A DNA stretch of 35,709 nucleotides, from positions 1-35,709 of the forward strand of contig SVOG01000029.1 in the NCBI GenBank assembly GCA_015066525.1. Reading direction: 5' to 3'. A program made the position numbers and the translations under genes. The DNA comes from Oscillospiraceae bacterium. GTDB lineage: Bacteria; Bacillota; Clostridia; Oscillospirales; Acutalibacteraceae. Positions 1 through 35,709 of this stretch are shown here, piece after piece. The notes beneath the pieces were generated by a model. It made no database searches and had not been told where the DNA came from. It saw only the letters and a program-made list of their open reading frames with translations. The stretch's first letter is position 1, and each line of letters begins with the position of its first letter.

Positions 1-1
1 A

Positions 2-7
2 TATAAT
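2..7 (+). promoter_or_regulatory. -10 box of the asnS-asnA promoter
   Basis: A consensus TATAAT lies at the very start of the window, immediately before the T-box leader. Its -35 box falls outside the window, so the promoter is only half visible. Transcription would begin near position 13-15, which fits the 5' end expected for Stem I of the leader. Confidence 0.5.
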
Positions 8-12
8 ATGTG

Positions 13-268
13 CTATAAAAGCTATGACGAAGAAAAGTACTGCGAAAATGTACTCAAAGCGAGTGCGGGAGGGTGTAAGCCGCACAGTGGCAGTCGCACG
101 AAGAACACTTCTGAGCCGCAAGCTGAAAGGAAACGAGTAGGTGCGCCGCAAGCTGTGCGTTAACATACAGCAAGCTTTAATGACGAAGCTATGAGAAGCA
201 ATATAGGTGGCACCACGGGTAACAGTCGCTCGTCCTATAAGTAAGGACGGATGACTGTATTTTTTATT
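13..268 (+). promoter_or_regulatory. T-box riboswitch, asparagine-specific
   Basis: This is a tRNA-sensing leader of the asnS-asnA operon. Visible parts are the Stem I GA/AG-rich entry (GAAGAAAAGTA, from about 29), the Stem I distal region around 56-88, and a specifier codon AAC (Asn) at 104-106 followed by the usual purine-rich CTTCTGAGC context. The T-box sequence GGTGGCACCACGGGT is at 206-220, and an intrinsic terminator is at 223-266. The T-box bulge reads TGGC (208-211), which pairs with the GCCA end of a tRNA whose discriminator is G, as in tRNA-Asn. Uncharged tRNA-Asn should stabilise the antiterminator and switch on both downstream genes. The specifier assignment is my reading of the Stem I context, supported by the genes controlled. 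Confidence 0.9.
223..266 (+). terminator. T-box leader terminator
   Basis: CAGTCGCTCGTCCT pairs with AGGACGGATGACTG across a 7-nt loop and is followed by TATTTTTTATT. The 5' arm overlaps the region needed for the antiterminator, giving the mutually exclusive fold expected of a transcriptional T-box. It ends about 25 nt before the asnS start. Confidence 0.85.
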
Positions 269-290
269 ATAACACATTTGAGGTGACACT

Positions 291-1667
291 ATGAAACACA
301 CAGACATTATCGACATCATCACCGGCGAGGCATTCATCGGCAAGGAAGTCACGGTATGCGGCTGGGTAAGAACCGCGCGCGACAGCAAAAATGTTGCCTT
401 CCTCGAACTCAACGACGGCACGAGCCTCAAGCATCTGCAGATTGTTATTGACAAAAACAGCGGCATCGCCGTTGACCCCGAGGCAACCAAGCTCGGCGCA
501 GCACTCAAGGTAGTCGGTACCGTCGTCAAAAACGAGCGCAACAACACGAGCGAAATTGACGCAAAGGAAATCACCGTTCTCGGCGTATGCCCCGCGGATT
601 ATCCGCTGCAAAAGAAATTCCAGAAGCTTGAGACACTGCGCGAGATGCCGCACATCAGAGTGCGTACCAACACCTTCAACGCCGTATTCCGCGTGCGTTC
701 GGTTATGGCGGCGGCAATTCACCGCTTCTTCCAGGAGCGCGGATTCGTCTACATCAACACCCCGCTCATCACCGGCTCGGACTGCGAGGGCGCGGGCGAA
801 ATGTTTCAGGTAACGACCATCGGTTACAGCAAGGATTACGACAGCGAAGAGGAATACTACGCAAACGATTTCTTCGGCAAAAAGACGGGTCTTTCCGTAT
901 CCGGTCAGCTCGAAGGCGAGGTGGCTGCGATGGGTATGGGCAAGATTTACACCTTCGGTCCGTCGTTCAGAGCGGAGAATTCCAACACGCAGCGCCATGT
1001 TGCCGAGTTCTGGCACGTGGAGCCCGAAATCGCCTTCTGCGAACTGCCCGACCTGCTCGAAATTGCTGAGGATATGATTAAATACATCGTCAAAGATTAT
1101 ATGGAGAAATGCCCCGACGAGCTCGCATTCTTTGAGCAGAGATTCGAAAAGGGACTGACCGAGAAGCTTCTCTCCGTCGTCAACAACGACTTCGAAGTGG
1201 TTGACTACACCGACGCGATTGAACTGCTCAAAAAAGCGGATGTCAAGTTTGAATTCCCCGTTGAATGGGGCTGCGACCTCCAGAGTGAGCACGAGCGCTA
1301 TATCACCGAGCAGGTATACAAGAAGCCCGTATTCCTCATCAACTACCCGAAGGGTATCAAGTCGTTCTATATGAAGCAGAACGAGGACGGCAAGACCGTT
1401 GCGGCGACTGACCTTCTCGTGCCCGGCGTCGGCGAAATTATCGGCGGCAGCGAGAGAGAGGCGGACTACAACAAACTGCTTTGTGCGATGGAAGAAAAAG
1501 GTATGAGCACCGAGGGTTACGAAGCATATCTCGACCTGCGCAAATTCGGCTCCGTGCCGCACGCAGGATTCGGTCTCGGATTCGAGAGAATCATTATGTA
1601 CTGCACGGGTATGGCAAATATCCGCGACGTCATTCTCTATCCGAGGACGGTAGGAAACATCAAGTAA
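291..1667 (+). CDS. asnS: Asparaginyl-tRNA synthetase
   Basis: Cytoplasmic class IIb aminoacyl-tRNA synthetase charging tRNA-Asn with asparagine. The 458 residues match the usual bacterial AsnRS length. An N-terminal OB-fold anticodon-binding domain (about 15-105) is followed by the catalytic core. The core shows the active-site entry TGSDCEGAGEMF, motif 2 FGPSFRAENSNTQRH (around R227) and motif 3 GFGLGFERI (R433). The first ATG is preceded by GAGGTGA at 280-286. The gene is the first of a T-box(Asn)-controlled pair with asnA 43 nt downstream. The Asn specifier codon upstream and the partner gene separate it from the closely related AspRS family. Confidence 0.97.
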   Translation: MKHTDIIDIITGEAFIGKEVTVCGWVRTARDSKNVAFLELNDGTSLKHLQIVIDKNSGIAVDPEATKLGAALKVVGTVVKNERNNTSEIDAKEITVLGVCPADYPLQKKFQKLETLREMPHIRVRTNTFNAVFRVRSVMAAAIHRFFQERGFVYINTPLITGSDCEGAGEMFQVTTIGYSKDYDSEEEYYANDFFGKKTGLSVSGQLEGEVAAMGMGKIYTFGPSFRAENSNTQRHVAEFWHVEPEIAFCELPDLLEIAEDMIKYIVKDYMEKCPDELAFFEQRFEKGLTEKLLSVVNNDFEVVDYTDAIELLKKADVKFEFPVEWGCDLQSEHERYITEQVYKKPVFLINYPKGIKSFYMKQNEDGKTVAATDLLVPGVGEIIGGSEREADYNKLLCAMEEKGMSTEGYEAYLDLRKFGSVPHAGFGLGFERIIMYCTGMANIRDVILYPRTVGNIK

Positions 1668-1710
1668 GCGTTTTCTATTACCGAAAGCGCTGCATAAGGA
1701 GGACAAGACT

Positions 1711-2712
1711 ATGATGATTTATCCCGAACACTACAAATCATCGCTATCCCAGAGAGAAACCCAGCGCGCCATCAAGATTGTCAAGGACACGTTTCAGGCG
1801 GCGCTCGCGGGGGCACTCAATCTCGACAGAGTAACGGCTCCGCTGATGGTCACCAAAAAAAGCGGCATTAATGATGACCTCAACGGCGTGGAGAGAAAAG
1901 TGCACTTCACGATGAAAAACATCGACGGCGAAGCGGAGGTTGTACAAAGCCTTGCAAAGTGGAAGAGACGCGCGCTCTACCGCTACGGCTACAATCCGGG
2001 CGAAGGTATCTATACCGATATGAACGCCATTCGCCGTGACGACGACACCGATAACCTGCACTCCCTCTTCGTCGACCAGTGGGACTGGTGCAAAGTCATT
2101 AAGCGCGAGGAAAGAAACCTCGATTATCTCAAGGAAACCGTGCAGAAAATCGTCGACGCGATTTATTTCACGAACGAGAAAGTCAAGAAGAGTTATTCAA
2201 AACTCGGACTCGATATGAAACGCGAGGTATTCTTCATCACAACGCAGGAGCTCGAGGATATGTATCCCGACCTCACCGCGAAGGAGAGGGAGAACGCCAT
2301 CACAAAGGAGCACGGCACCGTATTTCTTATGCAAATCGGCGGCAAACTCAAGAGCGGCGAAAAGCACGACGGCAGAGCGCCCGACTACGACGACTGGAAA
2401 CTCAACGGCGACATCCTCTTCTGGAACAGTTTACTCGACTGCGCCTTTGAAATCAGTTCGATGGGTATCCGCGTAGACGCCGAGAGCCTGCATGCACAGC
2501 TTGTTGAGGCGGACGCACTCGAGAGAGAACAGTTTGACTTCCACAAGGGCATACTCGACGGCACGTTTCCGCTTACCATCGGTGGCGGCATCGGTCAGTC
2601 GAGACTCTGTATGCTCCTGCTTCAGAAAGCGCATATCGGCGAAGTGCAGTGCGCCATCTGGTCTGACGAAATGAGACAGGAGTGCAAAGAGCACGGAATT
2701 ATATTGTTATAA
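1711..2712 (+). CDS. asnA: Aspartate-ammonia ligase (asparagine synthetase A)
   Basis: Makes asparagine from aspartate, ammonia and ATP with release of AMP and PPi. The fold is related to class II aminoacyl-tRNA synthetases. Length 333 aa is close to the E. coli enzyme (330). Family features are the N-terminal KSGINDDLNGVERKV block, the MNAIRRDD and SLFVDQWDW segments, and the C-terminal GGGIGQSRLCMLLL segment that resembles motif 3. AAGGAGG at 1696-1702 is 8 nt from the first of two tandem ATGs, so I use the first. Co-transcription with asnS under one T-box couples asparagine supply to the charging state of tRNA-Asn. Its stop codon is followed within 12 nt by the right-end hairpin of an IS200-like element. 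Confidence 0.96.
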   Translation: MMIYPEHYKSSLSQRETQRAIKIVKDTFQAALAGALNLDRVTAPLMVTKKSGINDDLNGVERKVHFTMKNIDGEAEVVQSLAKWKRRALYRYGYNPGEGIYTDMNAIRRDDDTDNLHSLFVDQWDWCKVIKREERNLDYLKETVQKIVDAIYFTNEKVKKSYSKLGLDMKREVFFITTQELEDMYPDLTAKERENAITKEHGTVFLMQIGGKLKSGEKHDGRAPDYDDWKLNGDILFWNSLLDCAFEISSMGIRVDAESLHAQLVEADALEREQFDFHKGILDGTFPLTIGGGIGQSRLCMLLLQKAHIGEVQCAIWSDEMRQECKEHGIILL

Positions 2713-2723
2713 AAAATAAATAT

Positions 2724-2742
2724 CCACCCGCATAGCGGGTGG
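2724..2742. repeat. IS200 right-end hairpin, also a possible asnA terminator
   Basis: Perfect 8-bp stem CCACCCGC/GCGGGTGG with ATA loop, followed on the plus strand by TATTTCATTTT. By similarity to the palindrome at 3391-3413 I read it as the transposon right end. Lying 11 nt after the asnA stop, it could also terminate asnS-asnA transcripts. A terminator pre-dating the IS is the alternative. Confidence 0.6.
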
Positions 2743-2823
2743 TATTTCATTTTCGGGCATAGCCCTAAACAATACTGGCGGCGCACAAGTGCGCTGTTTA
2801 TTGGCCTGCCAGCCATGCAACTG

Positions 2824-3297
2824 TTACTTACTACCCATAAATGGGTCCCGTGGGTCGAACATTGACAACTGGTCTGCCTCTTGGTCTCTCTTCAACTGAT
2901 TGGCTACGTATTCTTTGATTGCCTTTGTGTTCTTCCCCACGGTATCTACGTAATATCCCTTACACCAAAATTCGCGATTTCGGTATGCAAACTTCATATT
3001 TCCCCACTTTTGGAAAATCATCAGTGCGCTCTTTCCTTTCAGGTATCCCATGAATCCCGAAACGCTCATTTTGGGCGGGATACTCACCAGCATATGTATA
3101 TGGTCTGGACACACCTCTCCCTCTATGATTTCGACACCTTTCCATTCACATAGTTTTCTTAGCATTTCTCTGATTTCTAATCGCTTATCTTCGTAAAACA
3201 CTTTTCGCCTATACTTTGGTGCAAAGACTATATGATACTTGCAATTCCATTTTGTGTGTGCTAAACTGTTTGTGGTTTCTATATTATCTTTTTTCAT
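2824..3297 (-). CDS. tnpA: IS200-type Y1 (HUH) transposase TnpA
   Basis: Single-strand transposase of the IS200/IS605 family, 157 aa, full length for the group. The HUH metal-binding motif is DHIHMLV (H66, H68). The probable nucleophile is Tyr130 in the helix KEYVANQ, with the family blocks KYHIVFAPKYRRKVF near the N terminus and GYYVDTVG before the active helix. All catalytic residues are present, so the protein looks intact. The start ATG follows a purine-rich GGAGGTAAAAAACG. Base composition is more AT-rich than the asnA gene beside it, consistent with acquisition. No tnpB or omega-RNA partner is seen. Confidence 0.93.
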   Translation of the reverse strand: MKKDNIETTNSLAHTKWNCKYHIVFAPKYRRKVFYEDKRLEIREMLRKLCEWKGVEIIEGEVCPDHIHMLVSIPPKMSVSGFMGYLKGKSALMIFQKWGNMKFAYRNREFWCKGYYVDTVGKNTKAIKEYVANQLKRDQEADQLSMFDPRDPFMGSK

Positions 3298-3390
3298 CGT
3301 TTTTTACCTCCGTTTTGTGTATTCTTTGACTGGCAGATCATTCCTATTATACACGCTTCGGAGGTTCTTTTCATCGGTTAACCTCTTTTG

Positions 3391-3413
3391 AACCACGCGA
3401 CTATCGCGTGGTT
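3391..3413. repeat. IS200 left-end hairpin
   Basis: AACCACGCGA and TCGCGTGGTT form a perfect 10-bp stem around CTA, upstream of tnpA. The sequence resembles the palindrome at 2724-2742, as expected for paired IS200 ends. In this family such a structure often also limits transposase expression; that role is inferred. Confidence 0.6.
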
Positions 3414-3429
3414 TTCGTTATACAAATAG

Positions 3430-3460
3430 AACGCTGACTCAGCTGAGTCAGCGTTTTTTC
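3430..3460. terminator. Bidirectional palindromic terminator
   Basis: A perfect 26-nt palindrome (3430-3455) centred on CAGCTG is followed on the plus strand by TTTTTTCTTTT and preceded by a matching A-run only weakly on the other side. It lies 7 nt beyond the stop of the minus-strand hydrolase gene and would end that transcript and any rightward transcript leaving the IS/asnA side. Confidence 0.75.
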
Positions 3461-3462
3461 TT

Positions 3463-4419
3463 TTAGTCGAGGTGCTTTGCGATAAACTCGTCGAGTTTGC
3501 CATAGTAACCTTCGGTATCGTAAACGATACTGTCGGCGTGCTTTGCCTCCGGAACGATGAACTGATCCTTCTCGGTCGAGCAAAGTTCGTAAAGCTCCTG
3601 TCCCATTCTGGTCGGAACGAAATCGTCACTGCCGCCGTGGATGAAGAGCATCGGTACTCTTGCGTGGCTGACGCTCTCGCGCACATCGGTATCCTCAAGG
3701 TCATAGCCTGCAAGGCGCTTATTAATCTCGTTCATACCCTTGAAGAGAATCGGAGCAGCCTTGTTCACACCAACGCCGTTAGCTACGGAGATAAACTCGT
3801 CCTTCGCGCTCGTGAACGGGCAGTCGGCAACGATGAGTTTCACCTGCGGCGGAATCTTATTCGCCATCTGGCAAACCGTAGCAGCGCCCATGGAAACGCC
3901 GTGAAGAATAATCTTAATATCCTCGCCGAAACGCTCAATCAGATAATCAAGCCACTTCAGCATATCCTGACTCTCGTAGTAGTCAAAGCCTACCCAGTCG
4001 CCGCCCGAATCACCGGCGGAGGTGTGGTCAGTGGCAAGGAAGTTAAAGCCCTTATCGTGATAGTACTTAAAGAAATTAGCGGAGTCGCCCCTCCAGCTAC
4101 CGCGGTAGCCGTGGGAGAATACGGCGAACACCTTGCTCTCCTCCTCTGCGTGGAGCAGATATCCCTTGAGCACCTGGTCTCTGTCGTTGAGAAGGTCGAT
4201 ATGCTCGATTGGCTGCTCGTCAACCCACTTCATACTCTCCTCGCACATATTGCCGAGCGGAATCATATCGCCATTGTCCATCATATCCTGCATACGCTTC
4301 ATGGGACCCTTCGGGATTGTTTCCTTATACATAACATCGAGATACGAATGAAGTGCCAGAGCACCCATCGCAGCCGCGCCGAGTCCTGCCGCCGCTGCCA
4401 GTCCTAAAAACTTTTTCAT
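3463..4419 (-). CDS. Membrane-anchored alpha/beta hydrolase
   Basis: Serine hydrolase of the YqkD/BEM46-like alpha/beta group, 318 aa; the substrate cannot be read from sequence. An alanine-rich N-terminal segment (about 5-24) looks like a signal anchor. The fold elements are SHGYRGSW (oxyanion region), the nucleophile elbow GVSMGA (Ser176), the acid loop HGGSDDFVP (Asp265) and the histidine AKHAD (His294), so the triad is complete. It lies 48 nt downstream of the lipoprotein gene in the same orientation with no strong terminator between. A shared transcript from the promoter at 5005-5033 is therefore likely. A signal-peptide-bearing esterase/peptidase is the broad alternative. Confidence 0.85.
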   Translation of the reverse strand: MKKFLGLAAAAGLGAAAMGALALHSYLDVMYKETIPKGPMKRMQDMMDNGDMIPLGNMCEESMKWVDEQPIEHIDLLNDRDQVLKGYLLHAEEESKVFAVFSHGYRGSWRGDSANFFKYYHDKGFNFLATDHTSAGDSGGDWVGFDYYESQDMLKWLDYLIERFGEDIKIILHGVSMGAATVCQMANKIPPQVKLIVADCPFTSAKDEFISVANGVGVNKAAPILFKGMNEINKRLAGYDLEDTDVRESVSHARVPMLFIHGGSDDFVPTRMGQELYELCSTEKDQFIVPEAKHADSIVYDTEGYYGKLDEFIAKHLD

Positions 4420-4467
4420 ATATTTTACTCCTTATTTCCAGCCGTCAGTCGCCAAAAGCGAACGGCT

Positions 4468-4971
4468 CTATTTACTCGTTTCTGCGTCCTTGTCGTGCTC
4501 TTGCTCCTTAGGCGCAGTAGTGGGCACGGCTTTGACCTTCAGTTTTCTGTACTTGCCGTCAGTACCGTTTTTCGCAAGGATTTCCTTGCCGTCATAGCGG
4601 ATAAAGTACTCGCCCTTGTTATCGAAGGTGTAGGAAGTAACCTTCTCGCCCTCAGCGTTCGTCGTGTCCTCGTGAGCCGTCTTAATCGTCGCAATGACAT
4701 TGATATAATAATGATTCTGATATTTCACGCCCGCGCTCTTTACAAGGAAGGAGCATTTCTTCATATCATCCTTGCTGATGCCGAGTTCTTCACGCGAATA
4801 ACTCTTAATCAGATTAATGGCGTCTTCCTGAGCAATCACAGCGTCGTCGGTCGTGATTTCGCGGGTGGTGGAAGGCTTAGTATCGTCGGTCTTATTTCCC
4901 TTGGCGCACGCGCCAAACGCGCCGCAGACAAGAATGACGCAAAGTAATACTACAAATACTTTTTTCATCAT
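4468..4971 (-). CDS. Small predicted lipoprotein, function unknown
   Basis: A 167-aa exported protein. The N terminus MMKKVFVVLLCVILVCGAFGAC ends in a lipobox-like AFGAC, predicting lipid attachment to that Cys and anchoring outside the membrane. The following 20 residues are a low-complexity Lys/Thr/Asp linker. The remainder has a compact region with the pattern YFIRYDGKEIL that suggests a small beta-rich domain. I do not recognise the family. A GAGG ribosome-binding site precedes the tandem ATGs. It heads a probable two-gene unit with the alpha/beta hydrolase. Confidence 0.8.
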   Translation of the reverse strand: MMKKVFVVLLCVILVCGAFGACAKGNKTDDTKPSTTREITTDDAVIAQEDAINLIKSYSREELGISKDDMKKCSFLVKSAGVKYQNHYYINVIATIKTAHEDTTNAEGEKVTSYTFDNKGEYFIRYDGKEILAKNGTDGKYRKLKVKAVPTTAPKEQEHDKDAETSK

Positions 4972-5004
4972 AAATACCTCTTTTAGTAAAAAAGTAACAA
5001 TAAT

Positions 5005-5033
5005 ATTATAAGTGAATTCCCCGCTAAAGTCAA
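5005..5033 (-). promoter_or_regulatory. Promoter of the lipoprotein-hydrolase unit
   Basis: On the minus strand TTGACT (5028-5033), a 17-nt spacer and TATAAT (5005-5010). The -35 box overlaps the stop codon of the upstream TudS-like gene, so the two units are packed without spare sequence. Confidence 0.7.
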
Positions 5034-5479
5034 TAGCACCCGTAAAGGCGAATCAGCTTTTGAATCTCGCTCTCGCCGAATACCTGAATTTCATTATCAA
5101 GCAGAAGTTGCGCCGTAACGCCGTTGCCCTCGGTCAGTGTACCCGAGAAGGTGCCGTCATAAATCCGCCCGCAGCCGCACGAGGGCGAGCGCTCCTTGAG
5201 CAGTGCTGCCGGGCAGTTATGCTCGCGTGCAATATAAAGGGTCTGCTCGGCGCCCTCCTGAAACTGTGCGGTCACATCTTCGCCCGTTTTCGAGAGGACT
5301 TTATCCCCCACTCTCTCGCTCGGCTCCCGCGGAATCGAAAGCCCACCGAAACACTCGGGACACACGGGAATTAACTCAAAGTGCGCGGAGAGTTTCAGCA
5401 CATCTGCATTTTTATTATTGCCGCCCGAGTACTTACAGTTTTCCCCAAGCAGGCAGGCTGATACGATAATCCTTGTCAT
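5030..5479 (-). CDS. DUF523 protein, TudS-like [4Fe-4S] thiouracil desulfurase family
   Basis: A 149-aa cytoplasmic protein of the DUF523 family, which includes the iron-sulfur thiouracil desulfurase TudS. Conserved cysteines visible are SACLLGENCKYSGGNN (C9, C15), PVCPECFGG (C40, C43) and RSPSCGCG (C101, C103). In TudS a subset of such cysteines holds a cluster with one open site for sulfur removal from thiolated bases. Which substrate this member uses is not known; a role in salvage or repair of thio-nucleobases is the family-based inference. Its ATG overlaps the TGA of the preceding protease gene (ATGA), so translation is probably coupled to it, an odd functional pairing. Confidence 0.85.
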   Translation of the reverse strand: MTRIIVSACLLGENCKYSGGNNKNADVLKLSAHFELIPVCPECFGGLSIPREPSERVGDKVLSKTGEDVTAQFQEGAEQTLYIAREHNCPAALLKERSPSCGCGRIYDGTFSGTLTEGNGVTAQLLLDNEIQVFGESEIQKLIRLYGCY

Positions 5480-8400
5480 ACATTCTCCCTGTAATCATAT
5501 CGGCACGCATCCGAATAGTAAATATGGGTATTAACCCCGTTGGTATAGATAATATAGAAGCGTACATTAAACCACGAATCCTTATTTTTAATACCAAAGA
5601 GCAGCTGCTTTCTCAGTTGCGTCACATTGGAGGTAGGGACGTGGCGAATCAGATAGCCGTTTTCGCCGTAAGTATCGGCTTTTTCCAGCATCAGCTCGTC
5701 GTCGGTAACCTCTTTACCGTAAAGGAAGCCCATCGCCGTCATGGTGTAATTGCCGGGGTTTATAATGTCTACGGTTGTCACCTTTCGGTAATCCGAGCCG
5801 GGGTAATCGTCAATACTGATGTCCGTCGTATACGGCAATATGTCATCCCCTTCGGGCTCGCTGAGTGTCAGCTCGGGCACGGTGCTGCCGTAATCAAAGC
5901 TGCGGTAATCGGCAATATCATTCTGTTTGGCAAAGGCAAGGTCCCTGCCGTTGACAATGCCATCGGTAAGATAATCACCGTACGGGAAGGTAAAGTCACC
6001 CGTAGTGTTGCTCTTGTCCACCACAACCTCAGCAGCGATAAAGGTATCGCCGTCGCGGCTGAGGGTCAGGGTATGCGTACCGCACTTGATATCCTCGGCA
6101 ACAAATGCACCGTTTCGCGCGGTGACGGCGGAAAGCACGCCGTCGATATACACATCGGCGTCAGCAATCGGTCCGCCCGAAACAGATTTCGCAACGCCCG
6201 TCACATAGTGTCCGTTGGTCGTGGGGTGATACTCTGTAAACATACCTTCGCAGTCAAGGCATTCATATACGTACTCGCTCTCAAAGCAGCAGTCATATTC
6301 CACAGAGGACTTCAGCGTGGTACTTCTCGTATGCCCGCAGCCAACCGAAACAAAGCGGAGTTGATGTGCGGCGCAGTAATCTTTTGCCGTAGAATCAGCA
6401 AAGCCGTACATCACGGGTACGGAATAGTACGCATAATCGCCCGCACGGTAGGCAAACAGGGCGTAATCGGCAATCGCGCACTGCTTGGATGTCAGGGTGA
6501 ATTTCTTGAGGTTTGCGCAGTTCAGAAAGGCGTCGTCAGCGATGCTTTCGCATTTTGACAGCGTGATTTCTTTCAGCGCGTTACAGGAACGGAATGCCTC
6601 CCTGCCGATATAGAGCACGTTTTCATCGAGATGCAGGGCACTGAGATTTGCTCTGCTGATATACCACGGCGTATTGGCAAAATAAGTATAGTTATCGTCG
6701 GCGTAATCATCCATATAGCCGCTGCCGTAAGTCAGTTCAATCCGGGCAATATTCTCACACCCGTACCAGACGGTCGTATTCTGCGGCGCCTCGAGGGAGA
6801 GCGGCATCGTGACCTTACGCAGTGCCGACGCGCCGTAGAAAGAGTAGTTACCGAGCGAGGTAATACTATCGGAGATAGCAACCTCTTTCACCTCGTCAAG
6901 ATAATCACCCCACGGCACTTCGCCAACGGCGGTATAATCGGGCAGTGCACCCTGTCCGCTGATGCTCAGCTTTTTGTTTTGTGTGTCATAATACCACCGC
7001 GCACTCTCGCCGCAGGCACCCTTATTATAGGAATGGAGGGAAAAGTCGTTCTGCTTCGCATATGTGACGGTGGTGCCGCTATCATAGGTATAGACAGTCA
7101 TTTCACGCTTCATGATTCTGCCGTCAAAACGGTAACCGATGGCGTAATCGCCGTAAGTAATCCCCGTTGTGTCGGCGCAAAGCGTCTCGGGATATGAAGT
7201 CAGAATAAAGGCAAAGTCCCCAACGGTAATGTCATCGCTCAGGTTCAGCGTTTCGTCGTTAAATGACGGCAGCGCACAAATGATATTGCCGTCTTTATCA
7301 TAAACAATACTGTTTTCCTCCGTGAAACGGCGGTTAAACTGCACCGCAGTGTTCAGCAGGAGCGACTGAGGCGTCCACGCCGTCACGGAATCCAGCATCG
7401 TGTAAGCCGTGCCGCTCGGCACAAGGACAAGCTCGCTCAAATCCTTGGAATACAGCACATTATCTTCGACAGCGTACTGCGTATTCAGCGCCGAACAGCG
7501 GATTTTTGTGAGATTATCGCACCCGTAAAAAGCAAACTGCGAAATACTGCCGACACCCGCTTTTATCTCCAGAACATCAATCTCATCGGCGTAATCCGCC
7601 CACGGCGCTGCCATATTCAGATAGGGATACATCGCGCCGCTGCCGTCAATCGTGAGTTTTCCCGTATCGTAGAACGAATATGTCAGACCGTCGCCGCAGG
7701 CACCTTCATCCACAAGCGCGGGCACAATGTACGCGCCGACATAACTGTCGCCGCAGACGGTACAGGTATAGAGCGTATAGCCTTCCTCCGTATCGGTCGG
7801 GTCGATGACCTCATAGGTATAGTGATGCTTACAGCCGAGGGCATTAAAGGTAATACTTTCGCTGAGCGCGTAGGACTCGGCGGGCGTATTACGATAGCCG
7901 TTAATGACCATATTCTCGATGCCGCCGAACGCACCGACGCCGACCTCGGAGCAATTTTCAGTAAAGGTGATTGACTTTACATTTTCGCAACCATAGAAGG
8001 CGTAATCGCCTATTTTGTCAACGTTTTCCGATTTTGTAAAGGTTGCTCGCTTTACATTATAGAAATTATAATTGCCGATGCGCTCCACCGCATCGTCTAC
8101 CGTGACGCTGATGAGGCGGTCTGCAAAAATACGCCAAGGCTGGGTGTCCTCGGTATAATCCTTCGTACCGTATACGCTCAGCGTGCCCTCGGGTATCTGA
8201 TAAGCATAACTATCGCCGTCCGTATACTCCATAGCGGAAATATCGGGCATGCCCCAGCCGAAATAATTATCCTTACCTGTGTCGCCGAGGTCCGTCGCAA
8301 AATCGGAAAGCACGCGGCAGACATCGTCGACGGGCATATCATGATTGATTGTTTTCAAATCCGCACAAAGTGCCGCGATATAAGGCGACGCAAACGAGGT

Positions 8401-9486
8401 GCCGCTGTTTTTACGGTATCTCACATCGGCATCCGTCACATACGGCGCAGTCGAGACGACCTTGCGTCCCGGCGCGCAGAAATCAATCAGCGCGCCGTAG
8501 TTTGAGAAGGAGGCAAAGGTTTTGAAATCAGTTTCAAGTGCGGATACCGTAACGGTTTCCTCAATCGCGGCGGGATAAGAAGTCTTCAGTTCCGTCGCCT
8601 GGTTTCCCGCTGCAGCACAGAGGCAAACACCGTTTGCCTTCGCATTCTTCACGGCGGCGCGGAACGCGGCAGCGCCCGTGGAGCACGAAACGCTGAGGTT
8701 AATCACCTTAGCGCCGCTGCTGACGGCATCGTTAATTGCGTTGACCACTGAGGAAGCAAGCGCCGTACTCATATCAAACGGCACCACTTTATAAGACAGA
8801 ATCTTCACGGTATCGGGTGTATTATCGGCGAGGATACCCGCAATAAAAGTAGCGTGCCCGTAAACATTGCCGCGCATTTCAGTATCGAAATAAGCATCGG
8901 CGCAGCCGTCCTCGGAGTAGTCATAGCCGCGGCTGACAAATCTGCCGTTATATGCCTCGTGGTCGGTCATCACGCCCGTATCAATCAGTGCGACAACCAC
9001 ATCGTCACTGCCCATCGCGTATTTGCTGAGGTACTGCGGCGTACCGAGAGCGTTGCTCGCCTCGGGGTAAATGCTCCCCTTCTCACTCGCACAGAGTTCG
9101 GCGGTGCCTTCGGGATCAACAAGCATACCGTCCGTCTGTATCTTATAGTAAGCGCGCTCCGCCTCGGCGGGAGAGGCAAATTGCAGCACGGCAAAGTCGT
9201 TTTCCGCATCATAGGCGCACAGCTTTTCGCCGTAATCCCTGCCGTTGAAACCGCTCACCATCAGACGCGAAAAGGCGAAGGTTTCGCCCTTTGCATACTG
9301 CTCATACATCTCGGGTGTATCGGACCGATACATTTCAATTACCGCGCTGCGGTACGCATCGCGGTCAAAATCCGCGTTCAAGAACGTCGAAAAAGCCCCC
9401 TCATAAATCAGGAGACCGAATACTGCCCCAGCGGCAAGTAATAGCGCTACGGCGGAAGTTACGATTTTTTTCGACATACTGCTCAT
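5476..9486 (-). CDS. Cell-surface subtilisin-family (S8) protease with BspA-type leucine-rich repeats and dockerin-like tail
   Basis: A 1336-aa secreted or membrane-tethered serine protease. Residues about 7-28 form a signal anchor. The S8 catalytic domain spans about 155-415 with Asp169 (ALIDTGV), His211 (YGHATFIAG), oxyanion Asn295 (AAAGNQ) and Ser364 (GTSFASPYIA). Downstream, a module of the form L-x-I-x-G...PW-x-DY-x-DEI...FYGC occurs three times (about 435-500, 610-656, 840-885), each leading into BspA-like LRR_5 repeats. Cys-rich CxxC segments are at about 552-580 and 1050-1080. A carboxypeptidase-regulatory-like beta domain (about 1093-1160) precedes a single half-dockerin-like DGIVNGRDLAFAKQND (1175-1190). 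No LPXTG motif is present. ATG at 9486 or 9477 is possible; neither has a strong ribosome-binding site. Confidence 0.88.
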   Translation of the reverse strand: MSSMSKKIVTSAVALLLAAGAVFGLLIYEGAFSTFLNADFDRDAYRSAVIEMYRSDTPEMYEQYAKGETFAFSRLMVSGFNGRDYGEKLCAYDAENDFAVLQFASPAEAERAYYKIQTDGMLVDPEGTAELCASEKGSIYPEASNALGTPQYLSKYAMGSDDVVVALIDTGVMTDHEAYNGRFVSRGYDYSEDGCADAYFDTEMRGNVYGHATFIAGILADNTPDTVKILSYKVVPFDMSTALASSVVNAINDAVSSGAKVINLSVSCSTGAAAFRAAVKNAKANGVCLCAAAGNQATELKTSYPAAIEETVTVSALETDFKTFASFSNYGALIDFCAPGRKVVSTAPYVTDADVRYRKNSGTSFASPYIAALCADLKTINHDMPVDDVCRVLSDFATDLGDTGKDNYFGWGMPDISAMEYTDGDSYAYQIPEGTLSVYGTKDYTEDTQPWRIFADRLISVTVDDAVERIGNYNFYNVKRATFTKSENVDKIGDYAFYGCENVKSITFTENCSEVGVGAFGGIENMVINGYRNTPAESYALSESITFNALGCKHHYTYEVIDPTDTEEGYTLYTCTVCGDSYVGAYIVPALVDEGACGDGLTYSFYDTGKLTIDGSGAMYPYLNMAAPWADYADEIDVLEIKAGVGSISQFAFYGCDNLTKIRCSALNTQYAVEDNVLYSKDLSELVLVPSGTAYTMLDSVTAWTPQSLLLNTAVQFNRRFTEENSIVYDKDGNIICALPSFNDETLNLSDDITVGDFAFILTSYPETLCADTTGITYGDYAIGYRFDGRIMKREMTVYTYDSGTTVTYAKQNDFSLHSYNKGACGESARWYYDTQNKKLSISGQGALPDYTAVGEVPWGDYLDEVKEVAISDSITSLGNYSFYGASALRKVTMPLSLEAPQNTTVWYGCENIARIELTYGSGYMDDYADDNYTYFANTPWYISRANLSALHLDENVLYIGREAFRSCNALKEITLSKCESIADDAFLNCANLKKFTLTSKQCAIADYALFAYRAGDYAYYSVPVMYGFADSTAKDYCAAHQLRFVSVGCGHTRSTTLKSSVEYDCCFESEYVYECLDCEGMFTEYHPTTNGHYVTGVAKSVSGGPIADADVYIDGVLSAVTARNGAFVAEDIKCGTHTLTLSRDGDTFIAAEVVVDKSNTTGDFTFPYGDYLTDGIVNGRDLAFAKQNDIADYRSFDYGSTVPELTLSEPEGDDILPYTTDISIDDYPGSDYRKVTTVDIINPGNYTMTAMGFLYGKEVTDDELMLEKADTYGENGYLIRHVPTSNVTQLRKQLLFGIKNKDSWFNVRFYIIYTNGVNTHIYYSDACRYDYRENV

Positions 9487-9493
9487 ATCAGCA

Positions 9494-9502
9494 ATTATAA
9501 CA
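9494..9502 (-). promoter_or_regulatory. Extended -10 promoter element of the protease gene
   Basis: TGTTATAAT on the minus strand is an extended -10 box (TGnTATAAT) with no recognisable -35. It lies only 8 nt from the annotated ATG, which would make the mRNA nearly leaderless. It is embedded in the left arm of the inverted repeat at 9497-9536. Confidence 0.45.
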
Positions 9503-9536
9503 TATTTGGTTGACTTATGCTACTAAAATATGTTAT
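9497..9536. promoter_or_regulatory. Inverted-repeat operator candidate between divergent genes
   Basis: ATAACATATTT (9497-9507) and its exact reverse complement AAATATGTTAT (9526-9536) are separated by 18 nt in the 83-bp gap between the protease and the GPH symporter. The left arm overlaps the protease -10 element and the right arm lies where the symporter's core promoter should be. A dimeric or tetrameric repressor could act on both genes; the regulator is not in view. Confidence 0.5.
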
Positions 9537-9569
9537 TTTGTAATAAAGATGATGAAATGAGGATATGGT

Positions 9570-11048
9570 ATGGCAAACACAAATTATGTGCCTAGGAAAG
9601 AATGGCTCACCTACGGTATCGGCGCGCTCGGTCAGGGTATGGTATACGGTATTATGAGCTCATACATATCGGACTTTTACCTCAATGTACTGAAGGTAAC
9701 GCCGATATTTGTACTGCTGCTGATGCTGCTGGCAAGAGTATGGGACGCTATCAACGACCCGATTATGGGCTTTATCGTTGACCACGCAAACCCGAAACAC
9801 GGCAAACTGAAATCCTATTTACTCTACACGCCGATTCCCGTCGCAGTGCTGACAATGCTTCTCTTCTATGCACCGAATCTCAGCGATTCGCAGCGTATGA
9901 TTTATGCGGCGATTACCTACGTGGCGTGGGGCATGATTTACACCTCGTCGGACGTTCCCTTCTGGAGTCTCCCGAATGCTATGACGCCGAATGCCGACGA
10001 GCGCGGCTCCATTATTTCCAAAGCAAGAACGCTCAACGGTATCGGCTCGGCAATCCCGATGGCAATGTTTATGGCGCTCGGTTTCATCCTGCCGAAATTC
10101 AACCTCTCGGGTACCGAACTTGAGCAGAAAAAGTACGTCATTATGGCGCTGACGGCATCTCTCATCGGCAATTTCCTCTTCATCCGTGTCTATTTCAAGA
10201 CAAAGGAAAGAGTGAATATTCCGATTCCGCCAAAGAAGGACAAGTCCCAGCCGAATTCACTGAAACTGATATTTACCTGCAAACCGCTGATGCTCACCGC
10301 ACTGATGGGAATCATCTCGGGCGCCAGATATATGTTTCAGGCGGGTGCCGTCCATGTGGCGAGATACTCGTTTTACATCGGCAAGGACCCGAGCAACCTC
10401 ACGGGTGCAGAACTCGAGAGTGCGCTGCAGGGTAATATTTCCACTGTTTCCCTCGTGCTCCAGGCGGCAAGCGCCATCGGTATGTTTGGCGCGATGATTG
10501 CGGTCACCCCGCTGATTAAGAAGTATTCATACAAGCAGATTGTCATCGCATCGTCGCTCCTCGGCGCAGCCTCATCGCTGGCGATGTGGTTCATCGGCTA
10601 CGAGCATTTCTGGGCGTGTGTTCCCTGCCTTCTGATTTCGACCATTCCGTGCGGTACCATCAATGTGTGTGCGTTTGCGATGGTCGGCGACTGTCTCGAC
10701 TATATGGAACTCAACACGGGCGTCAGACTCACGGGTATGGGCAACGCCATTCAGAGTTTCGTCACGAAGTTCGGCAACGCCATTGCCACCTCGGCGATTA
10801 TCCTGATGTATATTATTGTCGACCTCGATGTGGCGTCTATTTCGGCGTCGGTTACCGCAAATCCGCTCGAAATGACCCACACCGTCAGACAGGGTATCTT
10901 CTCGATTATTTCGATTATTCCCGCCGTTTCGCTTTTGCTGTGCGTCATCCCGATGTTCTTCTACAAACTCACCGGCGAATACCGTGAGCAGATGGAGCGC
11001 GACCTCGCAAAACAACGCGAGGAAAAAGGCATCACCATCGAGGCGTAA
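9570..11048 (+). CDS. GPH-family (MelB-like) sugar:cation symporter
   Basis: A 492-aa, approximately 12-TM integral membrane transporter of the glycoside-pentoside-hexuronide:cation symporter family in the MFS superfamily. Family marks are the N-terminal YGIGALGQGMVYGI, the loop WDAINDPIMGFIVDHANPKHGK with its cation-site Asp region, and DVPFWSLPNAMTPNADERGSI. These proteins import glycosides or uronides with Na+ or H+. The sugar is not predictable, though an alpha-mannosidase gene 1.5 kb downstream suggests a mannosyl or plant/host-glycan product. GAGGA 9-13 nt upstream supports the ATG. It is followed by a strong terminator and so is monocistronic. Confidence 0.92.
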   Translation: MANTNYVPRKEWLTYGIGALGQGMVYGIMSSYISDFYLNVLKVTPIFVLLLMLLARVWDAINDPIMGFIVDHANPKHGKLKSYLLYTPIPVAVLTMLLFYAPNLSDSQRMIYAAITYVAWGMIYTSSDVPFWSLPNAMTPNADERGSIISKARTLNGIGSAIPMAMFMALGFILPKFNLSGTELEQKKYVIMALTASLIGNFLFIRVYFKTKERVNIPIPPKKDKSQPNSLKLIFTCKPLMLTALMGIISGARYMFQAGAVHVARYSFYIGKDPSNLTGAELESALQGNISTVSLVLQAASAIGMFGAMIAVTPLIKKYSYKQIVIASSLLGAASSLAMWFIGYEHFWACVPCLLISTIPCGTINVCAFAMVGDCLDYMELNTGVRLTGMGNAIQSFVTKFGNAIATSAIILMYIIVDLDVASISASVTANPLEMTHTVRQGIFSIISIIPAVSLLLCVIPMFFYKLTGEYREQMERDLAKQREEKGITIEA

Positions 11049-11063
11049 AAAGAAAAATGAATA

Positions 11064-11107
11064 AGGGGATGTCCCGCATCAGGCGAGGCATCCCCTGTTT
11101 TTATATT
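11064..11107 (+). terminator. Terminator of the GPH symporter gene
   Basis: AGGGGATG pairs with CATCCCCT across a GC-rich inner segment and is followed by GTTTTTATATTTTA. It lies 16 nt after the stop codon. Confidence 0.85.
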
Positions 11108-11136
11108 TTAATATGACGCATTGATAGCCGCTACTG

Positions 11137-11631
11137 TCAGTCACCGACGGAGACGGCGCTGTTCTGCTGACTGTCCATCACTGCGTCAATCGCAAGAACA
11201 ACCGCCATCGCGAGCACTTCCCGGCTCTCATCTTCGATATCAAGCTCGAAGGTGTCGCCCCACGCCATCCATTTCTTATGGATAGCAACGATAATTCTGC
11301 CCTTTTCGGTAATGGTGTAGTCGTGCGCTAAAAAGTCGCCCTGCACTTCCCAGCCCGGACCTTCAATGAAATATTTGGGTTTGAATAATGTAAACTTCTT
11401 TTTAATTACAGCTACTTCCTCGCCGTTCATCTCTACCGAGAATTTCGGCATCAGGGAAATAAGCTTCTGATTCACAAAGGCAAGCTCATTACCCGCCGTA
11501 TCGTAAATGCGCAGCTTCTTGCCGAGAGAAATCAGTTTTCCTTCCACATAGTATTTGTCTTCGCCGTAGGAGTTCATAATGCTGAACTTATCCTTCCACG
11601 AAAAGACCTTTTGTTTCATATAGAGATGCAT
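11137..11631 (-). CDS. LURP-one-related (LOR/YxjI-like) family protein
   Basis: A 164-aa protein of the tubby-like LOR fold. Diagnostic features are the opening MKQKVFSWKDKFSIMNSYGEDKY and serial beta-hairpins of the type YYVEGKLISLGKKLRIYD and KPKYFIEGPGWEVQGDF, ending in the hydrophobic C-terminal helix EVLAMAVVLAIDAVM. This matches Bacillus YxjI-type proteins. No catalytic residues are known for the family and its cellular role is undefined. AAAGGAG sits 7 nt from ATG 11631, so I keep the longer start over the internal Met5. A clear promoter (11665-11693) lies directly upstream, making this a single-gene unit. Confidence 0.85.
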   Translation of the reverse strand: MHLYMKQKVFSWKDKFSIMNSYGEDKYYVEGKLISLGKKLRIYDTAGNELAFVNQKLISLMPKFSVEMNGEEVAVIKKKFTLFKPKYFIEGPGWEVQGDFLAHDYTITEKGRIIVAIHKKWMAWGDTFELDIEDESREVLAMAVVLAIDAVMDSQQNSAVSVGD

Positions 11632-11664
11632 ATTCGTTCTCCTTTATAAATAATTTGCAGGGTT

Positions 11665-11693
11665 ATTATAACATAATCCTAATACTTTGTAAA
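11665..11693 (-). promoter_or_regulatory. Promoter of the LOR-family gene
   Basis: Minus-strand TTTACA (11688-11693), 17-nt spacer, TATAAT (11665-11670). The start site would fall about 25 nt before the ATG. Confidence 0.7.
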
Positions 11694-11723
11694 ATAAAAA
11701 AACAATTCTGTGACTAATCTTAA

Positions 11724-11750
11724 GTCAGAAGTTCGAGCCTTCTCTCTGAC
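11724..11750 (+). repeat. Inverted copy of the tRNA-fMet T-arm (tRNA remnant)
   Basis: Positions 11724-11744 match the reverse complement of 11796-11816, which is the T-arm of the adjacent tRNA-fMet, at 20 of 21 bases. The fragment still folds as a T-arm (AGAAG, loop TTCGAGC, CTTCT) followed by CTCTGAC, which resembles an acceptor 3' strand. No matching 5' half is present, so it is not a functional tRNA. The tRNA terminator lies between the two copies. Confidence 0.6.
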
Positions 11751-11756
11751 AAAACT

Positions 11757-11779
11757 AAAACCACCCTAATGGGTGGTTT
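11757..11779 (-). terminator. Terminator downstream of tRNA-fMet
   Basis: AAACCACCC and GGGTGGTTT form a 9-bp stem with loop TAAT. On the minus strand the hairpin is followed by TAGTTTTGT. It sits 7 nt past the tRNA 3' end. Confidence 0.75.
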
Positions 11780-11785
11780 GTTTTG

Positions 11786-11861
<76 letters not shown>

Positions 11862-11892
11862 ATATTCAATGACTCTTCGTGAGTGCTATATC

Positions 11893-11920
11893 ATTATAAC
11901 AGATTACAGCATTTTGTCAA
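11893..11920 (-). promoter_or_regulatory. Promoter of tRNA-fMet
   Basis: Perfect consensus boxes on the minus strand: TTGACA (11915-11920), 16-nt spacer, TATAAT (11893-11898). The -35 box overlaps the stop codon of the 36-codon gene just upstream. Confidence 0.85.
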
Positions 11921-12027
11921 GACTTTTTTTGCAAGAAAAATAAGTCCCCTAAAATGCAGGAAAGAGCAGCACTTGATAACAAGATACCGCCCTTACCCAG
12001 CTGTTTTAATTCTGCTGCGTCAAACAT
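11917..12027 (-). CDS. 36-aa hydrophobic small protein, uncharacterised
   Basis: Translates as MFDAAELKQLGKGGILL, then a serine/alanine-rich hydrophobic stretch, ending FFLQKKS. About 20 uncharged residues (roughly 13-32) could form one short membrane helix with a lysine-rich tail inside. Support for a real gene: ATG at 12027, GGAG at 12035-12038 with 7-nt spacing, a near-consensus promoter at 12119-12147, and a structured 85-nt leader. The stop TGA lies inside the -35 box of the tRNA-fMet promoter. I recognise no family; possible kinds are a type I toxin-like peptide, a small membrane regulator or a leader peptide. Confidence 0.5.
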   Translation of the reverse strand: MFDAAELKQLGKGGILLSSAALSCILGDLFFLQKKS

Positions 12028-12112
12028 CCGGCATCTCCGTGGATTTGTCTCTACTCAAATCCTGCCGAATTCTACAACAGGCAATGTTATACGGATTTGC
12101 ACATATAACATC
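12028..12112 (-). promoter_or_regulatory. Switch-like 5' leader of the 36-aa gene
   Basis: The leader RNA contains GGATTTG once (12056-12062) and its complement CAAATCC twice (12093-12099 and 12041-12047). The first pairing encloses an inner TGCC/GGCA stem; the second makes a hairpin ending 3 nt before the GGAG site. A further stem, ATGTTATA/TATAACAT, competes with the first. Two exclusive folds are therefore possible. A regulatory role is inferred. Confidence 0.4.
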
Positions 12113-12118
12113 ATAATT

Positions 12119-12147
12119 AATATACATCATATCAAGGCGATTGTCAA
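12119..12147 (-). promoter_or_regulatory. Promoter of the 36-aa gene
   Basis: Minus-strand TTGACA (12142-12147), 17-nt spacer, TATATT (12119-12124). The start would be near 12112. Confidence 0.65.
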
Positions 12148-12212
12148 GATATTTTGTGATTTTATTCGCTCTGATATTTCATAAAATGTTCACAATAAAT
12201 ATTTCTAAATGC

Positions 12213-12241
12213 TTGAAAAATAAATATATACAATATATAAT
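12213..12241 (+). promoter_or_regulatory. Promoter of the small gene-mannosidase unit
   Basis: TTGAAA (12213-12218), 17-nt spacer, TATAAT (12236-12241). The predicted start near 12248 gives a short leader containing the AAAGGA site of the first gene. Confidence 0.8.
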
Positions 12242-12272
12242 ATGATGAATACTTTTGAAAGGAATAAGTAAG

Positions 12273-12494
12273 ATGAAAGTAAGAATTCCTAAGCACAGAG
12301 AGTTTTTAATCAAGTTCGAGGACGGCTACCCGCTCGAGAAGCAGGCGTGGGCGGAGCTCAACCAGATTGTCAAGGATTACAGTGTCGACGGCAAGAGCGT
12401 CTACACCGAAACCTTCATCGAGGACAACGAAGAGAAAGTCAAGGCACTTCAGGAGAAGTACGAATTCACCTACGAAATCATTGAAAAACAATAA
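12273..12494 (+). CDS. 73-aa hypothetical protein upstream of alpha-mannosidase
   Basis: A small acidic soluble protein starting MKVRIPKHREFLIKFEDG and ending YEIIEKQ, rich in Glu/Lys with alternating strand and helix character. No signal peptide or membrane segment is seen. I start at ATG 12273 because AAAGGA lies 9 nt upstream; an in-frame TTG at 12255 lies upstream of that site and is unlikely. The gene is 14 nt ahead of the GH38 gene, and the two share the promoter at 12213-12241. The family is not recognised; the close pairing suggests a function linked to mannoside use or merely co-expression. Confidence 0.75.
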   Translation: MKVRIPKHREFLIKFEDGYPLEKQAWAELNQIVKDYSVDGKSVYTETFIEDNEEKVKALQEKYEFTYEIIEKQ

Positions 12495-12508
12495 TTGAGA
12501 GTTTGATA

Positions 12509-15500
12509 ATGGAAAACAGAGTTTATGCTACCTCTACGGCACATCTCGACACCGTTTGGCGCTGGGAACTGCCGAAAACCATCGAGGAATTCCTCCCCGA
12601 TACCTTCATCAAGAACTTTGATTTAATTGAAAAATATCCCGAGTACCGTTTTAATTTTGAGGGTGCTTATCGCTATCAGCTAATTGAGGAGTACTACCCC
12701 GAGGCATTTGAACAGCTCAGGGAGTACGTCGCAAAAGGCAGATGGAATCCGTCCGGCTCCGAGTACGAGAACGGCGACGTCAATATTCCCTCGCCCGAGG
12801 CGATTTTACGCAACATTCTCTACGGAAACCGATACTTCAAAGAAAAATTCGGCAAGACAACGACCGATATTTTCCTCCCCGACTGTTTCGGATTCGGCTG
12901 GGCACTTCCGTCCATTATGCGCCACGCGGGCCTCTGCGGCTTTACGACGCAGAAGCTCGGCTGGGGGGCGGCGGTGCCGCGGCCGTTTGATGTCGGTATC
13001 TGGCAGGGTGTTGACGGCAGCCGGGTTTTTGCGAGCCTCAACCCCTTCTCCTACCGTCATAAATTCACGGATGATATCCGCGGTGACGTGCGCGTCATCG
13101 GCAAAATCGCCGACAACGGCATCGGCAGCAATCTCCCGTGGACGCAGTGCCTCTTCGGCACGGGCGACTGGGGCGGCGCACCCGATGAGGAGAGTGCGAA
13201 GAACCTCAATCTCAGCGTTTTCAACAACCGAAACGATGAGAATACAAAGGTCATTTCCGCCTCGACGGACCAGATGTTCAACGACCTCGAGAAACTGCCG
13301 AAGAAGGACACGGCGAACTTACCGCTCTATAACGGCGAACTGCTGATGCGCTCGCACGGAGCGGGCGGCTACACCTCGCGAACGATGAGCAAACGACTGA
13401 ACGCGCAGAACGAAACCCTCGCGGACTACTGTGAAAAAGCGGCGGTTGCGGCAAGTCTCTTCACCTCTTATGCGTATCCGAAAGAGACCATCGACGCAGC
13501 ATGGAAGCGCGTCATCGCGCATCAGTTTCACGACGACATCCCCGGCACCTCGACCATGAAGGTGTATAACGACAGCTGGAACGACTACTTCGTTTCGCTC
13601 TCGCAGTTCAAGGGAGAGTACGAAGCGGCAGTCGGCGCACTCGCCAACGAACTCGACACCTCCTGGTGCAAGGAATGTGCCGTCATCGTCAACAACCCCG
13701 TGGCAACAAGGCGCAAGGAACCCGTTGAGGCACACGTCAAACTGACGCACAACGCAGCGCATATCGCCGTATTTGACGAAAAAGGCAAGGAAGTTCCGAG
13801 CCAGATTGTCCGCAAGAACGGCAAAGAATTCGACATCGTATTCCTCGCGGATGTGCCGAGCGTCGGCTACCGCGTCTACGATGTGCAAAAAGCGGATAAA
13901 CCGTACCATAAGAAGAGCGACCTGCGCGTCACTGAGCACGAACTCGAAAACAGCAGGTACTATATCCGACTGAATAAAAACGGCGACATTGCCTCCATCC
14001 TGGATAAGAAGCTCAGCACCGAACTGCTCGAAAAGCCCGTGAAGCTCGCGGCGCTACGCGACCTCGGTATGATGAACTATCCGAGCTGGGAACTCAAGCA
14101 GGAAGAGGTCGCGGCTGAGCCGATTGCGTTTGCTAACACGCCGGAATTCGAAATTGCGGAAAACGGCGCGGCGAGAATTGCCATTCGCATCACGCGCCAT
14201 ATTGAGCACACGCGCATTGTACAGACTGTATCGCTCACACCCGACGGAGACACAATTCGTGTCGATAACTTCATCGACTGGCAGGAGCGCCGCACGATGC
14301 TCAAGGCGCAGTTCCCGCTCGCATGCAAGAATATCATCGCGTCATACGATTTAGGACTCGGCTATATCCGACGCACGAATAACTCCGACACCCTTTACGA
14401 GGTACCCGCGCAGAAATGGGCGGACATCACCAACGAGGACAAGAGTTTCGGCGTCAGCATTTTTTCCGATTGTAAGTACGGATGGGACAAGCCGAGCGAC
14501 AATATGCTCCGACTGACCTGTATTCACACCCCCGCGGGCGCCTTTACGAAGGACGCACGACAGGATTTACAGGATATCGGCCGCAATCAGTTCGCATTTG
14601 GTATCTATGCACATAAGGGCGGCGTAGCCTCGGGCACGCAACTCGGTGCAGAGTGCTTCAACAAAAAACTCTGTGCCTTTCAGACGAGTTCACGCCGCGA
14701 AGGCGCCCTTCCCTCCACCTTCTCAATGCTGAGCATCAGCAGCGCTTGCGTACTCCTCAGAGCGTTCAAACGCGCCTATGATGACGACGGTATCGTGCTC
14801 AGATTTAACGAGGGTTGCGGCAGGACGCACAAGGACGTTACCGTCAGACTGCCGTTTGACATCACTGAGGCGTACTGCACCGACGGACAGGAGAATGTGC
14901 TCTGTGACGCCAAAATTGAGGGCGGCGCGCTCGTATTTGACGTCAAGCCGTTTGAGCTAAAGACTTTCAAAATCCGCACGAACGCCTCCAAGAACGGCGC
15001 AAGTGAAAAATATAAGAAGCTCGAACTCAACTTTAACACACAGGGTATCACGAAGGACGCCTACAAAGTCAACTGCATTCTGCAGGGCAGCGGATGCTCC
15101 CTGCCCGACGAATTAATGGGCGATAAGGTTACCGTCGGCGGCATTCAGTTTCATCTTCCAAACGCTGATATGCCGAAGAACGTACTCATCCCGAGAGGTC
15201 AGGTCATCGACCTGCCCAAGAGTGTCACAAAACTCTACCTGCTCGCGGCGAGCACTATCGGTGATAAAGAAATAACGCTTCTTGCCGACAGTAAGGAGCG
15301 CAAGATTACCATACACTCCATGACCGAGCCCATCGGTCTGTGGGATATGGCAGGACTGGAGCAAGAGGCGCACATCAAGGACGCACGCGTGGCGCTCGAA
15401 TTCACCCATACCCACCATCCCGAAGGTAATCTCGCAGCGCAGAAGGCGTATTTCTTCCTCTACGAGATTGATGTGAGAAACTGCAGCACGCTCACCCTAC

Positions 15501-15769
15501 CCGAGGAGAGCAGAATCGTCATTCTCGCGATGACGGCGGTCAAGAAATTCTCAACGACAAAACTCGGCACCAAGCTCACCGACACTGCCGATGATATCGA
15601 TTCCCTCGGAGCAGCGCCAATCGAAAAGCTGATTGACAAAGCGGGCGGCGCTGTCACCACACAGGCAGGAAGAATTATGGAGCAGGTACGCTCGGGCAAA
15701 GGAAAAGGATTCAAACGCGATAATATCGTCACGAACGTCATACGCTCCTTCACCAAAAGTGAATGGTAA
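12509..15769 (+). CDS. GH38 alpha-mannosidase
   Basis: Glycoside hydrolase family 38, a retaining Zn-dependent alpha-mannosidase, 1086 aa. N-terminal catalytic domain: zinc ligands in AHLDTVWRW (His12, Asp14), nucleophile Asp125 in LPDCFGFGWALPSIMRHAG, and the late zinc histidine in the AHQFHDDIPGTS block (338-347), equivalent to the HHDA motif. Large beta-sandwich domains follow. No signal peptide is visible, so it probably acts inside the cell on imported oligosaccharides or glycoconjugates. ATG 12509 fits better than an upstream TTG; the GAGAG site is modest, and coupling to the upstream small gene is possible. The extra C-terminal 250 or so residues exceed many bacterial members. Confidence 0.92.
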   Translation: MENRVYATSTAHLDTVWRWELPKTIEEFLPDTFIKNFDLIEKYPEYRFNFEGAYRYQLIEEYYPEAFEQLREYVAKGRWNPSGSEYENGDVNIPSPEAILRNILYGNRYFKEKFGKTTTDIFLPDCFGFGWALPSIMRHAGLCGFTTQKLGWGAAVPRPFDVGIWQGVDGSRVFASLNPFSYRHKFTDDIRGDVRVIGKIADNGIGSNLPWTQCLFGTGDWGGAPDEESAKNLNLSVFNNRNDENTKVISASTDQMFNDLEKLPKKDTANLPLYNGELLMRSHGAGGYTSRTMSKRLNAQNETLADYCEKAAVAASLFTSYAYPKETIDAAWKRVIAHQFHDDIPGTSTMKVYNDSWNDYFVSLSQFKGEYEAAVGALANELDTSWCKECAVIVNNPVATRRKEPVEAHVKLTHNAAHIAVFDEKGKEVPSQIVRKNGKEFDIVFLADVPSVGYRVYDVQKADKPYHKKSDLRVTEHELENSRYYIRLNKNGDIASILDKKLSTELLEKPVKLAALRDLGMMNYPSWELKQEEVAAEPIAFANTPEFEIAENGAARIAIRITRHIEHTRIVQTVSLTPDGDTIRVDNFIDWQERRTMLKAQFPLACKNIIASYDLGLGYIRRTNNSDTLYEVPAQKWADITNEDKSFGVSIFSDCKYGWDKPSDNMLRLTCIHTPAGAFTKDARQDLQDIGRNQFAFGIYAHKGGVASGTQLGAECFNKKLCAFQTSSRREGALPSTFSMLSISSACVLLRAFKRAYDDDGIVLRFNEGCGRTHKDVTVRLPFDITEAYCTDGQENVLCDAKIEGGALVFDVKPFELKTFKIRTNASKNGASEKYKKLELNFNTQGITKDAYKVNCILQGSGCSLPDELMGDKVTVGGIQFHLPNADMPKNVLIPRGQVIDLPKSVTKLYLLAASTIGDKEITLLADSKERKITIHSMTEPIGLWDMAGLEQEAHIKDARVALEFTHTHHPEGNLAAQKAYFFLYEIDVRNCSTLTLPEESRIVILAMTAVKKFSTTKLGTKLTDTADDIDSLGAAPIEKLIDKAGGAVTTQAGRIMEQVRSGKGKGFKRDNIVTNVIRSFTKSEW

Positions 15770-15772
15770 AAC

Positions 15773-15799
15773 AAAGAGCACCCCTTGGGTGCTCTTTTG
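15773..15799 (+). terminator. Terminator of the mannosidase unit
   Basis: AAAGAGCACCC and GGGTGCTCTTT form an 11-bp stem with a CTT loop, followed by TGTTG. It begins 4 nt after the mannosidase stop. Confidence 0.85.
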
Positions 15800-15854
15800 T
15801 TGTCCGATATGCAAAGCAAATGCATAATATTCTGAAAATTGATATACGGAATTT

Positions 15855-16007
15855 GTAAAGTGTATTCACTTTACGACAATGCCTTGTCGATAACGATGTT
15901 CAAAATTCGGTGCAAAATGTTCAAAACTGATTACGCACTGTTGAAAAGTCAGTTAAAAGTGTTAAAAATGTAAAGGCGTTTGACTTGTTTTGCACGGAAT
16001 TTTGAAC
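15855..16007. repeat. Non-coding hairpin cluster with a 110-bp inverted repeat between GH38 and ftsZ
   Basis: The 270-bp gap between the two convergent terminators holds no gene. It contains GTAAAGTG/CACTTTAC (15855-15874, 4-nt loop) and CGACAA/TTGTCG (15874-15889). A 20-nt inverted repeat at 15898-15917 and 15988-16007 has one mismatch and encloses a nested AACTGA/TCAGTT pair. This resembles a small MITE-like element or a structured RNA. No target duplication is evident. Confidence 0.55.
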
Positions 16008-16060
16008 TTTACACGCGAAAAAAATACATTTTGATAAAAAAATAACCAAGTGAATATACA

Positions 16061-16091
16061 AAAAAGCCTGCCACAAGATGTAGCAGGCTTT
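16061..16091 (-). terminator. ftsZ: ftsZ terminator
   Basis: AAAGCCTGC/GCAGGCTTT stem; on the minus strand it is followed by a TTTTTTGTA run. It lies about 17 nt after the ftsZ stop and closes the dcw cluster. Confidence 0.85.
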
Positions 16092-16107
16092 ATGATTTCT
16101 ATGTAGC

Positions 16108-17202
16108 TTATTTCTTAAAGAAGCTTACGATGTCGCTGAATGCGTCATCATCATTTGCAGAGAAATTGGACGGAGCAGCAACTTCACTCGGAGGGACAAC
16201 ATCCTTATTAGCGGTTACGGACTTAATCTCCTTGCCGGGGCCGTCTTCACCGAAACGGGTAGCGATAACGGTGATAATCATCTCGTCCTCAAGTTCCTCA
16301 TCGAAATTAGCACCCCAGATGATTTCACAATCAGGATGCACTGCTTCCATCACAACGCTGGATGCAGCATCAATTTCCTCAAGACCGATATCGGTGGAAG
16401 CGGTAATGTTAAGAAGTACGCCGCGTGCGCCGTCGATAGAAGTCTGGAGAAGCGGAGAGGAGATAGCCTGAGCAGCAGCAACCTCTGCCTTGTCCTTGCC
16501 CTTTGCACGGCCAACGCCCATATGCGCATAGCCTGCGTCCTTCATAATCTCGGTAACGTCTGCGAAGTCGGAGTTTACAAGACCGGTAGCGTTAACGAGG
16601 TCAGAGATGGACTGTACGCCCTGGCGAAGTACGCCGTTTGCAATCTCAAATGCGTTGAGAAGTGTAATCTTTTCATTTGTAACGAGTTTAAGGTTCTCGT
16701 TGGGGATGACCATAATGGAGTCAACATACTGTGCAAGCTCGTCGATACCTTCCTGAGCCTGTGCCATACGGCGCTTACCCTCGAATGCGAAAGGTGTTGT
16801 AACAACGCCCACGGTAAGGATGCCCATATCCTTGGCAATCTTAGCAACGACCGGAGCAGCGCCCGTACCTGTGCCGCCGCCCATACCTGCGGTGATGAAT
16901 ACCATCTCGCAGCCGGTAAGAATATCGGTGATAGCATCGCGGGATTCCTCCGCAGCCTTCAGACCGATTTCGGGTCTTGCGCCTGCGCCTCTTCCCTTCG
17001 TAGCCTTCTCGCCAATGAGAATCTTCTGAGTAGCCGCTGACTTGGAGAGAGCCGGCTTATCAGAGTTAATTGCTACAAATTCTACGTCTTTAATGTTGGA
17101 GCGAACCATTTCATTAATAGCGTTTCCGCCGCCGCCTCCAACGCCTACTACTTTAATCTGTACAACCTTGTTGTCGTCTGTGTCGATTTCGTATCTGCCC
17201 AT
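16108..17202 (-). CDS. ftsZ: Cell division protein FtsZ
   Basis: Tubulin-like GTPase forming the cytokinetic Z-ring. The 364-aa product shows the N-terminal VVGVGGGGGNAINEM, the G-box GGGTGTGAAP and the T7 loop NSDFADVTEIM. The C-terminal linker is short and the terminal peptide DDAFSDIVSFFKK is in place of the common DIPxFLRR, as in other Clostridia; it should still be the partner-binding tail. I choose ATG 17202 because AAGGAG (17210-17215) is spaced 7 nt from it; the ATG 6 nt upstream is too close to the site. It has its own promoter (17269-17297). ftsA is not adjacent, so membrane tethering must depend on a protein elsewhere. Confidence 0.97.
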   Translation of the reverse strand: MGRYEIDTDDNKVVQIKVVGVGGGGGNAINEMVRSNIKDVEFVAINSDKPALSKSAATQKILIGEKATKGRGAGARPEIGLKAAEESRDAITDILTGCEMVFITAGMGGGTGTGAAPVVAKIAKDMGILTVGVVTTPFAFEGKRRMAQAQEGIDELAQYVDSIMVIPNENLKLVTNEKITLLNAFEIANGVLRQGVQSISDLVNATGLVNSDFADVTEIMKDAGYAHMGVGRAKGKDKAEVAAAQAISSPLLQTSIDGARGVLLNITASTDIGLEEIDAASSVVMEAVHPDCEIIWGANFDEELEDEMIITVIATRFGEDGPGKEIKSVTANKDVVPPSEVAAPSNFSANDDDAFSDIVSFFKK

Positions 17203-17268
17203 TTTCATTCTCCTTAATTTATTATTCTCGTCAGGTGTGCGACCGCTGTCGACACCGTTACATTCGTT

Positions 17269-17297
17269 ATTGTAACAGTTTTGTAACCAATTTGCAA
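17269..17297 (-). promoter_or_regulatory. ftsZ: ftsZ promoter
   Basis: Minus-strand TTGCAA (17292-17297), 17-nt spacer, TACAAT (17269-17274). It lies in the 219-bp ftsQ-ftsZ gap and allows ftsZ expression independent of the upstream cluster. Confidence 0.7.
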
Positions 17298-17345
17298 TAC
17301 TTTTTATCAATTATTCCCGATATGTTTTACAAAGTTTTTGGTGAT

Positions 17346-17389
17346 AATCGCCTTTTCCTTTGTTCAATATATACAAACGGCGATTTTTT
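17346..17389. terminator. Hairpin between ftsQ and ftsZ
   Basis: AATCGCC (17346-17352) pairs with GGCGATT (17379-17385), with an inner TTTGT/ACAAA. The T-run is on the plus strand side, so as an intrinsic terminator it points against the genes. On the minus strand it could only slow or end ftsQ transcription weakly. It may block antisense transcription. Confidence 0.4.
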
Positions 17390-17421
17390 GTAAAGCGTTT
17401 AACTTTACGGATGAGATGTCG

Positions 17422-18396
17422 TCATTTCTCTGTAAAGTAAATTTGCTTGTCGGATGTGGCGGTTAATTCGCCCTCCGCCTGTGGATTCGATTCGCTGAGT
17501 TTATCAATCGCTGAAAGCGCGGCGTAGAGCTTATCCTCAGCATTATCCAGCGAGCCGAGTTTAATCGTGATTCTTCCGTCGAATACAATAAAGTTATTAT
17601 TAATATCCTGCGAATAAAGCGCGGTCACCTTCTCCATCTCAATTTTCTTAACGGTGTCGCTGAGTTTGAACAGATTTTTCTCGACCTTTTTATCGGTGAA
17701 TTCCACGGGTGTACCGTTTACCGCATTCTTAATTGCGGCTTTGCGGATTTCCACGCCCTTCTTCGGTGCCTTTTCCGTACGGGATTCAAGCACCTTGAAA
17801 TTATCATCCATATAGGTATAACTCTTATCGGCATTCTTGATATAATAAATCTGCGGTGTTTCCGTGATATTGACAGTAATCGTGGAGGGGAATTTACGCT
17901 TAATCTCCGCATGATAGATATACGGCAGATTCGTCTCGAGTTTTTCCTTGGCGCCCCCGGTGTCGGCGGTAAAGAGATTCTTCTCTGTCGCAATCGGGAG
18001 AACGGCAGAAATCTGCTGCTTCGTATACTGTTTATTACCGCTTATTGTAATGGTCTCAATCTTAAAGAGCACCGTAAGGCTCAGCACTACGATAACGGTC
18101 ACAATGCCGAGCGCAATCAGTATGGCATATAGGGCGCGGCGCACTTCCTTCTTGAGGCGGCGCTTTTGGTTCTGCTTTTTTACCTGCTCACGCGGCGCGG
18201 TATGCTGCGGGGTATGTTTGCCGCGCTTTTTAGGAGCGCTTTTCTTCGGTGCATCACTTGACGCCACACGCTGTCCCTGGCGGTAAATCTTCGGCGGTTC
18301 GAGACCGAACGAGCCAAGCGATGAGTCAAGCGCCTTCATTTCCTCAGTGCGTTCGGGTCGCCTTGGTTTACTTTTTTTACTATCCTTTTTCATCAT
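17422..18396 (-). CDS. ftsQ: Cell division protein FtsQ/DivIB
   Basis: Bitopic divisome protein linking FtsL and the septal PBP. The 324 residues comprise a long, very basic cytoplasmic tail (about 1-88), one membrane helix (about 90-112), and a POTRA domain opening FKIETITISGNKQYTKQQI (about 112-180). A beta domain follows. Weak sequence similarity is usual for the family; position in the cluster and the topology settle the call. Its start overlaps the end of murA by 17 nt, with a GGAGAG site inside murA, implying coupled translation. It ends the upstream transcription unit. Confidence 0.88.
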   Translation of the reverse strand: MMKKDSKKSKPRRPERTEEMKALDSSLGSFGLEPPKIYRQGQRVASSDAPKKSAPKKRGKHTPQHTAPREQVKKQNQKRRLKKEVRRALYAILIALGIVTVIVVLSLTVLFKIETITISGNKQYTKQQISAVLPIATEKNLFTADTGGAKEKLETNLPYIYHAEIKRKFPSTITVNITETPQIYYIKNADKSYTYMDDNFKVLESRTEKAPKKGVEIRKAAIKNAVNGTPVEFTDKKVEKNLFKLSDTVKKIEMEKVTALYSQDINNNFIVFDGRITIKLGSLDNAEDKLYAALSAIDKLSESNPQAEGELTATSDKQIYFTEK

Positions 18397-19645
18397 ACAC
18401 TCTCCGCATATCGGCTCCGAGCAAGGAGAACTGATGCTCCATACTCTCGTAGCCTCTGTCTATATGGTGAATATTATAAATCCTCGATGTGCCCTCGGCA
18501 CAAAGCGCTGCAATCACAACGGCTGCGCCGCCGCGCAGGTCGGTGCAATACGCCTCGGCTGCGTGAAGGGATTTCACGCCGTTGATAATCGCGGTACGGT
18601 CGCTGACGATAATATCAGCACCGAAACGGCAAAGCTCCGCTGCGTGCTGCAAGCGGTTTTCAAATATTGTTTCCTTGATAACAGAACTGCCCCGCGCCGT
18701 GCAGAGTGACGCCATTACGGGAGCCTGGGAATCCGTCGGGAAACCGGGATAGACGCCCGTCTGAATCGACTTAACGGCATGCGGTCTGCGAGAGGACTGA
18801 ATCCGCAGTTCATGATGACCCGCATAGAGACGGCACCCCATTTCCTCATAAACGCCGAGAACGGGGACAAGGTGGGTCAGTGACACGTTTTTCAACAGCA
18901 CGTCGCCGCCGGTTGCCGCCACGGCTGACATCACAGTCGAAGCGAGGATGCGGTCGGGTATCACGGTGTGCTCGGTGGTGTGCAGATGACTGACGCCCTC
19001 AATTTCGATAACGCTATTGCCTGCGCCGCTGATTCGGGCACCGGCGCGGTTCAGATAATCGGCTAAATCGCTGATTTCAGGCTCCCTTGCGGCGTTTGTA
19101 ATGACGGTCCTGCCGCTGAGAAGGACGGACGCGAGAATCACATTCTCCGTCGCACCGACACTCGGAAACGGGAGTGTCACGCTCGCCCCTTTCGCATCGC
19201 CGCGCTCGCAGCAGATATTGCTGCCGTCAAAAGTGATACGGTAGCCAAGCGTTTTCAGCGCTTTAAGGTGCATATCAATCGGACGTGCGCCGATTTTGCA
19301 CCCGCCGGGAAGAAACATACACGCCTTCCCGCACCGCGCACTCAGCGAGCCGAGAAAAATAATGGAGGAGCGCATCTCCTCCATCAGAGCTTTCGGTATT
19401 GTGGGGGATAAGATTTGCTGCGTATTGACCGTCAGCACATCGCCCTCGCGCGTTACACTGCCGCCGAGATGGGCGATAATAGCGCCGCAAGCGGCTACGT
19501 CGCTGAGGTCGGGACAATGATGCAGAATGCTCTCGCCCTCAATCAGCACTGCGCCCGACAAAATGGGCAGGACGCTGTTCTTCGCCCCGTGAACAGTAAG
19601 GGCGCCGCCGAGCGGCTTCTTCCCCGCTATTTCTATGTACTGCAT
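18380..19645 (-). CDS. murA: UDP-N-acetylglucosamine 1-carboxyvinyltransferase
   Basis: First committed step of peptidoglycan synthesis: transfers enolpyruvate from PEP to UDP-GlcNAc. The 421 aa match the family. Catalytic Cys116 is present in FLPGGCKIGARP, so the enzyme should be fosfomycin-sensitive rather than the Asp-type variant. Lys22/Asn23 in GAKNSVLPIL and Asp-Leu-Arg in TDLRGGAA complete the active site. GAGGGTG precedes the ATG. It sits between murG (56 nt upstream) and ftsQ (overlapping). Confidence 0.96.
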   Translation of the reverse strand: MQYIEIAGKKPLGGALTVHGAKNSVLPILSGAVLIEGESILHHCPDLSDVAACGAIIAHLGGSVTREGDVLTVNTQQILSPTIPKALMEEMRSSIIFLGSLSARCGKACMFLPGGCKIGARPIDMHLKALKTLGYRITFDGSNICCERGDAKGASVTLPFPSVGATENVILASVLLSGRTVITNAAREPEISDLADYLNRAGARISGAGNSVIEIEGVSHLHTTEHTVIPDRILASTVMSAVAATGGDVLLKNVSLTHLVPVLGVYEEMGCRLYAGHHELRIQSSRRPHAVKSIQTGVYPGFPTDSQAPVMASLCTARGSSVIKETIFENRLQHAAELCRFGADIIVSDRTAIINGVKSLHAAEAYCTDLRGGAAVVIAALCAEGTSRIYNIHHIDRGYESMEHQFSLLGADMRRVYDEKG

Positions 19646-19701
19646 TTTTTCACCCTCATTTCAGTTCATACTATGAAACGGGGGTGAAAAATGTTAAATG
19701 A

Positions 19702-20835
19702 CTATTTTACAAGACTGAGAACAATCTCCGCAATGCGCTCGCGCGCGTCGAGAATTGCCATTGCTCTCGCGTTCTTTTCAATTTCAAATAAGAGCGCGTC
19801 GTCGCCGAGGAGCTCGTCCATCATAGCGGCAAGGGAATCGGAGGTTAAATCCTTCTCTTCGATAATTCTTGCGGCGTTGCGGTTCACGAGCGCCATCGCG
19901 TTGTGGAACTGGTGATTCTCCGCGACATACGGCGAAGGAATCAGAATGGAAGCTCTGCCCATTGCCTCAATCTCGGAAAGCGAGGAGGCTCCCGCTCTGC
20001 CGATAACGAGATTGGCAGCCGCCATACATCTGTCCATATCGTCGATGTAAAGGCGTACTTCAACCGTTCCCTTCTTCAGCACGGTATCGCTGACGCGTTC
20101 AAAGCCTTCCGCCTCGAACTTATCGAGATAGTCCCTGCCGTTCGTACCGACGGAATGAATATGGTAAACACTGCCGTCCGCGGCGTGTTTCTTCAGAATA
20201 TCAAACATTGCTTCGTTGAGCGGTGCAGCGCCGAGCGAGCCGCCGAAGGATAGCACGAGTTTTCTATCCGCGGGGATTTGCATCTCTTTTCGCGCAGATT
20301 CCCTATCCTTTTCGAGGATTTCGCCGCGCACGGGCAGTCCCGTCACAACGGGCTCGTGCTTGCAGTCAAGGTGCTTCTTCGCATCTTCGACTGTGAGCAT
20401 CACGCGGTCGACCTTCTTGGCGAGCTGTTTATTCGTAATGCCCGGGAAGGCGTTTTGCTCATGGATGCAACAGGGCACACCGAGTTTCACAGCCTCATCA
20501 AGGACGGGCCCCGAAACATAGCCGCCGAAACCGACTGCGACGTCGGGTTGAAATTCCTTAATAATCTTCTTGCTCTCCGCTTCGGATTTCACGAGCTTAA
20601 AGACGGTGCTGACATTATCGGCAATCGACTTGGGCGAAAGTGAGCGCTTAAAGCCGCTGATTTCAATCGTCTTGAAGTCAAAGCCTGCACCCGGAACAAG
20701 GCGCGCCTCCATATGGTCAGCGGTGCCGATAAAGAGAATCTCGGCATCGGGATGGGTTTCTCTTATGTAGGACGCGGTCGCAAGCGCAGGGTTAATATGT
20801 CCTGCGGTACCGCCCGTCGCAAATAAAAATTTCAT
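19702..20835 (-). CDS. murG: Lipid II synthase MurG (GlcNAc transferase)
   Basis: Adds GlcNAc to undecaprenyl-PP-MurNAc-pentapeptide (lipid I) to make lipid II on the inner membrane face; GT28 family, 377 aa. The N-terminal glycine loop GGTAGHINPA (8-17), LSFGGSLGA in the UDP-binding domain and RAGASSLSEIEAMG (the donor-binding signature) are all present. It starts 3 nt after ftsW ends, so the lipid I/II steps and the SEDS polymerase are translationally linked. Confidence 0.96.
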   Translation of the reverse strand: MKFLFATGGTAGHINPALATASYIRETHPDAEILFIGTADHMEARLVPGAGFDFKTIEISGFKRSLSPKSIADNVSTVFKLVKSEAESKKIIKEFQPDVAVGFGGYVSGPVLDEAVKLGVPCCIHEQNAFPGITNKQLAKKVDRVMLTVEDAKKHLDCKHEPVVTGLPVRGEILEKDRESARKEMQIPADRKLVLSFGGSLGAAPLNEAMFDILKKHAADGSVYHIHSVGTNGRDYLDKFEAEGFERVSDTVLKKGTVEVRLYIDDMDRCMAAANLVIGRAGASSLSEIEAMGRASILIPSPYVAENHQFHNAMALVNRNAARIIEEKDLTSDSLAAMMDELLGDDALLFEIEKNARAMAILDARERIAEIVLSLVK

Positions 20836-20838
20836 AGC

Positions 20839-22053
20839 TTATACCTTTTTCTGATTGGATTTTCGGGAAATGGAGAGCACAACACCCATCTCAAAAAGGA
20901 GCATCAGTATCGCCGTGCCGCCATAGGAGAAAAACGGCAGCGCGATACCCGTATTAGGAATCGTGTCGGTCACAACCATAATATTAAATATCGTCTGCAC
21001 CGCTACCTGAGAGACAATGCCGATGACGACGAGTGCACCGAAACGGTCGTCGGTACGCATCGCTATCTGGATGCCGCGGATAAACAGGAGCGCAAAGAGC
21101 AGAATAATCAATCCTGCGCCGAGGAATCCGAGTTCCTCGCACACGATGGCGAAGATAAAGTCATTTTGCGGCTCGGACACATAGAGGAATTTCTGCTTGG
21201 AATTGCCGAGTCCTGTGCCGAAGAAACCGCCGGAGCCGATGGCGTAAAGCGAGTTATTTGTCTGCCAGCGCGCCCCCTTCGGGTCGTAGCCTTTATCGAG
21301 CCACGCCTTGATTCTGTCACCCGCGTAGTTCATCAGCACCTCCGGATTGAGGACAACAACGACGATGACCGCCGCCATAATGCCGACACCGAGGGCGAAG
21401 AGTCGCCAGTCGGAGCCGCCGCAAAACATAATCGTAGCGCCGATGCAGAACACAAGAATCGTGCAAGACAGATGATGTTCGAGATAAATAAGTCCGCAGA
21501 AAACGGCAAGAATTGCCACGGGAATGACAACGCCGTGAACGGGATTCTTCATTTTCTTTGCATTCTTGGTAACATAATCCGCCATCACGATAACGACCGT
21601 AAACTTTGCGATATCGGAAGGCTGCAGGGTAATCGGACCGAGCGGAATCCATCGCTTGAAGTCGCCGAGATTCGTGTGGTAAAAGAGCACGACGACGAGA
21701 AGCAGGAGCGTCACCGCGGTCAGCGGTTTGATGATGACCTTTAAGAGGCGGTAATTCATCTTGGACACCGCAAGCATCACAATCACGCCTGCGATGGCAA
21801 ACACGAGCTGACGGCTGAAAAAGTAATAGGAATTTCCCTCATTTTGCAGCGCATAGGGATATGACGCGGAAAAGAGCATCACGAGTCCGACGGTCAAAAG
21901 CGCAATCGTCAGCGCAAAAAACGGAATATCCATTCCGCCGAGGGTGAATATGTCGTTCTTATTCAGTTTTGAGCCACTGTGTTTGACTACCTTTTGCGGC
22001 TCCTGAGGCTGAGGTCTGTTGTACCTCTTGGGAGGCTCGAGATAATCCGACAT
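20839..22053 (-). CDS. ftsW: SEDS peptidoglycan glycosyltransferase FtsW
   Basis: Integral membrane septal peptidoglycan polymerase of the SEDS family that works with the class B PBP encoded upstream. The 404 residues have a proline-rich cytoplasmic head (about 1-40) and about ten membrane helices. The ARWQTNNSLYAIGSGGFFGTGLGNSKQKF loop and the C-terminal NTGIALPFFSYGGTAIL are typical SEDS signatures. RodA/SpoVE paralogues are possible, but placement between mraY and murG favours FtsW. AAGGTGAG precedes the ATG. Confidence 0.93.
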   Translation of the reverse strand: MSDYLEPPKRYNRPQPQEPQKVVKHSGSKLNKNDIFTLGGMDIPFFALTIALLTVGLVMLFSASYPYALQNEGNSYYFFSRQLVFAIAGVIVMLAVSKMNYRLLKVIIKPLTAVTLLLLVVVLFYHTNLGDFKRWIPLGPITLQPSDIAKFTVVIVMADYVTKNAKKMKNPVHGVVIPVAILAVFCGLIYLEHHLSCTILVFCIGATIMFCGGSDWRLFALGVGIMAAVIVVVVLNPEVLMNYAGDRIKAWLDKGYDPKGARWQTNNSLYAIGSGGFFGTGLGNSKQKFLYVSEPQNDFIFAIVCEELGFLGAGLIILLFALLFIRGIQIAMRTDDRFGALVVIGIVSQVAVQTIFNIMVVTDTIPNTGIALPFFSYGGTAILMLLFEMGVVLSISRKSNQKKV

Positions 22054-22083
22054 ACGCTCACCTTCTTTAATATATTGATATAC

Positions 22084-23130
22084 TTATTTCTGTCCGAAAT
22101 AGAGGAGAAGGAGTGCGAGTGCACATCCGACGATATTCACAAGCGAGAATACGACGCAGATTTTCTTTTCCTTCCAGCCACACATTTCAAAATGGTGGTG
22201 AATCGGCGCCATCTTAAACACGCGCTTGCCGTGGGTGAGTTTGAAATAACCAATCTGGATAATATCGCTCATCGTTTCGCATACATAGATAATACCGATG
22301 AAAATCAAAAGTATCGGGCATTTAATCGCGTAGCCGAGACCGACTACCATACCGCCGAGGAAGAGCGAGCCCGTGTCGCCCATAAAGGTCTTGGCAGGGT
22401 TCCAGTTCCAGCAGAGAAATCCGCACATACCGCCGAGCAGCGCGCCCGCAAGAATACCGAGTCCCGCATAGCCGAGAATACCCGCCGCAATAATGAATGT
22501 TACGGCTACGGTTGCAGTAACGCTCGAGCAGAGTCCGTCGATACCGTCGGTCAGGTTGACGGAATTGACGCCGCCGTAAACGATAAATACGGTAAGTACC
22601 CAGAAGATAATGCCGGTCAGTAAGTTCTTCTCAAAATTGACCGTACCGAGAAACGGAATCTCCCACACGGTGTTATGGGAGAGCCAGAGCGTTGCAGTAT
22701 AACCAAGGGTTACAACGAGCTGACCGAGAGTCTTTTGCTTAGCGGAAAGTCCCTCATTTCTCTTCAATTTAATCTTAATAAAGTCATCGGAGAAGCCGAC
22801 GATGCCGCAGCCGAGCGCAAGTCCGAGTGCCGCAAACATCAGCACCTTGTCGCGGCCGATAAGTACGGAGGCGTAGTCACTCTCAAGATTGCCGCCCGAA
22901 AGGGTGAAACAAAGCACGCCGACTATCACGGCAACGATGATACCGATAATGAACATCAGACCGCCCATATTCGGTGTACCCTGCTTGGACTTATGCCAGG
23001 AGGGTCCGATTTCGAGGATTGTCTGACCGAATTTTAGCTTTCTGAGCCACGGGATAATGATAAATCCGAGCGCACCGGTTACTCCGAAAGCAACCACGGC
23101 ACTGATAATAATGGCGATTGTACTGCTCAT
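22084..23130 (-). CDS. mraY: Phospho-MurNAc-pentapeptide translocase
   Basis: Ten-TM enzyme that attaches phospho-MurNAc-pentapeptide to undecaprenyl phosphate, forming lipid I. The 348 aa contain NLTDGIDGL and FMGDTGSLFLGG, both with catalytic or Mg-binding aspartates, and the C-terminal APIHHHFEMCGWKE histidine loop. AGGAG precedes the ATG. It directly follows murE with no murF between, which is unusual for a dcw cluster. The ftsW gene begins 30 nt downstream with no murD between. Confidence 0.97.
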   Translation of the reverse strand: MSSTIAIIISAVVAFGVTGALGFIIIPWLRKLKFGQTILEIGPSWHKSKQGTPNMGGLMFIIGIIVAVIVGVLCFTLSGGNLESDYASVLIGRDKVLMFAALGLALGCGIVGFSDDFIKIKLKRNEGLSAKQKTLGQLVVTLGYTATLWLSHNTVWEIPFLGTVNFEKNLLTGIIFWVLTVFIVYGGVNSVNLTDGIDGLCSSVTATVAVTFIIAAGILGYAGLGILAGALLGGMCGFLCWNWNPAKTFMGDTGSLFLGGMVVGLGYAIKCPILLIFIGIIYVCETMSDIIQIGYFKLTHGKRVFKMAPIHHHFEMCGWKEKKICVVFSLVNIVGCALALLLLYFGQK

Positions 23131-23151
23131 AATTTATTCTCCTGAATTTCG

Positions 23152-24582
23152 TTACTTATTTTCGAGAACTTCCGCGACGACTTCGCGTTCGTCAAAATGG
23201 ATGGTGCCGGTGGGCAAAATCTGATAGGTTTCGTGCCCCTTGCCGGCGAGGAGGATGATGTCGTCAGGTTGTGCGTGATCCATCGCCCATTTAATTGCAT
23301 CCTTGCGGTTGACGACCACCTCATAAGGCGTTTTTGTATCCTTCATTCCCTCGAGGATATCATCGATAATCTTCTCGGCGTCCTCGCTGCGCGGGTTATC
23401 GGAGGTAACCACGCAGAAATCCGAGAGTTCCGCCGCAATCCTGCCCATCTTCGGGCGTTTGGTACGGTCACGGTCACCGCCGCAGCCAAAGAGGGTGACG
23501 ACCCTGCCGCGGGCAATTTCCTTGAGCGACGAGATGATATTCTCGAGTCCGTCGGGAGAATGGGCGTAGTCGATAATGACGGTGTAATCCGTATCGGTCG
23601 GTACAACCTCAATTCTGCCCTTGACGCCGTTTGATTTTGCAATCGCACCGATGACTGCCTCGAGTTCAAAGCCGAGGGTCAAGGCTACTGACGCGGCACA
23701 GAGTGAATTATACACGCTGAATCTGCCGGGAATCGGACATTTCACCGTGCCGATTCTGTCGCAGACAAGTTCATATTTCACACCGTTCGGTGAGAACACC
23801 ACGTTGCGGGCGGTAAAGTCGCTGTTGAGATTCTTTACGCCGTAAGTCTTTACCTGACACGGCAGTCCTTCGACAATTTTCAGTCCGTTCTCGTCGTCGA
23901 CATTCGTCAGCGCAATGTCACAGCTTTCAAAAAGCATACGCTTTGCATTAAAGTAATTTTCCCATGTCTTATGATAATCGAGATGGTCCTGGGTCAAATT
24001 CGTAAACACGCCGAGGAGAAAGCGGATACCCGCTACCCTGCCCTGTGCAAGCGCCTGGGAGGAAACCTCCATCACGCAGTACTCGCAGGCGGCGTCGACC
24101 ATTTTGCGAAAGAGGGATTGGAGTTCGTGCGGGTCCGGGGTCGTATAGTGCGCGGGATAAATCTCGTCGCCGACCATATTCTGCACCGTGCCCACAAGTC
24201 CGACCTTCTTACCGACATTTTCGAGAATCTGCTTAATCAGAAATGTCGTAGTCGTCTTGCCGTTCGTACCCGTCAGTCCGATGAGTTTCAGCCTGTCGGC
24301 AGGATTGCCGAAGAAATTGGCGCAGATGGCGGAATAGGCATCACGCGTGGAATCCACGATTATCTGTGCATCGAGACCGAGGTCGCGTTCTGCCACAACG
24401 GCTACGGCGCCCTTTTCGAGCATTTCGGCAGCGGCGCTGTGTCCGTCAAAGGTAGCGCCTTTGATACAGACGAAGAGATAGCCCTCCTTCACCTGGCGGG
24501 AGTCGGCGGTCACCTCGACAACCTCACGGTCGGTATACGCATTTTTCACTTCAATGTTTTTTAAGAGTTCGGATAATTTCAT
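23152..24582 (-). CDS. murE: UDP-MurNAc-tripeptide synthetase (meso-DAP type)
   Basis: ATP-dependent Mur ligase adding the third stem-peptide residue. The 476 aa show the P-loop GTNGKTTT (105-112), TTPDPHELQ and SSQALAQGRV in the substrate domain, and DNPRSED in the C-terminal domain. DNPR is the signature of meso-diaminopimelate-adding enzymes, so the wall should be DAP-type. GAGGAA precedes the ATG; the PBP gene ends 12 nt upstream. Confidence 0.96.
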   Translation of the reverse strand: MKLSELLKNIEVKNAYTDREVVEVTADSRQVKEGYLFVCIKGATFDGHSAAAEMLEKGAVAVVAERDLGLDAQIIVDSTRDAYSAICANFFGNPADRLKLIGLTGTNGKTTTTFLIKQILENVGKKVGLVGTVQNMVGDEIYPAHYTTPDPHELQSLFRKMVDAACEYCVMEVSSQALAQGRVAGIRFLLGVFTNLTQDHLDYHKTWENYFNAKRMLFESCDIALTNVDDENGLKIVEGLPCQVKTYGVKNLNSDFTARNVVFSPNGVKYELVCDRIGTVKCPIPGRFSVYNSLCAASVALTLGFELEAVIGAIAKSNGVKGRIEVVPTDTDYTVIIDYAHSPDGLENIISSLKEIARGRVVTLFGCGGDRDRTKRPKMGRIAAELSDFCVVTSDNPRSEDAEKIIDDILEGMKDTKTPYEVVVNRKDAIKWAMDHAQPDDIILLAGKGHETYQILPTGTIHFDEREVVAEVLENK

Positions 24583-24594
24583 ACTGTTTCCTCG

Positions 24595-26811
24595 TTAGTC
24601 CAGAACGGATTTGGTACTCTTGAACGATACGGTAATAACGGCGCCGACATCAACCTCGGTGCCCTTCTCGGTGGACTGCGCATAGGCAACCACGCTCGAG
24701 GAGGCGAGATTATTACCGCTGATTTCAATATTGAGGTTTTTGTCCGCCGCAGCGGCATTTGCCTCGCTGATGGTCAGACCCGTAAAATCGGGTACCTTGA
24801 CCTTTTTCTTCTTGCCTTTTTCGGTGTAGAGCACGACGGTACCGCCCGCCGGAATCGCAGAGCCTGCGCTCGGCGACTGGGTCACGACCTTCTTGCCGTC
24901 GCCGACAAATTTATATTTCAGATTCTTGTCGCTGAGCGAATTCTTCGCGCTGTCAACCGACAGACCGATAAGTGCCGGACAGGAAATGGAGAGGTTCTTC
25001 GACTCGTCCTCATCGTACTTCGGCTCAACGCCGAGCACCTGCATCGCCTGCTCGGTTACCTGAGCGGCAATCGGGGCGCAGAGCGCGCCGCCGCCGAGGT
25101 CCTCGTTCGGCTCGTCGACGAGAATGAGCGCGGCAATTTCAGGCTTATCCGAAGGAGCAATCGCAGCGAAGGATACGATGTACTTATCCTTCTCTCCCGA
25201 CTTACTCTCACCGAGTTTGGTGGAGGTACCCGTCTTGCCGCCAACGCGGTAGCCGGCTACATAGCCGTTCTTACCCGTACCGTCGTCGACTACGGCTTTC
25301 ATCATCGTGCGCACCTTCTCCGAGGTGTCTTCGCTGATGACGCGGCGGACTTCCTTGGGCTGGGTTTTCTTCACGGTGTTGCCGTTGGCGTCCTTGATTT
25401 CAGACACAATATACGGTTTAACAAGCGTGCCGCCGTTGGCAATCGCGCAGATACCGGTGCAGACCTGAATCGGGGTAAGCGAGTTCGTCTGTCCGAAGGA
25501 CGCGGACGAAAGCTCGACGATGCCGTACTGTTCCTCGCGGTAGTACTGCGACATCGCTTCACCGGGAAGGTCAATGCCCGTCTTCTGCGTAAAGCCGAAG
25601 GCGTCGAAGTATTTGAAATAATTGTGCACGCCGAGTCTCTGTCCGACTGTGATAAAAAACGGGTTGCACGAATTCATCAGTCCCTGGGTTAAATTCTGGG
25701 TGCCGTGACCGGGATGGTAGTGGCACTTCATACGGTAATCCTGCACCTGAATCGAGCCCGTGCAGGTATAGGAGGTGTCGAGCGTGACGACATTTTCCTC
25801 AAGCGCTGCCGAGGACATAAAGGTCTTGAATACCGAGCCGGGCACATAGGTATCGCTGACGGTAAAGTTACGCCACTGATTTTGAATCGCCTCGCTCTGC
25901 GCGGTGGCTTTTTCCTCTTTATCGGTAATCTTCTTCAGCGCTTTTTTCGTCTTGCTGTAAGTAATCTTATACGGGTCGTTGCAATCGAAATCGGGCATTG
26001 AGCTCATGGCGAGCACTGCGCCCGTGTTGCAATCCATCACAATGCCGTAAGCGCCCTTGCACTTATACTCCTCCATCGTGGTGCGCAGTCCTTTTTCGAG
26101 GTAGTACTGAATCGGCTGGTTGATGGTCAAGACGAGCGAATTGCCGTCAATCGCGTCTATCGAGGTTTCGTAATCCGTCGGAAGTTTGTTTGACTTGGCG
26201 TCCTTGACGGTAATAATACGGCCGTTCGTACCCGTCAATTCCTTATCGTAATACGCTTCAATACCCGAAAGTCCCTGATTATCGCCGCCCGTAAAACCGA
26301 GAACGGAGGAAGCGAAATTATTATAAGGATAGTAACGGCGCGTCGTCTGCTCAAAACCGATAATGGTACCGAATTTATTTTCGGCGGAAAAAGCGGAAAT
26401 CTTTTCCTTGATGTCGTTTTCCACCTTCTTGGCAACGACGACGTACTTCGTATCCTTCTTCGAATTATCGTAGAGCTCGCGCTTTTCCTCCTCGTCAAAT
26501 CCGAGATATTCGGAGAGCGTGTTGACGATGAGTTCACGCTTGGTCTCGGTATTAATATTTGACGGGTCGATAAAAATATTCCATACGGTTGCGGACTGCG
26601 CGAGAACATTTCCCTCGCTGTCATAAATCGTGCCGCGCATCGCCTTCACTTCCGTATCCGAAAGCTGCTGCGAATCCGCCTTTGCCGAGAGGTCCTCGCG
26701 CTGCACTGTCTGGAGGTAGAGCACTCTCACACCGTCGGCACAAAATAAAAAGGTGATGACAACAGCAAAAATGAGTATGCGTTTGAGCATATTCTTCTTA
26801 AAATCCGCCAT
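24595..26811 (-). CDS. Class B penicillin-binding protein with two PASTA domains (PBP2B/SpoVD-like)
   Basis: Septal DD-transpeptidase partner of FtsW, 738 aa. Residues 10-30 form a signal anchor. A PBP-dimer domain (about 55-215) is followed by the transpeptidase domain with the SxxK motif SVFK (Ser326, Lys329), SCN (381-383) and KTGTS (526-530). Two PASTA domains (about 607-670 and 673-735) end the protein. Clostridial homologues are often labelled SpoVD; as the only class B PBP in the cluster the vegetative divisome role (PBP2B) is likelier, but a sporulation role cannot be excluded. Confidence 0.94.
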   Translation of the reverse strand: MADFKKNMLKRILIFAVVITFLFCADGVRVLYLQTVQREDLSAKADSQQLSDTEVKAMRGTIYDSEGNVLAQSATVWNIFIDPSNINTETKRELIVNTLSEYLGFDEEEKRELYDNSKKDTKYVVVAKKVENDIKEKISAFSAENKFGTIIGFEQTTRRYYPYNNFASSVLGFTGGDNQGLSGIEAYYDKELTGTNGRIITVKDAKSNKLPTDYETSIDAIDGNSLVLTINQPIQYYLEKGLRTTMEEYKCKGAYGIVMDCNTGAVLAMSSMPDFDCNDPYKITYSKTKKALKKITDKEEKATAQSEAIQNQWRNFTVSDTYVPGSVFKTFMSSAALEENVVTLDTSYTCTGSIQVQDYRMKCHYHPGHGTQNLTQGLMNSCNPFFITVGQRLGVHNYFKYFDAFGFTQKTGIDLPGEAMSQYYREEQYGIVELSSASFGQTNSLTPIQVCTGICAIANGGTLVKPYIVSEIKDANGNTVKKTQPKEVRRVISEDTSEKVRTMMKAVVDDGTGKNGYVAGYRVGGKTGTSTKLGESKSGEKDKYIVSFAAIAPSDKPEIAALILVDEPNEDLGGGALCAPIAAQVTEQAMQVLGVEPKYDEDESKNLSISCPALIGLSVDSAKNSLSDKNLKYKFVGDGKKVVTQSPSAGSAIPAGGTVVLYTEKGKKKKVKVPDFTGLTISEANAAAADKNLNIEISGNNLASSSVVAYAQSTEKGTEVDVGAVITVSFKSTKSVLD

Positions 26812-26850
26812 TGTATCACCTGCCTGTTCGTACCTAATTAAAGCATTTAA

Positions 26851-26869
26851 GAGAGTTCAGTGAACTCTC
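26851..26869. repeat. Perfect palindrome between ftsL and the PBP gene
   Basis: GAGAGTTCA-G-TGAACTCTC, 9-bp arms, within the 80-bp AT-rich gap. It lacks a clear T-run on the minus strand, so a full terminator is unlikely. An operator, an mRNA-stability hairpin or a weak attenuator fit. TATAAT-like boxes on the minus strand just upstream (26874-26879, 26885-26890) have no convincing -35. Confidence 0.5.
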
Positions 26870-26891
26870 ATAAATTATATGTTTATTATAT

Positions 26892-27452
26892 TTAATTATG
26901 ACCTTTCGTCTTGGTTGCCTGCTGCTGCGCTTTCTTTTCAGCCGCGGCTTTTTTCTTCTCAGCCGCCTTTTGGCGCGCTGTTTTGTACGCGTCCACATTC
27001 ATATACTGAATCTGGTTTGAGCGCATTTTGGTCATACCAAGTTCCTCAACCGCGTACTTGTCAATCATACTCATGGAGACAAGCGAGTTGAGTTCGCTCT
27101 GAAGGGAAATGTATTCGCTCTCTGCGTTTGCAATGGAGGTCTGCTTCGCCGTGATTTCCCTGGTCAGCTCGTTTTTGAGCGCCATGGAGTGCAGCACGAG
27201 GGCAATCATCACGAGGCTGATAACAGCGACTGCGGCAATACGTACTGCCTTGGCGAACGCATTTTTCTGCTCTCTTTTGAGTTCGCTGCGGCTTTTGAGC
27301 TGCTGATTCTCGCGCACCTTGAGTTTCTCCGCCGGCTTGTCCTGCGGGCGCAGTTTCGGCGCCTGGGAACCGCGCGAAAAATCAAACGAGTCGATGAGAT
27401 ACGCAGTATCGGATTGATAGGAGTATCTTCTGAAATCGTTCGTATTGGTCAC
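26892..27452 (-). CDS. ftsL: FtsL-like septum protein
   Basis: Small bitopic divisome protein bridging FtsQ and the septal PBP. The product has a basic cytoplasmic tail (about 1-70), one membrane helix (about 70-92) and an extracytoplasmic coiled coil (about 92-130). The coil is followed by YAVEELGMTKMRSNQIQYMN, the usual FtsL/DivIC terminal block. An unusual Lys/Ala-rich tail (AEKKKAAAEKK) ends it. I start at GTG 27452, spaced 9 nt from GGGAGG; a GTG nine bases upstream abuts that site. Length about 186 aa is above the usual 100-130 because of both tails. Confidence 0.82.
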   Translation of the reverse strand: MTNTNDFRRYSYQSDTAYLIDSFDFSRGSQAPKLRPQDKPAEKLKVRENQQLKSRSELKREQKNAFAKAVRIAAVAVISLVMIALVLHSMALKNELTREITAKQTSIANAESEYISLQSELNSLVSMSMIDKYAVEELGMTKMRSNQIQYMNVDAYKTARQKAAEKKKAAAEKKAQQQATKTKGHN

Positions 27453-27479
27453 TGTTTTCACCTCCCGTTATAATCATCA

Positions 27480-27632
27480 AACCTATCAAGCCTTCCCCCT
27501 CGGGGGAAGGTGGCTGCACGCAAGTGCAGTCGGATGAGGGGATAAAGTTTTATAGGCGTTCAGACTTATCCCCTCATCAGTCTGCTCCCTTTGGTCGCAT
27601 CCAGTTTCCCCCAAGGGGAAGCCAAATAGGTT
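27480..27632. repeat. 153-bp palindromic intergenic repeat inside the dcw operon
   Basis: Ends AACCTAT...GCCTTCCCC and GGGGAAGCC..ATAGGTT are inverted. Internal perfect hairpins are CTTCCCCC/GGGGGAAG and CTGCACG-CAAGTGCAG, and GATGAGGGGATAA pairs with TTATCCCCTCATC. It carries no gene. It resembles the dispersed MITE-like palindromic units common in gut Clostridia. Its right end overlaps the first two bases of the rsmH stop codon (27631-27633, TAA on the minus strand). Confidence 0.7.
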
Positions 27633-28545
27633 AATATTTTATAAATGTTCTCAGCCTGGACGAGCGGGCTCTCGGGTTTTCCTCGAGTTCCGCCTCGGTC
27701 GGTGCTTTTGACTTAAACGGCATCTTGCCGAGCGGCTTCTTGCCGCAGACGCATACCGGAAATTCCTTCGGGCAGGTGCAGGGATTTGCCCACTGAGAAA
27801 AGCGTTCCTTCACCATTCTGTCCTCGAGTGAGTGGAAGGTAATCACACTCAGCCTGCCGCCGCTCGAGAGTACATCAAGTGCGCCGTCGAGAAGTTTCGA
27901 CAGGGCGTCGAGTTCCGCGTTGACCTCGATGCGTATCGCCTGGAAGGTCTTGCGCGCAGGATGGGAATCCCGCATTGCGCGCTGCGGATAGGACTGTTTA
28001 ATAATATCGACCAGTTCAAAGGTCGTTTCTATTTCTTTTTGCTGCCGTGCTTCCACGATATTTTTCGCGATGCGGCGGGCGAATTTCTCCTCGCCGTAGC
28101 GAAAGAGAATGTCCGCAAGTTCCTGCTCGCTGTATGTATTCACGACATCCCTGGCGGAGAGTCCCGATTTTTCCATTCTCATATCGAGAGGCGCGTCCTT
28201 GTGGAAGGAAAAACCGCGCTCGGCAGTATCGAGTTGGAAGGAACTGACGCCGAGGTCAACGAGAATGCCGTCCACACTCTCAAGACCGAGGTCGCAGACA
28301 ATCTGCTTCACATTCTCAAAATTATTCTGCACAATCGTCACATTATCAAACGCGCCGAGGCGCTCACCGAGCACCGCAATCGCATCAGGGTCGCGGTCAA
28401 CAGCAATCAGCCGACCCGCGCGCTTCGCAATCGCGCGCGAATGTCCGCCGCCGCCCGCGGTACCGTCGATAATGACTTTATCTTTCGTAATATCGAGCGA
28501 GTCAATCGCTTCATCAAAGAGCACGCTCTTGTGTACAAATTCCAT
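27631..28545 (-). CDS. rsmH: 16S rRNA (cytosine-1402-N4)-methyltransferase
   Basis: SAM-dependent methyltransferase (MraW) modifying C1402 in the ribosomal P site, 304 aa. Motif I is IIDGTAGGGGHS, with DPDAIAVLGERL and the GILVDLGVSSFQLD catalytic block. TFHSLEDRMVK and the Cys-rich CTCPKEFPVCVCGK near the C terminus are also family marks. The start is ATG 28545 (MEFVHKSVLF); upstream in-frame codons are within a repeat. Both ends touch repeats: its GAGGT ribosome-binding site lies in the 278-bp element and its stop codon in the 153-bp element. Confidence 0.96.
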   Translation of the reverse strand: MEFVHKSVLFDEAIDSLDITKDKVIIDGTAGGGGHSRAIAKRAGRLIAVDRDPDAIAVLGERLGAFDNVTIVQNNFENVKQIVCDLGLESVDGILVDLGVSSFQLDTAERGFSFHKDAPLDMRMEKSGLSARDVVNTYSEQELADILFRYGEEKFARRIAKNIVEARQQKEIETTFELVDIIKQSYPQRAMRDSHPARKTFQAIRIEVNAELDALSKLLDGALDVLSSGGRLSVITFHSLEDRMVKERFSQWANPCTCPKEFPVCVCGKKPLGKMPFKSKAPTEAELEENPRARSSRLRTFIKY

Positions 28546-28547
28546 AA

Positions 28548-28825
28548 TTAGCCACTTACCTCTAATATAGACATGCCTAAAACATAGCATTAAAGCGAAT
28601 ATTGGTGTTTTCGTTCTTGCTTGGCGTCAGCCAACCTGCATCCTCAAAGCACCAATCTTCATCTTAACTCCAATGTTTTAGGTGCTTTGCAGTTTAATTT
28701 GTGAAGATTTTTGCAAGCTCAAGGCGAAAAGCACAGTAATACTTGCGTATTGCGAGCATTTTCAACGCAGAGATTGTAAAAATATGCCAAATTAAACCAT
28801 GTTTATATTAGAGGTCAGTGGCTAA
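28548..28825. mobile_element. 278-bp inverted-repeat element with two long stem-loops (MITE-like)
   Basis: 28-nt ends at 28548-28575 and 28798-28825 are reverse complements at 26 of 28 positions. Inside are two tandem hairpins. The first is 28576-28682 (CCTAAAACAT/ATGTTTTAGG, then ATTGGTG/CACCAAT, then TTGGC/GCCAA). The second is 28692-28797 (GTTTAATTTG/CAAATTAAAC, imperfect stem, tip AATAC/GTATT). No coding capacity is seen. It fills the whole mraZ-rsmH gap: its right end contains the mraZ TAG stop and its left end the rsmH ribosome-binding site. Confidence 0.75.
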
Positions 28826-29259
28826 ATATCGTACTCGTCGAGGATATCCTCTACCTCGTCGACAGTAATGCCGCCAAGTTCCTCAGCGAACTGGCTGCAG
28901 TTCCATATCTCAATACGCTTGCCGTTGCCGAACACAACCGCCTGCTCCTCGCCTTCAAGGTCGACCGCCTTGCGCAAGTCCTCATTCAAAAGGAGTCTGC
29001 CCTGTCCATCGAGGCTCATCTTCTCGGCATTGGCGAGATAGAAGAATTCAAGTTGCTTACGTTTCTTATGCGTAACCTTGGTATGGATGCTCTCCATAAA
29101 CTTGTCCCACTCGTCAAGAGGATAAAGCGCGAGGCACTTGCCCGTGCCGCGGGATGCGACAAACTCTGTACCGAGGTCAGGTCGCATATTGGCAGGAATG
29201 GATATTCTGCCCTTTGCGTCAATCTTATTCGTTCGGTTGCCCATCAGACCGTACTGCAT
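28822..29259 (-). CDS. mraZ: Transcriptional regulator MraZ
   Basis: AbrB-like (SpoVT-AbrB/MraZ) DNA-binding protein that autoregulates the dcw operon, 145 aa. Two MraZ domains are visible: GNRTNKIDAKGRISIPANMR at about 8-27 and LDGQGRLLLNEDLR about 85-98, each with the conserved DxKGRxxxP-like core. ATG 29259 follows a near-perfect AAGGAGGAG; the upstream in-frame extension lacks homology. It is first in the cluster and lies below a consensus promoter with repeated GGGA motifs. Its stop codon is inside the 278-bp repeat element. Confidence 0.95.
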   Translation of the reverse strand: MQYGLMGNRTNKIDAKGRISIPANMRPDLGTEFVASRGTGKCLALYPLDEWDKFMESIHTKVTHKKRKQLEFFYLANAEKMSLDGQGRLLLNEDLRKAVDLEGEEQAVVFGNGKRIEIWNCSQFAEELGGITVDEVEDILDEYDI

Positions 29260-29321
29260 ACGCTCTCCTCCTTTCTGAAAAATGGGAAAAGATACAAAAC
29301 CCACATTATCCGTAGGACAAA

Positions 29322-29360
29322 TTTGGGATTTGTATGAATTTCTTTGGGATTTCTCCCCAC
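29322..29360. promoter_or_regulatory. Candidate MraZ-binding repeats in the mraZ leader
   Basis: TTTGGGATTT occurs twice on the plus strand (29322-29331 and 29343-29352), 21 bp or two helical turns apart, with GTGGGGA on the minus strand next to them (29354-29360). MraZ proteins are known to bind short repeated TGGG/GTGG-type boxes upstream of their own genes. Placement just below the start site suits repression. Confidence 0.5.
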
Positions 29361-29368
29361 TTGTCTTT

Positions 29369-29397
29369 ATTATAATAGGAGGATTCCCCATTGTCAA
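29369..29397 (-). promoter_or_regulatory. mraZ: mraZ / dcw operon promoter
   Basis: Perfect consensus on the minus strand: TTGACA (29392-29397), 17-nt spacer, TATAAT (29369-29374). The spacer also carries a TGGGGA motif. Start near 29362, giving a roughly 100-nt leader. Confidence 0.85.
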
Positions 29398-29457
29398 GAA
29401 AAAATCTTTACGCAGCGGAATTGTAATATTTTTGTAATTTTTTCGGGATTACCGCTA

Positions 29458-29466
29458 TGGTATAAT
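29458..29466 (+). promoter_or_regulatory. Extended -10 promoter of the second GPH symporter
   Basis: TGGTATAAT matches an extended -10 box; no good -35 is seen. The ribosome-binding site GAGGAG (29483-29488) and ATG 29495 follow. Confidence 0.6.
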
Positions 29467-29494
29467 GTTATAAAATAATACCGAGGAGAATTCT

Positions 29495-30937
29495 ATGGAT
29501 TATAAAACCACCTGGAGGGAGAAAATCGGGTACGGTATCGGTGCGATTGGTCTCGACCTCAGTTACGGATTGTTTTACTCATTTTTGAGCTACTACCTCT
29601 CGTCCGTGCTCGGACTAAAGGAAGCATTTTTGCTTATGCTCACCCCGATTGCACGAATCTGGGACGGCATCAACGACCCGATGATGGGCACGATTGTCGA
29701 CAACACGAAAACAAAATTCGGCAAATACCGCCCGTGGATTGTCATCGGCGCTGCCGCTAACGCAATAGTACTGTTTTTGCTCTTTACGAGCTTCGGTATG
29801 AGCGGAACGAAGCTGTATATTTATATCGGCGTGATGTACATACTCTGGGGTATGACGAACACAATGGCGGATATCCCCTATTGGAGTATGGTGCCTTCGT
29901 TCACCTCCGACCCCGACGACAGGAATATGGTGTCCACCGTGGCGCGTACCTTCAGCGGTCTTGGTCAGGGCATAATCACGGTGCTCACCCCGATTATTCT
30001 GCCGATGCTTTCAACGGGAATGAAGACGGACAAGGGCTATAGCGCAAGCGGCTTTTCACGCTGGGCGGGAATATGCGCAATCGCGTTGGTTGCATTTTCG
30101 CTGATATGCGTACTCTCCACCAAGGAAAAGAATGTTGTTTATAACAAGAATTCAAAATTCTCGTTTAAGAAGGTATTCCAGGTTATCGCAAATAACGACC
30201 AGCTCGTTGTATTTATGATTTTTGCGATGCTGTCGAATGCAGGCTGGTACCTGACAAGCGGCACGGCGGTTTACTACTTCAGCGACGTGCTCGAAAAACC
30301 GAAGGCGCAGTCGCTGTTCCAGACAATCGGCGCGGTCGGTTCCGTACTCGGACTGCTCGTTATCCCGATACTCTCAAAGTGGTTCAACAAAAAGAAAATT
30401 TACCAGATTTCGCTTACGGTAACTATATTAGGGTATATTATGATGTATGTGCTCGGTCCCGTTTGTAGCGTTAACGTTACTATTCCTGCATTTGATATTG
30501 CTTCAATACACTTTAACGGAATGGTTATACCCGCCGTTAGCTTTGCTTACATTCTTTCATCAACGGGTATTGCGTCGATGTTTGTATCGCAGACGGTATT
30601 CCTTGCGGATATCGTTGACTACGGCGAATACAAAAACGGCGAGCGCAACGAAAGCATCACCTTCTCGATGAAGGGCTTTTTGCAGAAGATGGCATACACA
30701 ATTCAGACGGTTATCCTCTTCGGCGGACTTGCAATTGTTAACTACAACGAGCAGATTACAAGCGCTACAAAGCAAATTAACGGCACCACAAAGAATGCAA
30801 TCGGCACTATCTGCTTTGGCGTACCCGCAATACTGATACTCATTTCACTGATAGTGTTCAGCAAAAAGTTCAAGCTCCACGGCGAACTCGCCGACAAGGT
30901 ACACGATTACATAGTAGAAAAAAGGTCAACTGATTAG
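29495..30937 (+). CDS. GPH-family (MelB-like) sugar:cation symporter
   Basis: A 480-aa, approximately 12-TM glycoside-pentoside-hexuronide:cation symporter, divergent from mraZ. Family blocks are REKIGYGIGAIGLDLSYGLF, ARIWDGINDPMMGTIVDNTKTKFGKYRPW, DIPYWSMVPSFTSDPDDRN and the C-terminal DIVDYGEYKNGERNESITFSMKGF. The latter two are clear MelB/XynP-type signatures. It probably imports a di- or oligosaccharide or glycoside with a cation. No glycoside hydrolase lies beside it. It is monocistronic, with a terminator overlapping its last codons. It belongs to the same family as the 9570-11048 product but is clearly divergent, so not a recent duplicate. Confidence 0.93.
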   Translation: MDYKTTWREKIGYGIGAIGLDLSYGLFYSFLSYYLSSVLGLKEAFLLMLTPIARIWDGINDPMMGTIVDNTKTKFGKYRPWIVIGAAANAIVLFLLFTSFGMSGTKLYIYIGVMYILWGMTNTMADIPYWSMVPSFTSDPDDRNMVSTVARTFSGLGQGIITVLTPIILPMLSTGMKTDKGYSASGFSRWAGICAIALVAFSLICVLSTKEKNVVYNKNSKFSFKKVFQVIANNDQLVVFMIFAMLSNAGWYLTSGTAVYYFSDVLEKPKAQSLFQTIGAVGSVLGLLVIPILSKWFNKKKIYQISLTVTILGYIMMYVLGPVCSVNVTIPAFDIASIHFNGMVIPAVSFAYILSSTGIASMFVSQTVFLADIVDYGEYKNGERNESITFSMKGFLQKMAYTIQTVILFGGLAIVNYNEQITSATKQINGTTKNAIGTICFGVPAILILISLIVFSKKFKLHGELADKVHDYIVEKRSTD

Positions 30938-30951
30938 TTGACCTTTTTAGT
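30921..30951 (+). terminator. Terminator overlapping the GPH gene end
   Basis: AAAGGTCAACT/AGTTGACCTTT with a GATT loop and following TTAG. The stop codon of the symporter is inside the 3' arm. Confidence 0.85.
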
Positions 30952-30954
30952 CAT

Positions 30955-31136
30955 TTTATTCTTTCCACCATTCTTTCTCCTTGAAAAAGAACGGTTCGCC
31001 AAGAAAGAAACCAAAGGGGGTAAGCATCGCTGCGCTTTGACACCCCTTTGGAAACCCCATTCTGCGCATCTGGAAAGGAAACGACTCCCGTCGAATGGCA
31101 CGCGGGGCACTGCCATTCGAAATAAATTATAGACTT
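30955..31136. repeat. Hairpin-rich intergenic repeat
   Basis: The 350-bp gap beyond the symporter has no supported gene. It holds CCAAAGGGG/CCCCTTTGG (31011-31051) and a perfect 10-bp stem TCGAATGGCA/TGCCATTCGA (31091-31120). Such sequences (conceptual translation ..LLEKERFAKKETKGG..) recur in Clostridia genomes as dispersed units; this is from general familiarity and should be confirmed. A short ORF across it is not a credible protein. Confidence 0.5.
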
Positions 31137-31246
31137 ATTGTTGAGCAAAGCAAGTAATCGCAACTCAACACTCAAAACACAAAACTAAAAAAACTCCCCG
31201 AAGGGGCACCCTGCGAAAAGAATGGGTGCGATAAGGAAGGTTTTAT

Positions 31247-31288
31247 GAATAGCGATACAGTTTAGCGGCTGTACCGCTATTCTTTTAA
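31247..31288. terminator. Hairpin downstream of the relaxase-recombinase chimera
   Basis: GAATAGCG (31247-31254) pairs with CGCTATTC (31275-31282), with TACAG/CTGTA inside. TTTTAATT follows on the plus strand. It abuts the stop codon of the minus-strand chimera at 31289 and probably marks the boundary of the mobile remnant. Confidence 0.55.
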
Positions 31289-32815
31289 TTATGCCGGTTG
31301 TTTTTGAGGATGTATTTTTTCTAAATCCTCATCATCGGCAATATTAGTAATTCCAATGGCTTTGTAGTAAATATCAATCTTTTGCTTTCTGTGTCCGCTA
31401 CTCTTGTCTGGAGCGTGGACAACGATTTTGTCAATCAAATCATTTACCATTTCTGCGGTTAAGGCTTCGGGGTCGGTGTACTTACGAACATTTTTGAGAA
31501 ATTGATTAAGGTCGTATTGCTCTTGCTCGCCTGAATTTATCAGGTCTTGTAGCCTTGCAATCTCTTCCTTAATGCTTTTCTGCTCAGTTTCATAGTCTGC
31601 CGACATCATATCAAAACGTTCGTTGCTGATTCTGCCTGAAACCATATCCTCATATAGCCTTTTGAAAAGCTCATCAAGGTTATCACATCTCGTTTGGAGA
31701 TTGACGATATCCTTTTTTGCTTTCTTTACAGCTGCAAAATGCTCGGCATTTGCCTTCTCAATCTCTTTGTCAACAAATGCCTCCTCAAATTGCTGGACGT
31801 AGGAAAGAACATTTTGCAGGTGCTTAAAAACAAGATTTGTTAGCGTAATGTTACGTATATAATGGCAACTGCAAGTACCTGTATTGCTGCGATAATTTGA
31901 GCAGGTAAAGGATTCCAAATTCTCATCCCAGTCATTTGATGTATTGAAATACAACTTTGCACCGCAGTCAGCACAAAACACTTTTCCCGAAAATAAACTG
32001 AGCTTGCCGGTTTTTGTCGGTCTGTGCTTGTGACTCCTGATTTCCTGTACCGTTGCAAAGGTTTCTTTGTCAATTATTGCCGGCTGAGTGTTCTCAAACA
32101 GCAAACGGTTTTCCTTTGGATTATCCATACGCTTTTTGCTACGATAATTCTTTGATACCGTTTTATAGTTTTCCGTACATCCCGTGTAATCTATGTTCTC
32201 AAGCATTGATGATACTGAATGATGAGACCACTTATACGGTTCTAAAGGTAAAGATTTTCCTTTCTTTTGGCATCTGTATGCTGTTGGAGTCATATGTTTT
32301 TTCTCTCTGCGTAATATCTTTTCTATTTGGGAAGGTCCATATCCCTTAGCACAGAGATTAAAAATATATCTGACGGCTTCAGCGGCAGGCTCGTCAATAA
32401 TCCATTTGCCCTTATTATTTGGGTCTTTCATATACCCATGAGGAGGTACGCCCGTTAAGTGTTCACCTCTCTCCGCTTTCATCTTCATTGTGGATTTGAT
32501 TTTCTTCGCCGTATCTCTTGCATAAAGCTCGTTGCAAAAGTTAAAACTTTGATATCCGTGCCAAGCAATATATCCCGTTGTTTTGTTGAACTGCTTCTTG
32601 GTCATTATCATTTGCTTCAAGGCAATTTCTGTTACGCAGTTAATGGCGGTAACATATTGCTTGTCCACTGTTTTGTCATCTCTGGTTACATACCGAAATA
32701 GATTAGACAAGTCGCTCGGAGCATCTTTCACTTCAACTGTCTTGTCAGGATTTTCAACATACTTGATTAAATCGTTGAGGCTGCCTTCAATATGCCATAG
32801 TGAAGTTGTTGCCAT
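31289..32815 (-). pseudogene. In-frame relaxase::large serine recombinase chimera, both catalytic centres lost
   Basis: A continuous 508-codon frame made of two unrelated parts. Residues 1-91 are the N terminus of a MobA/VirD2-type relaxase (MATTSLWHIEG, KYVENPDKT, YVTAINC, GYIAWHGYQSF) ending before the HxH metal motif. From residue 92 (NFCNELYARDTAKKIK) it is a large serine recombinase of the Tn4451 TnpX type: recombinase domain (about 110-215), zinc ribbon CADCG...C...CSCHY (about 285-335), a coiled coil and a DUF4368-like tail. The resolvase domain with the catalytic serine is missing. The frame is open and its ATG overlaps the mobC-like stop (TAATG), so it may still be translated, but neither DNA nicking nor recombination is expected. 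Confidence 0.85.
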
Positions 32816-33126
32816 TACGCCACCTCCCAAGGTTGTGTACTCTCAGACTGAAACCTCATTATCCAGTCCTCCAACTCCTCACAAGCCATAAGAATATTTG
32901 TATTGTCATCTGCGTTATCCTTAATGACATTGTGAATAGCATAGAGCTCGTTCATTAATTCCCAAAATCTTTTATCAGGAATTGGTTTTGGAATTGACCA
33001 GCGAAGCATCCTGCGAACATACTCTGACTTATTACATCCACTTCGATTACTGGCAGCGTTTAATCTTTCAATATCCTCATCATACATTGAGAGCGTAACC
33101 TTTTTTCTTTTATCTTTTTCTTCCAT
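32815..33126 (-). CDS. MobC-like ribbon-helix-helix relaxosome protein
   Basis: A 103-aa protein with an N-terminal RHH motif (KVTLSMYDEDIERLNAASNRSGCNKSEYVRRML, about 9-42) and a helical C terminus. It matches the plasmid mobilisation relaxosome MobC type, which binds oriT and assists the relaxase. Its stop overlaps the start of the relaxase-derived chimera (TAATG), the normal mobC-mobA arrangement. The gene itself looks intact, but with the relaxase destroyed it could function only in trans with another element or as a repressor of its own promoter. Confidence 0.8.
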   Translation of the reverse strand: MEEKDKRKKVTLSMYDEDIERLNAASNRSGCNKSEYVRRMLRWSIPKPIPDKRFWELMNELYAIHNVIKDNADDNTNILMACEELEDWIMRFQSESTQPWEVA

Positions 33127-33163
33127 AATTTCACTCCTTGTTTTCTGTTTTTGTTTAAGGGTT

Positions 33164-33246
33164 TTAGGGACTTTTCCCTAACTTGTGGATTTGTCCGTAC
33201 AAATCCGATGCTCGCTACAGTCTGATACATACTTTTCAGCCTGTAG
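33164..33246. other. Candidate oriT: three tandem hairpins upstream of mobC-like gene
   Basis: In the 140-bp gap before mobC are TTAGGGA/TCCCTAA (33164-33181), GGATTTGT/ACAAATCC (33187-33206) and CTACAG/CTGTAG with inner CTGA/TCAG (33215-33246). Inverted repeats next to mobC are the usual place and form for a relaxase nick region. No nic consensus can be assigned. Confidence 0.35.
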
Positions 33247-33266
33247 GGCTACGCCAAATTATTCCT

Positions 33267-33557
33267 TTACTTTTTCGGCAGGTGGTTATCTCGGGTAGCG
33301 TTTCGGGATAACATTTGCCGTCTTTCATTGCTGTAAGGTTTGGTTAAGCGGAAACAAAACCTTCCCTTATGAATCTCAAATTCAAGCATACCGTTACCCG
33401 AATCATCCACCAACTTGCACTCATTAGGGTACTTCTTTGAGAACTTCATCAACCTGTTTTTAAGGTCGGTATTGTATGTTCTAATGTTAATTATGGGGTC
33501 ATCCTCATCAAAAAATATCTCCGTAATCTTATCCTTTTTCTTCATTCCGGTTATCAT
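33267..33557 (-). CDS. Small hypothetical protein typical of integrative/mobilisable elements
   Basis: A 96-aa soluble protein: KDKITEIFFDEDDPIINIRTYNTDLKNRL followed by a short beta-rich region (GMLEFEIHKGRFCFRL) and a basic tail. I recognise this type as a hypothetical protein that commonly sits just upstream of mobC/relaxase genes in Clostridia mobile elements, but no function is known to me. AAAAGGAG is spaced 6 nt from ATG 33557, favouring it over the internal Met5. AT content is higher than in the dcw region, in line with acquired DNA. Confidence 0.7.
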   Translation of the reverse strand: MITGMKKKDKITEIFFDEDDPIINIRTYNTDLKNRLMKFSKKYPNECKLVDDSGNGMLEFEIHKGRFCFRLTKPYSNERRQMLSRNATRDNHLPKK

Positions 33558-33660
33558 AAATTACTCCTTTTCCATCCATTTCCCGACAGATTATTATCGC
33601 ACTTGACCGAAAAATATATTGTCGAAATAGATTGCATTTCTGTTTTAATTTAGAATATCC

Positions 33661-33743
33661 TTTCGCTTATTTGCTCAATTATGAGCGAAAAGTATAGTCT
33701 TAAAATAGAAAAAGGCACCGATATTTTTTAATATCGATGCCTT
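33661..33743. terminator. Pair of hairpins between the structured RNA and the small element gene
   Basis: TTTCGCT/AGCGAAA (33661-33690) and AAGGCA..GATATT/AATATC..TGCCTT with a TTTT loop (33712-33743). On the minus strand the second is followed by TTTTCTATTTT, so it can act as an intrinsic terminator separating upstream transcription from the 96-aa gene. Confidence 0.6.
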
Positions 33744-33832
33744 AATTACGCTATTCAGTTTGTGTAATTGGGTAAAAGAAAACACCATACATGCGTATGA
33801 TGTTCGCTTATATTATTCCGTTATTAATACCT

Positions 33833-33867
33833 AAAAAAGGGTATAGTATGCCCATTACAGCGTAATG
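33833..33867 (-). terminator. Terminator of the structured RNA
   Basis: ATTAC/GTAAT (33855-33867) then GGGCATA..ATACCC-type stem (33839-33853), followed on the minus strand by TTTTTT (33833-33838). Confidence 0.6.
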
Positions 33868-34269
33868 ATTTTTCTATTCGTCATCTAAAAATATTCTGTA
33901 AATTATCATTATATACGAGCCTATATTCAATATTATTCTAACAATAATCTGGCTCGCTTAGGCACACTATTCGTCCTCGACACCCGTGTGAAGCTCACTA
34001 ATGTGAACAGGGAATTCACCAACCTGCAAGTAGCTTGCTTGCATACCACGGGAGTTTCACCCACCAAGGTTCGCTGTTACTTGGTCGCACTTAGTACGGA
34101 TAATTCGCCGCGGCTGTCATCGCCTACGCAGGTTGCAATCCTACTCTCTATATAACCTATCTCGCTCCTTACTTCCCACAAGAAGTCTATCTTGGCGTAG
34201 TTATAGTCAGGGCTTGTGCTTTCGCACACCGCTTTGAATCAGTTGATGAACTGGTATTCAGTTTTCGTA
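33833..34269 (-). ncRNA. Large structured RNA, family not recognised (about 437 nt)
   Basis: Starts from a consensus promoter and ends at a terminator, with no plausible reading frame. Stems seen (plus coordinates): 34235-34260; TGTGC-GAAA-GCACA with a GNRA tetraloop (34215-34228); a long-range CTACGC/GCGTAG pair closing 34124-34200; CCAAG/CTTGG (34064-34084); TGCAAG/CTTGCA (34025-34043); GTGAA/TTCAC (34003-34019); CGAGCC/GGCTCG (33916-33956). GC content (about half) is higher than the AT-rich flanks, typical of a folded RNA. No maturase or reverse transcriptase is near. Possibilities: a raiA/ROOL-like ornate RNA, a group II intron remnant, or a new class tied to mobile elements. Confidence 0.6.
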
Positions 34270-34275
34270 TCTACC

Positions 34276-34304
34276 ATATTAGCAGATACAATTTCATTTG
34301 TCAA
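34276..34304 (-). promoter_or_regulatory. Promoter of the structured RNA
   Basis: Minus-strand TTGACA (34299-34304), 17-nt spacer, TAATAT (34276-34281). It predicts a start near 34269, just ahead of the first stem. Confidence 0.75.
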
Positions 34305-34435
34305 GAGAAAATTAGAATATTTGTTCGTATAAATTTTGAACGGTTTTAGATAGCGTTTTAATGACAATTGCACCGTCAGTTTTATAAATCTTCATATTAA
34401 TAGGATTATAAAAAGAAAGCGGCTATAAACTGATG

Positions 34436-35155
34436 TTAATTATTCTTTCTTAATACAATCTTAATGAAGTTCAGGTATTTGCCGCCGCCGGCTTCCATCG
34501 CTTTTCGGTCCCCGACGGCATATTCGTTATTCTGCTTCAGCCAGTCCGCCCAGACCTCTTCGTTGGACTCCATTTCCTCAACCGTGATAATCTCAGCGCC
34601 CTTGCACTGATTTACCATATCTTTCCAATAGGCGGTATCGTGCATATACTCCATCTGCTCGGGCGTCCAGGAAAGCAGCAGCTCCTTTGGCAGATGGTCG
34701 TGGCAGTCCTTTTTCATCCCGGGAATGGCGATATAGATATAGCCGCCCTTTTTGACAAACGGCAGGAGCTTTTCATCAAGAAAATCGGGATTGCGTCCGA
34801 AATAGTTATACGAATCCGTTGACACAACTGCGTCAAAAAACTCTTTATCAAACGGCAGCGCCTCGGCGTCCGCTTTGACGGGGATAATTTGCTCGTCTGT
34901 GAGTCCCATATCGTTAAAGAAAACCTTGTTTTCCTCGGGGTCGCTCCACAAATCCGCGGCGTAAACCTTAAAGCCGTATTCCTTTGCGAGAAATGCACTT
35001 GTCAGTCCCTGTCCGCTGCCGAGGTCGCAGACTGTCGCACCGTTGGGAATCCTATGTCCTATCAGTAGTTCTTCTTCGAGCTTCAGCGGGTTCGGTCCCA
35101 TAATTTTCGCCATCAGTTCAGGCGTGTTATATTTTTCACTTAAAGGATATTTCAT
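34436..35155 (-). CDS. Class I SAM-dependent methyltransferase
   Basis: A 239-aa cytoplasmic methyltransferase. Motif I is VCDLGSGQG (42-50), the acidic end of strand 2 is AADLW, and DAEALPFDKEFFDAVVSTDSYNYF holds motifs II-III, as in UbiE/cyclopropane-synthase-like small-molecule methyltransferases. A C-terminal LPKELLLSWTPEQMEYMHD segment is shared with proteins of this subgroup. The substrate is unknown. AAAAGGAAG precedes the ATG, which lies 17 nt after the truncated GNAT gene. Confidence 0.88.
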   Translation of the reverse strand: MKYPLSEKYNTPELMAKIMGPNPLKLEEELLIGHRIPNGATVCDLGSGQGLTSAFLAKEYGFKVYAADLWSDPEENKVFFNDMGLTDEQIIPVKADAEALPFDKEFFDAVVSTDSYNYFGRNPDFLDEKLLPFVKKGGYIYIAIPGMKKDCHDHLPKELLLSWTPEQMEYMHDTAYWKDMVNQCKGAEIITVEEMESNEEVWADWLKQNNEYAVGDRKAMEAGGGKYLNFIKIVLRKNN

Positions 35156-35173
35156 TATTTTCTTCCTTTTCTT

Positions 35174-35395
35174 TTATAATATTTTGTCGGCAACCAGAAG
35201 CGTTCCGCCGCCCTGCTCCAATTCCTGTATTACGATAAAACCGTTTTTCTTCCAAAAGTGTGTTGATTGCGGATTGCCTTTATCAATCGCCAAGCGGATA
35301 ACGGTTTTCCCGATTTGTTTAAGATAAGCGCAAGTATCTTGAATGATACCGCTGCCAATCTGCCTGCCCTGATAAGCAGCGTCAACCATATTCAT
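35174..35395 (-). pseudogene. GNAT acetyltransferase, C-terminal fragment
   Basis: A 73-codon frame covering only the second half of a GNAT domain: the acetyl-CoA loop YQGRQIGSGI (motif A, Q/R-x-x-G-x-G/A) and AIDKGNPQSTHFWKKNGF. The N-terminal strands and helices are missing, so acetylation activity is not expected. The reading starts at an ATG created at the join with the flavodoxin-like gene upstream. Confidence 0.75.
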
Positions 35396-35709
35396 TTTCG
35401 GGAATCATCGGCGAGCAGATTTCAGTCATAAGGGCAGCATCAATATTGCCTTTTTCAGCGTACTGCTTGCCTGCCTCTTTAATATGTTCAAGCCGCGGCT
35501 TTGTAACAATCTCCGCCTCTGGCGCGTTGAACATCGGGCTTTCCGGAACGGTGATAATTGTATGATTATTCGGGAAGCAATTTTTGAACTGCGCCACAGC
35601 AGGCTCAAAGTTATGCTGACTGTTCGGAAAGCCGCAGCCGCAAATCATTATATCTTTAAGATGTGAATAATCCGCTTGCCCGACGTACTCGTATCTGTCG
35701 CCGACCTTC
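35382..35709 (-). pseudogene. Flavodoxin-family / NADPH-dependent FMN reductase-like gene, truncated
   Basis: The frame is open to the right edge of the window, so the 5' part lies outside. Visible sequence (MICGCGFPNSQHNFEPAV, TIITVPESPMFNAPEAE, VTKPRLEHIKEAGKQYAEKG) matches the C-terminal half of flavodoxin-fold NAD(P)H-dependent oxidoreductases. Homologues I know of continue past SPMIPEEEY, but here the frame ends at TGA (35384-35382) just after PENEYG, where sequence switches to the GNAT fragment. A 3' deletion is the simple explanation. Confidence 0.7.

Follow-up and report, generated by a model that had tools for sequence, protein, structure and literature searches.

pemK RNA (RF02913), for which a 2017 paper is reportedly the source, takes its name from a neighboring toxin gene and stands in Rfam as an orphan without assigned function. 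A search of the full-text literature outside subscription journals returned no link between this RNA and antitermination. One of the closest described systems is canT of Tn916, defined as the segment 126–577 bp past the orf8 stop codon (PMC11658703). According to the accessible parts of that study, canT is a cis-acting element without activity in trans; it is orientation-specific and processive, works on heterologous terminators, and is needed for expression past terminator T1, the inactivation of which restores expression (PMC11658703). Either deleting 162 bp or changing ATA to TGC is reported there to lower conjugation about 100-fold, with no drop in excision; the inactivating AUA-to-UGC change, canT(S3), was aimed at a tyrosine predicted in the antisense orf5. 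The 452-bp canT fragment is active, as are shorter fragments, and the same portions of the text make no mention of pemK, Rfam, boxA or NusB (PMC11658703).

Other RNA-based systems are known in less detail here, from partial texts. conAn2 of pLS20, located where a conjugation operon begins, is the RNA component of an antitermination system in which the protein ConAn1 is required for processivity (PMC8955417), and put RNA of phage HK022 and EAR of B. subtilis eps are described as RNA-only processive antiterminators (PMC11658703, PMC8955417).

A promoter-led structured RNA in a mobile-element remnant

We analyzed a stretch of 35,709 nucleotides from an Oscillospiraceae bacterium (assembly GCA_015066525.1, contig SVOG01000029.1), hereafter the window. 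An initial annotation had described positions 33833–34269 as a stand-alone RNA with its own promoter and terminator in a mobile-element remnant, possibly a new class. The promoter-led structured RNA and the remnant held up on analysis, and the T6 terminator did not. The RNA and its promoter are placed as follows.

34276–34304, minus strand: promoter TTGACA-N17-TAATAT with TG ahead of the −10 hexamer, 10/12 matches, kept in 5/5 element copies scanned
33961–34270, minus strand: structured RNA with predicted start near 34270, proposed to be a processive antiterminator of canT/pemK type

The promoter hexamers are kept in the window and in the copies L002, L004 and L045, and L006 carries TAGTAT. 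As such, the scans gave no excess over shuffled sequence, either for promoters (7 sites versus 6.0) or for terminators (2 sites in the window versus 1.7), and the weight of both signals therefore comes from their conservation and not from their count. The GC-richer, ORF-less block in AT-rich DNA was recovered, with a GC content of 0.484 at 33961–34270 versus 0.275–0.30 in the adjoining stretches and no ORF of at least 80 aa in the ORF list between 33557 and 34436. Folded as a single sequence, 33833–34269 only modestly beats chance (z −2.0, with 3/100 shuffles equally good), so that the case for an RNA is carried by the covariation of its homologs. The T6 terminator at 33833–33853 found no support (z 0.18, with 102/200 shuffles folding as well) and strong hairpins lie further downstream, which makes the 3′ end originally given to the RNA doubtful.

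A direct Rfam search of the window for this RNA, proposed with the initial annotation as a check, returned chance-level matches only and no confident assignment. Identity with raiA, ROOL, GOLLD, HEARO or a group II intron found no support, as no Rfam model for these matched in the window, and a retron was considered and supported by no match.

Relatives and covariation

blastn searches detected the RNA in 7/98 related genomes, the window's own genome counted; the match in G091 (L007) is a 34-nt piece downstream of the core. Identity to the window RNA is 86–98% in four same-genus copies and 72% in G001. Extended to the whole order, blastn revealed distant relatives with a common 3′ motif; the seven places matched included the window itself, the real relatives L016, L017, L018 and L020, and L019, and L021 was discarded as a relative because its match falls in a reading frame. 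A scan of genome contigs for the 3′ motif identified 31 loci, all in contigs titled as Clostridia or members thereof. No match was obtained by blastn in the phage and plasmid collections; in viral contigs, one pattern gave a single match, rejected as lying inside an apparent coding sequence, and a second pattern gave none.

A covariance model, R1, was built from 17 relatives, with the window cluster and Tn916 left out. In the window it matched 33961–34125 on the minus strand with 55.4 bits (E 3.4e-18), the runner-up scoring 6.5 bits, and the window RNA was its sole match in the genome. Since the relatives had mostly been collected through the 3′ motif, the search was rerun with that motif cut off and still gave 24.7 bits (E 9.2e-10 in a search of 310 bases); the motif thus supplies more than half of the score in the window, which counts against the match. 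R1 matched in 143/394 genomes sampled from the order and in 25/398 sampled from the phylum, own genome included.

The structural parts distinguished by sequence and alignment, all on the minus strand, are listed below.

34236–34259, minus strand: 5′ hairpin GAAUACCAGUUCAUCAACUGAUUC, from the sequence and the homolog alignment
34216–34227, minus strand: GNRA hairpin GUGCGAAAGCAC, from the sequence, present in some homologs and absent from others
34148–34206, minus strand: helix A, arms 34199–34206 and 34148–34157, 8/8 pairs double-changed among 29 homologs
34114–34200, minus strand: long-range ACGCC/GGCG pairing, in the window also CTACGC/GCGTAG, weak covariation (1/5 pairs)
34128–34144, minus strand: hairpin GUAGG..CCUGC, 5/6 helix pairs with changes on both sides
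33961–34125, minus strand: 3′ core matched by R1, including the equivalent of Rfam pemK RNA
34025–34043, minus strand: helix d UGCAAG..CUUGCA, 5/5 helix pairs with changes on both sides
33962–33990, minus strand: 3′ domain CACAC..GUCGAGGAC..GUGUG, terminal helix with 6/6 pairs double-changed

Both the GNRA-capped hairpin and the CTACGC/GCGTAG closure (34195–34200 with 34124–34129) had been correctly recognized in the initial annotation, and the covarying stems that it proposed to look for in homologs were found. The alignment of 82 matches (76 distinct) fitted to the model shows double changes at 28/31 pairs and a covariation of 0.614 versus 0.182 in shuffles. In alignments unfitted to structure, the 3′ core retains 14/34 such pairs (covariation 0.253 versus 0.118), and the 5′ domain (alignment A4, window included) 19/24 (0.531 versus 0.198 shuffled), a pair count that 43/500 shuffles also reached and a covariation score that they did not. 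Alignment A1 was made without L024 and the near-duplicates L039 and L048. At the 3′ end, an H-type pseudoknot UUCCC/GGGG and a nested fold have equal support because their bases are invariant. In G031 (L005:1764–2041), the apical loop of helix d is interrupted by some 278 nt of inserted sequence bounded by inverted repeats, and the arms are intact; the equivalent site in the window is 34034–34038.

Relationship to pemK RNA and Tn916 canT

The Rfam model of pemK RNA matched inside 7/7 relatives searched, all of them among the 17 sequences of R1. It gave no direct match at or above its gathering score in the window or its genome, none in the window with the E threshold relaxed to 10, and none in L006. 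The 5′ block AUAAUGAUACU of the model is missing from the window, where GAAUUAUCCGUAC stands at 34106–34094; the window thus reads AAUUAUC (34094–34106) against AAUGRUACU in other members, the block on which canT(S3) is predicted to fall, and the same alteration is kept in L006, at 72% identity. Over the extended core, homology with pemK RNA is recovered through R1, at 55.4 bits with and 24.7 bits without the 3′ motif. Judged by this profile of other members, the window RNA is a divergent member of an extended pemK/canT RNA family, and the suggestion of a new class was given up accordingly.

The link to Tn916 emerged from L018, which lies directly before xis and int genes of Tn916 type; on account of this adjacency, xis regions from plasmids were examined. 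One of them, L053, was deposited with an annotation of the Tn916 excisionase. R1 matched this Tn916 copy at L053:989–1176 with 59.4 bits and nothing else in its 356-kb plasmid, and the Rfam pemK model matched at 1011–1111 (55 bits, E 1.3e-7). In the numbering of L053, the canT fragment spans 854–1305, enclosing both matches, so that a single covariance model identifies the window RNA (55.4 bits) and canT (59.4 bits). In L053 the antisense frame orf5 runs to 83 codons and reads GCA at codon 30, in agreement with the available text of PMC11658703. Tyrosine is encoded only twice in it, both times on the AUAAUGAUA block, with which the pemK model begins; this places canT(S3) on that block, at a predicted L053 1011–1013 or 1017–1019, as far as the partial description of the mutation allows. 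The pemK match also covers Tn5 codon 41. The location of pemK RNA within canT points to a function that can be tested across the family.

In L054 and L056–L060, R1 gave no match; the pemK model matched L057 and L060, and not L054, L056, L058 or L059. In the Tn916-like L057 and L060, RNAs upstream of xis thus match pemK and not R1, indicating that the family branches beyond R1.

A box at the 5′ end of the family

RNAs of the family start with (C/U)UUGANAACUGAAUA, resembling the word CCTTGAAAATTAAACA found in the rrn leaders of 9/9 16S loci in 4 of the 6 genomes of the order searched. We take this rrn-leader box to be boxA, for which the literature searched gave no Firmicutes sequence. The position of the box in the window is degenerate:

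34255–34270, minus strand: boxA-like 5′ box position, degenerate AUACGAAAACUGAAUA, 13/16 to the box derived from the RNAs and 10/16 to the rrn-leader box

The first box test used 79 of the 82 matches (three duplicates dropped), 76 of them distinct and 72 with enough upstream DNA. Its words had been chosen after viewing the RNAs, and the test was therefore repeated with the rrn word alone, which reached at least 12/16 in 37/72 loci versus a mean of 2.85 (maximum 7) in dinucleotide shuffles and 2/71 in a downstream control. An rrn-type boxA (NusB–S10 site) was not recognized in the window at 10/16. The active 452-bp canT fragment starts two bases inside the box and, according to the accessible text of PMC11658703, shorter fragments are also active, so that the importance of the box in canT is putative. 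In the rRNA operons of G226 (L063, L067, L069), the 16S–23S spacer carries CATTGAAAACTGAATA, which is closer to the 5′ box of the RNAs than the leader copy is.

Tandem terminators and mobilization genes downstream of the RNA

The RNA is followed by two intrinsic terminators and a set of mobilization genes on the same strand.

34384, no strand: probable left end of the element, where alignments of the copies G030, G031 and L045 stop
33774–33805, minus strand: first intrinsic terminator past the RNA, hairpin 33805–33780, z −5.0
33709–33743, minus strand: second intrinsic terminator past the RNA, hairpin 33743–33712, z −7.0, with a compensatory change in L002
33267–33557, minus strand: 96-aa ORF, first gene past the terminators, from the ORF list
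32815–33126, minus strand: NikA/MobC-like mobilization protein (PF21983, E 2.6e-5, under the curated cut-off)
31289–32830, minus strand: chimeric ORF, a remnant with a MobA relaxase start and a serine recombinase rear without resolvase domain

Alignments of two other copies stop at 34389 (G051) and 34328 (G047). The element in the window is a remnant or a chimera: the relaxase start of its chimeric ORF (96 residues) is 91% identical to G031 and the recombinase part 38%. Deletion, recombination or faulty assembly could each account for the in-frame fusion at 31289–32830. Intact-looking relatives show the order RNA, 100-aa ORF, mobC-like gene, mobA relaxase and serine recombinase (G031) or RNA, mobC, mobA, ParB and serine recombinase (G001), and by gene order the RNA heads a small mobilizable element in these relatives. 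Elsewhere, the window carries a T-box leader (15–240, plus strand, 105.4 bits) upstream of an ORF at 291–1667, and encodes an MraZ-family protein (28822–29397, minus strand).

Downstream of the RNA, the window, L002, L004 and L045 all have tandem terminators, as does L006, a 72% identical relative that keeps the layout despite terminators of unrelated sequence. A total of 63 terminator-like sites was counted in 73 loci, versus 25.7 expected from crude two-base-block shuffles; 30/73 loci have no such site in the 600–1300 nt scanned, which counts against an antiterminator. On the RNA strand, promoter-like sites (at least 9/12) are confined to the DNA ahead of the RNA and to the interval separating it from the terminators; past the terminators, none occurs within the 700 nt scanned (456 nt in L045; 32800–34700 in the window). 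Stop signals conserved between a promoter and otherwise promoterless genes make most sense if something aids the passage of polymerase.

The first downstream ORF was classified at 70 of the 76 distinct loci (five have no suitable ORF and L004 was left out; in L072 and L099 an ORF that begins within the RNA was skipped). It belongs to PemK in 32 loci, HTH_17 in 12, ParA in 10, Tn916-Xis in 4, resolvase in 4, TnpW in 2 and NikA in 1, families that can overlap. Such varied genes, mostly of mobile elements and with no common pathway, suit a role at the level of the operon and not the control of a single gene. At ParA-type loci the RNA continues into the leader of the gene, and only about 60–70 nt separate the 3′ motif from the ParA start.

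Proposed mechanism

Taken together, it appears probable that the window RNA (34270–33961) is a cis-acting processive antiterminator of canT/pemK type at the head of a mobilizable-element operon; by analogy with canT, the window branch would share its antitermination activity. The RNA would be transcribed first, from the element's own promoter, fold while attached to RNA polymerase and alter it in cis, possibly by direct action on the enzyme. The altered polymerase would then read through the terminators at 33805–33780 and 33743–33712 and transcribe the mobilization operon (96-aa ORF, mobC, mobA and recombinase), whereas transcripts from host promoters outside, lacking the RNA, would stop at the tandem terminators.

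That the RNA might instead be a stand-alone, trans-acting product, starting near 34270 and ending at the tandem terminators, would fit its being bounded by its own promoter and two strong terminators, as well as the differing genes downstream. Its homolog canT, however, is described in the accessible text as working in cis and not in trans (PMC11658703), the ParA-type loci continue the RNA into a gene leader, and the mobilization genes have no promoter-like site before them; we therefore regard a separate trans-acting RNA as improbable, and the initial description as stand-alone gives way to that of an RNA in the leader of a mobilization operon, followed by tandem terminators. Comparably unlikely is an attenuator or riboswitch, controlled by a ligand or protein and acting on the nearest terminator only (Rfam type Cis-reg). 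The leader position, the terminators downstream and the large conserved structure would all suit such a device, yet the first downstream genes share no pathway, and the terminators are separated from the core by more than 150 nt and are of wholly different sequence in L006, a distance and a divergence that also make specific base pairing between RNA and terminator unlikely; moreover, canT works on heterologous terminators, as stated in the available text (PMC11658703). A decayed, inactive copy in a remnant element, which the chimeric ORF without resolvase domain, the altered invariant block and the degenerate box might suggest, is very improbable, as the stems, promoter and terminators of the window are intact and L006 keeps the altered block and the promoter beside intact-looking mob and recombinase genes.

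The processive antiterminator reading can be extended, tentatively and at somewhat less than even chances, to all pemK RNAs. These might be Firmicutes mobile-element antiterminators that copy host rRNA entry, an rrn-like 5′ box (CCUUGAAAAUURAACA) loading NusB–S10 and the fold making polymerase terminator-resistant; the window branch, that of small mobilizable elements, would have remodeled the box and the invariant block and kept the promoter, the fold and the tandem terminators. Help from NusB–S10 through the boxA-like 5′ box would then apply to other members, and the window branch, having remodeled box and block, may contact polymerase differently. For the window RNA, the antiterminator reading suggests that small mobilizable elements, too, may insulate their transfer genes by terminators and carry an RNA key to them.

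Comparison with known systems

The likeness to put and EAR is one of description only, Rfam families of their type giving no match in the window at gathering scores, and it is drawn from partial texts. conAn2 resembles the window RNA as an RNA element at an operon start and differs, as far as the accessible description goes, in its dependence on ConAn1; a search of pLS20 with R1 gave no match. pemK RNA shares with the window RNA a multi-helix core, the GGGUGAAACUCCCGUG hairpin and a mobile-element context, and one model finds both, although the window lacks AAUGRUACU and a direct Rfam match; the Rfam model covers only 61 positions, whereas the conserved RNA is about 300 nt long and has additional domains on its 5′ and 3′ sides. 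canT is similar to the window RNA in length, in residing in a mobile element and in having terminators downstream to cross, with intrinsic terminators lying in the window between the promoter and RNA and the transfer genes. Tn916 canT lacks the 3′ motif and the GUCGAGGACAAAU block found in relatives. According to the available text, it lies upstream of xis–int at the right end of its element and acts after circularization; the window RNA, unlike canT, is preceded by a promoter of its own and sits close to the left end, ahead of the mob genes.
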